The position numbers and the translations under genes were made by a program. Positions 1 to 64,000 of a stretch of DNA of 64,000 nucleotides are shown here, piece after piece (position 1 is the stretch's first letter; the number at the start of each line of letters is the position of its first letter). Origin of the DNA: an uncultured Planktomarina sp. (GTDB lineage: Bacteria > Pseudomonadota > Alphaproteobacteria > Rhodobacterales > Rhodobacteraceae). A model generated the notes under the pieces. That model was given only the letters and a program-made list of their open reading frames with translations, did no database searches and was not told the DNA's origin. The DNA lies in assembly GCA_905182425.1 (NCBI GenBank), contig CAJJBP010000001.1:79897-143896 (forward strand), read 5' to 3'.

Positions 1-28
1 CTAATTTAAGCCAGTCTTGATCACTCAT
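1..28 (-). CDS. 5' end of an unidentified gene cut by the window start
   Basis: An ATG on the minus strand (26-28) opens a frame reading MSDQDWLKL to the window edge. A purine-rich GTGGAAAG lies about 8 bases upstream of it, a plausible ribosome binding site. Only nine codons are visible, so the product cannot be named. It may also be chance; the ribosome-binding-like sequence is the only support. Confidence 0.3.
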
Positions 29-314
29 TTTAAAACTTTCCACCAATACTTTTATCTTTTTTGCATAACCACTTTAACTGCTTATCGACAGATTACAAAA
101 CGCGACGTTGCATCACAAAATGCGAATTAGGAGTATATAAGATTAAACAACTGAAGACGTGTAGGACAGTTTTTTGATGCTGCTAAATCTTAATTGCTAG
201 AGCTATGCTAAAGTTTAATCGGACCCCAGCCCAGAGACCTAAAGCCAAGTAGATCATTTCAGATATTATTTAGCCACTTTTTGCCAATGAATATTGAACG
301 GCAGTATCCTTCGG

Positions 315-1244
315 TCACACAATTTCCGTTAGGGAGGTGTTTGGTGGCGGTTTACGACGTTTCCCGGACAGAGCATTTCCTAATATAGCTGCTAGCAAAA
401 CTACACCTCCAAATAATGTATTAACGCTTGCTGTCTCATCAAGGAAAAGCCAGACCCAAAGGGGGCCAAGTAAAACTTCCGCTAAGGATAGCAATACCAG
501 CTCAGCGGCAGGTAAACTACGTGAGCCCAGTGTATAAAGGATTAGACCTGCCCCTATTTGAAAGATCCCCATGCCCGTTGCAACGCTACCGTCATATGCA
601 CTCAAAACGAGAGGTAGGCCCATAAAATAGCATATTAGAAATGTGAGAACAAAGGCAAATAGACCGGAAAGAAAAACGGATGGCAGCATTTCTTTAGTCC
701 GCCCCCAACGCAACGCAACGGTAAAGACAGCAAAGCCTAGTGCTGAACCCAGTGCAGCCAAGCTGCCTTTTAGGGCAATGCCATCAGATTTGTCAGCAAC
801 CATGATAGCAATACCACAGAGCGCAATCCCAATTGCTATCCACGTCGCCACACGCACAGGTTCGCGCAGAACCAGCCACCCCAAAACTGCAGCCATGAAT
901 GGGGCCGTAGCAAACAACAGCAGCGCATTTGCGACAGAGGTATTCTGAATCGCGTAGATGCCACCTGAATAGGCAGCCACCAGCGCAAGACCAGCAATGA
1001 CCGTAGAAAATCCGGTACGGCGTATTTGCGTAAAAGGGCTTTCACCAGAGCGAAGGCGAATAACAACATAAAGAAAGAGTGACATACTGATCGAACGATA
1101 GAGCAGTATCTGCCATACGACGGCGTCTTCGATAAGGCGAATACCAAGACCGACCGTTGACCAAAGTACACCGGCCGCAAAAACGAACAGCACACCATAT
1201 TTTGAAACACCCACTGAATGTGAAAGAGGAGAAACAACTGTCAT
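315..1244 (-). CDS. EamA/DMT-family drug/metabolite exporter
   Basis: Predicted inner-membrane carrier of the drug/metabolite transporter superfamily, with about ten hydrophobic segments arranged as two EamA repeats. Its substrate cannot be read from the sequence. The longest ORF begins at a TTG (1277). The ATG at 1244 (MTVVSPLSHS) is the more natural start and gives about 309 residues, usual for the family. The C-terminal tail is basic (GKRRKPPP), as expected for a cytoplasmic end. It stands alone, divergent from the dapE cluster. It is one of four EamA-type exporters in this window, and they are not close copies of each other. Confidence 0.85.
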   Translation of the reverse strand: MTVVSPLSHSVGVSKYGVLFVFAAGVLWSTVGLGIRLIEDAVVWQILLYRSISMSLFLYVVIRLRSGESPFTQIRRTGFSTVIAGLALVAAYSGGIYAIQNTSVANALLLFATAPFMAAVLGWLVLREPVRVATWIAIGIALCGIAIMVADKSDGIALKGSLAALGSALGFAVFTVALRWGRTKEMLPSVFLSGLFAFVLTFLICYFMGLPLVLSAYDGSVATGMGIFQIGAGLILYTLGSRSLPAAELVLLSLAEVLLGPLWVWLFLDETASVNTLFGGVVLLAAILGNALSGKRRKPPPNTSLTEIV

Positions 1245-1570
1245 GGAGCACTTTCTAGGTAATCTTACTTGGGACAATAACCCCCAAAAGGGGTCTACTA
1301 TTAGCCGTCTGCGACATTTGTGCGTAAGACTAAAAAATTACCACAACACCGTTGCATCTTAGAAAAAGAAGCAGGATGCCGCCCTTCACAATTATCTAAT
1401 CTCATACCTCAGCCCCCAACAAATAGATTTGGCCTTCTGATTAAAACAAGCGGTTCATACTAAATATCACAGTAGAAAATAGCTAAAGATTTCATTGGCT
1501 ATTTAGGCCACCTGTCAAAAAACAATTGTATTTCGCTTAAAGCCTCTCCCATATATCTGCCAAACACGTT
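1245..1570. other. intergenic region, promoter space for two divergent genes
   Basis: No gene was seen in this stretch. It separates the divergent exporter and the dapE cluster and should hold both promoters. A short perfect hairpin (ACCCC-CAAAA-GGGGT, about 1279-1293) lies close to the exporter start and would sit in its leader; its role is unknown. Confidence 0.5.
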
Positions 1571-1948
1571 ATGAACACCCAACTAACGGACAGTTTTGTG
1601 ATGACCGAAAAGAAAAAACGTGAACATTTTGTTTTTACCCTTCTTGTTGAAGTTGGACGCAAAGAAGGCGACGGGCTACCTCAAGATGCCACAGGGGGTG
1701 CACTCATGGTCTATGCAAGTGGCGTTGATGAGGCCGAAGCTGTGCGGGAAACCGTCGCTATTTTGAAGCAGGCTGAATTGGCCCCACTAGATGTCACTGG
1801 TTACGGTACATTGGCTGAGCGTCTGGAGGAAGGTCATGATATCGCCCAAGACGAGCGAGACCTGATGCAACGCGCCTTGGACGAAAACAGCGTTGTGGTT
1901 GCACAAATGACTCCCTTTTATGAAAATGCTCCGAAAGGAGCACACTAA
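1571..1948 (+). CDS. conserved hypothetical protein, Rhodobacterales type, upstream of dapE
   Basis: A small soluble acidic protein of 125 residues (115 if translation starts at the internal ATG at 1601, [10 protein letters not shown], which better matches remembered relatives). It has no signal peptide or membrane segment. The central [27 protein letters not shown] suggests a small alpha/beta fold. The stop codon overlaps the dapE start by one base (TAATG), and an AAAGGAG precedes that junction inside this gene, so the two are translationally coupled. Similar small proteins sit before dapE in other Rhodobacteraceae, as I recall. Function is unknown; a role linked to diaminopimelate synthesis is only inferred from position. 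Confidence 0.75.
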
Positions 1949-3078
1949 TGATTGATCCGGCATCGCTAACCGCCGACCTAATCCGCTGTGCCAGCGTCAC
2001 TCCAACTGAGGGGGGCGCTTTGGTTTTGCTTGAAAAACTACTTTCTAAGAATGGCTTTAGTTGCACCCGAGTTGACCGTGGTGGCGTATCAAACCTATTT
2101 GCTCGATGGGGCACTGGGAAAACATTCGGCTTTAATGGTCACACAGATGTGGTGCCTGTGGGTGATATTGATGCGTGGAGCGTTGATCCATTCAGCGCAG
2201 AAATAATAGATGGCTGGATGTATGGCCGTGGTGCAACTGACATGAAATCTGGCGTTGCAGCTTTCGCAGCGGCAGCCATTGATTTTGTATTGCAAACCCC
2301 ACCTGACGGATCTGTGGTTCTAGCGATCACAGGTGATGAAGAGGGTCCCGCTAAGGACGGCACGTTAGCCCTGCTTGATTGGATGCAATCTAAAGGCGAA
2401 AAAATGAATGTCTGCCTTGTTGGGGAACCCACTAATCCAAATGAAATGGGCGACATGATGAAAATTGGTCGCCGTGGGTCCTTGAACGCCCATTTCACAG
2501 TTATTGGTCAGCAAGGTCATTCGGCATACCCTCATCGAGCGAATAACCCTTTGCCAGCTATGACCCGTTTAATGGACACTCTGGCTTCAAGTACATTAGA
2601 CCAAGGAACTGAGCACTTTGATCCATCTACCATTGCCATCGTGACAATTGATACCGGCAACCCGGCTACCAACATAATACCTTCTCAAAGCCATGCGACT
2701 GTAAACATTCGCTTTAACGACATCCATTCCAGTGCAAGTCTGACAAAATGGTTAGAAGTGCACACACAAAAAATAGGTGCCAAATTCGGTGTCGAAATCG
2801 AAATGCGGGTCCACATCTCAGGAGAGAGCTTCTTTACGCCGCCAGGGGAATTATCTAATCTTGTCGCCCGTGCTATCCAAGTTGAAACCAACAGGGTTCC
2901 AGAAATGTCCACGAGTGGTGGAACTTCAGATGCACGTTTCGTGAAACATCATTGCCCAGTGGTGGAGTTCGGCCTCGTCGGAAAAACTATGCACCAAGTT
3001 GATGAGCGTGTAGAAGTAGCACAAATACATCAACTTAAATCCATATATTCGCGAATTTTGCGTGATTACTTCACCTAA
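1948..3078 (+). CDS. dapE: succinyl-diaminopimelate desuccinylase
   Basis: Zinc-dependent M20-family amidase that hydrolyses N-succinyl-LL-diaminopimelate to LL-diaminopimelate and succinate, in the cytoplasmic route to lysine and peptidoglycan. The length of 376 residues is typical. Visible metal-site motifs include [10 protein letters not shown] (His near 65), [10 protein letters not shown] (Asp near 98), the TGDEEG acid pair (near 128-133) and a GEPT segment. A conserved His is seen near the end ([10 protein letters not shown]). The start at 1948 follows AAAGGAG at good spacing. The gene overlaps the preceding small ORF by one base and the following gene by 17 bases, indicating one transcript. 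Confidence 0.95.
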
Positions 3079-3652
3079 ATTTCGTCAGCGATTGGTTGTT
3101 ATGGTCAAGGAACCACGTCCCGGGCGCGTAAAAACTAGGATTGGAGCATCGCTTGGAATGACCACGGCCGCCTGGTGGTTTCGACATCAATCTCAAAAGT
3201 TACTGCGCGAATTAACAGATCCACGCTGGGATTTGATTTTGGCAGTGACACCTGATTATGAGGGTCTTAGAAGTCGTGTTTGGCCGTCACACATTGCACT
3301 TCTTGCCCAGGGTCAAGGCTCTCTTGGGGAACGAATGAAAAGCATATTCCAAAGCTTACCACCCGGCCCAACGTGCATCATTGGAGCAGATATTCCAGGA
3401 ATAACTCGTTCGCATATTTTGGATGCATTTCATAGTCTTGGAAATCATCAAGCCACCTTTGGTCCAGCAGAGGATGGGGGATACTGGCTAATTGGTCTAA
3501 AAAGATTACGTCCAGCACCACACGGAATTTTTGAAGGCGTTCGCTGGTCAAGTGCAACAACATTGCAGGATACTAAGGACTCTCTCAAAGGCTTAAGCAT
3601 CACCGAAGTGGCAACACTTAAAGATTTTGATGAGGCAGCAGATCTTATATAG
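3062..3652 (+). CDS. TIGR04282/DUF2064 glycosyltransferase-like protein
   Basis: A 196-residue nucleotide-diphospho-sugar-transferase-like protein. Family marks are the N-terminal [16 protein letters not shown], the central IIGADIPGI (a likely metal/nucleotide Asp) and [13 protein letters not shown]. Translation starts at GTG 3062, inside the 3' end of dapE, a 17-base overlap that suggests coupling. Some members are annotated as arsenosugar-biosynthesis glycosyltransferases. Here there is no radical-SAM arsenosugar partner next to it, so the substrate should be left open. The protein appears complete and intact. Confidence 0.8.
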
Positions 3653-3664
3653 CTTGAGTGGCAA

Positions 3665-4075
3665 TCAGGTGGCCAAAGCCGCTTCTAAAGCAATATCAAA
3701 CAAAGCTTTAATACTTTTACGCGACGTACCTGCAACATTACGACCAAGCTCAACTTCGCCCCTAAGCACGACCAAAGTTGATCGGCGCGGTATGTCTAAC
3801 TGTTTCGCCAATTCTGCGCGCCCATATAGATCATAGTCAATCCGAACAAAAACAATATTAGCCTCATAGTCAGCATTTTCATTCCATAGCGCTGCCATAA
3901 TCCTTTTTTGAGCGGCACAGGTCGTGCACCAATCGGTAGCGTACGTTAAAAATACCGTTTTACCCTCTGCTAGTAGTGACCTTACCAGCCCCGGTTCATA
4001 GTCTATCGAGGCCAACCCAAGGCTCGGAAGGCCTGCCAACGCTAAAGAAGAAAAAGTAAATGCACGACGATCCAT
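3665..4075 (-). CDS. periplasmic thioredoxin-like protein
   Basis: A predicted exported thioredoxin-fold protein, about 136 residues from the ATG at 4075 (MDRRAFTFSS). The ORF track begins 25 codons earlier, but an AGGAG seven bases before 4075 supports the shorter start. The N-terminus (DRRAFTFSSLALAGLPSLGLAS) looks like a Sec or Tat signal peptide. The redox site is the CxxC in ATDWCTTCAAQ, followed by a typical thioredoxin strand (VRIDYD). It lies 20 bases after ccdA in the same direction, so it probably receives electrons through CcdA and reduces periplasmic thiols, perhaps in cytochrome c maturation. Confidence 0.85.
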   Translation of the reverse strand: MDRRAFTFSSLALAGLPSLGLASIDYEPGLVRSLLAEGKTVFLTYATDWCTTCAAQKRIMAALWNENADYEANIVFVRIDYDLYGRAELAKQLDIPRRSTLVVLRGEVELGRNVAGTSRKSIKALFDIALEAALAT

Positions 4076-4095
4076 ATCTAAACTCCTATGTAATT

Positions 4096-4809
4096 TTAAT
4101 ATCGGACTGAAAGGTCCTGAAGCCATAATGGCAGATTTTGTACAGCCCATATTTCGAACATGTGATGAACCTTAAACAAGATCATCATACCAACTAGAAT
4201 TAATATCCATCCCAAAATATTTTGTGCACTAACTGAAAGTTTGCGTATAAGACGCTTTCTGCGTTTCAAAATACTTCGAGTACCATAGGCCAGTAAAAAT
4301 ATCACGTTAGAAACACCGGCAGCAAAACTGATCATAATAGACGTCGACCAAAGTAATGATCCGCCACCACTTGCAAGCGCAATCGCACCTCCAAGGGTCG
4401 GACCGATGCACGGAGACCAAAGGGCGCCCAACAATACTCCAGCAAAAAACTGACCAATCAGACCACTTTGATCCATACTATTCAGTTGGCTATCTGCCTG
4501 CGAAGAAACGCCATCTGTCAACCAAGAAAATAAAACTACAGCTCTGGGCACCAATAGGACCACTCCAAAACCAATCATTAAAGATGCCGCAATACGTGAG
4601 ATAGTTTCTGGATGAATTCCCAGAGCTGCGCCAAAGGCAGACACAATAACTCCAAGCGACACGAACGCCAAACTCATGCCAGCTGCCAAAGCGATTGGAC
4701 CAAACCTATTCACCTGCAGAGCGGTTGCTAATACAATTGGTAAAACCGGTAAAACGCAAGGGTTTATAAGTGTTAATAAACCTGCGAGGTATCCAAATAG
4801 AATTTCCAT
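4096..4809 (-). CDS. ccdA: CcdA/DsbD-type transmembrane electron transporter
   Basis: An inner-membrane protein of 237 residues that carries reducing equivalents from cytoplasmic thioredoxin to periplasmic thiol proteins. It has about six hydrophobic segments. The two family cysteines are visible, in the first segment (LTLINPCVLPVLP) and in the fourth (LWSPCIGPTLGGA), both next to helix-breaking prolines as in CcdA. It is transcribed just ahead of the thioredoxin-like gene, with which it likely forms a working pair. The C-terminus (HHMFEIWAVQNLPLWLQDLSVRY) is not part of the usual core. Confidence 0.9.
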   Translation of the reverse strand: MEILFGYLAGLLTLINPCVLPVLPIVLATALQVNRFGPIALAAGMSLAFVSLGVIVSAFGAALGIHPETISRIAASLMIGFGVVLLVPRAVVLFSWLTDGVSSQADSQLNSMDQSGLIGQFFAGVLLGALWSPCIGPTLGGAIALASGGGSLLWSTSIMISFAAGVSNVIFLLAYGTRSILKRRKRLIRKLSVSAQNILGWILILVGMMILFKVHHMFEIWAVQNLPLWLQDLSVRY

Positions 4810-4889
4810 ACGCCCTAAATGGGCTGATAAACCTAGTTTGTCAGCCCCTAATCGGCTTACAGTCAGTCACTCCCTCGTGGGGTTTTATC

Positions 4890-5753
4890 TCAAATGTTGC
4901 GCGAGGTTTGTACTACAAAGATACCAGCCATTATTACTATAACGCCAACGGCATCCCAGATACCTAGGCTTTCACCTAGGAATATGGCAGCTATTAAGAC
5001 GCCAAAGAAAGGGTTTAAAAAGTGGAATGTTGCAGCACGGACAGCTCCAATACGGCCCACCAACCAAAACCAGATGAAAGTTGCCAAAAGGCCTGGCATT
5101 AAAACCGTATAAGAAAAAGCTAACAACAGCTTGGGCGTCCAGACAACTTCCCATTCCTCAAATACTACGCCGGGAAATGCAAGAATGATGGCACCAACCA
5201 ACATCTGCAAGCCAACTATCATTAAAAGATTACCGCCCGAGGATACACCTCGCATCGACAGCGTAGCAACTGTGATGGATAAAACACCAACAATACAAAG
5301 AATAATACCAAAGAAATCAGTGCCGCCTTGGATTCGAACTCCCATAATCAAAGCAGCACCAATCACACCTACGATAAGCCCCCAAACGCCTACAATTGGC
5401 AGTTTCTCTTTAAACCAAACCCATCCCACCAGACCGACTAGAAGAGGCATGGTCGATGCGATTATAGAAGCCAGTGATGCCTCAATTGTTTGCATGGCTA
5501 CAAAGTTAAGCCCCAAGTAAAGAGCATTTTGACAAAGACCAAAAATGAAGATGGTCTGCCATTGTGCCCTATTCAGCCGCCAAGTTTGGCCCAAAAGGCG
5601 AGCAAGCCCTACACCAATGAGCCCAGAGATTAGGAACCTTAACGAGAGGGATAGAAGTGGCGGAGCCTCTGCAACAATAACGCGGGCAGATGTAAAAGCA
5701 GACGACCAGATCAGCGCAAACGCTAGACCCGCCAAAATTGCGCGTATATCCAT
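4890..5753 (-). CDS. EamA/DMT-family exporter
   Basis: A 287-residue integral membrane protein with about ten hydrophobic segments in two EamA halves, the second carrying the typical AATFHFLNPFFGVLIAAIFLGE segment. It is probably a metabolite exporter; the substrate is not known. It is in the same direction as ccdA but 80 bases upstream of it. The first methionine (MDIRAILAGLAFALIW) opens directly into the first membrane segment, as is normal for this family. Confidence 0.88.
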   Translation of the reverse strand: MDIRAILAGLAFALIWSSAFTSARVIVAEAPPLLSLSLRFLISGLIGVGLARLLGQTWRLNRAQWQTIFIFGLCQNALYLGLNFVAMQTIEASLASIIASTMPLLVGLVGWVWFKEKLPIVGVWGLIVGVIGAALIMGVRIQGGTDFFGIILCIVGVLSITVATLSMRGVSSGGNLLMIVGLQMLVGAIILAFPGVVFEEWEVVWTPKLLLAFSYTVLMPGLLATFIWFWLVGRIGAVRAATFHFLNPFFGVLIAAIFLGESLGIWDAVGVIVIMAGIFVVQTSRNI

Positions 5754-5870
5754 CGTGGGCCTCTTTCTATTAACCTAACTTAGAACCGGTGGTGCTCAGC
5801 CCCTACTAAGGCAAGTTTAACACCTCCATCAAATCTTTCAGCTTCTTACAATTAGAATTGGCATATTCAT

Positions 5871-5905
5871 AAAAAAAGCCTGTGCAGGAGTATCCTACAC
5901 AGGCC
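5871..5905 (-). terminator. rho-independent terminator of the HU gene
   Basis: A strong hairpin, GCCTGTG-c-AGGA-GTA-TCCT-a-CACAGGC, has a single internal mismatch. Read on the minus strand it is followed by seven T residues (5871-5877). It begins about 20 bases after the HU stop codon and so terminates that highly expressed gene. Confidence 0.9.
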
Positions 5906-5926
5906 TTTAAAGATATAAATTTTTAG

Positions 5927-6214
5927 TTAGCCGTTAACGCTGTCTTTCAACGCTTTTGCAATAGTCATTTTAACTACTTTATCGGCTGCCTTTTGGAAGC
6001 TTTCGCCTGTCGCAGGATTACGAACCATACGTTCCGGACGTTCACGGCAATAGATTTTGCCCACACCAGGCAAAGTTACGGCACCGCCGCCTGAAACTTC
6101 GCTTGTGATCAAGCCGCAAATCGCATCAAGAGCCGAAGCAGCTGATTTCTTATCAGAGCCCATTTGGTCTGCCAAAGCAGCAACCAGTTGTGTTTTAGTC
6201 ATAGGTTTAGACAT
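5927..6214 (-). CDS. hup: HU family DNA-binding protein
   Basis: A nucleoid protein of 95 residues. The helical N-terminus (MTKTQLVAALADQMG) and the two-stranded arm region (GKIYCRERPERMVRNPATGE) are typical of HU/IHF; the RNPATGE loop is the DNA-intercalating tip. The protein bends and compacts DNA as a dimer. A clear terminator follows. The 120-base upstream region is AT-rich, consistent with a strong promoter. I cannot separate HU-alpha, HU-beta or a homodimer type from sequence alone. Confidence 0.92.
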   Translation of the reverse strand: MSKPMTKTQLVAALADQMGSDKKSAASALDAICGLITSEVSGGGAVTLPGVGKIYCRERPERMVRNPATGESFQKAADKVVKMTIAKALKDSVNG

Positions 6215-6335
6215 TCATTTTCTCCTAACAAGCCCAACACCTTGGGCACCAATCATGTTTACTTAACTTCATATTGTGGTGAGACACAACAAATTGTGTA
6301 ACAATTATTAAAAAAAACTACAAAAAATCGTATTT

Positions 6336-7814
6336 TTATAGAAAAGCTGTCTCATTAAAGCTTCGAAGCTTACGAGAATGTATGCGTTCAAGGGGCATTT
6401 CTCTTAAAATCTCCATCGCACGAATTCCAATCATCAGGTGCCGAGCAACCTGGCTTTTATAAAAATCCGTCGCCATTCCAGGTAATTTCAACTCCCCGTG
6501 TAATGGTTTATCACTCACACAAAGCAGCGTTCCGTAGGGCACACGGAAGCGATAACCATTTGCAGCGATCGTAGCGCTTTCCATATCAAGAGCAATTGCG
6601 CGAGATTGACTAAGGCGATGAACGGGGCCAGATTGATCCCTTAATTCCCAATTTCGATTATCAATTGTGGCAACAGTTCCGGTTCGCATAACCTGCTTCA
6701 GATCGTACCCTTTTAGTTCCGTCACCTCTGCCACTGCTTGTTCGAGGCTAGTTTGAATTTCAGCCAGAGCTGGGATGGGTACCCATGCTGGCAAATCCTC
6801 ATCAAGAACATGATCTTCTCGCAGATAGGCATGACCAAGCACAAAATCTCCCAAGTTTTGCGAATTACGCAATCCAGCGCAATGCCCGACCATTATCCAT
6901 GCATGTGGCCGAAGAACAGCAACATGATCTGTGGCGGTTTTCGCATTAGATGGGCCAACACCGATATTTATCAAAGTGATTCCGCTACCATCAGCACGCT
7001 TCAAATGATAGGTTGGCATTTGAGGCATTTTGGGTTGAGCCTGAAACTGCTCTGAACCAGAATGTATTGTTTGGTTGCCTGTACCCACAAAAGCCACATA
7101 ACCACTTGACGAATTATCGAGTTGATCACGCGCAAAAGCTTCAAACTCTTCCACATAAAACTGGTAATTTGTAAATAAAACATGATTTTGGAAATGAACA
7201 GGGTCCGTTGCTGTATAATGAGCTAAACGCGCCAATGAATAATCTATTCGTTGGCCAGTAAAGAGGGCCAACGGCAACGAGTTATCACTCAATTTCTTTT
7301 CAATTCCATTCACAATATCGTCGTTCGTTGTCGATAGGTCCGGTACATCAAATACATCACGTAGAGTGAAACCTCCCGCGTCTGGAGGTACAACCAAAGT
7401 GCTGTCATTTGCCACAGCAAAATGAACCGGAATCGGGGTTTTAGAATATCCAACTTGAACTTCCACACCATGGTTTTCCATCAAAAGGCTGAGCTGCTGT
7501 AGCAAGTAGCTTCGAAATAATGCAGGTCTGGTAATAGTTGTTGTATATGTCCCCGGACCACTTACGTGGCCAAAAGAAAGCCTGCTATCAACCGTTGCGT
7601 AGCTTGTGGTTGAGATTCTGACTTCCGGATAGTAGGCGCGGTAGCGCTCAACAGATCTACCAGCAGCCAAAACTTCTACAAATTTTTTACATAAAAAGTC
7701 AGCCGATTGAGTATAAAGCTGTATCAGTCGTGCGATCGCTTTTTCGGGGTCACTAAAACTTTCTGGAGGCGTATGCGCCGACAAAATATAAATATTGTCA
7801 TTCTGCGATCTCAA
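6336..7814 (-). CDS. amn: AMP nucleosidase
   Basis: Cytoplasmic enzyme that hydrolyses AMP to adenine and ribose 5-phosphate. The length of 492 residues fits the family. The N-terminal third carries the family-specific domain (YPEVRISTTSY, SFGHVSGPGTYTTTITRPALFRSYL). The C-terminal half is a nucleoside-phosphorylase fold with INIGVGPSNAKTATDHVAVLRPHAWIMVGHCAG and the acidic DMESATIAANGYRF substrate site. Its start overlaps the adenine deaminase stop by four bases (7811-7814), so adenine made here could be passed on to that enzyme, and the two are likely translated together. Confidence 0.93.
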   Translation of the reverse strand: MRSQNDNIYILSAHTPPESFSDPEKAIARLIQLYTQSADFLCKKFVEVLAAGRSVERYRAYYPEVRISTTSYATVDSRLSFGHVSGPGTYTTTITRPALFRSYLLQQLSLLMENHGVEVQVGYSKTPIPVHFAVANDSTLVVPPDAGGFTLRDVFDVPDLSTTNDDIVNGIEKKLSDNSLPLALFTGQRIDYSLARLAHYTATDPVHFQNHVLFTNYQFYVEEFEAFARDQLDNSSSGYVAFVGTGNQTIHSGSEQFQAQPKMPQMPTYHLKRADGSGITLINIGVGPSNAKTATDHVAVLRPHAWIMVGHCAGLRNSQNLGDFVLGHAYLREDHVLDEDLPAWVPIPALAEIQTSLEQAVAEVTELKGYDLKQVMRTGTVATIDNRNWELRDQSGPVHRLSQSRAIALDMESATIAANGYRFRVPYGTLLCVSDKPLHGELKLPGMATDFYKSQVARHLMIGIRAMEILREMPLERIHSRKLRSFNETAFL

Positions 7815-9608
7815 TGCTGCGTTCCCTTTATAACCGAAGTCATCTCAAATTTTGTTACATCGACCAGACCTAAATCACTTATTCGCAATTCAGGGATCAC
7901 AACTAAAGCAAGCAATGAGTGCTGCATGAAAGCGTTGTTGAGCGTACATCCGCAAACTGCCATAGCCGCAACCATCTTATCCGCTTTCGCTGCGACCAAT
8001 GATGCCGGAGCATCTGACATCAATCCCGCTATAGGTAATTCGACAATGGATAACTCTTTACTATCTTTCCAAACACAAATACCGCCGCCCACGTCTCCCA
8101 ACCGGTTCGCCGCGAGGGCCATATTTTCAAGACATGTCCCTACAACGATCATGTGATGGCTATCATGAGCTACCGTCGAGGCTATAGCCATGTTTCCTTT
8201 ATACCCAAATCCAGACACAAAGCCATTTGAAACAGAGCCCGTCGCTCGGTGACGTTCTACCAAAGCGATTTGGCAAACATCTCCCTTTGCTGAAACTTTT
8301 CCATTTAGCACCGGCAAATTGACTTCTAGAGCTTTTGTAGGAGCCTGGTTTTCTACTACACCTATGACTCGTACATCTGCTGATGTGCTACCTTTAGGAG
8401 CTAAAATAGCAAAATCCCCAGCTGTTTTACTAGCCCCTAACCGCACAGTGTTACGTGCCTTTGACGGCCACTCAATATGGGGACATTCAGTTGTAATTTG
8501 TCCAGCCAAAGCAACAGTCTGGCCGCACGCGATCACTCGATCAATGGGCAGCAAGGTTAAATCGCTTGAGAAAACTAAGTCAGCTCGGCGGCCTGGCGCA
8601 ATACTTCCGATTTCTCGCTCCAGACCGAAGTGCGTAGCTGTATTAATAGTAGCCATCTGCAAGGCGATCATTGGATCACAGCCACACTCGATAGCATGTC
8701 GGATCACCCGATTGATATGTCCGTGGTTAACCAAAGTTCCAGAATGGCTATCATCGGTGCATAAAATAAAATTACGAGAATCCAGCTTTTTTTCAGTAAT
8801 TGCGGTTATTTGTGTTTTCACATCATACCAAGCACTCCCCAAACGCATCATCGATCGCATACCTTGGCGCACCCGCGCAATTGCGTCTTGTTCGCACGTC
8901 CCTTCGTGATCATCAGCTGGTCCACCCGCGGCGTAAGCGTGAAAGGCCGGACCGAGATCTGGACTTGCATAATGCCCACCGATGGTTTTCCCAGCACGCG
9001 CTGTTGCCTTCATTTCAGCTAACATTTGCGGATCACTATTAATGACACCTGGAAAATTCATCATTTCCCCTAGACCAATTATTCCTGGCCAATGCATGGC
9101 CTCAGCGACATCCTCAGAGCTGATTTCAAATCCTGTAGTCTCCAAGCCCGGAGCCGACGGCGCACAGCTAGGCATTTGGGTGAATATATTAATAGGCTGT
9201 TGCAAGCCTTCATCATGCATCAACTTCACACCATCCAAACCCATGACATTGGCAATCTCATGGGGGTCCGTGAACATTGTGGTCGTGCCATGAGGAATGA
9301 CTGCGCGTGCAAATTCTGCTGGGGTCAGCATGCCGCTTTCAATGTGCATATGCCCGTCACAAAAGCCAGGCAACACAAATCCATCTGTTTCCAAAACCTC
9401 AGTATTAGGGGCCAATACAATGGCTTGCATCGGGGCCTACGTAAGCAAAACGACTTGATTTTATAGCAACATCCCAACGCAGAATTTCACGCGTGTGAAC
9501 GTTTGCGACTTTCCCACCAACAATGACCAAATCTGCAGCGGTGCGCCCTGCCGCTACATTTATCAGGTCAGCTGCACAATCCGGCCAAGATGGTATTTTG
9601 TTTTCCAT
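7811..9608 (-). pseudogene. ade: adenine deaminase, one-base frameshift
   Basis: Metal-dependent amidohydrolase converting adenine to hypoxanthine and ammonia. The N-terminus (MENKIPSWPDCAADLINVAAGR to FAYVGPDASHCIG) is in one frame. The rest, from NTEVLETDGFVLPGFCDGHMHIE with its metal-binding HxH, is in another. Removing one base from the CCCC run (GGGG on the plus strand, 9408-9411) joins them into a 598-residue protein, the normal length. No other damage was seen, so a sequencing error, a recent mutation or ribosomal +1 slippage at CCC-TAA are all possible. The gene is joined to amn by a four-base overlap, making a purine salvage pair. Confidence 0.85.
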
Positions 9609-9706
9609 ACCACAGATTTTCCGATCTAGACGAAGGACGCAAGCCCCTTTAAAATCTTTTAGACATACAAAATGAACTAAAACGAAGATTTACCAGGGAA
9701 ATCTTA

Positions 9707-10123
9707 ATAGTTCACAACCCAAACTGCGGCACATCAAGAAGCGTGGTTCGTACCACTACTGGTGCAGGCTACAAACCTAAAATTATTGAGCACTTAGAAA
9801 CAGGCTGGAGCAAGTCACATCTTAAGTCCTTGTTCGAAGCAGCAGGTATTTTGGCCAAAGAAGCTTTGAGAGTGTCCAATACTCCAGCAGAAAAAATGGG
9901 GCTGACAGCCCCAGAAGTTACACAAGACTAACTTCTGAAAGCCATGGTTACGAATCCAATTCTAGTCAATCGTCCCATTGTTGTCTGCAAAAATGGGGTG
10001 CGCCTCTGCCGGTCATCCGGGGTGGTTTTGGACTTGCTCGATCAGTGGCCAAATGCGCCTCACCCAAAAGAAGATGGAAGCCCAATCATCGACGCTACTG
10101 GGAGCGTTGTGTCTGGCGCCTAA
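9707..10123 (+). pseudogene. arsC: decayed glutaredoxin-type arsenate reductase
   Basis: The frame reads IVHNPNCGTSRSVV, with the catalytic Cys motif of the ArsC (Spx/glutaredoxin-like) family. It continues through HLETGWSKSHLKSLFEAAG and TPAEKMGL to an in-frame TAA at 9929-9931. The same frame then goes on with LLKAMVTNPILVNRPIVVCKNGVRLCRSS to a second stop at 10123. Together this is about 138 codons, the full family length, broken once. No standard start codon lies in frame before the Cys motif; the ORF track's start is an internal GTG at 9743. Loss of both start and continuity points to a true pseudogene. A different arsenate reductase is present near 46.5 kb. Confidence 0.8.
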
Positions 10124-10668
10124 CTTTTTAAAGTGATCCGACTTCAAACCTTTCCGACGTAATGTTTAGTCTTGTTGTCTTTACCACTTCTCAAAATGAA
10201 CTTCTCCACCTGATTGCACGCCGTTGCAGCTATAGTTTGCATTATATTCTTTGACTGAACTGGTTGTGAGGAAAAGACACAAAACTCACGATGTAATTAA
10301 TGGATATGAACGAACCTAATGGTTGGGGTCGAAATCACAGTCTATTTATTTGGAACATAGGTTTGCTTGGTCTTTTTAGCACTACCCTCTCGCTATGTCC
10401 TTTTACCCTCCAATCACTGACTCCAGGTATCCACGCAGTCCATCAGGGCCATATTTCTAATTACCAACGCACTAGGAATTAATGAGTTAACTTGCTCTTA
10501 TCATTGCGGACAGCTTCACGTTGCTACGCTTCAGCTTCATGTATGAGGTCGTACTTGGATCGTCCTAAAAGCAACATAATTTTCCTAGCACACAACAAAT
10601 TAGTCGCAAAAGAGTAGATAGCCGCGTTAAGATTGGCTTTTATAGTTTTCAAATGAACGAGGTCACTG
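10124..10668. other. gene-free stretch after the dead arsC
   Basis: No convincing gene was seen. The 60-codon ORF at 10300-10482 lacks recognisable family features and a clear ribosome site. The region must include the promoter of the aldolase-like gene that starts at 10669. Confidence 0.5.
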
Positions 10669-11424
10669 ATGGTACAATCTAAACAGCTTCCAAATATGGA
10701 TAATTGGCAAGAGCGCGTTGATTTGGCCGCGGCCTTTAGATGGACTGTACGCTTAAATATGCATGAAGCAGTAGCGAACCACTTCAGCCTTGCGATAAAC
10801 GAGGATGGTACAAAGTTTCTGATGAACCCCAATCAAATGCATTTCTCACGGGTAAAGGCCTCTGATTTGTTGGTGGTTGATGCAAATGATCCAGCAAGCA
10901 TGGAAGGTCCCGATGCACCTGATCCAACCGCTTGGGGCCTACATGGTGGTCTACACCGCTATTGTGCACATGCACGCTGTGCCATGCATGTGCATTCACC
11001 CTATGCCACAGCGCTTGCAGCCTTAGCCGACAGCAACCTGCCACCTGTGGATCAAAACGGATGCATGTTCTTCAATCGTTATGTGATCGATAGTTCCTAT
11101 GGTGGTCTAGCGTTTGAGGAAGAAGGCGAACGCTGTGCATCCCTATTTGATGATCCAAAGAAGAAAGTGATGATCATGGGGAACCATGGTATTTTGATTA
11201 TCGGAAATACCGTTGCTGAGACATTTAATCGAATGTTTTATTTTGAAAGGGCCTGCCAAACATATCTGCTGGCCTTACAAACCGGCAAACCTTTGCGTGT
11301 GATAGAAGATGCGATTGCGGAGAAAACCGCACAAGAAATCGAAATCTACCCTGAACAAGACGCTCGCCACCTAGCCGAGCTCAAAGCTGTATTGGACGAA
11401 GAGGGTAGCAATTACTCCTCATAG
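10669..11424 (+). CDS. class II aldolase/adducin family protein
   Basis: A 251-residue cytoplasmic zinc-dependent aldolase-fold protein. Metal ligands are visible in MHVHSPYATALA (HxH) and in the MGNHGILIIG segment near 170. An Asn-His region (AVANHFSLAI, near 35) marks the substrate/phosphate site. Relatives include fuculose-phosphate aldolase and several sugar-acid enzymes. Bacterial members of this exact type, without a phosphate-site signature that I can read, are usually left unassigned. It stands alone between gene-poor DNA on both sides. The frame appears intact. A second in-frame Met at codon 10 (MDNWQERV) is an alternative start. Confidence 0.85.
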   Translation: MVQSKQLPNMDNWQERVDLAAAFRWTVRLNMHEAVANHFSLAINEDGTKFLMNPNQMHFSRVKASDLLVVDANDPASMEGPDAPDPTAWGLHGGLHRYCAHARCAMHVHSPYATALAALADSNLPPVDQNGCMFFNRYVIDSSYGGLAFEEEGERCASLFDDPKKKVMIMGNHGILIIGNTVAETFNRMFYFERACQTYLLALQTGKPLRVIEDAIAEKTAQEIEIYPEQDARHLAELKAVLDEEGSNYSS

Positions 11425-12149
11425 AAATAGTAGGCCTATACGAAGCGGATAACCTGGCTAAGAAGAATAAATCCGAGAACAGGAACTACCACCCAGATCT
11501 ACCCCTTGTTGATCCTTCAACAATTTCTTCGCCAACTAATCCACAACTTCGAGCATTTTGGTTTAGCAAGAATTGGCTCACACTTTCTGAACGAGTTTTA
11601 ATTTGGTCCAGTTTTTCAATGCACCCAATTGAACACTTCATCTACCTGAACAGTATTTGCATACCTGGGTTATCGTCAGCCATCCCGTTTATCTTATTTT
11701 CCATATCATCTACCAAGTCCCAAGGGCTGCAATGACCCATACAGGTTATGAAGACTTGCTGATAAAAAACAAACGTAGCAATGCATATGGTACGTTTTAT
11801 AACGCCCTCCATCATCGCTATTTTGAATGAACTATGGCAACCGAGAAATGCCTTGGGATCGTTGGTTTGGAACGTTTCACGACGGCGGCGATAAAGCCAC
11901 CCAGACGACACGGGACCAGAAACGGAAAATGTATTTTAAACTCAGGGAATTCCGTCAAAAATTTTAAAAATAGTACGGGCAACATTAAAAATATCATTTA
12001 ATAATAATTGAATTAGATTTAACTCTCCGACTCTTCTGCGCTGATATTTTAAACTTTACGCCTGTAGCCATAGAGCTAAAAATTTCAAAAATAGCTAGTT
12101 GTGAAGTTCGGTTAATACAAATACGAATACTTAAAATATTAGGAATATT
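11425..12149. other. gene-poor stretch with one weak minus-strand ORF
   Basis: Most of this stretch shows no gene. A minus-strand ORF (11642-11911 in the track) includes a segment that reads like protein from its second or third Met (about 11815): a hydrophobic start (ICIATFVFYQQVFITC) and then SPWDLVDDMENKINGMADD. That could be a small exported protein of about 57 residues, but the ribosome site is weak and no family is recognised. The part near 11950-12149 is very AT-rich and leads into the next gene. Confidence 0.35.
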
Positions 12150-12152
12150 TTG

Positions 12153-13121
12153 GTGGATGTCCTTATTCTGAACGATACCGATTTGAATGGAAGTCATTTT
12201 GGCTGCTATAAGGTGATGTCAACTATAATTGATGCTCTTGGTCAAAGAGGAATCAAACATGATACCGTAAAAGTGGCGACAAAATGGTGGTCTAATAGCG
12301 AAATTTCCTCAAAAATAGTTAGCTCAAAATTGGTCATAATAAATGGTGAAGGTACGCTTCACCACGGTCGAAAAAAAGGTAAATGGCTTTTAGACGCAGC
12401 TAAATTAGCTAAAGATTCCGGTGCCAAAGTTGCACTCATAAATGCACTCTGGCAAGAGAACCCGTCTTCCTGGGCAGATATCACTTCCTCATTTGACCTT
12501 TTACAATGCCGAGATTCAATGTCTCAATCACACCTGAAACAACAAACGAACCGCAAAGTCATGTTCTTTGGCGATCTATCAATGATAGACCCATGGCCAA
12601 ATTCGCCAAATGAATACAGACTTGGAATGTTAGTCAGTGACTCTGTTAGTAAAACTCAATCTGAAAAACTATTACGTTTTGCGGGAAAAAATGAAGCTAC
12701 AATGATGTCAATTACAACAACAAAAGCTAAACTGCGGTGGTTATCTGCCATATGTTTGGGCCCAGATGCTTTAGCTGGATACAGGAACCAAAAAGTTGCG
12801 AAGAGTTTAAGCGAGTATATGAACGCGTTGGGCATGGCAGAAAATGTTGTCACTGGCAGGTTCCATACAGCTTGCATGGCCTTACTTACCAAAACTCCAT
12901 TTCTAGCCTTGAACTCAAATAGCTGGAAAATAGAAGCTTTGCTTAAAGACGTTGGGCTCAACTTAAAACGGAGAAACGCCAATATTCGAGACTTCGGCAC
13001 ACAGAATCTTTTGCTTAAAAAATTTACAGCCCGTGAGATTGAGAACATAGATCACAATTTAAAAAAATGGCGCCTAAGTGCGCAAAATATGTTTGACGAA
13101 TTAGCATCTTTGGCACTTTGA
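12153..13121 (+). CDS. polysaccharide pyruvyl transferase-like protein
   Basis: A 322-residue protein with the two-lobed look of the polysaccharide pyruvyl transferase family. It has an N-terminal Rossmann-like start (VDVLILNDTDLNGSHFGCYKV), the glycine-rich INGEGTLHHG loop (near 68), and the C-terminal TGRFHTACMALLTKTPFLAL segment with its His, typical of the family's donor site. Members add ketal pyruvate to surface sugars or act as glycosyltransferase-like enzymes. GTG at 12153 is preferred because AGGA lies eight bases upstream; TTG at 12150 is the track's start. The gene is much more AT-rich than its neighbours and has no other polysaccharide genes beside it, which suggests transfer or the remnant of a lost cluster. 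Confidence 0.7.
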   Translation: MDVLILNDTDLNGSHFGCYKVMSTIIDALGQRGIKHDTVKVATKWWSNSEISSKIVSSKLVIINGEGTLHHGRKKGKWLLDAAKLAKDSGAKVALINALWQENPSSWADITSSFDLLQCRDSMSQSHLKQQTNRKVMFFGDLSMIDPWPNSPNEYRLGMLVSDSVSKTQSEKLLRFAGKNEATMMSITTTKAKLRWLSAICLGPDALAGYRNQKVAKSLSEYMNALGMAENVVTGRFHTACMALLTKTPFLALNSNSWKIEALLKDVGLNLKRRNANIRDFGTQNLLLKKFTAREIENIDHNLKKWRLSAQNMFDELASLAL

Positions 13122-13371
13122 AATTACAGCAAAACGCAAGATCAGAAATTATTAGCAAATAAACTTAAATTAAAAAATTTGATGTGCCTTGGGACAAGCT
13201 ATCAGTATCTTTTCATGATGGATTAGAAACAGGCAAAACTAAAATGAAAGAACGCCTTAAATCAAGAATATACGTAAATGAATAAAGTATTTTTCTCCAT
13301 TGGGCAGATTGCGTCAGCAATAATATTTTTATTTTGTATTTTACGCGGGCCGTTTTCTTTTATAACTTCAA

Positions 13372-14304
13372 TTAATTTCGCGCACGCCGAATGTCTTGGG
13401 GTGTGACCCTAAACTCAGCACGAAAAGCCCGTGTCATAGCGCTAGCATTATTGTAACCCGAACGTAGGGCGATTTCTGAAACTGACATATCCGTATCTGC
13501 GACAAGTCCCCTCGCATGAGAAAGCCGCAGGCGCCTGTAGATGGTCTGTGGACTTGCTCCCATTTTCTCTTGCATTTGTGTTTCCAGGTGCCGTTGACTT
13601 CGTTCTAAATCTTTGGCGATTTCAGCAATTAGCAAAGGTTCCTCAATATTTCTACGCATCAAATTTATTGCACGAGCCACAATTCCAGCCTTTGGATCAG
13701 GCCGCTCGGAATAAGCCCCAGTAAACAGCGCCTCGACCCGGAACCTTATGGCCGACCCCAATGCTTGGCCAATTAACTGCAGAGCCATTGCAAAAGCCGT
13801 AGATGCCCCTCCACAAGACACACGATCTCGATCAAAAATTACCGGGTCTTTCTCTACCAAAACATCTGTAAAGCGTTCAGAAAAAAGATCTATTTCATCC
13901 CAATGTATCGTTGCCCTGTATCCATCCAAAAGCCCTGCCTCGGCTAATAACCAACTCCCAGTATCCAACCCCGCCAAGCGATCAAACTTTCTTGCAGCCG
14001 CTCGGAGTGATTGGCCACAAGTGACTGTTGCGTGTGAAACAAATTCATACGACGGCATTACCATCAACATGTCACCTTGTACGTCGCTCAATCTTGCATC
14101 TGCAGCGAGCCGCAACCCAGATGAAGATACAACATCATTTCCTGTTAAGGTCACTATATTCCACCGATAATACTCGTGATCTGTAAAATGGTTGCAAGCA
14201 CGTAATGGTTCCAAAATATTAGCAAGACAGTGATTAGAAAACTGGTCAAATAACAAAATTGAGATGCATTGGGTCACGGAATAAAGATCTTTCGCATTTG
14301 GCAT
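13372..14304 (-). CDS. GlxA-family transcriptional regulator (DJ-1/PfpI + AraC)
   Basis: A 310-residue regulator with an N-terminal DJ-1/PfpI-like sensing domain (about 10-190) and a C-terminal AraC-type pair of helix-turn-helix motifs (about 210-305; EPLLIAEIAKDLERSQRHLET and MSVSEIALRSGYNNASAMTRAFRAEF). This class includes CdhR, which controls carnitine use, and GbdR, which controls glycine betaine use, in Pseudomonas. It diverges from the acyl-CoA dehydrogenase gene, with 71 bases between the starts. It is therefore probably the local activator of the 14.4-18.6 kb operon, responding to its substrate. Confidence 0.88.
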   Translation of the reverse strand: MPNAKDLYSVTQCISILLFDQFSNHCLANILEPLRACNHFTDHEYYRWNIVTLTGNDVVSSSGLRLAADARLSDVQGDMLMVMPSYEFVSHATVTCGQSLRAAARKFDRLAGLDTGSWLLAEAGLLDGYRATIHWDEIDLFSERFTDVLVEKDPVIFDRDRVSCGGASTAFAMALQLIGQALGSAIRFRVEALFTGAYSERPDPKAGIVARAINLMRRNIEEPLLIAEIAKDLERSQRHLETQMQEKMGASPQTIYRRLRLSHARGLVADTDMSVSEIALRSGYNNASAMTRAFRAEFRVTPQDIRRARN

Positions 14305-14375
14305 GAATTATTCTAATTCTGCATCGAATTGCTTTGCAAGCCAAATTACATTCGTTTTGAAACCCCTCAACAAGG

Positions 14376-15545
14376 ATGCCGCAAATGGAATATGGTTTAT
14401 CAGAAGAGCAAGGTATGATCGCAAATACTGTTAGATCCTTTGTGGAAAGGGAAATTTATCCGCATGAAGCTCTGGTTGAGCGCACTGGAGAAGTTCCAAA
14501 CGAGATAGCACAAGAGATAAAACAAAAAACACTTGATCTAGGATTTTACGCCTGCAATTTTCCCGAAAGTGTTGGCTGCGCCGGGCTTAACCATACAGAT
14601 TTTGCTTTAGTCGAGCGCGAACTTGGTCGCGGGTCAATGGCGCTAAACCATTTTTTTGGACGCCCACAAAATATTCTAATGGCCTGTGAGGGTGAACAAA
14701 TTCAACGCTATCTTATGCCTGCCGTGCGTGGCGAGCGAATGGATGCACTGGCGATGACGGAGCCCGGCGCAGGCTCAGACATACGCGGCATGAAATGCTC
14801 TGCCCAACGCGATGGTGGAGACTGGGTCGTGAACGGCACTAAACACTTTATAAGCGGCGCAGATCACGCAGACTTTTTAATCGTTTTCATTGCCACGGGT
14901 GAAGATCAAACGTCCAAAGGACCAAAAAAACGCATAACAGCATTTCTAGTAGACAGAGGCACAGCAGGCTTTACAATTCGGGATGGGTATAAGTCTGTAA
15001 GCCACCGTGGCTACAAGAATATGATCCTTGAATTTGATGATTGCAGACTTCCTCATAAACAGGTTCTCGGCGAAGTCGATGGTGGCTTTGAAGTTATGAA
15101 CACCTGGCTCTACGCCACTCGCATCACAGTCGCCACGATGAGTGTTGGTCGGGCACGTCGGGTCTTCGATTATGCCTTGAATTACGCAGCCGAACGGGAA
15201 CAGTTTGGCCAGAAAATTGGAAAGTTCCAAGGCATTAGCTTCCAGCTTGCAGATATGATCACGGAAATTGATGCTGCCGATTTACTAACCCTTGCAGCAG
15301 CCGACAGGTTAGACAAAAATTTATCGGCTAACAGAGAAATTGCAAGCGCAAAGCTCTATGCGAGTGAGATGCTCGCAAGGGTGACTGATGCTGCGATTCA
15401 AATTCATGGTGGAATGGGCCTTATGGACGACTACCCATTGGAACGGTTTTGGAGAGATGCACGCGTCGAGCGCATTTGGGATGGAACATCAGAGATTCAA
15501 AGACACATTATTAGTCGTGATTTATTACGCGCCTTGGGAGCCTAA
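14376..15545 (+). CDS. acyl-CoA dehydrogenase, possibly for a betainyl- or other small acyl-CoA
   Basis: A 389-residue FAD enzyme that would introduce an alpha-beta double bond into an acyl-CoA. It has the FAD/substrate loop AMTEPGAGSDIRGMK (near 127), the REQFGQKIGKFQGISFQLADM dimer segment, and the C-terminal QIHGGMGLMDDYPLERFWRDARVERIWDGTSEIQ signature. The catalytic base is likely the Glu within the DGTSEIQ region. It may be the gamma-butyrobetainyl-CoA dehydrogenase of the cluster, by analogy with CaiA, but sequence alone does not fix the substrate. The start at 14376 (MPQMEYGLSEEQ) or the ATG three codons later are both plausible. Confidence 0.85.
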   Translation: MPQMEYGLSEEQGMIANTVRSFVEREIYPHEALVERTGEVPNEIAQEIKQKTLDLGFYACNFPESVGCAGLNHTDFALVERELGRGSMALNHFFGRPQNILMACEGEQIQRYLMPAVRGERMDALAMTEPGAGSDIRGMKCSAQRDGGDWVVNGTKHFISGADHADFLIVFIATGEDQTSKGPKKRITAFLVDRGTAGFTIRDGYKSVSHRGYKNMILEFDDCRLPHKQVLGEVDGGFEVMNTWLYATRITVATMSVGRARRVFDYALNYAAEREQFGQKIGKFQGISFQLADMITEIDAADLLTLAAADRLDKNLSANREIASAKLYASEMLARVTDAAIQIHGGMGLMDDYPLERFWRDARVERIWDGTSEIQRHIISRDLLRALGA

Positions 15546-15811
15546 TATTGGATCAAAATATGCCACCAGAAGGAATATTTTTTGTAAGGCTAAATATAGT
15601 CGAGCTTCTATCAAGAGGCACGCTCCTTAAAGCGGCTTACTCATCCCATTACCATCAGAGCAACAGCCTATGCCGCGACACCAAATTTTTGGAATTCAAT
15701 AAATATTACCAAATTCCATTCTTTAAAATTACTCTCGCTACTGACTAACTTTTAGGCAACATCCAACTAAACAATGTGGTCCATTTGCGCCTGAATTCTG
15801 AAGGAACCAAT

Positions 15812-17839
15812 ATGTCTGATCTCACACGATTGCTAAACCCAAAATCCATTGCTGTTATTGGGGGTGGAGAATGGTGTAGTTCTATTATTTCTGCTGCAGA
15901 TCAAATCGGTTTTAAAGGTATAATCATCCCAATCCATCCAACAAAAAAGGAGATTGCAGGGCTACCTGCACTAAAATCGCTTGACGCATTTCCAGGCAGA
16001 ATTGATGCCGCGTTCATAGGTGTGAACAGACATGCAACATTAGACATTGTTGCACAATTGCGTCGGTTGGGCGCGGGTGGTGCCACGTGTTTTGCCTCTG
16101 GTTTTTCTGAAGCAGCCGCTGAGGATGCATCGAGCACCGATTTGCAAAAACAGCTTATAGAGGCCGCAGGTGATATGCCAATATTAGGGCCAAATTGCTA
16201 CGGTTTTCTCAACGCTTTTGATGGGTGTGGAATTTGGCCAGACCAGCATGGTTGCCGTAAAGTTGACCGGGGAGCAGCAATTCTCACCCAAAGTTCAAAC
16301 ATCGCAATTAATCTCACAATGCAAAACAGAGGCCTTCCAATCGGCTATGTAGTAGCATGTGGCAACCAAGCGCAAACAACGCAAGCTGAAATTGGAATGC
16401 AATTACTGGATGACCCACGGGTCACAGTAATCGGCCTACATATTGAAGGCTTCGGGGATTTGCGAGGTTGGGAAGCATTCGCTTGCAAAGCATATGAGCG
16501 TGATATTCCATTGATCGCCTTGAAGTCTGGAAAATCAGATCAAGCACAAGCCGCCGCAATCTCTCATACCGCTTCGCTAGCGGGTGGAGATGCTGGTGCG
16601 CAAGCCTTTTTAGATCGCCTAGGTATCCACCGCGCTTGCAGTTTACCGGTATTTCTCGAAGCTTTAAAATTCAGCCACCTATTCGGGAGAATTAAAAGTA
16701 ACAGAATTGCATCAATTTCATGCTCCGGTGGCGAAGCTGCACTGGCTGCTGACGCAGCTCATGGCACACAGCTTGAGTTCCCAGCTCTTACTAGAACGCA
16801 GCGTAAAGACTTGGGTAAAGCATTGGGGCCTATGGTGGCTCTCGCAAACCCATTAGATTATCATACCTATATTTGGCGTAATACAGAGGCAATGACAGCC
16901 GCTTGGTCTGCAATGGCTGATCGAGATATTGCACTTACCTTACTAATTAGTGACTACCCTAGAACTGATATATGCGATGCTAGCGATTGGGACTGCGTAA
17001 CCAGTGCGGCCATCGGGGCTGCCAAGCAAACAGGAAGACCTTACGCAGTAGTGGCAAGTTTGGCAGAATCAATGCCAGAAAACGTTTCACGAAAATTGAT
17101 GGAAAGTGGCGTAGCTGCGGGCAATGGGCTAGATCATTGCATTAAGGCCTTGGATATTTTGACCAAGCCAATGGCTTTAGGTGCTGATGAAATCCTATTA
17201 CCCGGCAAGTCACGCCAAGTATCAATTGTCGACGAATACTCTGCAAAAAAAGACCTTGCAGAACTGGGGCTCATTATTCCTAAATCGATTAAGCTGAGCA
17301 ATCGCAATCTTGCCTCAGAGCTTGCCCAGACTGTGGGCTTTCCAGTTGCCCTCAAAACCTTGGGGCTGGCACATAAAACTGGTTCTAACGGGCTTGCCTT
17401 GTCCCTCAATTCGATCGAAGAAGTGGCGCGTATTGCACCGACCTTGACCTCAGGTGATATATTAATTGAGCACATGATTCCGGGCGGGATCGTTGAACTT
17501 CTTATTGGTATAACTCGTGACCCAGCGCATGGGTTTGTCCTGACCCTGGCAGCAGGTGGGACCATGACCGAAATCTTGGCAGATAACACAAGCTTGCTAG
17601 TTCCCGCGCGCAGCGACGATATAGAGCGGGCATTAAACAAACTAAAAATCGCCCCTCTTTTCCATGGCTTCCGTGGAAAACCGCCTGTAAATTTTAAGGC
17701 AATTTTAGCCGCAATTCACGCAATACAGGCCTATGTGCTTGCCAATGCGGCCTACGTAGAAGAAGTTGAGATTAATCCATTAATTTGTACCGCTCAGACG
17801 GCCATTGCCGTTGATGCTCTCATAAGGAAAACGCCATGA
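15812..17839 (+). CDS. acyl-CoA synthetase (NDP-forming), acetate--CoA ligase family
   Basis: A 675-residue fused enzyme. The N-terminal half is the CoA-binding Rossmann and succinyl-CoA-synthetase-like part: LLNPKSIAVIGGG, GPNCYGFLNAFDG, and the likely phospho-His region KSDQAQAAAISHTASLAGGD. The C-terminal half is an ATP-grasp domain (PVALKTLGLAHKTGSNGL, ILIEHMIPGGIVELLIGITRDP, EEVEINPLI). It would activate a carboxylic acid to its CoA ester with ADP formation. The ATG at 15812 is chosen because AAGGA precedes it; the ORF track adds 12 codons. It overlaps the hydratase gene by four bases. In this cluster it takes the place of the AMP-forming ligase CaiC. Confidence 0.88.
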   Translation: MSDLTRLLNPKSIAVIGGGEWCSSIISAADQIGFKGIIIPIHPTKKEIAGLPALKSLDAFPGRIDAAFIGVNRHATLDIVAQLRRLGAGGATCFASGFSEAAAEDASSTDLQKQLIEAAGDMPILGPNCYGFLNAFDGCGIWPDQHGCRKVDRGAAILTQSSNIAINLTMQNRGLPIGYVVACGNQAQTTQAEIGMQLLDDPRVTVIGLHIEGFGDLRGWEAFACKAYERDIPLIALKSGKSDQAQAAAISHTASLAGGDAGAQAFLDRLGIHRACSLPVFLEALKFSHLFGRIKSNRIASISCSGGEAALAADAAHGTQLEFPALTRTQRKDLGKALGPMVALANPLDYHTYIWRNTEAMTAAWSAMADRDIALTLLISDYPRTDICDASDWDCVTSAAIGAAKQTGRPYAVVASLAESMPENVSRKLMESGVAAGNGLDHCIKALDILTKPMALGADEILLPGKSRQVSIVDEYSAKKDLAELGLIIPKSIKLSNRNLASELAQTVGFPVALKTLGLAHKTGSNGLALSLNSIEEVARIAPTLTSGDILIEHMIPGGIVELLIGITRDPAHGFVLTLAAGGTMTEILADNTSLLVPARSDDIERALNKLKIAPLFHGFRGKPPVNFKAILAAIHAIQAYVLANAAYVEEVEINPLICTAQTAIAVDALIRKTP

Positions 17840-18615
17840 GCCCGATCAAAACATACGCAAAAGGCGGCATTCTGCAGGTAACACTTGACCGTCCAAAAGC
17901 AAACGCGATCGATTTAGCAACAAGTAAAATAATGGGTGAGGTATTTTCTAAATTTCGTGACGACCCGACCTTACATGTGGCGATCATCACTGCTGCGGGC
18001 CAGAAGTTCTTTTGTCCTGGGTGGGACTTGAAGGCCGCAGCAGACGGTGATGCAGTTGACGGAGACTACGGCGTCGGGGGCTTTGGAGGGTTACAAGAAT
18101 TAAGGGATCTCAACAAACCGGTAATCGCTGCCGTGAACGGTATTTGCTGCGGTGGTGGGTTGGAATGGGCCTTGTCAGCGGATATTATAATCGCCGCGGA
18201 ACATGCCAGCTTTGCCCTGCCAGAAATTCGTTCCGGGACTGTTGCAGATGCAGCTTCAGTGAAGGTTCCGAAACGTATTCCTTATCACATCGCAATGGAG
18301 CTATTGCTCACAGGACGATGGTTTAATGTGGATGAGGCCAAGACTTGGGGCTTGGTTAATCATTCCTATCCCAGCAATCAGCTCATGGATAAGGCTTGGG
18401 AAATGGCCCGTCTTTTGGCAAGCGGCCCCCCATTAGTTTATGCGGCAATCAAGGAAATTGTTCGTGACGCTGAGAATAGCAAATTCCAAGATACAATGAA
18501 CCGTATTACACAGCGCCAATTAGCGTCCATTGACACGTTATATGCATCAGAGGATCAGTTAGAGGGCGCAAAAGCATTTTCCGAAAAACGAGATCCAGTG
18601 TGGAAAGGCAAATAA
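17836..18615 (+). CDS. caiD: CaiD-like enoyl-CoA hydratase (carnitinyl-CoA dehydratase type)
   Basis: A 259-residue crotonase-fold enzyme. It closely resembles remembered E. coli CaiD in several blocks: LQVTLDRPKANAIDLATS, FFCPGWDLKAAADGD, GGFGGLQELRDLNKPVIAAVNG, and the ending FSEKRDPVWKGK. The oxyanion-hole glycine segment (GICCGGGLEWALSADI) is present. In place of the usual catalytic-Glu context (GIVPDSGG in CaiD) it reads GTVADAAS, so chemistry or substrate may differ. The reaction expected from the family is reversible hydration of crotonobetainyl-CoA to carnitinyl-CoA. It overlaps the ligase gene by four bases (ATGA). Confidence 0.8.
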   Translation: MSPIKTYAKGGILQVTLDRPKANAIDLATSKIMGEVFSKFRDDPTLHVAIITAAGQKFFCPGWDLKAAADGDAVDGDYGVGGFGGLQELRDLNKPVIAAVNGICCGGGLEWALSADIIIAAEHASFALPEIRSGTVADAASVKVPKRIPYHIAMELLLTGRWFNVDEAKTWGLVNHSYPSNQLMDKAWEMARLLASGPPLVYAAIKEIVRDAENSKFQDTMNRITQRQLASIDTLYASEDQLEGAKAFSEKRDPVWKGK

Positions 18616-18695
18616 TCCGACAGATCTCAGGTATACCTTTCGAACTAAGGTAATGCTCGTATATCAAACAGTGCATAGCTCCACGAAAGTATTTA

Positions 18696-19337
18696 TTACG
18701 TTGGAGCCTTATGAAATAGTACAATTACACCTAAATCATTCGCGTGTTTACCGACGGGGCCTTGCATATAAATTGGAACGGTCTGAAGAGATAAATTATC
18801 AATATCGTCACCAATCTCTTTTAATTTTTGTTTAAATCCTGCTGATTCAAAATGCTCTAAATTAATCGATAAACAAAATAACGCACCAGGCTTCGCAATG
18901 CGTAGTAATTCATCCAAAGCCACCGGCCCCACATGGCCATGGGTAAACGTCCCAGCACTTATGATACCGTCATATTTAGCAGACTCTATCGGCAAACGTT
19001 CGAGCAAATTGCCCTCAATCATTTTTTTGTAACATCCTTTGGCAAAAGCCACAGCAAGCATTTCAGCCGAAATGTCCAAACCATCAATACTGTGAATTGA
19101 ATGATAGGCTAAACGATTTCCAACCAATCCTGTGCCTGCACCAACATCCAAAATTCGACCCAAATGCGCTCGACCCGAAGATTTCACGAATGTATCAGCT
19201 ACAAAAATTGGGAGAACATACCCCATATTATCTGCAAAATCTCGGTCATAACTTTCTGCCCATTCTGCATAAAGTCGCCGATTATCCTCAGGGGATTGAA
19301 GCGCATAAGCTGCGTCCAACGCCGGTTTATCAGTCAT
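18696..19337 (-). CDS. class I SAM-dependent methyltransferase
   Basis: A 213-residue cytoplasmic protein with the SAM-binding motif LDVGAGTGLVGNRLA (near 63), a following acidic IDGLDISAEML, and the later YDGIISAGTFTHGHVG and LLRIAKPGALFCLSIN strands of a Rossmann methyltransferase. The acceptor substrate is unknown. It diverges from the SDR gene that starts at 19401, with 63 bases between the starts, and ends next to a short gap after the caiD-like gene. No features link it to the catabolic cluster. Confidence 0.85.
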   Translation of the reverse strand: MTDKPALDAAYALQSPEDNRRLYAEWAESYDRDFADNMGYVLPIFVADTFVKSSGRAHLGRILDVGAGTGLVGNRLAYHSIHSIDGLDISAEMLAVAFAKGCYKKMIEGNLLERLPIESAKYDGIISAGTFTHGHVGPVALDELLRIAKPGALFCLSINLEHFESAGFKQKLKEIGDDIDNLSLQTVPIYMQGPVGKHANDLGVIVLFHKAPT

Positions 19338-19400
19338 TTGATTTCTCCTCTAGCAAAACAAAGTCTTCTCGTTTTCGTGATTAGAGCCTATCACGCCTCT

Positions 19401-20240
19401 ATGACCAAGAAATTACTTTGTATCGGATACGGATTTTCTGCCCGCGCCTTAGCCCCTTTGTTAATGCAGCAGGGTTGGGCAGTGACTGGTACCACTCGTA
19501 GTGCCATGCGCACCGAGCAAATGCAGGCCGATGGAGTTGCTGCGTTACATTGGCCAGGTGACGATTTACATCGTGCATTATCAAAGGCAACTCATTTGCT
19601 AATTTCTGCAGCACCTACTGCGAATGGTGACCCTTTGCTGAACGCTATCCCAATCAAACAATATGAGTTTGATTGGGTCGGCTATTTGTCTACCACGGGT
19701 GTTTATGGAAATCACAACGGAGATTGGGTTGATGAGGCCACAGTTTTAAACCCAACTACAGAGCGTGGGAAATTACGCAAAAGCGCGGAACGTGCTTGGG
19801 AAAATAGTAATTTGCCTCTTCATATTTTTCGCCTCGCCGGAATTTACGGACCTGGACGCGGACCTTTCTCCAAAGTACGAAATGGCACAGCACGGCGGAT
19901 CATCAAAGCAGACCAAATGTTCAGCCGCATCCATGTGGATGATATTGCGCAAATTCTTGCTGCCTCAATACACGCGCCACGACCCGGTGCAATCTACAAC
20001 CTCTGCGACGACGATCCTGCGCCACCCCAGGATGTGATCTCACATGCAGCAACGTTACTTGGACTACCCCTACCTCCAATGGTCGATTTCGAAATAGCAG
20101 AAATGACCCCAATGGCTAAGAGTTTCTACGCTGAGAACAAGCGTGTTTCGAATGATTTAATTAAATCAGAATTGGGCGTAAAATTACTTTACCCAACCTA
20201 TAAATCTGGCCTTCAAAATCTCCTGGACCGAGAGAATTAA
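19401..20240 (+). CDS. SDR-family NAD-dependent epimerase/dehydratase-like protein
   Basis: A 279-residue extended-SDR protein like E. coli YeeZ. It has an N-terminal LCIGYGFSARALAPLL nucleotide loop (GxGxxA type), a YLSTTGVYGNHNGDWVDE active-site-like strand, and the FRLAGIYGPGRGPF and HVDDIAQILAASI segments of the family. The ORF track begins 79 codons earlier inside the divergent methyltransferase; the ATG at 19401 (MTKKLLCIGYG) fits the start of the fold. The classical YxxxK is not obvious, so catalytic activity is uncertain. Its end overlaps the convergent membrane-protein gene by four bases. Confidence 0.85.
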   Translation: MTKKLLCIGYGFSARALAPLLMQQGWAVTGTTRSAMRTEQMQADGVAALHWPGDDLHRALSKATHLLISAAPTANGDPLLNAIPIKQYEFDWVGYLSTTGVYGNHNGDWVDEATVLNPTTERGKLRKSAERAWENSNLPLHIFRLAGIYGPGRGPFSKVRNGTARRIIKADQMFSRIHVDDIAQILAASIHAPRPGAIYNLCDDDPAPPQDVISHAATLLGLPLPPMVDFEIAEMTPMAKSFYAENKRVSNDLIKSELGVKLLYPTYKSGLQNLLDREN

Positions 20241-20899
20241 TCTGCAAAGATTTTTCGGACGCCCCAGGCTATACCCGCAAATAGGAACATAAATATAATC
20301 GCTACGCCGATGTTGCTGCCATAGAATATAATACGACCTGATACATCAAGATTATTGAGAAACGGATAAGGCAGTCCCTGCGTTACGCTGCCAACCGGGC
20401 TATCATTGAAGCGCATTACAAGAAACTCTATCCATGCTAGGTAGGCTACAATTAAAGTTACTAAAAGCAGCAATCCATGCTTTAATTGGCGAAAAATACG
20501 GTTGAAGAAAAACGCATCAATCCACATGAGAATTGGTCCAAATAAATGCATGTAAAACTCACGCCACCAAACGTCCAGCTGCCCGTTTGGGGTTACAGAT
20601 TTTGGATCTTCAAAATACAAAGTCCAATATAAGAAGACCACCATAGCATTTACGACGGCAGTTGCACCACCAAAGCTATCCCATTTAGCTGAACTTTGAC
20701 CCAGTGAAATACGAAACATTTGCCATGCCATCGCAAGTGACATGGCAAGTCCCCAAATCGTAAGAAACCTAAACGGACCGCCTGCAGCGCCCCAGTTTGA
20801 GTTGATACAACTGTACGACATATAGAAAATCGCTAACAGCAAGACGGCGGCGCGATAGCCTAGAATCAGGTGCTTGAATTCCATCCTACTTTTTGGCAT
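20237..20899 (-). CDS. six-helix membrane protein, FAR-17a/AIG1-like or Pr6Pr
   Basis: A 220-residue integral membrane protein with about six hydrophobic segments. The pattern of conserved Trp, His and Asp (VWWREFYMHLFGPILMWIDAFFF) recalls the FAR-17a/AIG1-like and Pr6Pr families, some of whose members are threonine-type lipid hydrolases. That identity is a tentative impression. It is last in the run HDAC-xseB-ispA-dxs, 47 bases after dxs, and may be co-transcribed. M1 or M6 (MEFKHLILGYRA) could be the start. Confidence 0.65.
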   Translation of the reverse strand: MPKSRMEFKHLILGYRAAVLLLAIFYMSYSCINSNWGAAGGPFRFLTIWGLAMSLAMAWQMFRISLGQSSAKWDSFGGATAVVNAMVVFLYWTLYFEDPKSVTPNGQLDVWWREFYMHLFGPILMWIDAFFFNRIFRQLKHGLLLLVTLIVAYLAWIEFLVMRFNDSPVGSVTQGLPYPFLNNLDVSGRIIFYGSNIGVAIIFMFLFAGIAWGVRKIFAD

Positions 20900-20946
20900 G
20901 GTATTTCCAATTTCTAAAGCAAAAAAAGTCTGGTGGAATAACTAAA

Positions 20947-22872
20947 TTAAACGCGTGCTTTTAGAGAGGATATTCCCAAAGCATTCAATATTTTTGCGTG
21001 TATGTCGTGCGCTGATAATTTGGCTTCCTTATACATTTCCTCCGGGCTCGCATGGTCAATGAACGTATCTGGCAGAACCATAGATCTAAATTTCAGGCCT
21101 GCATCAAACACCCCTTCTTCTGCCAATAGTTGTGCCACATGACTACCAAACCCACCCACGGCACCTTCTTCAATTGTCAAAAGAACTTCATGATCTTTTG
21201 ACAATCTCATAATCAAATCACGGTCCAGAGGTTTTGCAAATCGAGCATCTGCAATTGTTGGGGTGATGCCCTGAGCGGTCAGAGCCTCAGCGGCAATGCA
21301 TACTTCCCCTAAACGCGTTCCAAACGATAAAATAGCTACACGCGAACCTTCTTGAATTATGCGTCCTTTACCAATTTCTATCGGCAAGGTCTGTTCAGGC
21401 ATCTCACATCCAACACCTTCTCCACGCGGGAAACGGAATGCAATAGGGCCTTCGTCATAAGCAACTGCTGTGGCAACCATACGCGAAAGTTCAGCTTCAT
21501 CAGCTGCGGCCATAACTACAAAACCCGGTAGATTTGCTAAAAAGCTAATGTCGAAAGCCCCCGCGTGCGTGGCTCCATCTGCTCCAACTAAACCAGCTCG
21601 ATCAATCGCAAATCTCACTGGCAGACGCTGAAGCGCTACGTCATGTACAACTTGATCGTATCCACGTTGCAAGAATGTTGAATAAATAGCACAAAAAGGC
21701 TTCATGCCACCGGCAGCCAACGCCGCAGCAAAAGTTACTCCATGTTGCTCTGCAATACCTACATCAAAGCACCGACTTGGGTAACGCTCAGCGAATAAAT
21801 CGAGACCCGTACCATCAGGCATTGCCGCTGTTATTGCACAGATTTTATCATCTTGCCCGGCATGCTTTAATAATGACTTTGAAAAAACAGAAGTATAGGA
21901 TGGAGCGTTTGAGGCTGATTTCTTCTGCTCACCTGTTATGACGTCAAACTTTGACACACCATGACCTTTGTCGCGGGCACCCTCTGCGGGCGCATAACCT
22001 TTGCCCTTCGTCGTAATAATATGGATCAGCATTGGACCTGTGGATCGATCATGTACTGTGCGTAAAACTGGTAGTAATTGCTCAAGATCATGACCATCGA
22101 TAGGACCTAGATAACTAAATCCAAGTTGCTCAAAGAGTGTGCCGCCAACTGTCATATGTTTGAGCATGTCCCGGGCACGTTTAGCCCCTTCGCGAAAAGG
22201 CTCAGGCAATAAAGAGACCGCGCCCTTAGCCGCAGCTTTCATTTCTTGGAACGGAGCACCCGCGTAGAGCTGGCTGAGGTATGACGACAAGGCACCAACA
22301 GGTGGTGCTATAGACATTTTGTTATCGTTCAAAATTACAAACATCCGCTTTTTCAAATGGCCAGCGTTGTTCAACGCTTCGAATGCCATACCAGCACTCA
22401 TTGCACCATCACCAATTACCGCAATAGTATCACCAATTCCGTGCTCTGGAGCACCACCCAAATCACCTGCAACGGCAAACCCCAAAGCCGCAGAAATTGA
22501 AGTCGACGAATGAGCTGCTCCAAATGGATCATAGGGGCTCTCACTGCGTTTTGTAAAACCGCTCAAACCATCTTTCATCCTTAGGCTTCGAATACGGTCT
22601 CGACGTCCAGTAAGAATTTTATGCGGGTATGTCTGGTGCGATACATCCCAAATGATACGATCTTTTGGGGCATCAAAAACTGCATGTAACGCAACTGTAA
22701 GCTCAACCACACCCAAGCCTGCGCCCAAATGACCACCAGTCTCAGAAACTGCAGAAATTGTCTCCGCCCGCAGTTCATCCGCCAATCGCGAGAGCTCTTG
22801 ATCGGAAAGGTGCTTCATATCCGCAGGGACAAGAATCTTGTCTAGAAGCGGTGTATATGGTCGGTCGGCCAT
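20947..22872 (-). CDS. dxs: 1-deoxy-D-xylulose-5-phosphate synthase
   Basis: Thiamine-diphosphate enzyme joining pyruvate and glyceraldehyde 3-phosphate, the first step of the MEP isoprenoid route. It is about 641 residues from the ATG at 22872 ([13 protein letters not shown]), where GAGAGGG lies eight bases upstream; the ORF track adds 11 codons. The TPP motif is [18 protein letters not shown]...NDNKMS, and the transketolase-type centre domain holds [18 protein letters not shown]. It lies 13 bases after ispA, so both isoprenoid enzymes are made from one transcript. All domains look intact. Confidence 0.95.
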
Positions 22873-22885
22873 AGATTTGGCCCTC

Positions 22886-23767
22886 TCAATTATTTCGAGA
22901 CACAACGAATTGTGCCGCTGCTTTTAAACTCTCTGCACGGCGACCAAAAGGCGCTATAGCATCGCAGGCTTCATTCACCAGTGACTGCGCCCACGCTTTG
23001 GCATCCGCAAGACCTAGCAATGAAACAAAAGTTGCCTTGCCAGCCTCTTTATCTTTGCGCACAGCCTTACCAACTGCGCCTGCTGATCCCTCTACATCTA
23101 GAATGTCGTCGACGATTTGGAAAGCCAGCCCTAGCGCTTGAGCGTATTGTTGCATGGGGGTCGTGTCTTCACCTGCCAATATTGCGCCTGCACATGCAGA
23201 CCATTCGATTAGAGCACCTGTCTTATTCCGTTGCAAAGTTGATATTTGCTCCAAGTTCAGCGGCGCGACTGCCGTTTCAGCTGCAATATCCTGCGCTTGC
23301 CCAAGGACCATACCTTGGGCTCCACCAGCTTTGGCCAAACCCACAATGAGTGCAATTTGGATACTAGGGTCAGTGCTGCATTGAGGTCGGCTCAACAAAT
23401 CAAACGCAAGTGATTGCAAGGCATCTCCAACCAAAACAGCAGTTGCATCATTCCATTTCTTATGAACGGTTGGCAAACCACGTCGCAAATCGTCATCATC
23501 CATGCAAGGTAGATCATCATGCACTAAAGAATACGCGTGCAAAGCTTCTACAGCGGCCGCTGCAAAAACAGAATCGGCAGTTGGAATATTATATAAGAGT
23601 CCTGTTTCAATTACTAAAAATCCACGAAGACATTTCCCCCCTCGCACCGCGTGACGCATTCCTTCAACCAAATCCGAAGCCTCGAGTTGCTGCAAAGCTC
23701 CCTCAAGACAGTCTTGCGTAGCATCAGCAGCGGCTTTCAGGTTTTGGCTGAACTTAGTATTGGTCAT
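22886..23767 (-). CDS. ispA: polyprenyl (farnesyl/geranylgeranyl) diphosphate synthase
   Basis: A 293-residue all-helical prenyltransferase that condenses isopentenyl diphosphate with allylic diphosphates. The first aspartate-rich motif is [17 protein letters not shown] (near 85) and the second is FQIVDDILD (near 215), both intact. The residues before the first motif (EALHAYSL) set chain length and suggest farnesyl product, as in bacterial IspA, but C15 and C20 cannot be separated by eye. It lies between xseB and dxs, the usual order in this group. Confidence 0.93.
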
Positions 23768-23790
23768 TCGGCTTAACAGCTCTTACGAAT

Positions 23791-24039
23791 TCAGCTTGCA
23801 TCAAGAGGTGTGACACCCACAGGCTGTCCATCTCCATTCAGCGTAATAGCTGCAACCTTTTCTTCCGCTGATTTGAGCTTGGCTTCGCAATGCGCTTTCA
23901 ATTCAGCACCACGTTCATATAATGCAATCGACGCATCCAGAGCGACATCACCACGTTCGAGCTGTGTCACCACCTGCTCTAACTCAGCCATTGCAACTTC
24001 AAAGCTCATATCTTCAATCTGGGTTTCAACCATTTGCAC
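23791..24039 (-). CDS. xseB: exodeoxyribonuclease VII small subunit
   Basis: An 82-residue helical protein that assembles in several copies on the XseA large subunit to make the single-strand DNA exonuclease. The core FEVAMAELEQVVTQLERGDVALDASIALYERGAELKAHCEAKLKSAEEKV is a clear family match. The large subunit is not in this window. Its start overlaps the end of the upstream histone-deacetylase-like gene by 14 bases, and ispA follows after 23 bases. Confidence 0.95.
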   Translation of the reverse strand: MQMVETQIEDMSFEVAMAELEQVVTQLERGDVALDASIALYERGAELKAHCEAKLKSAEEKVAAITLNGDGQPVGVTPLDAS

Positions 24040-24955
24040 GCTCCATCAAAACTTCAACATGCGCGCGCGCAGAAGCCGCAAGCGCATCAAGATCATACCC
24101 CCCTTCAAGACAGGATACCACCCGGCCCTGGCAATGTTTTTCCGCCAAATCGCATAACTTTTGGGTTATCCAAGTAAAATCATCTTCCGTAAGATTTAGA
24201 CCCGCTAAAGGATCTAACTTATGCGCATCAAAGCCAGCCGAAATCAACAAAAGCTCAGGCTTCCAGCGGTCAACAGCGGGAAGAACCTCGCGCTCTATTA
24301 TATTTCGAAATGCTTTGCTTCCTGCGCCATCCGACATCGGACAATTTAAGACATTTCCATACCCACCTGTTTCATGGGCATGGCCTGTCCCGGGATAGAG
24401 GGGCATTTGATGGCTGCTAGCAAATAATATCCGAGCATCTCCTTCAACTAAATCCTGCGTTCCGTTGCCGTGGTGGACGTCAAAATCCACAATCGCAACA
24501 CGGCTAAGCCCATGGTGGTCCAAAGCATATTTAGCAGCCAGGGCAATATTTCCAAAGAAACAAAACCCCATGGGAGTCTCACGTTCGCAGTGGTGCCCCG
24601 GAGGGCGCATTGCGACAAAGACATTCTGCGCCTCTCCTGCCATAACCATATCGACAGCGCGAACTGCACCACCAGCGGCACGTAATGCAGCCGTCAGTGT
24701 CCCCGGTGACATATGGGTATCAGAATCTAGTGATTGCCAGCCCTCGGAAGGTGCGGCATCGCGCATCGCGCGGATGTGGCTTTCAGGATGCACACGCAGC
24801 AAATCGTCATCAGCAACCAATGGCGCATTGATTAAGGGTAAATTCAAAGGGCCCAGTACATCCAAAACATGCGAAAGTCGCGCCACCTGTTCGGGATGGC
24901 CCGGCGGGTTTTTATGCAGCAGACAATCCGCATGGGTCACTATTTTTGTCAACAT
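24026..24955 (-). CDS. histone deacetylase family protein
   Basis: A 309-residue zinc amidohydrolase of the HDAC/acetoin-utilisation fold. Active-site motifs are RPPGHHCERETPMGFCFFGN (His pair near 140), VDFDVHHGNGTQD (zinc Asp/His) and LISAGFDAHKLDPL with the C-terminal EGGYD. Bacterial members deacetylate polyamines or other small acetyl-amines; the substrate here is not known. It is first in the run leading to xseB, ispA and dxs, a recurrent order in Rhodobacterales. Confidence 0.92.
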   Translation of the reverse strand: MLTKIVTHADCLLHKNPPGHPEQVARLSHVLDVLGPLNLPLINAPLVADDDLLRVHPESHIRAMRDAAPSEGWQSLDSDTHMSPGTLTAALRAAGGAVRAVDMVMAGEAQNVFVAMRPPGHHCERETPMGFCFFGNIALAAKYALDHHGLSRVAIVDFDVHHGNGTQDLVEGDARILFASSHQMPLYPGTGHAHETGGYGNVLNCPMSDGAGSKAFRNIIEREVLPAVDRWKPELLLISAGFDAHKLDPLAGLNLTEDDFTWITQKLCDLAEKHCQGRVVSCLEGGYDLDALAASARAHVEVLMERANG

Positions 24956-25011
24956 CAGTAGTCCTTATGATAGCTTAGCGTGCAGGCGCTGGTCAGCTAT
25001 AATACTCGTTT

Positions 25012-25710
25012 TTACTCTGGCGCTAACATGTAGCCCGCACCTCGGATGGTTTGAAGATAACGCGGTTGTTTTGGGTTGTTTTCAATTTTGCGGCGCAGTC
25101 TCGTGATTTGCACATCCACGGCTCGTTCTTGTGCCTGTCCACCATCACGGCCTAACTCTTCGACTAAGCGCGTCCGGCTCAAAGGCTTACTTGGGTTGCT
25201 TGAGAAAATGCGCATCAATTGGCTCTCAGTCGCTGTTAATCGGACGCGACCACTACCCATCCACATCTCACCGCGATCTACATCATAGCGAACGTCGCCA
25301 AGGTTCATAACCTTAGGTAATGTCATCGCCTGCTCAACCACCGGCGCCCGACGCAAAATTGCGTTGATACGGAGTAAGAGTTCTTTTGGCTCGAATGGCT
25401 TACCTAAATAATCATCCGCGCCGGCTTCCAGTCCAAGGATCCGATCTTCCGTTTCTCCTTTTGCTGTCAAAAGAAGAACAGGAGTGGTCCGAGTTTCGCG
25501 CAAATATCGCGTCAATGACACACCATCTTCACCGGGCATCATAACATCCATCACAATCAAATCAAAATCTAATCCCAACAAAATCCTCCGTGCATGAGCA
25601 GCATCTCTGGCCGCAGATACTAAAAACCCATTTCTGATTAGGAATTTTTGCAATAGGTTTCTAATTCTTTCGTCGTCATCCACTATCAATAAGTGGGCGT
25701 CGAGTATCAT
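25012..25710 (-). CDS. petR: OmpR/PhoB-type response regulator PetR
   Basis: A 232-residue two-domain regulator. The receiver has the acid pocket (VDDDERIR), the phospho-acceptor DLIVMDVMMPGEDG (near 54), and LLLTAKGE and GADDYLGKPFEP with the conserved Lys. The C-terminal winged helix includes GRVRLTATESQLMRIF and VDVQITRLRRKIENNPKQPRYLQTIRGAGY. It overlaps petP by four bases (ATGA). In Rhodobacter capsulatus the petP-petR pair is needed for cytochrome bc1 expression. No histidine kinase gene is adjacent, and the bc1 genes are not in this window. Confidence 0.88.
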   Translation of the reverse strand: MILDAHLLIVDDDERIRNLLQKFLIRNGFLVSAARDAAHARRILLGLDFDLIVMDVMMPGEDGVSLTRYLRETRTTPVLLLTAKGETEDRILGLEAGADDYLGKPFEPKELLLRINAILRRAPVVEQAMTLPKVMNLGDVRYDVDRGEMWMGSGRVRLTATESQLMRIFSSNPSKPLSRTRLVEELGRDGGQAQERAVDVQITRLRRKIENNPKQPRYLQTIRGAGYMLAPE

Positions 25711-26234
25711 TTGTGATCACCTAAGCTTAATTGCTTATACTGACGGAGTAAATCTGGATCCATCATTGCCTCAAGAACAGCATTAAACCCATGAACAGCC
25801 TCGGTACCAGCTTTTCGGTAAGCAGCACGCATTCGGTCGCGCTGAGCATCAGACAGAGCTTGTTCTAGTTCAGCACCCACCATAGTCAGAGTAAGGTGAC
25901 GTTGCCTTTTGTCACGCGTACCAACTTCGTTCAGCACCAAACCATCTTCGATCAATGTACGTAGCACACGATTTAGGCTTTGCTTGGTTACTCCAAGCGT
26001 CATTAAAAGATTATTCACTGTTGTGCCGGGACTTCGTTGGATAAAATGCAACGCGCGATGATGCGCCCTCCCATAAGATTTTTCAGCCAAGATCCGATCT
26101 GGATCAGCTGTAAATCCTCGATAAGCGAAAAACATAGCCTCAATCCCCTTACGCAACTGATCATCTGTTAAAAAAAGCAGACCTCGTACATTATCAGGTC
26201 GATTCAGGCCCGGTCCCATCTGTCTTCCTTTCAA
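25707..26234 (-). CDS. petP: MarR-family transcriptional regulator PetP
   Basis: A 175-residue winged-helix protein of the MarR fold, with DNA-binding segment PGTTVNNLLMTLGVTKQSLNRVLRTLIEDGLVLNEVGTRDKRQRHLTLT. It is the first gene of the petP-petR operon and overlaps petR by four bases. It is divergent from ilvE, and the 148-base gap between them holds a perfect palindrome (26319-26333) nearer ilvE. PetP could bind there, but the same palindrome near gltD argues for a different, wider regulator. Confidence 0.85.
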   Translation of the reverse strand: MKGRQMGPGLNRPDNVRGLLFLTDDQLRKGIEAMFFAYRGFTADPDRILAEKSYGRAHHRALHFIQRSPGTTVNNLLMTLGVTKQSLNRVLRTLIEDGLVLNEVGTRDKRQRHLTLTMVGAELEQALSDAQRDRMRAAYRKAGTEAVHGFNAVLEAMMDPDLLRQYKQLSLGDHK

Positions 26235-26318
26235 TCAAAACGTAGTCAGATAATACGTCAGTATTATTGACATTCCAAGAATCAATTGCTAGCAATTTGA
26301 ACAATTTTCGCAATATTA

Positions 26319-26333
26319 TGTCCGAAACGGACA
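26319..26333. promoter_or_regulatory. palindromic operator TGTCCG-AAA-CGGACA upstream of ilvE
   Basis: A perfect 6-3-6 inverted repeat ends 49 bases before the ilvE start codon. A further half-site copy (GGACATA at 26341-26347) repeats the right arm 12 bases downstream. The core TCCGAAACGGA is the exact reverse complement of the core of the palindrome between gltD and uppP (41578-41594). I did not see it elsewhere in the window's intergenic DNA. It is likely a dimeric repressor or activator site; the protein is unknown. Confidence 0.7.
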
Positions 26334-26382
26334 TATTTTTGGACATAAATGCAAACACTTGCTAACTAAAGGGAGTTTACAC

Positions 26383-27252
26383 ATGTCTGGCTCATACGAC
26401 GACCGTGACGGTGTCATCTGGATGGATGGCAAATTGGTGAATTGGCGTGATGCTAAAGTTCACGTCCTGACACATGGTTTGCATTATGGCAGCTCCGTAT
26501 TCGAAGGTGAACGCGCATACAGCGGCAAGATTTTTAAGTCGCGGCAACACTCCGAGCGCCTTTTAAAATCTGGCGAATACATGGACATTCCAATCCCTTA
26601 CACAGTGGATGAGATAGAGGCAGCCAAAGCCGAAGTGCTGGCGGCATCAGGATTGCAAGATGCTTACGTACGCGCTGTCTGCTGGCGTGCTTCAGGAGAA
26701 GATATGGGCGTTGCTTCTGCGCGCAACCCTGTCAAAATGGCAATCGCAGTTTGGGAGTGGGGTGCATATTACGGCGACGCTAAGATGAAAGGTGCAAAGC
26801 TCGACATTGCCAAATGGAAACGCCCTAGTCCAGAAACGATCCCCAGCTTTGCTAAAGCAGCTGGCCTTTACATGATTTGTACTATGTCAAAGCATGCAGC
26901 AGAGGCAAAAGGCTGCTCCGACGCGATGATGTATGATTACCGTGGTTATGTTGCCGAAGCGACAGGGGCAAATATTTTCTTCGTGAAAGACGGCGAGGTT
27001 CACACACCAAAGCCTGATTGCTTCTTGAACGGCATCACCCGCCAAACCGTCATCAATATGCTCGAAGAGCGCGGCGTTAAGGTAAATGTGCGCCATATCA
27101 TGCCTGAAGAGTTGGAAGGTTTTGAACAATGCTGGCTCACGGGTACGGCAGCTGAAGTAACTCCAGTCGGTCAAATTGGTGATCATACGTTTGAAGTAGG
27201 GACATTAACGCGTGAAATTGCTGAAGGCTATGAGCAGCTTGTGCGCAGCTAA
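26383..27252 (+). CDS. ilvE: branched-chain amino acid aminotransferase
   Basis: PLP enzyme of fold type IV that interconverts leucine, isoleucine and valine with their 2-oxoacids, using glutamate/2-oxoglutarate. It is 289 residues from the ATG at 26383 (MSGSYDDRDG), which has GGGAG seven bases upstream; the ORF track adds eight codons. Motifs include HGLHYGSSVFEGERAY, the likely PLP Lys in SFAKAAGLYM, and GYVAEATGANIFFVKDG with the family Glu. WLTGTAAEVTPV near the end completes the site. It faces the petPR operon, and the strong palindrome lies in its promoter. It stands alone, without other ilv genes. Confidence 0.93.
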   Translation: MSGSYDDRDGVIWMDGKLVNWRDAKVHVLTHGLHYGSSVFEGERAYSGKIFKSRQHSERLLKSGEYMDIPIPYTVDEIEAAKAEVLAASGLQDAYVRAVCWRASGEDMGVASARNPVKMAIAVWEWGAYYGDAKMKGAKLDIAKWKRPSPETIPSFAKAAGLYMICTMSKHAAEAKGCSDAMMYDYRGYVAEATGANIFFVKDGEVHTPKPDCFLNGITRQTVINMLEERGVKVNVRHIMPEELEGFEQCWLTGTAAEVTPVGQIGDHTFEVGTLTREIAEGYEQLVRS

Positions 27253-27302
27253 ACTCTGCGCTTAAAATTAGTAGAGTTCCAACCCTAGAGCTGGGGCCCT
27301 CT

Positions 27303-28214
27303 TTATTGCAAACTTCCGTCAGGCGTATTGCGACGGCCCTTCAAAATCTGCTCTCTCCAAATAATTACGACGCCAGATAATATAATTACGATGGCACCAG
27401 CGATTGTCCAAAGGGTTGGTGTTTCCGCGAACCAAAAGTATCCAATAGCAATCGCCAACAGCATGGAAGAATAGTCAAAGGGCGCAACCACAGAGGCCGG
27501 TGCATTTCTGTAGGCTGCTGTTAGGCAGATTTGGCCAACCCCACCAATCAACCCTGCAATAATCAACATTACATTTGCTTCAAAAGAAGGAACTACCCAC
27601 CCAAAAGGAATGGAACCCAAGGAGAGCACTGTAATAAAAAACGAGAGGTAAAACACAATTTGTGCCGTGCTCTCTGTCGCAACAAGCCTGCGCACGAAGA
27701 TTTGCGCCAAGGCCGCCAAACTAGCAGAACCAATTATCGCAATCGCTCCAAACAGTTCATAAGTGCTGCGATCTCCGTTGAGATTTAGACTTGGCCACAA
27801 AACAATCAGTACGCCAACAAAACCTAGGGCCACCGTTGTCAAGCGAAACAATCGAACAACCTCTCCAAGCATGATGGCAGCTAAAAGAGTTAAAATGAGG
27901 GGTGTTGTGAACCCAAGCGCGGCCACTTCCGGGAAAGTTAAAACTCCTAAGGCGAAGAAGCGCAAAGACATTGCAGCTGCGCCAGCTGTGCTGCGCCACA
28001 AATGTCCCTTGATGTTAGATGTAAGCAACGCACTTCGGAAACCACCTCGAGCACTTAACCAACCAACCACTACCAAAAGAGTAAAGAATGCTCTGTAAAA
28101 CACCTGTTGGCCAGTTGGCACTTCGGCAGAAGTTTCTTTTATTAAAGCCATCATGACCGTAAAAATTGAAACGGCCGTTACTTTGAGTAGAATACCGCGT
28201 AAAGTGGGTGACAT
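27303..28214 (-). CDS. EamA/DMT-family exporter
   Basis: A 303-residue membrane protein with about ten hydrophobic segments in two EamA repeats. The second half carries the typical SVVAPFDYSSMLLAIAIGYFWFAE segment, and the first half has GQQVFYRAFFTLL. It is probably a small-metabolite exporter; similar proteins are sometimes annotated RhaT/YdcZ-like without proof. It converges on ilvE with a 50-base gap. The substrate is unknown. The C-terminus is basic (WREQILKGRRN), suggesting a cytoplasmic tail. Confidence 0.87.
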   Translation of the reverse strand: MSPTLRGILLKVTAVSIFTVMMALIKETSAEVPTGQQVFYRAFFTLLVVVGWLSARGGFRSALLTSNIKGHLWRSTAGAAAMSLRFFALGVLTFPEVAALGFTTPLILTLLAAIMLGEVVRLFRLTTVALGFVGVLIVLWPSLNLNGDRSTYELFGAIAIIGSASLAALAQIFVRRLVATESTAQIVFYLSFFITVLSLGSIPFGWVVPSFEANVMLIIAGLIGGVGQICLTAAYRNAPASVVAPFDYSSMLLAIAIGYFWFAETPTLWTIAGAIVIILSGVVIIWREQILKGRRNTPDGSLQ

Positions 28215-28289
28215 TTAAATCCAATCTGCCCCTCTACTTTAAACTTAACATACCACTAGTCTCGTAGGAACAAGAAAAAGGGTTAACCG

Positions 28290-28982
28290 ATGACTTTACA
28301 CACCAATCAATTCGGTCAACCCGTAGGGTTTCCCATGGCGTTTACCGGACCATGGGCCCGTCCAGAGGGCATTACTCTTTGGGGCCGCACTTGTACTTTG
28401 CACCGGGCCAGAGCATGCTCAAGCCTTGTTTGATAGTTTTGGACAGGATCAAAGCGGGCAAAACTGGACCTATCTATGCCAACTAGTCCCACATTAGACT
28501 TTACAGATTTTGAGGCATGGTTTCTTGAAACATGTCTTGGTAAAGACATTCTGTTCTACACTGTCTTTGACCTTAGGGATATCCCAATTGGCCTGGCATC
28601 TCATCTTCGGATTACACCCGAAGTGGGGTCGATAGAAGTTGGCTGGATTTCAATGTCACCCTTGATACAACGCACAATAATGTCGACAGAGGCCATGTAT
28701 TTAATGATGGCCCATGTATTTGATGATCTTGGGTATCGTCGATATGAATGGAAATGCGATGCCTTGAATGGCCCCTCGCGGGCATCAGCTTTGCGTTTAG
28801 GCTTTGAGTATGAGGGCACTTTTCGCCGATGTGCACACTACAAAGGTCGCAACCGAGATAGGGCTTGGTTTGCGATCATTGATCCAGATTGGGTCGCATT
28901 AAAAGCTCGTTTCAAAGCCTATTTAGACCCTTCAAATTTCAACACGACAGGTCAGCAAATCAAGTCACTTAGTTCGTTTTAA
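28290..28982 (+). pseudogene. GNAT N-acetyltransferase with two compensating frameshifts
   Basis: The family N-terminus MTLHTNQFGQPVGFP starts at 28290. That frame runs into TGA at 28431, while the expected next part (GPEHAQALFDSFGQDQSGQNWTYL) is in another frame from about 28405. From about 28476 the protein returns to the first frame (PTSPTLDFTDFEAW) and reads on normally through IRRYEWKCDALNGPSRASALRLGFEYEG, the acetyl-CoA site. An ATG at 28476 could still give a 168-residue product lacking the first strands. Relatives of about 230 residues are RimJ/RimL-like acetyltransferases. Its end overlaps the convergent P450 gene. Confidence 0.75.
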
Positions 28983-30189
28983 TCCACATTTCTTTTACCG
29001 TTCTACTGCCTGGGCGCTTGAGGTACTTTGGAGCGCTACAGGTTAGGTTTGGAAACTCTCGGTAGATAACTTCTAGAGCAGCCTGCACCTCAATACGCGC
29101 CAATTGCAGACCCAGGCAGAAGTGAATGCCAGCAGCATAGCTGAGATGCGGATTGGGAAAGCGATCTAGTTTTAGAACTGCCGGATTGTCAAATCTAGAA
29201 GGATCATAATTTGCAGCAATGGGAAGCGCCATAATTCGTTCACCACGACTAAGGTTTTGTCCATGAAGCTGCATGTCATGTCCGACATATCTTGGCTTAC
29301 TCCCCGTAACTGAACTGACATGACGGGATAATTCCTCAACCGCAGTCTCTCGACGGTTTTCAATATCAGCCAAAAGCCACGCCTTTTGCTCCGGGGCTTG
29401 ATGCAAGGCCCAAACGGATCCCGCTATGAGGTTCGTAGTCGTCTCCATCCCCGCAAACAACAGCAGAAAAACCATCGCGATCAGTTCGTCCTCGGACAAT
29501 TGATCCCCCCCATCGCGGCTTGCAAGCATTTCACTCAGCAGGCCAGGCTGAGGGTTTCGACGTGCCTCAGAAATTAATTGCCGTACTAAAGAAATTAACC
29601 GCTTCAAAGCCACAAGCGTCCCCAGGATTTTCGTAATACTACTTACGTCAGATATTTTGCCCGCTTCATGGGCAAAAGCGTCACGATGAGCTGCAGACAC
29701 ACCCAACAAATCACTTATAGTCTCCAAGGGGAGTGTTCGTGCAAAATGCTTGATCAAGTCAAACTCAGCTGGGGGCGCTTTATTCAAAACCAAGAGTGCT
29801 TTTCTTTCGATAGTTGGGCGCATTTCCCGGATACCTTGCCTACGAAACGCCTGATCAACCAGTTTACGCAACCGCATATGGTCAGGCTCATCTTTGTTGA
29901 GCATATTAGCAGCGATGAGCCGCATACCCTTCGGGATCCACCACGGCATCTGGGCGCTTTTAGATTTACCTACTGATTGACCTTCGAGAAAGAAGGACGT
30001 TCTCCCCTTCATCACATCTTCGGTAGCGGCGTAAGTTGTGGTTACCCATATCCTTCCTATCATTGGTATTTTTAAAGGAATTATTGCACCAGCCTCACGC
30101 ATTTTTTCCAATATTGGAGCTGGGTTTTCCAAAAAATTTAGTGATGCCAAAGAGAATGTTAGTGGAGATCTAAGGCTAAATCTTCTCAT
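28969..30189 (-). CDS. cytochrome P450
   Basis: A soluble bacterial P450 of 406 residues. The I-helix oxygen-binding motif is LLLFAGMETTTN, the K-helix ExxR is EELSR, and the haem loop is AAGIHFCLGLQLARIE with the ligand Cys. The N-terminus has no membrane anchor, so it should use a ferredoxin or similar donor, none of which is nearby. The substrate is unknown; the class is like CYP107-type hydroxylases by general look only. Its start overlaps the HupE-like gene's stop by four bases, so the two are co-translated. Confidence 0.9.
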   Translation of the reverse strand: MRRFSLRSPLTFSLASLNFLENPAPILEKMREAGAIIPLKIPMIGRIWVTTTYAATEDVMKGRTSFFLEGQSVGKSKSAQMPWWIPKGMRLIAANMLNKDEPDHMRLRKLVDQAFRRQGIREMRPTIERKALLVLNKAPPAEFDLIKHFARTLPLETISDLLGVSAAHRDAFAHEAGKISDVSSITKILGTLVALKRLISLVRQLISEARRNPQPGLLSEMLASRDGGDQLSEDELIAMVFLLLFAGMETTTNLIAGSVWALHQAPEQKAWLLADIENRRETAVEELSRHVSSVTGSKPRYVGHDMQLHGQNLSRGERIMALPIAANYDPSRFDNPAVLKLDRFPNPHLSYAAGIHFCLGLQLARIEVQAALEVIYREFPNLTCSAPKYLKRPGSRTVKEMWIKTN

Positions 30190-31340
30190 AAAAATATCCT
30201 TTCAAATGCCCACCAACCACCAACCAAGGCTATTGCAATTGAGCCTGGAATGACAACGTATGATCGATATGAATGGGATTTCCCAAACGGCAAGGCCAAT
30301 GTAATGAACCCGATTGCAATCACAGCCAACTGACCACCTTCAACACCTATATTGAAAGCAATAAGCGATAAAACAAATTGCCCCTGAGCCAGCCCTAAGT
30401 CACCCAGAACAGATGCAAACCCAATTCCATGAAGAAGACCAAAGCCAAAAACAACAACAACCCTCCACCAACCAAGCTTGGGACGCCAAATGTTTTCAAT
30501 GGCGACATATGTAATCGAGACCGCAATCAATGCTTCAACCAACCATATTTGGGCTGCTGGAATTTTTACGATACTCAAAGTTGTAAGTCCAAGCGTTACA
30601 GTATGAGCCAGAGTGAAGGCTGTTATTTGCGATAAAAGAGGGCGCCAAGATAGAGAAAATAGAAACAGGCCAAAAACAAATAAGATATGATCCAAACCTT
30701 TTGGAATGATATGTTCAAAGCCTTCAATGACAAACCGCCAAAAAACCGCTGTACCGCTCTCTTCGACAGCGCCTGAACGCGGAAGTGGGAGGCTCAGCTC
30801 ACCTCCTTCTAAAAATCCAGCATAGGCATCATCACCCTCTCCATGCCGGACAACCAACCCACCGTTTTTTGCAGTCCAGCCAAACCTAACCGGCGCTGAA
30901 CCCTCCGATAGTTTGGTGATCATAAATAGCTTCGTGTCGCGTGTTAGCTCCATGTCTGGTTCAGGTATGACTTCAACATTCACCAGCCTAAGAGCTTCAG
31001 CGCCTTCCATTATAAATTCTGTCGAGAGTTGCGGCCATTCAGCCCACACATTCTCTGCCAATGCATCATCATCCAGCCCACGCAAAGTATCGTAAATCGC
31101 GGCTTCTGGCGCTTCGTCCGTATCAAGAATTTCTGTAAGATCGATGCCTGCCAAAAGTGTTTCTATGGCTACCAAAAGCTCAATCTTCAATTCAGTTTCA
31201 CTGACCTCAACCTTCGCAACCGCAGGCCGCAATTCATGCGCCTGCAGCACCGTTCCAAAAATTAAGGCTAAAACTATAGCACTTGACATCACAACAATTC
31301 GCGACACCATCGTAGTCAGTACTTTAAAAGGTTTAATCAT
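30186..31340 (-). CDS. HupE/UreJ-type membrane protein with exported N-terminal domain
   Basis: About 384 residues. An N-terminal signal-like segment (VVMSSAIVLALIFGTVLQAHE) is followed by a roughly 170-residue extracytoplasmic domain. A C-terminal HupE/UreJ_2 membrane part of about six helices holds the His-rich FEHIIPKGLDHILFVFGLFLFSL motif and FGFGLLHGIGFASVLGDLG. HupE/UreJ relatives are linked to nickel or other metal uptake; a related role is inference. The start could be the ATG at 31340, which interleaves with the start of the opposite gene, or an internal ATG at 31310. The track's start is a TTG at 31346. The gene overlaps the P450 gene by four bases. Confidence 0.8.
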   Translation of the reverse strand: MIKPFKVLTTMVSRIVVMSSAIVLALIFGTVLQAHELRPAVAKVEVSETELKIELLVAIETLLAGIDLTEILDTDEAPEAAIYDTLRGLDDDALAENVWAEWPQLSTEFIMEGAEALRLVNVEVIPEPDMELTRDTKLFMITKLSEGSAPVRFGWTAKNGGLVVRHGEGDDAYAGFLEGGELSLPLPRSGAVEESGTAVFWRFVIEGFEHIIPKGLDHILFVFGLFLFSLSWRPLLSQITAFTLAHTVTLGLTTLSIVKIPAAQIWLVEALIAVSITYVAIENIWRPKLGWWRVVVVFGFGLLHGIGFASVLGDLGLAQGQFVLSLIAFNIGVEGGQLAVIAIGFITLALPFGKSHSYRSYVVIPGSIAIALVGGWWAFERIFL

Positions 31341-32151
31341 GTTCAAGCGGTCCAGATTTTTACTTTGTTCATTGCTCTTAGCATCCCCAGTTTATGCCCA
31401 CGAATTTTGGATTTCACCAGAGAAATACGAAATTATGGTCGGAGAGCCATTCGCTGCAGATTTTCGCGTGGGCCAAGGCTTTAGTGGCAGTCGTCAATCA
31501 TACCTGAAACAACGCACCACTCGCCACAGTTATGTTCAGGACGGCGTTGAGATTGCGATTTCTGGTCGAAATGGCGATCGCCCAGCATTAAAAGTCTCCA
31601 ATTTGAAGAATGGATTGGCAATCCTGGTGCATGAAACGACCGATAGCACCCTTAAATATAATGAATTTGAGAAGTTTCAAAACTTTGTCAAACATAAGGC
31701 ATTCAAAGATGTTATTAAAGCCCATAAAGACCGAGGCTTGCCTCAAACTGGGTTTCACGAAAGCTATCGACGTTTCGTAAAATCATTAATCGCAGTCGGT
31801 GATGGCTCAGGTCAAGACACGTCCGTAGGGTTACAGATTGAAATCATAGCTCAAGCCAACCCTTACACCGACGATATGGCAAGCGGTTTGCAAGTACTTG
31901 TTTTGCTTGAAGGTAAGCCACGTCCAAACGCACAGGTTGAACTTTTTGCACGACCGACGGGAACTAACCAAGATGCTCAGGTTACTTTGCATTTTACAAA
32001 TGAAATGGGCATTGCAACTTTGCCAGTTCAATATGGAAATGAGTACATGGCCGACCACGTGGCATTGATCCCAGTGGAGCCAGATCAGGACACTGACCCA
32101 GTTTGGCATAGTTTATGGGCAAATCTTACATTTTCTGTTCCGGTACGTTAG
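31339..32151 (+). CDS. DUF4198-domain exported protein
   Basis: A 270-residue predicted periplasmic protein. The signal peptide [20 protein letters not shown] is followed at once by [18 protein letters not shown], the typical mature start of DUF4198 proteins (COG5266, annotated as periplasmic parts of cobalt/nickel uptake). The C-terminal half looks like an Ig-like beta domain ([18 protein letters not shown]). The ATG at 31339 has AAAAGG seven bases upstream and is preferred over the much longer ORF in the track. Both this protein and its divergent HupE-like partner expose a mature HE start, which suggests they work together on a metal ion. Confidence 0.8.
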
Positions 32152-33239
32152 TCTAAGGCACAGGAAAGACGTTCGGTTGCCCAACTCGCTGCGTCAGCAA
32201 CACCAGGGTCAGGGTCGAGCTGTAAGGTAGATATGAGTGGCAAATAATCCTGGTTTTCTGAGTTTCCAATTGCATAAAGTACATTACGAACGAAACGATC
32301 CCGTCCAATTCGCTTTATAGGAGAACCAGAAAATTTTTTTCGGAACTCACGTTCAGTTAACCCTACTAGATCTGCAAGTTTTGGCGCGACCAGTTCTTCG
32401 TTTGCTGCGTACCGAATATCCGAGGCCTCAACCGCAAATTTATTCCATGGACAAACAGACAAGCAATCATCACATCCGTAAATATGATTACCCATCCCTT
32501 CGCGCAATTTGATGTCAACAGGGCCTTTATGCTCGATTGTGAGATATGAAATACACCGACGAGCATCCATTTTATATGGAGCAACAAAAGCTTTTGTTGG
32601 GCAAATATCAAGACATCGACTGCAATTGCCACAGTGGTCTATTTCTGGTGGATCCGGTTCCAACTCTAGCGTCGTAAAAATTGCGCCCAGAAACATCCAG
32701 TTACCAGTTACACGGCTCACAACATTCGTATGCTTGCCCTGCCAACCTAGACCCGCCGCTTGCGCTAAAGGTTTTTCAGCGATTGGAGCCGTATCTACAA
32801 AAACTTTAACTTCACCCCCACCGGCGGCTACCAGCCAGCGGGCTAATCGCTTCAGGCGTTTTTTGACAATATCATGATAATCTTTACCCCGAGCATAGAC
32901 ACTGATCGTTGCTAAATCAGGATCTTCCAAAGTCGCCATTGGATCGCTTTGCGGCCCATAGCTTTCAGCTAACATGATCACTGACCGCGCATCTGGCCAG
33001 AGTTTCGAGGGATCACCACGCCACTCTTTGCGATCCTCCAGCCACCTCATTTGCCCATGATATCCAGCCTGAATAAAACCATCAAGATTATCCGGCATCT
33101 GTGGAATCGACGTAGGTGTAGTGATGCGTGCGTTACTAAAACCCTCAAAAAAAGCTTGCGCCAAGAGTTGAGATTTCAGATCAGAAGTCAAGATTACTAT
33201 AATGCTCTGGCTGCGGGAAACCTGGGACATTATCTGCAA
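32148..33239 (-). CDS. queG: epoxyqueuosine reductase
   Basis: Cobalamin- and iron-sulfur-dependent enzyme making queuosine in tRNA, the last step of its synthesis. The conserved [19 protein letters not shown] and [25 protein letters not shown] segments are followed by two 4Fe-4S motifs, [16 protein letters not shown] and [11 protein letters not shown]. The track start (33239) gives 363 residues but lies inside the preceding gst frame. A TTG at 33191 ([10 protein letters not shown]) would start where relatives start and overlap gst by only 11 bases. The start is therefore unsettled. The gene ends four bases into the convergent DUF4198 gene. Confidence 0.92.
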
Positions 33240-33847
33240 GCAAAGATCGGAATGCCGGACGTGATTTTATCGTCGCATACCAGTTTTTGACAGCCATGGA
33301 ACGGTTCCAATCCACATCACTGATATAGTCTAGCGAAGAAGAGATGCGCAGCCGCTGCAAAATCTGCAAGCGTCATACTATTCCCTGCAAGCCATCGGCG
33401 ATTATCGAGCAACAATGCAAGATAATCTAAATGATATTTGATAGCCTTTGCTCCTGCCTTCACGTGTGCAGATACAGGATAACCCGTTCCATGGATTTTG
33501 CGGTTTACCCTTTCATACAGCAATTTGGACGTAACCTCATTATGGAATTTATCATCAAACCACGCCACCAAACGCCGGACTTCAAATTGTGCATCCACAT
33601 TTTTTGGTAGTAAAGCGGGCTCAGGATATCTTTGTTCTAAATACTCACAGATCGCAGAAGATTCAGAAAGTGTTTTGCCATTAATCTTAAGGATTGGAAC
33701 TTTTCCAGCTGGGTTACGAAGCAAAAAATCAGGACCTTTTTCCCAATAGTGCTCCTCCACCAGCTGTATCTCAATCTTTTTCTCAGCAAGGCTCAAACGC
33801 ACTTTTCGACAGAATGGAGACAGGGGGGCATGGTAAAGAATATTCAT
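33181..33847 (-). pseudogene. glutathione S-transferase family protein, one-base frameshift
   Basis: An N-terminal thioredoxin-like domain (MNILYHAPLSPFCRKVRLSLAEKK, NPAGKVPIL, SESSAICEYLE) and an all-helical C-terminal domain are readable, but in two frames. The first runs to ADFAAAAHL and then into a stop at 33317. The second supplies [36 protein letters not shown] and ends at 33181. Removing one base in the CTCTTCTTCG stretch (about 33337-33345) restores a 221-residue protein, the normal length. Apart from that the gene looks healthy, so an assembly error is as likely as true inactivation. It precedes queG in the same direction. Confidence 0.8.
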
Positions 33848-33903
33848 TGGACTTTCATTCTATAGCGACTTTACATCTTCTTACGCGGCCTAATGAGCTG
33901 CAA

Positions 33904-34629
33904 TCAATCCTCAAAACATGAGGATCTGCCATCACGCCTTATCATATCTGCTCCTGCAATCACAGATGCGGCACGTTTCCTTAGTTTTGCTGACGGCTTA
34001 ACGGCACTACGCCCTTTTGGGTCTGGTAATACAACTGCCAATCGTCCAGCTTGCACTCTATTCAGTTGCACCGCATCAATACCGTAATGATGTTGTGCTG
34101 CCGCTTGTATGCCAAAAACCCCCGTATCAAATTCAGCAACATTTAAATATATTTCTAACATCCGACTTTTGCTCCATATTACCTCAGCATAAGGTGTCAT
34201 GACAGCCTCAATGGTTTTCCGGACCCAACTACGACCCTGCCAGAGGAAGGCATTTTTTACAGTTTGTTGGCTGATAGTAGATCCACCCCTGATAGAACCT
34301 TCTTGGAAAGCGCGCCGGATCGCCGCACTATCTATTCCCCAATGCAGACAAAAATTAGCGTCCTCCGCCGCAACCAGTGCTCGAACCATAACAGGTGAGA
34401 CATCTTCAATATCCACCCATTCTTGATATACATCCCCTAAACGCCAGTTTTCTTGCAACATATACAGCGTGACTGGTGGATTTATCCACCGGTAGCTTAA
34501 CCCCCACAGTCCAAGGAAGACCACCAATGCAACAATGCCCCTAACTGTCCAACGTCTCACAGGATGTATCCATGCCCAATGATCCATTGAGGGTTTAGGA
34601 TGGGGGTTTATTTCACTGTCATCTGCCAT
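33904..34629 (-). CDS. mtgA: monofunctional peptidoglycan glycosyltransferase
   Basis: A 241-residue GT51 enzyme that polymerises lipid II into glycan strands at the inner membrane. It has a short cytoplasmic start, one membrane anchor (TVRGIVALVVFLGLWGLSY), then the family motifs ALVAAEDANFCLHWGID with the catalytic Glu, GGSTISQQTVKNAFLW, and SKSRMLEIYLNVAEFDTGVFGIQAAAQHHYG. Length and motif order are typical of MtgA, with no penicillin-binding domain. It is transcribed towards gst/queG, with a 56-base gap to gst. Confidence 0.93.
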   Translation of the reverse strand: MADDSEINPHPKPSMDHWAWIHPVRRWTVRGIVALVVFLGLWGLSYRWINPPVTLYMLQENWRLGDVYQEWVDIEDVSPVMVRALVAAEDANFCLHWGIDSAAIRRAFQEGSIRGGSTISQQTVKNAFLWQGRSWVRKTIEAVMTPYAEVIWSKSRMLEIYLNVAEFDTGVFGIQAAAQHHYGIDAVQLNRVQAGRLAVVLPDPKGRSAVKPSAKLRKRAASVIAGADMIRRDGRSSCFED

Positions 34630-34705
34630 TCATTAGCCACACCATAACTTTAAGGTGTCGTCAACTTTTGACGAGCTCACATGTAGCAAATTCTTCGTTT
34701 TCAAA

Positions 34706-37700
34706 TCACTCAGCTGGAATAGCGCTTTCGATATTCAAACTCAAAGGTGCAGGCAAATGCACAAGCATTTCTTTTGGGCAAATTTGAACAAAGTTCGCAC
34801 ACTCCCGGTCCCAATGCTGGAGAATGTCTGACGCTTTGATCGAACCTGTTTCCTCAGCATGCTGAGTAATCAAAGCTTTAAGTTCTTGCTCCCAATGCGG
34901 AACTGTAACCAAACACGTTACCAATGTTTCCATGTTTATCATGCACTTAGTGCTTAGATCTGGATCATAAAGATAAGCCATTCCACCAGTCATACCTGCT
35001 CCAAAGTTAGCGCCAATGGGCCCAAGAATAACTGCAATACCACCAGTCATATATTCGCACCCGTTTGATCCACACCCTTCGATAACGGCTTTTGCACCAG
35101 AATTCCGTACACCAAAACGCTCACCGGCGCGGCCAGCAGCAAACAGGTAGCCATCAGTCGCACCGTATAGAACAGTGTTACCGATAATCGTATTTTCAGA
35201 CCAAACTAGCGGGCTTATCTGTGCCGGCCTAACAACGATCGTAGCACCCGAAAGGCCCTTACCAACATAATCATTAGCTTCACCCGAAACCACCAGTTTC
35301 AAACCTGGAGCAGCAAAGGCACCCAACGCTTGACCAGCAGAGCCTTGCAACTTTACCGTCAAATGATCTGCTTGCAGATTGTTTTTCATGCCAAAATTTG
35401 TAACAATATGGCTAGAGGTACGTGTTCCAATCGAACGCAAAGTATTTTGAACCGCATATTGCAGCTGCATCTTTTCACCGTCCTGTAGAAACCTTGCTGC
35501 ATCCGCCACGATCTGTGTGTCTAAAGTGTCAGGCACAGGGTTTCGCAACTTGTGACGATCATATTTAATCTGTTCTGCGCCATCAACTGTAATCAACAAT
35601 GGATTAAGGTCCAAATCATCCAAATGAGCAGAACCACGCGAAACTTGGCTCAACAAGTCTGCACGACCAATAACTTCTTCAAGCGAACGTGCACCAATAC
35701 TTGCCAATATTTCTCGCACTTCTTGCGCGTAAAATGTAATCAAGTTTACCACTTTATCGGCTGAGCCTGTGAACTTCTCGCGGAGGCCTTCGTCTTGAGT
35801 GCAAACGCCTACTGGGCAGGTGTTTGACTGGCACTGACGGACCATTATACAACCCATTGCGATCAACGCAGCGGTGCCAATACCATATTCCTCAGCGCCC
35901 AGCATGGCCGCCATTACGATATCGCGACCAGTACGCAAGCCACCATCTGTACGCAGTGTGACGCGCTCACGCAGGTTGTTCATAGCGAGAACCTGATGCG
36001 CCTCAGTTAATCCCATCTCCCACGGCAAACCCGCAAATTTGATTGACGTCGCTGGCGATGCACCAGTGCCACCATTGTGACCCGAAATCAAAATCACGTC
36101 AGCGCCAGCCTTTGCTACACCCGCAGCAATTGTACCAACACCAGAGGCTGCAACAAGTTTAACAGTCACTTTACAGCGTGGATTAATCTGTTTGAGATCA
36201 TAAATCAGCTGTGCCAGGTCCTCGATCGAGTAAATATCATGGTGAGGAGGCGGGCTAATCAGCGTCACGCCTTTGGTCGAATGACGAAGACGCGCGATAA
36301 GGTCGGTCACCTTCATCCCAGGCAACTGCCCTCCCTCGCCAGGCTTTGCCCCTTGAGCAACCTTAATTTCAAGCTCTTCACAATGATTGAGATACTCAGC
36401 CGTCACACCAAAGCGGCCCGAGGCCACCTGTTTTATTTTTGCAGATGGATTATCACCATTTGCTTCCGGCGTGAAATGCGCCGGGTCTTCGCCACCTTCA
36501 CCACTATCAGATTTAGCACCTATACGGTTCATAGCTACGTTGAGAGTTTTATGAGCTTCAGGGCTGAGCGCACCAAGAGACATGCCCGGGGTCACAAAAC
36601 GCTTACGGATTGCTGTAATACTTTCCACTTCATCAACATTAATTGCGACGCTCATAGGCTTGATTGCTAACAAGTCACGTAAGTGTATAGGCGGGTTTGC
36701 TTGCAATTTTGCTGAATAGTTCTTCCACATTTCAAAGCTGCCCTGATTGCAAGCTGCTTGCAAAAGATGCATTGTTTGCGCTTCCCAAGCGTGTTTCTCT
36801 CCTGAGCGGCGCGCCTTATAAAATCCTCCAACAGGTAAAACGTCTTTGGAGTTCACGTAGCCCGATGCGTGCACTTCTTCAGCTTTATGCTGGATACCAA
36901 CCACACCAATACCAGAAATACGCGATGTCATTCCTGGAAAATACTCAGCACACATCGCTCGGGATAGACCCACAGCCTCAAAATTCAAGCCACCACGGTA
37001 TGAGGAAATAACCGAGATACCCATTTTGGCCATGATCTTAAGCAAGCCTTGGTCAATAGCACTGCGGTACCTTGTAATGGCTTCGTTTAAAGAGCAATCC
37101 AGCAATCCACGACCTATGCGATCTGCAAGGCTATCTTCCGCGAGATAAGCATTCACAACGGTGGCGCCACAACCTATTAGGACTGCAAAGTAATGTGGAT
37201 CAATGCATTCTGCAGAACGCACATTAATTGAAGTGAAGGTTCGCAGACCTTGGCGTGTCAACCACGAATGCACGGCACTGGTCGCCAAGATCATCGGCAT
37301 CGCAACACTATCTTGCCTGCTATGGTGATCAGTCAAAACTAAATGTCCAGCTCCAGAACGCACCGCATCTTCGGCTTCTGAACGCACTCTGCTAAGCGCT
37401 GCTTGCAAAGAACCCACCGCCCGATCACTTGGAAAGGTACAATTAATCTCAACCATTGGTGCATTAAAGTTTTTTAGTAACCGTGCAAACTGAGCATTGC
37501 CTACAAAAGGCGAGTCTAAGACCAAAATTTCTGTTTGAGCGCTACTTTCGTCCAGCACGTTCTTGAGATTGCCAAATCTAGTTTTCAAACTCATCACACG
37601 GAATTCACGCAAACTATCAATTGGAGGATTAGTTACTTGGCTAAAATTTTGTCGGAAAAAATGCGACAGTGGACGGTATTTTTCACTTAGAACAGCTGAG

Positions 37701-39248
37701 GGCGTGTCATCACCCATTGAAGCCAGTATCTCTTTACCATCTTCCGCCATTGGAGCCAAAATTTGCTCTAACTCTTCTAGAGTGTAGCCTGCTGCAATTT
37801 GACGTTGGCGCAATTCTGCATTTTTAAAAATGGGTACCTCAATGGCCTTAGCAAGATCTTCATCAAGTTCTTTGATCTTGCCAACCCAAGAACCAAAATC
37901 TTGGCTTGCAGCCAATTTGTCTTTCATTTCGGTATCGTGATAAAGACGGCCTTCTTCCATATCCACCGCAAGCATCTGACCCGGGCCAAGCGCACCTTTT
38001 TCCTTAATATTTGCTTCGTCCACATGCACCATTCCCGCCTCAGATCCAGCAATAAGTAAGCCCTCGCCCGTCACCACGTAGCGCATCGGACGCAATCCAT
38101 TCCGGTCAAGGCCCGCACAAATCCAACGACCATCAGTCATGGCCAGAGCCGCTGGTCCATCCCAAGGCTCCATTACAGAGTTGCAGTAGGAGTACATATC
38201 AATCCAAGATTTTGGTAAATCAACGGCCTGTTTTGACCAGCTTTCAGGGACCAGCATAGTCTTCGCCATCGGTGCTGAACGCCCAGCACGCACCAACATC
38301 TCGAACACAGAATCTAACGCAGCAGAGTCAGACGATCCACTTGCGATCACAGGTTTAATATCTTCGGCCATATCCCCAAATGCATCCGAGGACATCCGTA
38401 TTTCATGACTTTTCATCCAATTTATATTGCCTTTGAGCGTATTAATTTCACCATTATGCGCTAACATGCGGAAGGGCTGCGCCAGCCACCATTGCGGAAA
38501 AGTGTTTGTGGAGTAGCGCTGGTGATACAAAGCAAACGCGGACTCGAAACGAGTGTCTTTCAAGTCTGGGAAGAAATCAGCAACATCCTCAGCTAAGAAC
38601 ATGCCTTTATAAATGATTGAGCGACATGACAGGCTTGCAAGATAAACACCATTGATGCCAGCAGCTGAAGCTGCTTTTTCAATCCGGCGACGGATGACGT
38701 AAAGTTCACGCTCGAAGGTTTCTTCATTCACGCCTTTGGAGTTGGAAATTAAAATTTGTTCGATCTCTGGACGTGTCGCATTGGCCTTATCGCCCAAGCA
38801 GGCTCACGTTAACTGGCACATGACGCCAACCATAAATGTAGTAGCCCATCCGTAAGACTTCAGTTTCAACAATTGTTCGACATGTTTCTTGAGCACCAAA
38901 ATCAGTGCGCGGCAGGAACACTTGGCCCACAGCCATTAATTCATCCATGCGCGGTGTGTGGCCTGTGCGTTCAATCTGGTCATAAAAAAACGGTACAGGA
39001 ATTTGAACATGAATCCCGGCACCATCACCTGTTTTACCATCCGCATCTACGGCACCACGGTGCCAGACTGCTTTGAGAGCTGCAATTCCCGCCTCAACGA
39101 CACCACGACTTGCTTTTCCATCAATTGATACCACAAGACCAACGCCACAGCTTGCGTGCTCTTCCGCCTCGGAATAGAGGCCATTTTCTGACACGTACTT
39201 ACGCTTCGCTTTCTCCGCTTGCACCCATTTTGTATCAAATTTTGTCAT
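34706..39248 (-). pseudogene. gltB: glutamate synthase large subunit, one-base frameshift
   Basis: NADPH-GOGAT large subunit. The glutaminase Cys is in EEHASCGVGLVVSIDG (after a propeptide of about 33 residues), followed by the central and FMN domains. The 3Fe-4S cluster motif MGCIMVRQCQSNTCPVGVCTQD and the C-terminal glycine-repeat helix (GATDGYLFAAGRAGERFGVRNSG) are intact. The first 153 codons (to VPVNVSLLG) and the remaining 1363-codon ORF are in different frames. Dropping one base from the GGG run at 38793-38795 yields 1513 residues, the normal size. A central metabolic gene with one such lesion looks more like a sequence error than decay. It is third in the gltD-ORF-gltB operon. Confidence 0.9.
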
Positions 39249-39990
39249 GATAAACTCCTGTCATGCCCAAACTGGACATTATACCTTCAGATCCAGATTT
39301 AGGAACATCCGCAAGAAAACCCACTTCATTGGGAAGTAAAAATTCAATTGGAGAAAAATTAAAAAACTTCGTAACCTTATCAGTTCGGTAGACATTAGAA
39401 CCACCAAAAAATACCCAATGCTTTAGACTTACATATTCAATAGCAAGCGTATCCCAAAGAAAGGTACCCTTAGTATCCGTAGCCTTCATCATTGATTTCG
39501 TTTGAAACAGCAGGATGTCATCAATTATGACTGTTTGACCCATCAACTGGTCCTCTCCTCGAAGCACTATAATCTCACCACTGGAAGATAGCATTTGGAA
39601 TACGAAGTCATCATGGTCTTTTTGGAGCAAGTTTGTCAGAAATGCGCGATCGATTGGTCCGGTTTCATCCAAGTTTTCAGATATTCCACTTGTCATATCC
39701 AACGCATAGAGCCAACGTGCTTCAGCGTCTGTTTGAACGTGATATATTTCGCCCTGCTCATCTAGGTCGATCCGCCACTTCAATCCTTCAGTGTCTGCAT
39801 GACAGGTGTAAAAATGTGAAAATAAATAGCTTTTGCTTTGCACTGTTAATAACGCATTACAAGAATTAGGCAAAACGTATTGCGCGTGCGCTGAACCTGC
39901 TGCAAATGCAATGAACCAGACCAAAGATATGATATCGCGCGCTAGGCGCGCGATTGACCTTAATTTCTCTGTCAAACAGTTCAGCATCAT
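39235..39990 (-). CDS. exported protein of unknown function inside the GOGAT operon
   Basis: A 251-residue protein with a signal peptide (about 1-37; ISLVWFIAFAAGSAHAQYVLPNSC). Two cysteines lie near the mature start (SCNALLTV, FYTCHADTEG), then a beta-rich region without membrane segments. No family is recognised. It sits between gltD and gltB and overlaps the gltB start by 14 bases, so it must be translated with them. I recall similar ORFs at this position in other Rhodobacteraceae, which suggests a selected link to GOGAT even though the product is exported. The frame is open throughout and appears functional. Confidence 0.7.
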   Translation of the reverse strand: MMLNCLTEKLRSIARLARDIISLVWFIAFAAGSAHAQYVLPNSCNALLTVQSKSYLFSHFYTCHADTEGLKWRIDLDEQGEIYHVQTDAEARWLYALDMTSGISENLDETGPIDRAFLTNLLQKDHDDFVFQMLSSSGEIIVLRGEDQLMGQTVIIDDILLFQTKSMMKATDTKGTFLWDTLAIEYVSLKHWVFFGGSNVYRTDKVTKFFNFSPIEFLLPNEVGFLADVPKSGSEGIMSSLGMTGVYHDKI

Positions 39991-40018
39991 AGAATGGTCC
40001 CTTGAAATTTAGAAGCTA

Positions 40019-41452
40019 TTATTCAGCCGCAATGACGCCCAATGTATCCAACTGCTCCAGAACAGCCGCTGCACAGTCTCGACCATCTCGGATTGCCCAA
40101 ACAACCAAAGAAGCGCCACGTACAATATCGCCCACCGCATAAACGCCAGGCACACTAGTTCGGCCTGTCTCATAATCTGCACGGATCGTCCCCCAGCGAG
40201 TAACCTCCAAACCATCGGTTCCCCAAAGCGTGGGTAGGTCTTCAGGTTCGAAACCCAATGCTTTAATCACCAGATCCGCTGACTCAAAATAATCTGCACC
40301 CTCGATCACCTCTGGGAACTGACGCCCAGTCGCATCTGGAAGCCCAAGGCGCATTTTTTGAACGTTGACACCGGTAACCGGTGTTCCAGAAAATCCCTTA
40401 GGGGCCGTCAGCCAAACAAATTCTACGCCCTCTTCCTCGGCATTTTGAGTTTCACGCAAAGAACCTGGCATATTCTCACGGTCACGACGGTACAGACACT
40501 TCACCGACGTGGCCCCCTGACGAACTGCAGTCCGAACGCAGTCCATAGCGGTGTCTCCCCCACCAATTACTATAACTTTCTTGCCATTCGCATTTAAACT
40601 ACCATCGTTGAACTCAGGCACATCATCGCCAAACCCGTGCTTGTTGCTGGCAATGAGATAATCAATGGCTTTTACAATACCATCAGCGTCAGAACCTGTC
40701 ACCTGCAAGTCACGTGACTTATAGACGCCAGTAGCAATGACAACAGCGTCATGTTTCGCCCGAATGTCGTCAAAACTAATATCAACACCAACCATACAGT
40801 TTGAAATGATTTCAACGCCACCATCTTGAAGCTGCGCAACCCGTTGCATTACAATATCTTTCTCTAACTTGAATCCTGGAATCCCGTAGGTAAGCAACCC
40901 ACCAGCCCGATCGTAACGATCATAGACGGTGACCTTAACACCTGCTCTCCGCAAAACATCTGCAGTCGCCAATCCACCGGGGCCTGCACCTATGATGCCT
41001 ACAGATTGACCGCGCTCTTCACTGGGTTGAATTGGTTGGACCCAACCTTGCTCCCAGGCCGTATCTGTAATGTATTTCTCAACAGAACCGATTGTGACTG
41101 TTCCATGGCCTGATTTTTCAATCACACAATTACCCTCACACAGCCGATCTTGCGGACAAATTCGCCCGCATATTTCAGGAAAAGTATTTGTAGCTTGACT
41201 GATTTCGTATGCCTCGCGAAGGCGCCCTTCAGCGGTGAGACGCAACCAGTCAGGGATATTATTGTGAAGAGGACAATGCGTTTGGCAATAAGGAACCCCA
41301 CACTGGCTGCAACGACTAGCCTGCTCTTCTGCTTTTGACATTATAAAATCAGAATAAATTTCCCCAAAATCTTCTGTGCGATCTTCTGCAGCGCGTTTTT
41401 TCGGCATGCCACGAGGTATTTTAACAAATTTTAACATCGGATTTTCAGCCAT
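40019..41452 (-). CDS. gltD: glutamate synthase small subunit
   Basis: A 477-residue FAD/NADPH and iron-sulfur protein that passes electrons to GltB for making glutamate from glutamine and 2-oxoglutarate. It has the N-terminal cysteine clusters SRCSQCGVPYCQTHCPLHNNIPDW and ICGRICPQDRLCEGNC, the FAD loop VGIIGAGPGGLATADVLRRAG, the NADPH loop KVIVIGGGDTAMDCVRTA, and the C-terminal GVYAVGDIVRGASLVVWAIRDGRD. It is the first gene of the operon. Its promoter region carries the palindrome at 41578-41594, which matches the ilvE operator. Confidence 0.95.
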   Translation of the reverse strand: MAENPMLKFVKIPRGMPKKRAAEDRTEDFGEIYSDFIMSKAEEQASRCSQCGVPYCQTHCPLHNNIPDWLRLTAEGRLREAYEISQATNTFPEICGRICPQDRLCEGNCVIEKSGHGTVTIGSVEKYITDTAWEQGWVQPIQPSEERGQSVGIIGAGPGGLATADVLRRAGVKVTVYDRYDRAGGLLTYGIPGFKLEKDIVMQRVAQLQDGGVEIISNCMVGVDISFDDIRAKHDAVVIATGVYKSRDLQVTGSDADGIVKAIDYLIASNKHGFGDDVPEFNDGSLNANGKKVIVIGGGDTAMDCVRTAVRQGATSVKCLYRRDRENMPGSLRETQNAEEEGVEFVWLTAPKGFSGTPVTGVNVQKMRLGLPDATGRQFPEVIEGADYFESADLVIKALGFEPEDLPTLWGTDGLEVTRWGTIRADYETGRTSVPGVYAVGDIVRGASLVVWAIRDGRDCAAAVLEQLDTLGVIAAE

Positions 41453-41577
41453 AATGTCCCCATTCCGTAAAGCGAAACCAAACGCAAGTTCTGAGATAGA
41501 ACAAAGTCAGTAGACGTGACCTTTATATTAAAGAATTAGCGATAGCGATACTTTTCTTATCAAAATATTCATTTTTT

Positions 41578-41594
41578 AGGTCCGTTTCGGACCT
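41578..41594. promoter_or_regulatory. palindromic operator AGGTCCG-TTT-CGGACCT between gltD and uppP
   Basis: A perfect 7-3-7 inverted repeat lies 125 bases upstream of gltD and 64 bases upstream of uppP, which diverge. Its core TCCGTTTCGGA is the reverse complement of the ilvE site core. A short T run follows on the plus strand, so a hairpin terminator is an alternative reading. But no gene is transcribed rightwards into it, so a DNA operator fits better. Confidence 0.65.
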
Positions 41595-41658
41595 TTTTAA
41601 ATATGGTTCTTTATAAATAAAACACTATTGTGAGGTCAAACACACATGGATATCTGAA

Positions 41659-42471
41659 ATGCCGCTATATCACTTAATTTTAATTGCTCTAATTCAGGGT
41701 GTTACAGAGTTTATACCCGTCTCATCCTCTGGCCATTTAATTTTGCTTCCAGCCTTGAGCGGCCTGAAGGACCAAGGGGCTTTTATCGACATCGCAGCAC
41801 ATGTTGGAACACTTTTTGCGGTTATAATTTTCTTCAGATCCGATGTACAACTTGTTTTTAAGGGAATTGCACAGCTTGCGCAGGGTGAAACACAGACGGC
41901 TGGAGCACGGCTGTTCTTGTGCCTTGTAGTTGCTACAATACCTGTAGTTGTCCTAGGATTGGTACTAAAAATCTCTGGGCTTACAGATGCGTTGCGCTCA
42001 GTCATTGTGATTGGCTGGACCATGCTATTGTTTGGACTAGTATTATATTGGGCAGATCAGCGAGCATTCAAAAGCCGAGCGGCGGAAACTTTGACCTGGG
42101 CAGATGCCGCTAAACTTGGGCTGTGGCAAGCCATTGCCCTTATCCCAGGGACCTCCAGATCGGGAATTACTATTACTGGCGCCCTATGGGCTGGGTTTAC
42201 TCGGAAAGATGCCACACGGTTTTCGATGCTAATGTCTATCCCAACCATATTAGCCTCAGGCATACTTTCTAGCCTCGACCTAATCATTGATGAAATCCCG
42301 GTTAAAGAGGCGGCAATCGTAGCAGGATTTAGTTTTTTAGCCGCACTAGCGGCGATGAGCCTAATGTGGCGCTTACTAAATTCAATTAGCTTCACGCCTT
42401 ACGTCATATATCGGGTCCTTTTGGGACTTACCTTATTAGGTCTAGGCTACACTGGGACGTTAAGTCTTTAA
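41659..42471 (+). CDS. uppP: undecaprenyl-diphosphate phosphatase
   Basis: A 270-residue inner-membrane enzyme that recycles undecaprenyl diphosphate to the monophosphate for cell-wall synthesis, giving bacitracin tolerance. It has the first motif QGVTEFIPVSSSGHLIL with the catalytic Glu/His, and the second ALIPGTSRSGITITGALWAG with the catalytic Arg. About seven or eight hydrophobic segments are seen. The length is typical. It converges on the NDUFA9-like gene, and the two ends overlap by 12 bases. The gltD-uppP gap upstream of it holds the shared palindrome. Confidence 0.95.
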   Translation: MPLYHLILIALIQGVTEFIPVSSSGHLILLPALSGLKDQGAFIDIAAHVGTLFAVIIFFRSDVQLVFKGIAQLAQGETQTAGARLFLCLVVATIPVVVLGLVLKISGLTDALRSVIVIGWTMLLFGLVLYWADQRAFKSRAAETLTWADAAKLGLWQAIALIPGTSRSGITITGALWAGFTRKDATRFSMLMSIPTILASGILSSLDLIIDEIPVKEAAIVAGFSFLAALAAMSLMWRLLNSISFTPYVIYRVLLGLTLLGLGYTGTLSL

Positions 42472-43440
42472 ATTTCTAGCCGAGGCTTTAATAGCAGCAA
42501 ACTGCCCAGAAACGCGGAAAGGCCAGAGATAATCGGGGAGCACACTGTCCATTGTCATCGGAACGATGCCTAAATCGGCAAATCCCGGTAAAACTCCAGA
42601 TGCCACATTATCAACAGCCAAACTTTTTACTTGATCTGTAGTTAATGGTACTGGCGCCAAGCCCAGAGACAACTTACCACCTAGCTCAAACATGGTAGCC
42701 ATTATACGAGCTGAAAACATTGGAATCCCCAAAATCAACCTACGACGCTGAATGATATCTAACATTTTCTGCATCATCCGCCGGAAGCTTAAAACTTCAG
42801 GTCCGGCTAATTCGTAAATCCCTGGAGCAGTACTTCCTTTAGCCGCAAGAACAGCGACTTGTGCAAGATCATCGACAAATACAGGTTGGAATAGCGTTTC
42901 CGCCCCCACAACTGGCAAAATAGGTCCGAAACGAGACATAGATGCAAAGCGATTAAAAAACTGATCTTCTGCTCCGAAAACTATTGAAGGACGCAAGATA
43001 ACCGCATTTGGCATTTGCTTTAAAATGGCAGCTTCGCCAAGAGCTTTTGTCTGACTGTAGAGGCTGTCACTTTCAGTATCAGCTCCAATCGCAGAAAAAT
43101 GTACCAGTGATAAAACACTCTGCTCTGCCGCTAAACGAGCTACCCGCTCTGCACTATCATTCTGAACTGCCATAAAAGTATTACGACCCGTCTCTTGCAA
43201 GATTCCAACGCAGTTAATCACAGCATCTGCACCGCGAATTGCATTAGAGACTGACGCATCATTACGGATATTGCACAAGACGGGTTCTACTTGCCCTGCA
43301 ACACCGTATGGCTTGACAAACAAGGCCTCATTTGGTCGACGTACAGCCACCCTAACCCGCCAGCCTTCTTTAGCCATCCGCCGCGCGACATATCTTCCAA
43401 TAAAGCCTGACCCACCAAAGATGGTTACCAATTTAGACAT
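42460..43440 (-). CDS. complex I NDUFA9-like SDR protein
   Basis: A 326-residue atypical short-chain dehydrogenase from the ATG at 43440 (MSKLVTIFGGSG); the ORF track adds 20 codons. It has the NADPH loop FGGSGFIGRYVARRMAKEG, INCVGILQE, and a SALGEAAI-type region with SQTKALGEAAILKQMPNAVILRPSIVFG. Relatives include the mitochondrial complex I accessory subunit NDUFA9 and NADH:ubiquinone oxidoreductase-associated bacterial proteins. It is thought to act in complex I assembly or quinone synthesis. The catalytic Tyr-Lys pattern is only partial. A tRNA-Leu gene lies upstream on the other strand. Confidence 0.85.
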   Translation of the reverse strand: MSKLVTIFGGSGFIGRYVARRMAKEGWRVRVAVRRPNEALFVKPYGVAGQVEPVLCNIRNDASVSNAIRGADAVINCVGILQETGRNTFMAVQNDSAERVARLAAEQSVLSLVHFSAIGADTESDSLYSQTKALGEAAILKQMPNAVILRPSIVFGAEDQFFNRFASMSRFGPILPVVGAETLFQPVFVDDLAQVAVLAAKGSTAPGIYELAGPEVLSFRRMMQKMLDIIQRRRLILGIPMFSARIMATMFELGGKLSLGLAPVPLTTDQVKSLAVDNVASGVLPGFADLGIVPMTMDSVLPDYLWPFRVSGQFAAIKASARNLKT

Positions 43441-43578
43441 TTCGTAGATCCTAAAATTTTTGCCGACTTCCCAGGTACCCCGGCAGCTCCAGGGACACAA
43501 GCAAAATCAGGACAAATGGATGCGATTGGCCCTTGACCACCCACTCCGAGCGGCTTACTTGGCCTTGCTATCACAATT

Positions 43579-43664
43579 GCCCAGATGGCGGAATGGTAGA
43601 CGCGCTAGCTTCAGGTGCTAGTGTCCTTATGGACGTGGAGGTTCGAGTCCTCTTCTGGGCACCA
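43579..43664 (+). tRNA. tRNA-Leu (anticodon CAG)
   Basis: A complete class II tRNA. The acceptor stem is GCCCAGA/TCTGGGC, the anticodon stem CTAGC/GCTAG with loop TTCAGGT (anticodon CAG), then a long variable arm (GTCCTTATGGAC), the GGTTCGAGTCC T-arm and an encoded CCA end. A diverged 3' fragment of a similar tRNA occurs at 56.2 kb. It lies just before the arsenate-resistance island. Confidence 0.95.
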
Positions 43665-43746
43665 CAAATCATCAGTTAAGTAATTGTAATTATTATATAA
43701 AAATTGGTTTGGTGCCTGCGAAACCTAGCCGCAGGACCGACTTTCG

Positions 43747-43848
43747 GGACCACTTTGTCAAAAAGTGACGAGATGGGAAGTGTTTTGTTATCTAAAGACG
43801 CTGCAAAGTCGCCCTGCCCGCTTCAAGCAAGTTTACTCTGACAGAGCC
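43747..43848 (+). repeat. left copy of a diverged direct repeat flanking the ars island
   Basis: It begins GGACCACTTTGTCA and ends TCTGACAGAGCC. It aligns through its whole length with 47230-47330, in the same orientation, at an estimated two-thirds or more identity. It resembles the end of an insertion element, but no transposase is left. It lies about 80 bases after tRNA-Leu. Confidence 0.65.
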
Positions 43849-43859
43849 AAAAAAAATAT

Positions 43860-45125
43860 TCATGCGGCAACCTTATCATTTTTTGGCGCTTTAAGTTGCG
43901 ATGTTCCGAGCCAGCCAAGACCGATCATTAAAGTAGCAGTGCCGAGGCACAGTGAAAGCCCACCCATCTGATATGTGAATCCGGACAGTACTGTGCCAAC
44001 CAATCGCCCCACAGAATTGGCCATATAGTAAAAGCCAACATCCATCGTGACCCGTTTTGCATCTGTAAGGCTGAGGATGAGAAACGAATGCAGGGCTGAG
44101 TTCACGGCGAAGATGCCGCCAAAGACCAGAAGACCCAGCACAATAGTTGCTGTAAGCACATTCGATGGTTCAGGGACCAGCCAGACCAGACCTGCAAGAA
44201 ATGCAGGCACAATGATCAATAGACCAACCCATCGTTTTGCCAGTGCCAGAATTTCCGCATTTGATCGGGACGCCGCCTTTAAAATGCGCGGTGCCGAGCC
44301 TTGGACGATGCCATAAAGGATCGTCCAGACGGCCATAAACGTCCCTATCATGAAGAAGGCCGTGCGGTTGCTCTCTGTAGTGCCGTCCGACAACACCGCA
44401 TAGAAATAGATCGGAAGGCCAACCACGAACCACACGTCCCGCGCCCCGAAGAGGAACAGCCGTGCAGCACTGAGCCAGTTGATGTTGCGGTTCTTGGAAA
44501 ACACTTCGGAAAACTTCGCATCCTTGCGCCCAACTGGCAGGCCCTTTGGCATGCCAGTCACGACACCTATCAGGATGACAAAAAGGACCGCCGCCATCGT
44601 CAGTACCGAAGGCACGAACCCGAAGGCAGCCAGCAAAACAGCCCCCAACAGAAAGCCGCTTCCCTTCACAGCATTCTTTGATCCCGTCAGAGTAGCCACC
44701 CATCGAAACAGCCCCCCGCCCGTCGCTGGAGCAAGGATTTTGACGGCACTTTTGGAGCTCATCTTTGCCAAATCCTTGGCCACGCCAGACAGGCCCTGCA
44801 CCAACATCACAAACACCACAGAGGCGGTGATGCTCCACGCCGGATCAAGCTGGGTGAGCGCCAGAAGTGCCAAAACCTGCAAGGACAATCCCGCATAAAG
44901 CGTCGAAGTCAGCCCAAACCGCGCCGCGACCCATCCTGCGGACAGGTTCGTGATAACGCCTGCGATTTCATACAGCACAAACAGATAAGCCAGTTGTACC
45001 GGCGAAAAACCGAGCGTGTGAAAGTGCAGCAGGACCAGCATCCGCAATGCTCCATCCGTTAACATGAACGCCCAATAGGCCGCGGTCACGGTAATGTAGG
45101 CGGCAAGTCCGGCGGGACGTGTCAC
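43860..45125 (-). CDS. arsJ: organoarsenical efflux MFS transporter ArsJ
   Basis: A 421-residue membrane transporter of the major facilitator superfamily, about twelve hydrophobic segments. It resembles ArsJ, which exports 1-arseno-3-phosphoglycerate made by the partner dehydrogenase; that product then breaks down to arsenate outside. Recognisable blocks are [56 protein letters not shown] and [22 protein letters not shown]. It starts at GTG (45125), overlapping the dehydrogenase stop by four bases (GTGA). It is more GC-rich than the chromosome around it. Shadow ORFs on both strands across it reflect that composition. Confidence 0.9.
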
Positions 45126-46120
45126 AGCTTGCCGCCAACCATTAAAGCGACATCCACCAAGCGATACGCATAGCCATATTCGTTATCATACCACGCGTAG
45201 ACTTTGAGCTGGGTGCCGTTCACCACCATCGTCGAGGGCGCATCAATGATGCCACTGCGCTGATCGTTGGTGTAGTCCGAGGAGACAAGGGGTCGCGTCT
45301 CATACCCAAGGATACCCTTCAGCGGGCCTTCAGCTGCGGCTTTGAAGAGGCTATTCACCTCATCCACAGTCGTTTCGCGCGCCATTTCAAACACGCAGTC
45401 CGTGATGGATGCGTTCAAAAGCGGCACCCGCACCGCATGGCCGTTCAACTTGCCCTTCAACTCGGGATAGATCAGCGTAATCGCCGTAGCAGAGCCAGTT
45501 GTGGTCGGGATAAGGTTGGTCAGCGCCGACCGCGCGCGGCGCAAATCCTTGGCGGGGCGATCCACAATCGTTTGCGTATTGGTCACATCGTGGATCGTCG
45601 TGATTGAGCCGTGCTTGATGCCAATCCCTTCGAGCAAGACCTTCACCACAGGTGCAAGACAGTTCGTCGTACAGCTTGCCGCTGTCACAATCTGGTGGGT
45701 GCCTGCGTCGTAGATGTCATCATTGACACCATAGACGATGTTGGCGGTTGGGCCGTCCTTGACTGGCGCTGAGACCACAACTTTTTTCACACCCGCCGCA
45801 AAATACGGGGCCAGCTTGGCCTCCGTCTTGAACGCGCCGGTGCAATCAATCACCACATCCACGCCGTCCAATGGCAGGTCTTCCAGATTACGGGTGCTGG
45901 TGCTCGGAATGCGTGTGCCATCAATGCTGATCGACCTCTCATCTGCTTCAAATGTGGCAGGCCACCGCCCATGCACGGAATCAAACTCCAGTAGATGTGC
46001 GTGCATCGCGGGATCGCCAACTGCGTCGTTAATAAAAGCGATCTGTGCGCCACGCTCCAAGAGCGGGCGGAGGGCAAGTTTACCTATGCGGCCAAGACCG
46101 TTGAGAGCGTATGTGGTCAT
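45122..46120 (-). CDS. ArsJ-associated glyceraldehyde-3-phosphate dehydrogenase
   Basis: A 332-residue GAPDH-type enzyme. It has the NAD loop [16 protein letters not shown] (a variant of GFGRIGR), the catalytic [17 protein letters not shown], and [20 protein letters not shown] with the C-terminal [15 protein letters not shown]. In this context it would use arsenate in place of phosphate to form 1-arseno-3-phosphoglycerate for export by ArsJ. It lies between the regulator-reductase gene and arsJ on one transcript and overlaps arsJ by four bases. A glycolytic GAPDH is unlikely to sit in this setting. Confidence 0.9.
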
Positions 46121-46126
46121 ATCTGG

Positions 46127-46970
46127 TTATTCCTTTTTTGCAGTTTCGTTGCCGATTTTATCGACGCGTTTTTGCAGCGATCCACGGTCCAAATTTTCAA
46201 ATGACAGGGCAGAAAATGCCATGATCCGGTTGTGCAGCGCGCCGTAAGTCTGATGAAATACAAGTTGCTTTTCTGCGTCGGTTCCCTCGGCCTTCACTGG
46301 GTCCGGCATACCCCAATGACCCGAGACGGGCTGACCCGGCCAAGTGGGACATTCTTCATTGGCGGCTCGGTTACAGACAGTAAAGACAAAGTCCATGCGT
46401 GGAGCGTCGGCTACCCTGAAACTCCGCAATGTTTTTGGACCGCAAAAGCGATACATCATGTCCGTTCGACGTGAGCATTTCGACCGCAAAAGGGTTCAGT
46501 TCTGGGCGATGCGCTGTGCCAGCCGAATATGCTGTGAACTTATCGCCCACCCTATCCCGCAAAATGGTCTCGGCAATAATCGAGCGGGCAGAGTTTCCAG
46601 TGCAAACAAAGAGGACGTTGAACGTTTTGTCAGCCATGGGAGAGATCTCCCTTAGAGAAACAGAAAATTGCGGCGGGCATAGGTCAGCCCGTCCGCGACA
46701 ACAATCGACAAACAGACCTGTAACAACCTCACCAGCGGCGTCGAGATTAATGGCATAAAGCAGGCGCGTTCCGTCTCGACGCTGCGAGATCAGGCCCGCT
46801 TGGGTTAGGGCTGACAGATAGACCGATGCGGTGCTGGCCTTGAGTTGCAACGATTCAGCAATTTCACCGGCCGGTAGCTCATCTGGGCAGCGGCGCATGA
46901 GCAAACGAAACACCGCTAGCCGCTGAGGGTGGCTGAGGGTAACGAGTCGGTCTGTGAGTATTGTTTCCAT
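46127..46970 (-). pseudogene. ArsR regulator fused to low-molecular-weight arsenate reductase, one-base frameshift
   Basis: Residues 1-105 are an ArsR-type winged helix (TDRLVTLSHPQRLAVFRLLMRRCPDELPAGEIAESL, STASVYLSALTQAGLISQRRDG). In the same frame follows an LMW-phosphatase-like arsenate reductase (MADKTFNVLFVCTGNSARSIIAETIL, with the CxxxxxR loop). AAGGGAG precedes that Met, so the reductase may also be made separately. After AEFQ the frame changes and the rest (VADAPRMDFVFTVCNRAANEECP to the stop at 46127) is in the other frame. Dropping one G from a GGG run (46414-46416) restores 280 residues. It is first in the ars operon and probably autoregulates it. Confidence 0.85.
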
Positions 46971-47458
46971 ATTTCATGGATATTTGAATTATATTAGTTT
47001 GGTCAAGTAAATTCTTGATCATGGCATCCGATACCAAATGGCTAACCCGTACCTATCAATTCTTGCTTCGGAAAGGTAACTCGTTCCCGAAAGTAGACAT
47101 GCGAACCCGTCCGTCTAAGTTCTGCTTTATCCGCTAAGCAGACCTCAGGCATTGGCTCGGTGAATGTCCAGTTTTGGGTGCAAGCCACAAAGTCACCCTC
47201 ATGTGGCGCACAAATCAGGACCACTTTCTGGACCACTTTGTCATTTCGTGGCAAAACGGGAAGTATTTTGTCATTTGACGAGGTTAGAGGGTCGTCCTGC
47301 CCGTCTCAAGTGGTTTTGTCTGACAGTGCCTTAAAAGTTGTTCTTTCCATTTCCAGCCAATTAATACAGCCTTATCTGGTGTTAGATCTGCTAATGATGC
47401 TAGAGATTCACTTAACTATTAAAACAACTGACCTGAATCTACCAATGGTGAGCTATCG
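46971..47458. other. ars promoter region and scarred boundary of the island
   Basis: Next to the arsRC start is an AT-rich stretch with an imperfect dyad (CAAATATCCATGAAATATGG on the minus strand) that could be the ArsR operator. Farther right, GTTCTGCTTTATCCGCTAAGCAG and nearby sequence resemble non-coding repeats I recall from other roseobacters. The right copy of the direct repeat follows (47230-47330), and then the phoR promoter. No gene was seen; the 70-codon minus ORF at 47042-47254 has no family features. Confidence 0.45.
47230..47330 (+). repeat. right copy of the diverged direct repeat flanking the ars island
   Basis: It begins GGACCACTTTGTCA, as does the left copy, continues with CGGGAAGTATTTTGTCAT (GGGAAGTGTTTTGTTAT on the left) and ends TCTGACAGTGCC. 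It lies 128 bases before phoR, so it marks the island's right edge. Confidence 0.65.
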
Positions 47459-48472
47459 ATGAAAAATCTGCTTAATGCTTTTCCGCTTGCCAGCTTCATC
47501 GTTGGAACAGACGGTTACGTGGTGGATGCTAATGACAAAGCGCTATCATTATTTGGGCAGGATATCGTTGGGCGCACCTTTTTGGAAGTCGTTCGCAATC
47601 CAAATGTAAGTGACGCGATTGAAGATGCTTTGGAGCAGAAATCCCATAGGCACTGTGAGTGGAGCACCACGAAAGCCACGACGGATATTGTGTACCACGT
47701 CACGGCCAGTTGGATTGTGGCAGAAGATATCCTAGTCACCTTCCAAGACGTCACAGATATTGAACACTCCCTCCAGGCGCGCCAAGAGTTTGTCACAAAT
47801 GTCAGTCATGAGCTTAAAACGCCTTTGACGGCGATGCTTGGGTTTTTGGAAACTTTGCAACTCATGGACACATCAGAGCCTGAAGCGCAACGGCGGTTTA
47901 TTGTTATGATGGCGCAAGAAACCCAAAGGATGAACCGTCTAGTGAGCGACTTATTATCGCTCAATTCCGTGCAAGCAAACGAACGCATTCGGCCTTCAGA
48001 TCCAATTGATTTAGGCACTTTAATTGAGAACGTTGTTGCAAATTTGCAAGGGCTCGCAACTCAATCTCAAACGCAGCTGATTTTCACACCGCCACAGAAG
48101 GCACCCGTGGTTTTTGGTGATGGGGATCAATTGCGGCAAGTGGCTATAAACTTGATTGAGAATGCGATAAAATATGCTAGATCATCAGATATCGTCATCA
48201 GTTTAAGCGATGAAGCCTATCAACCCATGCTGCGACGAGAGGGTATTGTGCTCACCGTAGAAGATCATGGATCAGGCATTGCGGCCATACATATCCCGCG
48301 GTTAACCGAACGCTTTTACCGGGTGGATGACCACCGTGGGCGGGACATCGGCGGCACTGGATTGGGCCTGTCCATCGTCAAACATATTGTCAGCCGACAC
48401 CGCGGCCGCATACGGATAAAGAGCACTTTGGGCCGCGGTAGCCAATTTTCTATTTACCTTCCCAAAAATTAA
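47459..48472 (+). CDS. phoR: phosphate-regulon sensor histidine kinase PhoR
   Basis: A 337-residue kinase. It has a PAS-like sensing domain (about 1-100, PLASFIVGTDGYVVDANDKAL), the phospho-His segment REFVTNVSHELKTPLTAMLGFLETL and an ATPase domain (NLIENAIKYARS, VEDHGSGI, GGTGLGLSIVKHIVSRHRG). It has no membrane segment, unlike E. coli PhoR but as I recall for Rhodobacterales relatives; membrane contact would come through PhoU and the Pst transporter. It is the first gene of the Pho cluster and pairs with PhoB at the other end. Confidence 0.9.
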   Translation: MKNLLNAFPLASFIVGTDGYVVDANDKALSLFGQDIVGRTFLEVVRNPNVSDAIEDALEQKSHRHCEWSTTKATTDIVYHVTASWIVAEDILVTFQDVTDIEHSLQARQEFVTNVSHELKTPLTAMLGFLETLQLMDTSEPEAQRRFIVMMAQETQRMNRLVSDLLSLNSVQANERIRPSDPIDLGTLIENVVANLQGLATQSQTQLIFTPPQKAPVVFGDGDQLRQVAINLIENAIKYARSSDIVISLSDEAYQPMLRREGIVLTVEDHGSGIAAIHIPRLTERFYRVDDHRGRDIGGTGLGLSIVKHIVSRHRGRIRIKSTLGRGSQFSIYLPKN

Positions 48473-48488
48473 TTTGGCTTTTTTCAAA

Positions 48489-48521
48489 TTGTCATAAAAC
48501 TGTTACAAGACTGTCGCAAAA
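48489..48521 (+). promoter_or_regulatory. triple Pho box upstream of pstS
   Basis: Three head-to-tail 11-base repeats, TTGTCATAAAA, CTGTTACAAGA and CTGTCGCAAAA, match the known PhoB half-site CTGTCATAAA/CTGTNACA. They lie 67 bases before the pstS start codon, just after the phoR stop. Phosphorylated PhoB is expected to bind here and activate pstSCAB-phoU-phoB when phosphate is scarce. Confidence 0.88.
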
Positions 48522-48587
48522 GTATTGCAAAGGCGCTTTAGACACAGGCCAGACGAAAGTCAGATCTAGTTGCTTTAGGAGATTGCA

Positions 48588-49592
48588 ATGTACAAGTTCA
48601 CAACAACGACGCTCATAACCGCGGCCTTGTCGCTTTCGGCCAGCGTGTCTTCGGCCCGCGACCAAGTTCAAATCGCGGGATCATCCACCGTTCTGCCCTA
48701 TGCTTCAATAGTGGCGGAGGCTTTCGGAGAAAATTTCGATTTTCCAACACCTGTTGTCGAGTCGGGTGGTTCCTCCGGCGGCATGAAGCGTTTCTGCATT
48801 GGTCTTGGTGAAAATACCATTGATATTGCAAATTCGTCCCGTAAAATCAAAGATAAGGAAATCGCTGCTTGTGCAGAAGCGGGTGTAACAGACATCATTG
48901 AAGTGCGCATAGGATATGATGGCATTGTGTTCGCTTCTGACATCAATGGCCAAAATTTTGCCTTTACTCCAACAGACATTTATCGTGCTCTTGCCGCAGA
49001 AATGCCACTTGACGGATCAATGAAGTCAAATCCCAATACAAACTGGAATGAGGTTAATTCAGCTTTCAAATCACAAGAAATTCAAGCTTATATTCCAGGC
49101 ACAAAGCACGGCACACGAGAAGTTTTTGAAGATAAGGTTTTGCTGGCCGGTTGCGAAGACACAGGTGCATTTGATGCCATAATGTCAATGAACGGTGGCG
49201 ACAATAAAGCAGCTGAAAAAGCATGTATGGCAGTCCGTAATGATGGACGCTCTGTTGATATCGACGGCGACTACACTGAAACGCTTGCATCCATAGACAC
49301 CAACAAGGCTGGGATAGGTGTTTTTGGGCTCGCATTCTATGAAAACAACACTGATAAATTGCAAGTTGCGACCATGTCGGGTGTTATGCCGTCTACTGAG
49401 AGTATCGCTGAAGGTGTATATCCAGTTTCACGCCCGCTATACTTCTATATCAAGAAAGCGCACATTGGCGTAGTTCCTGGTGTAAAAGAATACGCTGAAT
49501 TTTTCGTTTCCGATGAAATCGCAGGCCCGGACGGGCCCCTAGCTGATTATGGGTTGGTTTCTGATCCACTTTTGGCACGGTCCAGGAACTGA
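48588..49592 (+). CDS. pstS: phosphate-binding protein PstS
   Basis: A 334-residue periplasmic solute-binding protein. The signal peptide is MYKFTTTTLITAALSLSASVSSA. The phosphate-cradle motif DQVQIAGSSTVLPYASIVAEAF and the later VVESGGSSGGMKRFC (Ser/Gly loop) and PGTKHGTREVFEDKV are typical of the long PstS type of alphaproteobacteria. It delivers phosphate to PstCA. A triple Pho box precedes it and a hairpin follows it, so PstS is probably made in excess over the membrane parts. Confidence 0.93.
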   Translation: MYKFTTTTLITAALSLSASVSSARDQVQIAGSSTVLPYASIVAEAFGENFDFPTPVVESGGSSGGMKRFCIGLGENTIDIANSSRKIKDKEIAACAEAGVTDIIEVRIGYDGIVFASDINGQNFAFTPTDIYRALAAEMPLDGSMKSNPNTNWNEVNSAFKSQEIQAYIPGTKHGTREVFEDKVLLAGCEDTGAFDAIMSMNGGDNKAAEKACMAVRNDGRSVDIDGDYTETLASIDTNKAGIGVFGLAFYENNTDKLQVATMSGVMPSTESIAEGVYPVSRPLYFYIKKAHIGVVPGVKEYAEFFVSDEIAGPDGPLADYGLVSDPLLARSRN

Positions 49593-49639
49593 TTGAATGA
49601 AACTGTCATGCCGTGAGCTGTATCTAATGCCATCACTTG

Positions 49640-49671
49640 GCCTTGGCTGAAGACTGCCAAGGCATATTTTT
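49640..49671 (+). terminator. partial terminator after pstS
   Basis: A perfect 8-base stem, GCCTTGGC-TGAAGACT-GCCAAGGC, is followed by ATATTTTT. It lies 48 bases after the pstS stop codon and before pstC. In this position it probably reduces transcription into the transporter genes rather than ending the operon. Confidence 0.8.
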
Positions 49672-49674
49672 AGG

Positions 49675-49854
49675 ATGTCAGTCTACTTACACTCTCATCC
49701 TCTCAGCCCTTGGCTTTTGGTTGGCAGCGTAAAGTTTTGGTGGGTGCTTTTGCACTCCTTGCCAGGCATTATGGCACCTATGTCGCACTTATGACCATTT
49801 TGCCGGCTGCATTTATATTCGCGCTTTGGAGTCTTAGCGTCTTGTCAAATTTCA
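49675..49854 (+). pseudogene. remains of the N-terminal extension of pstC
   Basis: Three reading frames in turn give sequence like the membrane N-terminus of long PstC proteins: TYTLILSALGFWLAA (about 49685-49730), then QRKVLVGAFALLARHYGTYVALMTILPAAFIFALWSL (about 49735-49845), and then the intact pstC ORF, which picks up at FRARNQVEK. At least two frameshifts and, compared with remembered relatives, a missing stretch of about 70-100 residues are involved. The extension is therefore dead, while the transporter core is kept. Confidence 0.65.
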
Positions 49855-50862
49855 ATGATGATATACCCCAGGCCTCTTCTGGTTAAATCTGGCGTTGCTC
49901 CGGTCGCAGTTAATCTGTTTTCTAATTGCAAAACAAATCAACCGGGTTTTCGCGCCCGAAATCAAGTTGAAAAAATTAATATAGGTTTCTTAATGCTTGC
50001 TGCAGGATTAGCAGTTTTAACAACTGTTGGGATCGTGGTCTCAATGCTTTTCGAAACTATGAACTTTTTTAGTATGCATTCTGGGCGTGACTTCTTCTTT
50101 GGACTTAGTTGGGCACCAAATTTCCACGGCAACAGCGCCCTGTCCATTTTGCCTTTGCTGTGGGGCACGCTCTACATATCTTTTGTGGCGCTTCTGGTTG
50201 CGGTCCCCTTGGGACTATTTTCTGCGATTTATTTATCTGAATATGCCTCCAGCCTGACCCGGTCGATGGCCAAGCCTCTGCTTGAAGTCTTAGCGGGCAT
50301 TCCAACAATCGTTTACGGTCTCTTCGCCTTGGTGACCTTTGGGCCGTTTTTGAAGGATATGTTTGGGCCAGAGGGCTTTTTTGCCCTTGGCTGGATGAAC
50401 GATGCGCGGTCGGTGGCGACAGCGGGCATCGTTATGGGAATCATGCTCATTCCCTTCGTCTCATCCTTATCGGACGATATCATTAACGCGGTTCCGCAAT
50501 CTCTGCGGGATGGCTCATTTGGGCTGGGGGCAACACGGTCTGAAACCATCAAACATGTGGTGCTTCCCGCTGCGCTCCCCGGCATCGTGGGCGCGATCCT
50601 TTTGGCGGCATCTCGCGCCATTGGTGAAACGATGATTGTTGTTTTGGGCGCGGGCGCGATTGCGCGTTTTACCGGCAATCCGCTTGAAGCCCTAACCACA
50701 GTGACGACGCGAATTGTCAGTCAATTGACGGGCGATGGAGATTTCAACAGTCCCGAAACCCTCGTAGCTTTTGCCCTTGGCCTCACCCTATTTGTGCTGA
50801 CCTTGGGGCTGAATATCTTCGCACTCTACTATGTCCGCAAATATCGTGAGCAGTACGAATGA
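49855..50862 (+). CDS. pstC: phosphate ABC transporter permease PstC (core domain)
   Basis: A 335-residue inner-membrane permease. The core has about six hydrophobic segments with the ABC-permease loop AAVPQSLRDGSFGLGATRSETIKHVVLPAALPGIVGAI (EAA motif, here DGSFGLGAT) contacting PstB. The first part (MMIYPRPLLVKSGVAPVAVNLF) is not typical; homology starts at GFRARNQVEKINIGFLML. Relatives in this group have a longer N-terminus, whose decayed remains lie just upstream. The true start could be a later Met (MLAAGLAVLTT). It overlaps pstA by four bases. Confidence 0.88.
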   Translation: MMIYPRPLLVKSGVAPVAVNLFSNCKTNQPGFRARNQVEKINIGFLMLAAGLAVLTTVGIVVSMLFETMNFFSMHSGRDFFFGLSWAPNFHGNSALSILPLLWGTLYISFVALLVAVPLGLFSAIYLSEYASSLTRSMAKPLLEVLAGIPTIVYGLFALVTFGPFLKDMFGPEGFFALGWMNDARSVATAGIVMGIMLIPFVSSLSDDIINAVPQSLRDGSFGLGATRSETIKHVVLPAALPGIVGAILLAASRAIGETMIVVLGAGAIARFTGNPLEALTTVTTRIVSQLTGDGDFNSPETLVAFALGLTLFVLTLGLNIFALYYVRKYREQYE

Positions 50863-52187
50863 CCGATCTCAAAACAGATAAATCCCTTTATGCTACGACA
50901 GCCCATAGCAAACGTCGCTCGGCTGCCGAAAAGCGTTTTCACAGGCTGGGACTGGCGGCAATCTTGATCGGCCTCTGCATGCTTGGCATTCTTATGACCA
51001 CGATTGTCACAAAAGGATCTGGCGCGTTTCAGCAGAGTTTTGCGACCCTCGACATTGACCTATTGGAGGCAAAGCTTGATAAAACAGGTAATCGTGATCC
51101 TGAAGATTTAAAGAAGGTCACGACCTTTGGCTATGCGCCTTTAATCAAAGCGGCCGTTGAGCAGGTGGTGGAAACTCATCGCATCGAAACCGGGCTTAAA
51201 TCAAAGGACATGGCCGCCATTATCTCCAAAAGCGCCGCGGCACAGATGCGCTACCGTGTTCTAGATGATCCGAGCCTGATTGGCACCACGGCGGAATTCA
51301 AATTCCTGACAAATTCTTGGATCGACGGCTATCTCAAAGGCCGGGTGACACGCGAGACGATTGGAAACAACAAGAATGTATCGGTAGAGCAGCTCGACTT
51401 TGTCGACCGGCTTGTTGGCCTTGGCATTGTCGAAAAATCTTTCAATATGCAGTTCATCTTTGGCGCTGATGCCTCTGATCAAAGGCCCGAGGATGCCGGG
51501 ATCGGCGTGGCGATGGTGGGATCTTTGGCGATGATGTGCGTTGTTTTGCTTCTGGCTTTGCCAATTGGTGTGGCGGCTTCTGTCTATCTCGAAGAATTCG
51601 CGCCCAAAAACCGCCTGACTGATATTATCGCTGTCAATATCGCAAATCTTGCCGCGGTTCCTTCCATCGTTTTTGGGATTTTGGGTTTGGCAATTTTTAT
51701 CAATACTTTGCATTTTCCACAATCGGCACCTCTGGTCGGGGGATTGGTGCTTACACTCATGACCTTGCCCACGATTATCATCTCGACGCGGGCGGCCCTA
51801 GAAGCGGTCCCTCCCAGCATCCGCAGCGCGGCTCTCGCGTTGGGGGCATCAAAAATGCAGACCACTTTTCACCATGTCCTGCCTTTGGCAGCGCCAGGGA
51901 TCCTGACGGGAACCATCCTTGGCTTGGCGCAGGCCTTGGGCGAAACCGCCCCACTTTTGCTGATCGGGATGATTGGCTATGTGGCAACCAATATGCCAGA
52001 AACCGTGACCCAAGGGCTTTTGTCCCCAAATTCTGCCATGCCAGCACAGATCTACGAATGGGCCAAACGCGCCGATCCGGCGTTCTATGAGCGCGCATGG
52101 GGCGGCATTATAATTTTGCTGATCTTTTTAATCACAATGAACATAATTGCGGTGACCCTGCGGCGTCGCTTTGAACGGAGATGGTAG
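50859..52187 (+). CDS. pstA: phosphate ABC transporter permease PstA
   Basis: A 442-residue permease. The N-terminal third is a DUF3333-type region with one membrane segment ([21 protein letters not shown]) and a long periplasmic part. The C-terminal 220 residues form the transport core ([28 protein letters not shown]) with the PstB-contact loop [34 protein letters not shown]. It pairs with PstC to form the channel. It overlaps pstC by four bases, and the coding frame is intact. Confidence 0.92.
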
Positions 52188-52191
52188 AGGA

Positions 52192-52995
52192 ATGACCAAT
52201 CAAAATAGACCCAGCGAGGCGCCGCCTGTGCACTCCCAATCCTTGAAAATAAGTGCGCGCCACGTCAATGTTCATTACGATAAAACCCATGCGATCAAAG
52301 ACGTCAGTGCAGAAATTCTATCCAATAGCGTGACCGCATTCATTGGCCCATCGGGATGTGGAAAATCAACCTTCCTCAGATGCCTCAATCGGATGAACGA
52401 CACGATTGACAGCTGCCAGGTGACTGGGGACATCTTGCTCGACGGGGAGGATATTTACGACCCCAAGGTTGATCCAGTTCAGCTGCGTGCCAAAGTGGGC
52501 ATGGTCTTTCAAAAGCCCAACCCGTTCCCAAAATCCATCTATGATAATGTGGCCTATGGCCCGCGCATTCATGGCCTTGCGCAGGGGAAATCAGATCTTG
52601 ATGAGATTGTGAAGCAAGCCCTGCGTCGCGCCGCCATTTGGGATGAGGTCAAAGACCGGTTGAGCGCGCCGGGCACGGGCCTATCCGGCGGACAACAGCA
52701 ACGGATTTGTATTGCGCGCGCGATTGCCACGGCGCCAGCGGTTCTGCTGATGGATGAACCTTGCTCTGCTCTGGACCCCATTGCCACCGCACAAATCGAA
52801 GAATTAATCGACGAATTACGCCAAAACTATGCGGTTGTGATTGTCACCCACTCGATGCATCAAGCGGCGCGGATCAGTCAGAAAACAGCCTTTTTCCATA
52901 TGGGCACTATGGTAGAATTTGGAGATACAGAGAAAATATTCACCAACCCAACAGATCCCCGGACGGAGAGTTACATCACCGGACGAATAGGCTAG
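52192..52995 (+). CDS. pstB: phosphate ABC transporter ATP-binding protein PstB
   Basis: A 267-residue ATPase on the cytoplasmic face of PstCA. It has Walker [20 protein letters not shown]-loop [19 protein letters not shown], signature [19 protein letters not shown], Walker [16 protein letters not shown] and switch His [14 protein letters not shown]. The ATG at 52192 ([12 protein letters not shown]), preceded by AGAGG, is chosen; the ORF track adds seven codons inside pstA. It lies five bases after the pstA stop and nine before phoU. Confidence 0.95.
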
Positions 52996-53004
52996 GAGAG
53001 AACC

Positions 53005-53724
53005 ATGGGCTCAGATCTACATATCCGCACCGCATTCGACCGCGACCTTGAGCAATTGCAAGCGCAAATGCTGCGCATGGGAGGCTTGGTGGAAGTGGCC
53101 ATTCTGGACGCCGCCAAATCTTTTGAAACCCAAGATGTGGGACTGGCCGATCAAGTGCGCTTGGCTGATCGCGTTATTGACGACATTGAAGTGCAGATTA
53201 ACGAGGATGTGGCCCGCATTATTGCCCTTCAAGCGCCCGCCGCTCGGGATCTTCGGCTGCTTTTGTCCATCTTGAAAGTTGCTGGGAACTTAGAACGTAT
53301 TGGCGATTACGCCAAAAATATGGCGAAGCGCACGCATCTGCTCTTACAGTTGCCAAATATAGAAAACTCATCCACTTCCCTTCGGCGTTTATCGCGCGAG
53401 GTGCGGTTGATGCTCAAAGACAGTCTAGATGCCTATGTTCAGCGAGACACTGAGATGGCACAGGACGTGATTGCCCGTGATAATGATGTTGATGAACTTT
53501 ATAATGGCCTATTTCGGCAGTTTCTGACCCATATGATGGAAGATCCACGCAATATCACAGCCTGCCTGCATTTGCATTTTATTGCGAAAAATATTGAGCG
53601 CATGGGGGATCATGTTACCTCAATTGCAGAGCAAGTGGTGCTTGTTGTCACTGGGGCAATGCCTAGCGAGGACCGTCCCAAGGGCGATCTTACTTCAATT
53701 GATGTGAAATTATCTCAGGACTAG
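53005..53724 (+). CDS. phoU: phosphate signalling protein PhoU
   Basis: A 239-residue all-helical protein of two three-helix bundles. Each carries the metal-binding E/DxxxD pattern (LADRVIDDIEVQINEDVARIIALQAPAARDLR, and ARDNDVDELYNGLFRQFLTHM). ERIGDYAKNMAKR and ERMGDHVTSIAEQVV are the paired family signatures. PhoU restrains PhoR kinase activity when phosphate is plentiful, through the Pst transporter. AGGAGAGAACC precedes the ATG. It lies between pstB and phoB, the usual order. Confidence 0.95.
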   Translation: MGSDLHIRTAFDRDLEQLQAQMLRMGGLVEVAILDAAKSFETQDVGLADQVRLADRVIDDIEVQINEDVARIIALQAPAARDLRLLLSILKVAGNLERIGDYAKNMAKRTHLLLQLPNIENSSTSLRRLSREVRLMLKDSLDAYVQRDTEMAQDVIARDNDVDELYNGLFRQFLTHMMEDPRNITACLHLHFIAKNIERMGDHVTSIAEQVVLVVTGAMPSEDRPKGDLTSIDVKLSQD

Positions 53725-53727
53725 GAC

Positions 53728-54414
53728 ATGGTGGAGCGTCCCAAAATACTGATTGTTGAAGACGAGCCTGCGCAGCGCGAAATCTTACTTTACCACCTTA
53801 AAAAAGCTGGATTTGCGGCTTTGTGGGCCGATAACGGCGAAGAGGGCCTGCTACTGGCCCAAGAAAATTTGCCCGATGTGCTGATTTTGGATTGGATGTT
53901 GCCAAAGTTATCGGGATTGGAAATCTGCCGCCAGTTACGCGCGCATCAAGATACAAAACACATTCCAATTATTTTGTTATCGGCGCGGTCTGAAGAGGCC
54001 GACAAAGTACAAGGCTTGGATATCGGCGCAGATGACTATGTCGCCAAACCCTATTCTGTGGTGGAGTTAATGGCGCGGGTAAAAACCCAGTTGCGCCGCA
54101 ACCGCGCAAGCCTAATAGGCGCGCAGTTGCGCTTTCAAGATATTGTCCTGGATGCCACCACCCACAAAGTTTTTCGTGCTGGGCTGGAGATTAAACTCGG
54201 GCCAACAGAATTCAAGCTGCTCACGATATTCCTTGAAAAACAAGGTCGGGTTCTGTCTCGCAATCAACTTTTAGATCAAGTTTGGGGGCGAGATATCTAT
54301 ATAGAAAGCCGCACAGTTGATGTGCATGTGGGCCGTTTGCGAAAATCCCTCCTTCAACATGGCGGCGACGATCCCCTTAGGACCGTCCGAGGCGCCGGCT
54401 ACGCCCTTGGGTAA
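53728..54414 (+). CDS. phoB: phosphate-regulon response regulator PhoB
   Basis: A 228-residue OmpR-type regulator. The receiver has EDEPAQRE, phospho-acceptor DVLILDWMLPKLSG (near 53), LLSARSEEADKVQGLDIGADDYVAKPYS. The C-terminal winged helix has GLEIKLGPTEFKLLTIFLEKQGRVLSRNQLLDQVWG, YIESRTVDVHVGRLRKSL and RTVRGAGYALG. It is activated by PhoR and would bind the triple Pho box at pstS, which drives its own operon. It is the last gene of the operon; a gap of 327 bases follows. Confidence 0.95.
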   Translation: MVERPKILIVEDEPAQREILLYHLKKAGFAALWADNGEEGLLLAQENLPDVLILDWMLPKLSGLEICRQLRAHQDTKHIPIILLSARSEEADKVQGLDIGADDYVAKPYSVVELMARVKTQLRRNRASLIGAQLRFQDIVLDATTHKVFRAGLEIKLGPTEFKLLTIFLEKQGRVLSRNQLLDQVWGRDIYIESRTVDVHVGRLRKSLLQHGGDDPLRTVRGAGYALG

Positions 54415-54741
54415 CCTGAAATATGCGAAAAGTCAGGTAAATGCCGTTAAAACAAAAAAATATCTGACTACAATCATGCAAAAGGTGGATCTAAAAACGT
54501 TTGTAAATAATATTGGCAGTGATCAGCAGTCTCAAAACGGTTCCGTCAGACAATGGAGAACAAGCATCAGATTGCATTCACAATCTAATCTGTATGCTCA
54601 AAAATTTACGACAGTCGGCAAGAGCGGCGGCACGGTTTAGGTTGAAATTTGTGCGTGAATAGAGTTGAACCGCACAACAGTCGCTCCAAAGATAAGGACA
54701 TGCATAGCGGCAATCCCATCTAGATTTGATAGTTTGCAAGA
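54415..54741. other. gene-free stretch with one copy of a short diverged repeat
   Basis: No gene was seen, and no clear terminator for the Pho operon was recognised. The right part (54617-54655, GGCAAGAGCGGCGGCACGGTTTAGG...) resembles 55274-55312, on the other side of ridA. Read on the minus strand, both copies encode a similar short peptide (NFNLNRAAALA, NFKLNYAAAIA), which may be the end of a lost gene. Confidence 0.5.
54617..54655 (+). repeat. short diverged repeat, left of ridA
   Basis: It aligns without gaps to 55274-55312 (GGCAA..GC.GCGGCA..GTT.AG.TTGAAATT..TGCG), with about three quarters of positions identical. The two copies lie in direct orientation on either side of ridA. Confidence 0.5.
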
Positions 54742-55095
54742 TCAGCGTGCCGCGATAAGCCCAATTTCGACAGTGAACTGAGATGCCGCGAGGCGTGGCG
54801 ATTCGACTGCAGCACGACAAGGAGCCGAACCACCCTTGGACCATTGGTCCCAAACAATATTCATTTCTTCGAAATCGTCCATGCTGCACAGCCAAATTGT
54901 GGCAGTAAGTACTTTTGACTTATCGGTTCCAGCCTCAGTAAGAAGTCTGTCAATTTGATCTAATATGGCCTTAGTCTGTACCGTGACGCTGGTACCAGGG
55001 GCCTTCAAGGCTACCTGCCCCGCCAAGTAAATAGTATCCTTGTGGATAACTATCTGGCTCATACGGTCAGTTGTGTGAAAGCGTTCAATTGTCAT
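54742..55095 (-). CDS. RidA-family deaminase
   Basis: A 117-residue trimeric protein of the YjgF/YER057c/UK114 family. It hydrolyses reactive enamine/imine intermediates made by PLP enzymes. Motifs are MSQIVIHKDTIYLAGQVAL, SVTVQTKAILDQIDRLLTEAGTDKSKVLTATIWL and the conserved Arg in GGSAPCRAAVESPRLA (Arg in PxRA position). The ATG at 55095 (MTIERFHTTDRMS) is preferred over the track's start 23 codons earlier. It stands alone within scarred DNA. Archetypal RidA has 128-130 residues; this is a shorter subfamily. Confidence 0.85.
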   Translation of the reverse strand: MTIERFHTTDRMSQIVIHKDTIYLAGQVALKAPGTSVTVQTKAILDQIDRLLTEAGTDKSKVLTATIWLCSMDDFEEMNIVWDQWSKGGSAPCRAAVESPRLAASQFTVEIGLIAAR

Positions 55096-55273
55096 CTTGG
55101 TTTCCAATTTAATGTGGTTTCTTGTTCTTAACATACCGCGCGCAAAGCAAAAATGTATACACATTTTGACCCTCCGCTAGTAAATTGAGCCGACCAATGC
55201 TGTCAAACTAAAGAGAGCCCCATCCAATCTTTGTTACAGCCTAAATCTGAGGGCTCAATAATTGGCGACACTA

Positions 55274-55312
55274 GGCAATGGCAGCGGCATAGTTCAGCTT
55301 GAAATTGCTGCG
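55274..55312 (+). repeat. short diverged repeat, right of ridA
   Basis: Partner of 54617-54655 in direct orientation. It shares the TTGAAATT core and flanking GGCA and TGCG blocks. Confidence 0.5.
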
Positions 55313-55791
55313 CTTTGATATAGTTTTAATTGCATTACTGCTGCTATTTCGCGAGCAGTCTGCCGGAACCAGAATGAAGCCGAATTGATTTACATCACTA
55401 AGTTTTCTGAATGGTATTGTGCCGCAATCTTAGGTCTCAGCACAATACTCTTTGAGCTAGAGCCAAAACAAATCAATATCTACGAACGGAACCCTTCGGG
55501 CACCAGGGTTAACACGTAGCCACACGACGCCAGTCCCTCACACGTCTGAACATGATCTCGACCCTAGCGCTTAAAGTCGCTGCAATATGCTGGATATTTG
55601 CCATTGGTTCCGTGGGCATATAAGTATGGGGTCTTCAACCGATGGAGGTTTAATGAGGGTTTTGACTTAAAGAGCCTACAGAGCACCATAGGAATTAGTA
55701 ATACCGCATAATGCTGGACAGAAGTACCGGTGACCAGCTACCGTAAGATCTCATGATATAAACATACATAATAGCAAGAGGAACTATTCTG

Positions 55792-55872
55792 ATGGAAAAA
55801 GGATCAATAGTATTGCTATTTCTAGCGGCTGTATGGGTATTAGGAGCCTGTATACACTTTGCCATATGGTAG
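55792..55872 (+). CDS. possible 26-residue membrane microprotein
   Basis: ATG at 55792 opens MEKGSIVLLFLAAVWVLGAC and ends IHFAIW before TAG at 55872. AAGAGGA lies at good spacing upstream, and a strong terminator follows 44 bases after the stop. The product would be a single hydrophobic helix. Such small membrane proteins are common in phages and also as bacterial stress or complex-stabilising subunits. No family was recognised. It is too short for the ORF track, and chance cannot be excluded. Confidence 0.4.
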   Translation: MEKGSIVLLFLAAVWVLGACIHFAIW

Positions 55873-55916
55873 CGTTTCCATCGCACCTACCCTACCTACA
55901 AACGTGCTTGATTAAG

Positions 55917-55940
55917 GCCCCTTTGTGGTGGGGCTTTTTA
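55917..55940 (+). terminator. rho-independent terminator after the microprotein ORF
   Basis: The stem GCCCC-TTTGTGGT-GGGGC is followed by TTTTTA on the plus strand. It lies 44 bases after the 26-residue ORF and supports that a real rightward transcript ends here. Confidence 0.7.
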
Positions 55941-56151
55941 TGGTGAAGTTATTGAAGGCTCCCATATTACAGAAGCATCTGTGTTTAAGTACAAGCATAA
56001 CTAAGGATGCCATGCCAGTGGCCCCTGCCAGTGCCTAGTGAAATGTTCTATAACTTCAAAGAGAAGTGGCCAGCTAGTGCAACTCTAAGATTACAAAAAA
56101 CCAAGAAAGCTACAGCAGGGTAAAGTTGATTGAGGAGCTCACTTTTGTTAA

Positions 56152-56215
56152 TAGTGCCTAGGGGGGGACTCGAACCTTCACGTCCATACAGAATCTAGGA
56201 GCTGAATCCTAATTT
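56152..56215 (-). repeat. 3' fragment of a tRNA-Leu (possible attachment-site scar)
   Basis: On the minus strand the sequence TAGGATTCAGCTCCTAGATTC, then TATGGACGTGAAGGTTCGAGTCC and CCCCCTAGGCACTA, matches the anticodon arm, variable arm, T-arm and acceptor 3' side of the tRNA-Leu(CAG) at 43.6 kb in layout and in several long blocks. The 5' half is missing: no TGCCTAG partner was found upstream. The anticodon loop is one base short and the CCA end is not intact, so it cannot be a working tRNA. Confidence 0.6.
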
Positions 56216-56420
56216 TATTCAGGCTTACTTACAAACACTTACATTAATTACTGCGTATATACGCATATGGCTGACACTGCCTGTCAATCCATGACCTATT
56301 CTCGATATGTGCCAAAGTGGACCAAATGTTTACCAAGGTTTTAACGACAGATATCAATGACAAGCTGCTGTTTTGGTCAAGCGTAACTGAATAGAACACG
56401 GCAAATATTGATACAATATG

Positions 56421-56466
56421 GTTTACATTTAGGGGTGCTGCATTGGGCACACCTAAATGTAAACCG
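56421..56466. repeat. long perfect inverted repeat beside the exporter gene
   Basis: Arms GGTTTACATTTAGG (56421-56434) and CCTAAATGTAAACC (56453-56466) are perfect over 14 bases. The stem continues inwards past one mismatch (GTG/CAC). It lies 41 bases after the stop of the minus-strand exporter. It lacks a T run on that strand, so it is a weak terminator candidate at best. Confidence 0.6.
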
Positions 56467-56506
56467 AATATGTACATGGGCTTTGCCAGTGGGCTGCCTA
56501 AGTGTT

Positions 56507-57457
56507 TTACGGCGAGTGGGTTGATTTCAGCATGCTATCTCGTTTGGGCTGACTTTGAGCCATAATCACACCAACGGCTAGAATACAGGCGCCACTAGCT
56601 TGTAGCCAGCTCCAACCATATCCCAAGATCAACATAATCAACATTACATAAAATGGTGCTGCATTAAGATGAAAAGATGCTACGCTAATCCCAACCTTAC
56701 CAACCCCAAGGATCCACATCCATTGGGAAAGCCCCAGTGCACACCAGGCATAAATCAAAAGTAAAATAAAATCATTTTCTGTTGGCGTAGGAACGATCGT
56801 GCCCGGCATTTTGAAAATGAGCGCACCAAAGAACACAAACGCGCAGAAACCAGTCATGCCTAGAGTTGTAACGGTGGTCCTAGCAAGAGGTGTCAATTCC
56901 GGAAATTCCTTGACCGTTGCTCGTGAACCCCAAGCAAAAAGTGAGGAGGCACATAAACCAATCAAAAAACCTAATCCTAATTGAAAATCGCCAAACTGAG
57001 AACCAAAGGCAATCAAGCCACCTAGTATGACAAGAGCTACGCCAGCTAGAAAAGTAAAAGTAAGTTGTTTGCCGTCAAAGGCCACTTCGAGCGCAACTGC
57101 ACATATTGGCATGGTGGCAGCAGCGAGAGCCGCGGTTACTGCATTTGTCATTGATTGCGCAAGCAGCAGGAGCATTGAACCAATGCCAAAGCCAAAAAAC
57201 CCAATCCAAAACCCCTTTATCCAAGGCAGTTGACGCAGTGCTCTGACGCCCGGCTTAAAGGCCATCAGTCCAACTAAAAAAAGTAATCCTAGTAAATTTC
57301 TCAAGGTGATAAGGGAAAAGACGCCCCACGTTTCCAAAAGGCTATTTGCTGCTGGAAAGCCAAAAGAAAACAACCCTACCGCCATCATACAACTCAGGTT
57401 GCCAGAGGCCACAGAGCTCTGTGTTTTTAATTTATTCCGCATTAAAGAGTAGGTCAC
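56507..57457 (-). CDS. EamA/DMT-family exporter
   Basis: A 316-residue membrane protein with about ten hydrophobic segments in two EamA repeats (NAVTAALAAATMPICAVALEVAFDGK in the first, KVGISVASFHLNAAPFYVMLIMLILG in the second). The N-terminus has about 20 hydrophilic residues before the first helix. It would export a small metabolite of unknown nature. It is divergent from the sox operon, with about 300 bases between them that hold both promoters and no gene. It borders the scarred 55-56.5 kb region. Confidence 0.87.
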   Translation of the reverse strand: MTYSLMRNKLKTQSSVASGNLSCMMAVGLFSFGFPAANSLLETWGVFSLITLRNLLGLLFLVGLMAFKPGVRALRQLPWIKGFWIGFFGFGIGSMLLLLAQSMTNAVTAALAAATMPICAVALEVAFDGKQLTFTFLAGVALVILGGLIAFGSQFGDFQLGLGFLIGLCASSLFAWGSRATVKEFPELTPLARTTVTTLGMTGFCAFVFFGALIFKMPGTIVPTPTENDFILLLIYAWCALGLSQWMWILGVGKVGISVASFHLNAAPFYVMLIMLILGYGWSWLQASGACILAVGVIMAQSQPKRDSMLKSTHSP

Positions 57458-57755
57458 TATTAAATATCAATTCGCCGTTCTTTGCAGGTTAAAGTACTTT
57501 GAAAAGCTAATTACGCGCCAGAAACCGACATTACCGTCGCGTTTGTACACGGTGAAACGGCGCACAAGTTTTATTTATACATCGAGAGCCTTGGAGTTGG
57601 GCCAGATGTACTGGATCCAGTTATTTTTAGCTATGTCTGTAGATTGCTCAAGTATGCATTGAACATTTATTTTTTAAAACAAAACCAACTGTTGCTCCTT
57701 GCTTTGTGTACTATGTAGGCTCTTTAGTATTGGTACTTTTGATAAAGGCGATTCC

Positions 57756-59009
57756 ATGCGCTTCTCCGCATTAAAAATTCTCACTGAAGGCTTGACCGGT
57801 AATCGCGGTTGGGGGGCACATTGGCGAGATCCTGAACCGGCGGACGGCTATGACATTATCATCATCGGGGGCGGTGGTCACGGGCTGTCAACGGCCTATT
57901 ATTTGGCCAAGGAACACGGGCTCAAGAAAATTGCTGTGCTCGAAAAAGGCTATATCGGCAGCGGTAATATTGGGCGCAATACCACCATTGTAAGGGCCAA
58001 TTATTTTTTGCCAGGCAATTCAGAGTTTTACTCGCATTCCCTTAAGCTTTGGGAAGGTCTGGAGACGGATCTAAATTATAATGTCATGCATTCCCAGCGG
58101 GGACAAATCGGACTGTTTCATAGTGATGGGCAACGCGATGCCGCAATCCGAAGAGCCAATTCCATCCGTAATCAAGGGGACGATGCTGAGTTGTTGGGCG
58201 TGGATCAGCTACGCAAAATGGTGCCCTATTTGGACTATGATCAAGGTCGCTTCCCGATTTATGGTGGCCTGTTGCAGCGCCGGGCCGGAACTGCGCGTCA
58301 CGATGCGGTGGCTTGGGGCTACGCCCGCGGCGCTGATCAGCGTGGAGTGGATTTAATCCAAAACTGCGAAGTAACTGGGATCGAAATCAAAGCTGGAGTA
58401 GTGCAGGGCGTGCAAACCTCTCGCGGGGCCATTCGGGCCAAAAAAGTCGGAATTGTGGTAGCTGGGCGCAGCAGCCAAGTCGCCGCGATGGCTGGCATGC
58501 GCTTGCCGATTGAAAGCCATGTGTTGCAGGCTTTTGTTACCGAGGGCCTTAAACCGTGCATCGATCATGTGATAAGTTTCGGCATGGGCCATTTCTATAT
58601 AAGCCAATCGGACAAGGGCGGTTTGGTGTTTGGCGGCGATTTGGACATGTATGCGAGCTATGCGGCTAGGGGTAATTTGCCGATGGTCGAACATGTTGCC
58701 GAAGCGGGGATGACCTTGATGCCAATGATTGGCAAGGCCCGGATGCTACGCAGTTGGGGGGGGATTATGGATATGACTCCAGATGGCTCGCCCATCATCG
58801 ATAAGACTCATATTGAAGGCTTATACTTAAATGCGGGCTGGTGTTACGGCGGCTTTAAGGCGGTGCCGGCCTCTGGGAACTGCTTTGCCCATTTAATGGC
58901 CACTGGCGCTGCGCATTCGGCGGCGCAGGGCTTCCGACTTGATCGCTTTCGAACTGGCCGCGGTCTGATGGATGAAGAGGGTACCGGCGCCCAACACAAT
59001 CTGCATTAG
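57756..59009 (+). CDS. soxB: sarcosine oxidase beta subunit
   Basis: A 417-residue FAD-dependent amine oxidase subunit of heterotetrameric sarcosine oxidase, which oxidises sarcosine to glycine with transfer of the one-carbon unit to folate and release of peroxide. It has the FAD loop IIIGGGGHGLSTAYYLAKEHG (near 33), SGNIGRNTTIVRANYF, the His-containing covalent-flavin region, and the C-terminal WGGIMDMTPDGSPIIDKT and GWCYGGFKAVPASG. The ATG at 57756 (MRFSALKILTEG) is chosen; the ORF track adds 19 codons. It is the first gene of soxBDAG. Confidence 0.93.
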   Translation: MRFSALKILTEGLTGNRGWGAHWRDPEPADGYDIIIIGGGGHGLSTAYYLAKEHGLKKIAVLEKGYIGSGNIGRNTTIVRANYFLPGNSEFYSHSLKLWEGLETDLNYNVMHSQRGQIGLFHSDGQRDAAIRRANSIRNQGDDAELLGVDQLRKMVPYLDYDQGRFPIYGGLLQRRAGTARHDAVAWGYARGADQRGVDLIQNCEVTGIEIKAGVVQGVQTSRGAIRAKKVGIVVAGRSSQVAAMAGMRLPIESHVLQAFVTEGLKPCIDHVISFGMGHFYISQSDKGGLVFGGDLDMYASYAARGNLPMVEHVAEAGMTLMPMIGKARMLRSWGGIMDMTPDGSPIIDKTHIEGLYLNAGWCYGGFKAVPASGNCFAHLMATGAAHSAAQGFRLDRFRTGRGLMDEEGTGAQHNLH

Positions 59010-59070
59010 AGGGTAAGATGGCTTTCTCTCACCCAAAATTTGAACCTGCAAGACATGAGGATTTGATCAT

Positions 59071-59334
59071 ATGCGGATAGAGTGCCCCCTCTGCGGCTCG
59101 CGCGATCGGCGCGAGTTTTACTATGCTGGCCATGCCAGTGCATTGGAGCGTCCAGATCCAGCCGCTTCAGCTGAAATTTGGGATAACTATCTACATATCC
59201 GAGAAAATCTGGCGGGGGTTACTAACGATTTATGGCATCATGAGACCGGCTGCGGTGCTTGGCTAGTGGTCACGCGTGATACGGTTTCTCATGCAGTGCT
59301 TTTGGCGCGCTTGGCAAAGAGAGACAAGAAATGA
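59071..59334 (+). CDS. soxD: sarcosine oxidase delta subunit
   Basis: An 87-residue zinc-binding subunit of sarcosine oxidase. The metal site is formed by ECPLCGSRDRREF (two Cys), a His (in EFYYAGHAS) and HHETGCGAWLVVTRDT. The alternating W/H/E pattern (EIWDNYLHIRENLAGVTNDLWHHE) is typical. It overlaps soxA by four bases (ATGA) and lies 61 bases after soxB. Confidence 0.95.
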   Translation: MRIECPLCGSRDRREFYYAGHASALERPDPAASAEIWDNYLHIRENLAGVTNDLWHHETGCGAWLVVTRDTVSHAVLLARLAKRDKK

Positions 59335-62264
59335 GAATAGCTGGTAAAGGATTGATCGACCGAGACAGTGTTTTGAATTTCACGTTCAACAACAAGCTCT
59401 ATCAAGGGTTCGAGGGAGATACGCTGGCCAGCGCACTTTTAGCCAATGATCAAATGCTGATCGGAAGGTCGTTCAAATATCACCGCCCACGTGGCATCAT
59501 GACTGCAGGATCTGAAGAGCCGAATGGTCTCGTCACAGTGCAGCGCGGTAGGACGCAGGAGCCCAATACACGCGCCACAGTCCAGCAGCTTTATGAAGGT
59601 TTGGTGGCGCGGCCACAAAATGCGTGGCCTTCGCTTAAGTATGACTTTTTGGGAATCAATGACTTGCTGTCACCGTTCCTTGCAGCGGGATTCTATTATA
59701 AAACGTTTATGTGGCCAAAGGCATTTTGGGAGCGGGTCTACGAGCCCATTATTCGGCGTGCAGCCGGTCTTGGTGAGCTCGCTGAGGCCTATGATCATGA
59801 CCTTTATGAAAAGGCCTTTGCGCATTGTGATGTCCTGGTTATCGGGGCGGGTCCGTCAGGTTTGATGGCTGCTATCACCGCGGCGCGGGCGGGGTTGGAC
59901 GTTATTTTAGCAGACGAAAGTAACCGTCTTGGCGGCAGGTTGTTGTCGGAAGTTGAAGAGGTTGATGGCGTCACTGGACGCATCTGGGCCGATGCTATTT
60001 TGGTGGAGCTAGCTAGACTTTCAAATGTCCGTATTATGACGAACACGACCGTGACCGGCGCCTATGATCAAGGTACTTACGGCGCATTGGAGCGTGTCGC
60101 TCATCATATGCACCTGTCACCTGAAGGGCTTCCCTTGGAAACTTTTTGGCGCATTGCTGCGAGAAAGGCTGTTTTATGTGCTGGGGCCCTTGAGCGGCAA
60201 ATTGCCTTTCCAAACAATGATCGCCCAGGGATCATGACCGCAAGCGCTATGCGAACTTACCTCAATCGCTATGGCGTCAGTCCGGGTCAGAAAATTGCCA
60301 TATTTGGCAATAACTCAGATGCACATCGCACCGCACGCGATTTCGTGGAAGCTGGTGTGGAGGTGGTTGCGATGATCGATTGTCGCCAAGAAGTTTTAGC
60401 AATTGGAAATTACACTGTTTATGCAGGCGCTGAGGTGGTTGGAACGTCAGGCCGTTTGGGTCTTAAGGCTGTCACAATTCGCCACAACGGTGCACTCAAG
60501 ACCATTGAATGTGACGCATTGGGTGTATCAGGGGGCTGGAACCCTTCGGTGCATTTGACTTGCCACATGAACGGCCGACCTGTGTGGAACAAAGATATAG
60601 CCAGCTTTGTGCCCCAAGACGGAGCGGTTCCGGGGCTGAGCGTGGCTGGAGCTGCCGCTGGAGAAATGAGCACTACAGGAGCATTGGCGCAGGGTTATGC
60701 GATGGCGCAAGCAATCGCGCGAGATCTTGGTAAGCGCCCCAAATCTTTTGATCTACCCTTAGCCTCGGAAGGGCCCTATGAGATTACACCTTTTTGGGAT
60801 GTTGACGGCAAGGGTCGGGCTTGGTTGGATTTCCAGAACGACGTCACCACCAAGGACATCAAGCAGGCAGCACAAGAGAATTTCCGATCTGTAGAGCATA
60901 TGAAGCGCTACACAACCCAAGGCATGGCGACGGATCAGGGCAAGAACTCCAACGTAAATGCGCTGGCAGTTTTAGCTGATGCGACCGGCCGGGGTATCCC
61001 AGAAACGGGAACCACAACCTTCCGCCCGCCCTATATCCCTGTGGCGATGGCTGCGCTTGGCGCAGGGGGCCATGCAAAAGGTTTTGCACCTGAGCGCTTT
61101 TTAACAAGTGATGCTGCAACACAAGAGCTTAAGGCTCCGATGATAGAGGCGGGGCTTTGGTACAGGCCAAGCTATTTCCCTCAGCTAGGCGAAACGCATT
61201 GGCGGCAATCGTGCGATCGGGAAGCTAAGATGGTGCGCAAGACGGTTGGTATTTGCGATGTGTCAACGCTGGGTAAGATCGATATTCAAGGGCCAGATGC
61301 TGCGGAGTTCTTAGACTTTCTTTACATAAATTCCGTCGCTTCTTTGAAAGTGGGCAAGGTTCGCTACGGGTTGATGCTGCGTGAAGACGGCCATGTCATG
61401 GATGATGGCACCTGCGCGCGGCTTGGCGAACATTATTATTTGATAACCACAACAACCGCTGCCGCGGGGCAAGTTATGCGGCATATGGATTTTGTCCATC
61501 AAGCATTACGCTCCGATTTGGATGTAAGCTTCACCTCAGTAACTGAGCATTGGGCACAATTTGCGGTAGCAGGCCCGGCGGCTCGCGATCTGCTTAACGG
61601 AATTTTAACACATACAATAACAGACAAGACGTTTCCCTTCATGGGCTGTGGAGCTGTGCAAGTTGGCGGTGTAGATGGCCGGTTGTTCCGCATTTCTTTT
61701 TCTGGGGAACATGCCTATGAATTGGCTGTGCCCGCCGGTTATGGTGACAGTCTGTTTCGCCTGCTTCTAGATCAAGCGGCAGGTATGGGTGGCGGTCCTT
61801 ATGGTATGGAGGCATTGAATGTTTTGCGCATAGAGAAAGGTTTTATCACCCATGCTGAAATAGATGGCCGTACCACGGCCTTTGACATTGGTATGGCGCA
61901 GATGATCTCAGATAAGAAAGATTGCATTGGTAAAACCATGGCTGCGCGACCGGGTTTAATCGGACCAGAGCGTGATCAATTGGTGGGGTTGAAGCCGGTG
62001 GATGCCATAAAAAAAATTATCCCTGGTGCGCATCTGTTTGAAACCGGTGCAGAGCCGATACGGCAGAATGATCAGGGCTATGTGACTTCAATGTGTTACT
62101 CGCCGACAATCAAAAGTTTTATAGCGCAAGCATTTTTGCGCGATGGTCGTAACCGAATTGGCCAGACTATAAAAATGGTCGAGCATTTGAGTGGTGTTTC
62201 AACGCTTTGCGAGGTTTGTGATCCCGTTTTCTTCGATCCAGAGGGGGGACGTCTTCGTGGTTGA
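59331..62264 (+). CDS. soxA: sarcosine oxidase alpha subunit
   Basis: A 977-residue fused subunit. The N-terminal ferredoxin-like fold (FTFNNKLYQGFEGDTLASALLAN) is followed by an FAD/NAD-binding part (DVLVIGAGPSGLMAAITAARAGLDVILADE, KIAIFGNNSDAHRTARDFVEAG) and, from about 600, an aminomethyltransferase-like folate domain (KTVGICDVSTLGKIDIQGPDAAEFLDFLYINS, GPYGMEALNVLRIEKGFITHAEIDG). It passes the sarcosine methyl carbon to tetrahydrofolate as methylene-THF. No frame damage was seen over the whole length. The stop overlaps soxG by eight bases. Confidence 0.95.
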   Translation: MRIAGKGLIDRDSVLNFTFNNKLYQGFEGDTLASALLANDQMLIGRSFKYHRPRGIMTAGSEEPNGLVTVQRGRTQEPNTRATVQQLYEGLVARPQNAWPSLKYDFLGINDLLSPFLAAGFYYKTFMWPKAFWERVYEPIIRRAAGLGELAEAYDHDLYEKAFAHCDVLVIGAGPSGLMAAITAARAGLDVILADESNRLGGRLLSEVEEVDGVTGRIWADAILVELARLSNVRIMTNTTVTGAYDQGTYGALERVAHHMHLSPEGLPLETFWRIAARKAVLCAGALERQIAFPNNDRPGIMTASAMRTYLNRYGVSPGQKIAIFGNNSDAHRTARDFVEAGVEVVAMIDCRQEVLAIGNYTVYAGAEVVGTSGRLGLKAVTIRHNGALKTIECDALGVSGGWNPSVHLTCHMNGRPVWNKDIASFVPQDGAVPGLSVAGAAAGEMSTTGALAQGYAMAQAIARDLGKRPKSFDLPLASEGPYEITPFWDVDGKGRAWLDFQNDVTTKDIKQAAQENFRSVEHMKRYTTQGMATDQGKNSNVNALAVLADATGRGIPETGTTTFRPPYIPVAMAALGAGGHAKGFAPERFLTSDAATQELKAPMIEAGLWYRPSYFPQLGETHWRQSCDREAKMVRKTVGICDVSTLGKIDIQGPDAAEFLDFLYINSVASLKVGKVRYGLMLREDGHVMDDGTCARLGEHYYLITTTTAAAGQVMRHMDFVHQALRSDLDVSFTSVTEHWAQFAVAGPAARDLLNGILTHTITDKTFPFMGCGAVQVGGVDGRLFRISFSGEHAYELAVPAGYGDSLFRLLLDQAAGMGGGPYGMEALNVLRIEKGFITHAEIDGRTTAFDIGMAQMISDKKDCIGKTMAARPGLIGPERDQLVGLKPVDAIKKIIPGAHLFETGAEPIRQNDQGYVTSMCYSPTIKSFIAQAFLRDGRNRIGQTIKMVEHLSGVSTLCEVCDPVFFDPEGGRLRG

Positions 62265-62808
62265 ACTATCCTTTTTATCAGCGACTGGTAACAAATTGCC
62301 CATTAAGATCGGCAATGTCTCTGCAACTGAAGTTAACGCTACGCTACACTTGGTTGCCCCCTTCCACGGTAAATCAACACAGGCGGCTACCGTTGTGAAA
62401 AGAGAAATGGGGCTGGACTGGCCCGGAGTTCATGAATTGAAACACCGAGGGAAATCTTATGTCTTGTGGTTTGATCATAGCCATATCGCGGTTATGGGCG
62501 AAGCTCCGTTGGCTAAACTTGCTCGGGTAGCAGCGGTCACGGATGTGAGCGACGGTTGGTGTATTGTCGACGTTTATGGAAGCGATGTTCGTGATGTATT
62601 GGCGCGGCTTACGCCGCTCGACATACGGGAGCAACATTTCAAAGCTGGCATGACCCAACGCAGTATGATCATGCATATGCAAGCGAGCATTTCTTGCTTG
62701 GAAAAGTCGCAGTTTCGCTTGATGGTTTTTCGGTCGATGGCCCGCACATTACTACATGATCTGACCACAGCGATGGAATCAGTGGCAGCGCGGGCTCAGA
62801 AAGTTTAG
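62257..62808 (+). CDS. soxG: sarcosine oxidase gamma subunit
   Basis: A 183-residue subunit with a short folate-binding-like fold. It starts at GTG (62257; VVELSFLSATG), overlapping soxA by eight bases; the ORF track's longer start lies deep in soxA. Blocks such as VTDVSDGWCIVDVYGSDVRDVLARLTPLDIREQHFKAG and the C-terminal RLMVFRSMARTLLHDLTTAMESVAARA match the family. The middle (MIMHMQASISCLEKSQF) shows no gap. It completes the sox operon; a convergent amidohydrolase follows. Confidence 0.9.
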   Translation: MVELSFLSATGNKLPIKIGNVSATEVNATLHLVAPFHGKSTQAATVVKREMGLDWPGVHELKHRGKSYVLWFDHSHIAVMGEAPLAKLARVAAVTDVSDGWCIVDVYGSDVRDVLARLTPLDIREQHFKAGMTQRSMIMHMQASISCLEKSQFRLMVFRSMARTLLHDLTTAMESVAARAQKV

Positions 62809-62930
62809 AAAAAGGTGCGCCCAGACAACCCCATTTAGGCACCGAACGACTAACTTCTAGCTGAGCTATTCCTTATTTGAATTGAACTTCTGTTTTGCCG
62901 CAACCTTGTGTGATGGCACGCCAGAAACTG

Positions 62931-64000
62931 CTAAATTTTGGTCTCAATCGAGACATGCCGTCTGTGCGAAGTTTGAGGTCGTCCCCTGAGGTTGAGCGAT
63001 GCATCTGCACGTGGAGTTTTGCTAATAACCAGCCCATTCGCAATGACGCAAAGCCGAGTGGCGCGTAGGCGAAGTGCTTCGATTGGATTGTCCGCATCGA
63101 GAACTACCAACGATGCCTTAGCGCCTACATGCAGACCGTAGTCAGTAAGACCCATAGTTTTTGCGTTGTTTACCGTGACCATATCAAAACAGGTATGCAT
63201 CTCTTTCGGGCTAGTCATCTGTGCAACGTGCAGTCCCATAAAGGCAACATCAAGCATATCTGCAGTGCCAAGCGAATACCATGGATCCAGCACGCAATCT
63301 TGTCCCCAACCCACGTTAATTCCAAGCGCCAGCATCTCTTTTACGCGCGTAAGGCCACGCCGCTTGGGGTATGAGTCATGCCTGCCTTGAATAACTATAT
63401 TGATCAATGGATTGGGAATAGCGTTGATTTCAGCCTCGGCGATCAACGGTAGCAGTTTGGATACATAATAGTTGTCCATAGAATGCATTGAGGTTAAATG
63501 CGACCCGGCGACCCTTCCCTGCAAATTTAGTCGTCGTGTTTCGTATGCTAGTGTTTCAATGTGACGCGAATGTGGGTCGTCAGTTTCGTCACAATGCATA
63601 TCAACCTGCAGACCGCGGGCGGCGGCAATCTCGCAAAGCTCTTGCACAGATGCCGTACCGTCAGCCATGGTGCGCTCAAAATGGGGAATACCGCCCACGA
63701 CATCAACGCCCATATCCAAGGCGCGGATGGTGTTCTCTCGCGCTGTTGGATCGCGATAGAAGCCGTCTTGTGGAAAGGCTACAAGTTGTAAGTCTATGTA
63801 GTCTTTAACCTGGTTGCGAACGTCTAGCAGTGCCTCGACCCCGAGGAGCCTGTCGTCACACGTGTCGACATGGCTGCGTATGGCTAATAATCCCATGCTT
63901 GCCGCCCAATCACAGTATTTTAGTGCGCGATCCACGATATCGTCCTGGGTCAGGACCTGTTTGAGTTCTCCCCAAAGCCCAATGCCTTCTAATAGTGTCC
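62931..64000 (-). CDS. cytosine-deaminase-like amidohydrolase, 5' end outside the window
   Basis: A metal-dependent amidohydrolase of the cytosine/isoguanine deaminase branch. The readable part includes RSHVDTCDDRLLG (metal HxD), VDMHCDETDDPHSRHIETL, GSHLTSMHSMDNYYVSKL and GINVGWGQDCVLDPWYSLGTADML with the catalytic Asp. The track starts at 63935, but the frame is open to the window end (TLLEGIGLWGELKQVLTQDDIV), so the start lies beyond it. It would deaminate cytosine or a related ring, feeding ammonia to the nitrogen pool that GOGAT uses. It converges on soxG. Confidence 0.85.
   Translation of the reverse strand, partial: TLLEGIGLWGELKQVLTQDDIVDRALKYCDWAASMGLLAIRSHVDTCDDRLLGVEALLDVRNQVKDYIDLQLVAFPQDGFYRDPTARENTIRALDMGVDVVGGIPHFERTMADGTASVQELCEIAAARGLQVDMHCDETDDPHSRHIETLAYETRRLNLQGRVAGSHLTSMHSMDNYYVSKLLPLIAEAEINAIPNPLINIVIQGRHDSYPKRRGLTRVKEMLALGINVGWGQDCVLDPWYSLGTADMLDVAFMGLHVAQMTSPKEMHTCFDMVTVNNAKTMGLTDYGLHVGAKASLVVLDADNPIEALRLRATRLCVIANGLVISKTPRADASLNLRGRPQTSHRRHVSIETKI

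Follow-up and report, generated by a model that had tools for sequence, protein, structure and literature searches.

Which protein reads the palindrome that stands 49 bases 5' of the ilvE start codon (ATG at 26383), and which genes does it serve? The first-pass annotation of this locus had described the 15-mer at 26319–26333, inside TATGTCCGAAACGGACATA, together with a second palindrome between gltD and uppP whose 11-base core is the reverse complement of the first. It had seen the motif nowhere else in the intergenic DNA of the window (the whole 64,000-nucleotide stretch of Planktomarina DNA analysed), and had proposed a single regulator, left unnamed, for ilvE and the GOGAT operon. Both the position and the relationship between the cores were confirmed. 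The pattern TCCGWWWCGGA occurs twice in the window, where 0.10 copies are expected and none of 100 shuffles reached two; these are the only two copies in the whole 2.43-Mb assembly, which holds eight copies of the reversed control pattern. The motif is thus nearly unique in the genome, rather than occurring at a random rate that includes the inside of genes. Across four Planktomarina genomes, matches to TRKGTCCGNNNCGGACMYA with up to two mismatches recur at the same genes in two places, ilvE and gltD-uppP, and one more identical match, with no gene context assigned, is common to two of these genomes (G000 and G007). Below, O2 denotes the annotated palindrome and O1 a second palindrome, GTCAN7TGAC; the features are collected in Table 1.

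Table 1. Genes, predicted promoters and candidate operators at the two loci (window coordinates).
Feature	Position	Strand	Description
petR	25012..25710	-	OmpR-type response regulator; same operon as petP
petP	25707..26219	-	MarR-family regulator, 170 aa; PF12802 8.7e-11; proposed binder of O1 and O2
Predicted petP promoter	26250..26278	-	TTGGAA-N17-TATTAT, O1 in spacer
O1 at petP/ilvE	26257..26271	none	GTCAGTATTATTGAC; A-type half-sites
Predicted ilvE promoter	26267..26295	+	TTGACA-N17-TAGCAA; inferred; block conserved across 79 loci
O2 at ilvE	26317..26335	none	TATGTCCGAAACGGACATA, candidate palindromic operator; C-type half-sites GTCCG / CGGAC
ilvE	26383..27252	+	Branched-chain amino acid aminotransferase; NF005726 1.1e-154
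gltB	34706..39248	-	Glutamate synthase large subunit; two frames
gltD	40019..41452	-	Glutamate synthase small subunit, first gene of GOGAT operon; TIGR01318 1.2e-156
O1 at gltD	41506..41520	none	GTCAGTAGACGTGAC, close upstream of gltD; O1–O2 centres 73 bp apart
O2 at gltD	41578..41594	none	AGGTCCGTTTCGGACCT, between gltD (-) and uppP (+)

Conservation of the palindrome at ilvE

Upstream of ilvE, O2 was present in all 79 Rhodobacteraceae loci examined, with arm positions 80–100% conserved and a loop centre carrying practically no information; it was not evident in families other than the Rhodobacteraceae. An alignment of 23 petP-ilvE regions contains the palindrome genus-wide, in exact or degenerate form; upstream, another palindrome, GTCAGN6TGAC, is likewise conserved. 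The architecture common to the 79 loci reads TTATGTCAGCCTTGTTGAC...TAGCGA...TTGCGCAAYATTATGTCCGnnnCGGACCTA...GCGCAA. The motif is kept before ilvE and gltD across the family, and the ilvE palindrome is real and ancient. Less durable is the GGACATA half-site annotated downstream of the ilvE copy, which is present at 26341 but not conserved: a sister genome reads AGACATA at this position, and other genomes read GCGACATAA or GCGCAACAAATG.

Two other elements were observed in the same region. Repeats resembling TTGCGCAA, about 32 bp apart, flank the ilvE O2 family-wide (about 26305–26350 in the window) and are absent at gltD; they appear to form a further element. A GANTC site lies between the predicted ilvE -35 and -10 in 73 of the 79 loci (about 26278–26283 in the window). 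GANTC is the CcrM methylation motif in Alphaproteobacteria, hinting at a cell-cycle or methylation input at ilvE.

Phased pairs and interchangeable half-sites

Two genes that we take to be the petP and petR of Rhodobacter, names that no profile model carries, are divergent from ilvE, and O1 lies between the two transcription units. It occupies the interval between the -35 and -10 elements of the predicted petP promoter and its right half coincides with the ilvE -35 (TTGACA), while O2 spans about +15 to +33 of the predicted ilvE transcript. The distance between the two centres is 62 bp in 73 of the 79 ilvE loci, as in the window, and 63 bp in five more (78/79 in all); at gltD it is 73–75.5 bp in 52 of 61 loci. 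These spacings amount to six helical turns at ilvE and seven at gltD; the difference is one turn, which places the two members of each pair on the same face of the helix. At gltD, the sequence between the sites is poorly conserved and its length is kept.

The palindrome annotated between gltD and uppP is conserved in about 50 of 61 genera, within genus and family alike. We ruled out uppP as its target and assign it to gltD because it stays at gltD in four loci where uppP is not divergent. O2 lies upstream of the gltD promoter at this locus, and O1 overlaps the promoter region. The palindrome of the annotation is real, and is to be read as one member of a helically phased pair, with gltD and not uppP as its owner.

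Further along the GOGAT operon, gltB is divided between one frame encoding the first 153 amino acids (38787–39248) and another encoding the rest (34706–38797), which suggests a frameshift, either real or an assembly error. Between gltD and gltB, a 251-amino-acid gene (39235–39990) is without a Pfam or NCBIfam match.

The O2 slot at gltD is filled differently from genus to genus, by AGGTCCGnnnCGGACCT, by AGGTCA...TTACCT or TGACCT, or by a hybrid. Only the outer arms were used to score spacing, and only the inner bases to score half-site type. Sites with an N9 spacer carried two GTCCG halves in every case (12/12), those with N10 one such half in 11 of 12 (three N10 sites having one half of unclear type) and those with N11 two GTCA halves in 24 of 26. 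Spacer length and type are tightly coupled (r = -0.92, permutation p about 1e-5) in this sample of one genome per genus, a design that reduces shared ancestry and leaves some of it. Since O1-type, O2-type and hybrid sites exchange within this slot, O1 and O2 are most simply two forms of one operator, from which we infer a single protein that recognizes both.

Our target searches were pattern scans, not exhaustive ones. A composite O1–O2 search within the genus recovered the architecture only at petP-ilvE, with a gap limit that just excluded gltD. Among the loci examined, matches to TGTCAGN6TGACA outside petP-ilvE fall inside genes. One petP-ilvE region (L252) has two O1-type sites about 42 bp, or four turns, apart.

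PetP and other candidate binders

A near-unique motif conserved before both genes supports the annotated idea of one regulator shared by ilvE and the GOGAT operon. PetP, the product of the neighbouring gene, is the most likely candidate, and on the sequence patterns that follow we consider PetP the probable binder. Both O1 and O2 are palindromes, a form suited to a dimer, and the PetP recognition helix TKQSLxRVL is conserved across families, with no variation in TKQSL or RVL among 10 sequences. Of 33 loci, nearly all from other alphaproteobacterial families, about 30 have O1 at the petP start. A scan of 115 genomes for one specific form of O1, GTCAGYCATRTTGAC, gave 29 exact matches; every one adjoins petP, and none falls in the 53 genomes without petP (Fisher 3e-10), many of which are small. 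With few exceptions O1 is located in the interval between petP and ilvE, where ownership by petP is not separated from ownership by ilvE; in the sole outgroup petP locus without a neighbouring ilvE (L257) it is degraded, and in L022 half of it is kept. Part of the conservation of O1 is coding, because the petP start codon forms its centre in many outgroups (ATGGCTGAC); the arms persist where O1 is further upstream of the petP start, at sites whose central CAT is the start codon elsewhere. A petP start codon inside O1 (TATGTCAACATGGCTGACATA), seen in many Alphaproteobacteria, suggests that the operator overlies the start codon and that the message may be leaderless.

A division of labour with PetP on O1 and another factor on O2, acting together at both promoters, would explain why inner bases and spacing differ between GTCAN7TGAC and GTCCGNNNCGGAC, why O1 is class-wide and O2 seemingly confined to the Rhodobacteraceae, and why extra TTGCGCAA flanks accompany O2 at ilvE and are absent at gltD. 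However, both types and their hybrids replace each other in the gltD O2 slot with the centre fixed, and we regard two proteins as unlikely.

We also considered whether the binder might be a LysR- or Lrp/AsnC-type regulator instead of PetP. The region between a LysR gene and a divergent, probable ior gene contains an A/A site, TAGGTCAN7TGACCTA. Four Planktomarina genomes carry this site without a single difference, and about 27 of 30 Rhodobacteraceae genera have it. The gene beside lysR is without a Pfam match, and from its N-terminus we take it to encode indolepyruvate ferredoxin oxidoreductase. The site may instead belong to that LysR protein, and E. coli Lrp controls gltBD. The LysR box, a T-N11-A dyad, can be found in O1 (TCAN7TGA) but not in C-type O2 (TCCGNNNCGGA), so that the pair as a whole does not conform to it, and exact O1 matches track petP; a LysR or Lrp/AsnC binder is accordingly rather improbable. 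If PetP is the binder, the ior/lysR divergon would be a tentative third target, judged by its site. Another candidate was dropped. The near-match TAGGGCATA.GCAATGACATA is conserved before a TPP enzyme at three loci, considered at first as an acetolactate synthase, but the N-terminal sequence looks to us like that of sulfoacetaldehyde acetyltransferase; the site seems unrelated and is probably that of another regulator.

At the level of RNA, each palindrome could be read as the hairpin of an intrinsic terminator or attenuator, with a stem, a 3-base loop and a T-run facing ilvE and uppP, and both rank as the top terminator-like sites by score. Nevertheless, among 78 distinct ilvE sites pair covariation was not consistently above shuffles, and just 31% of the sites pair at position 7; conservation does not extend to the T-run, hybrids with A-type halves are unable to form the stem, and the one Rfam match in the window is a tRNA, with none at the palindromes. 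We rejected this very improbable reading on covariation, T-run and Rfam. That the palindromes arose by chance, for which the mere two copies in the genome might speak, is hardly credible and is already refuted by conservation, with position, phase and arms kept across dozens of genera.

A model for joint control and its known relatives

We favour, with moderate confidence, a model in which a PetP dimer occupies O1 and O2 and jointly controls petPR, ilvE and gltBD. A dimeric winged-helix regulator, most likely PetP, would bind O2 and O1 on the same face of the DNA. At petP/ilvE, O1 overlaps both the petP promoter and the ilvE -35, with O2 a short way downstream of the predicted start of ilvE transcription; at gltD, O1 overlaps the promoter region. 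With both sites filled, whether by cooperation or through a DNA loop, the simplest outcome would be joint repression of the three units. Branched-chain transamination would in this way be matched to glutamate supply until a ligand releases the protein. Such joint control would be sensible, as glutamate is the product of GOGAT and a product or substrate of IlvE. We know of no MarR dimers that loop DNA over six to seven turns.

The arrangement can be compared with several known systems. E. coli Lrp joins glutamate synthase and branched-chain amino-acid metabolism through several phased sites, whereas here there are strict palindromes, apparently very few targets and an adjacent MarR gene. GltC, a LysR protein of Bacillus, provides dedicated control of GOGAT through palindromic boxes; here, in contrast, C-type O2 misfits the LysR box, ilvE is included and the spacing differs. 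MarR autoregulators with a divergent target likewise combine a small winged-helix dimer with a palindromic operator in their own promoter, but the present system would add two operator forms, phased pairs six or seven turns apart and an unlinked second target (gltBD). The nearest studied alphaproteobacterial MarR system that we found is LdtR of Liberibacter and Sinorhizobium, which has two sites, at its own and the neighbouring promoter (PMC3999280). Its reported sites, of the ATATTTCTT-GTGATTTAA type, and its target ldtP differ from those described here, and we rejected LdtR as the same system, its type of site being absent by eye from the ilvE and gltD palindromes. A literature search, with subscription papers mostly outside its scope, returned no description of the motif or of a PetP operator or regulon.

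PetP and PetR are widespread in Alphaproteobacteria. If the model is correct, PetP acquires a defined operator, with two candidate targets that are firm and a third that is tentative, and would be an unusual regulator in accepting two half-site types with a spacing that changes with type, a rule testable with a few synthetic DNAs. Branched-chain amino-acid transamination and glutamate synthesis would then probably both be under the control of one small regulator, PetP. The fullest form of the proposal is plausible and somewhat short of probable: that PetP uses two interchangeable kinds of half-site, each with its own dyad distance, in operators six or seven turns apart, and that it thereby may run a dedicated Rhodobacteraceae-wide circuit that links branched-chain transamination to glutamate synthase and possibly to indolepyruvate oxidoreductase.
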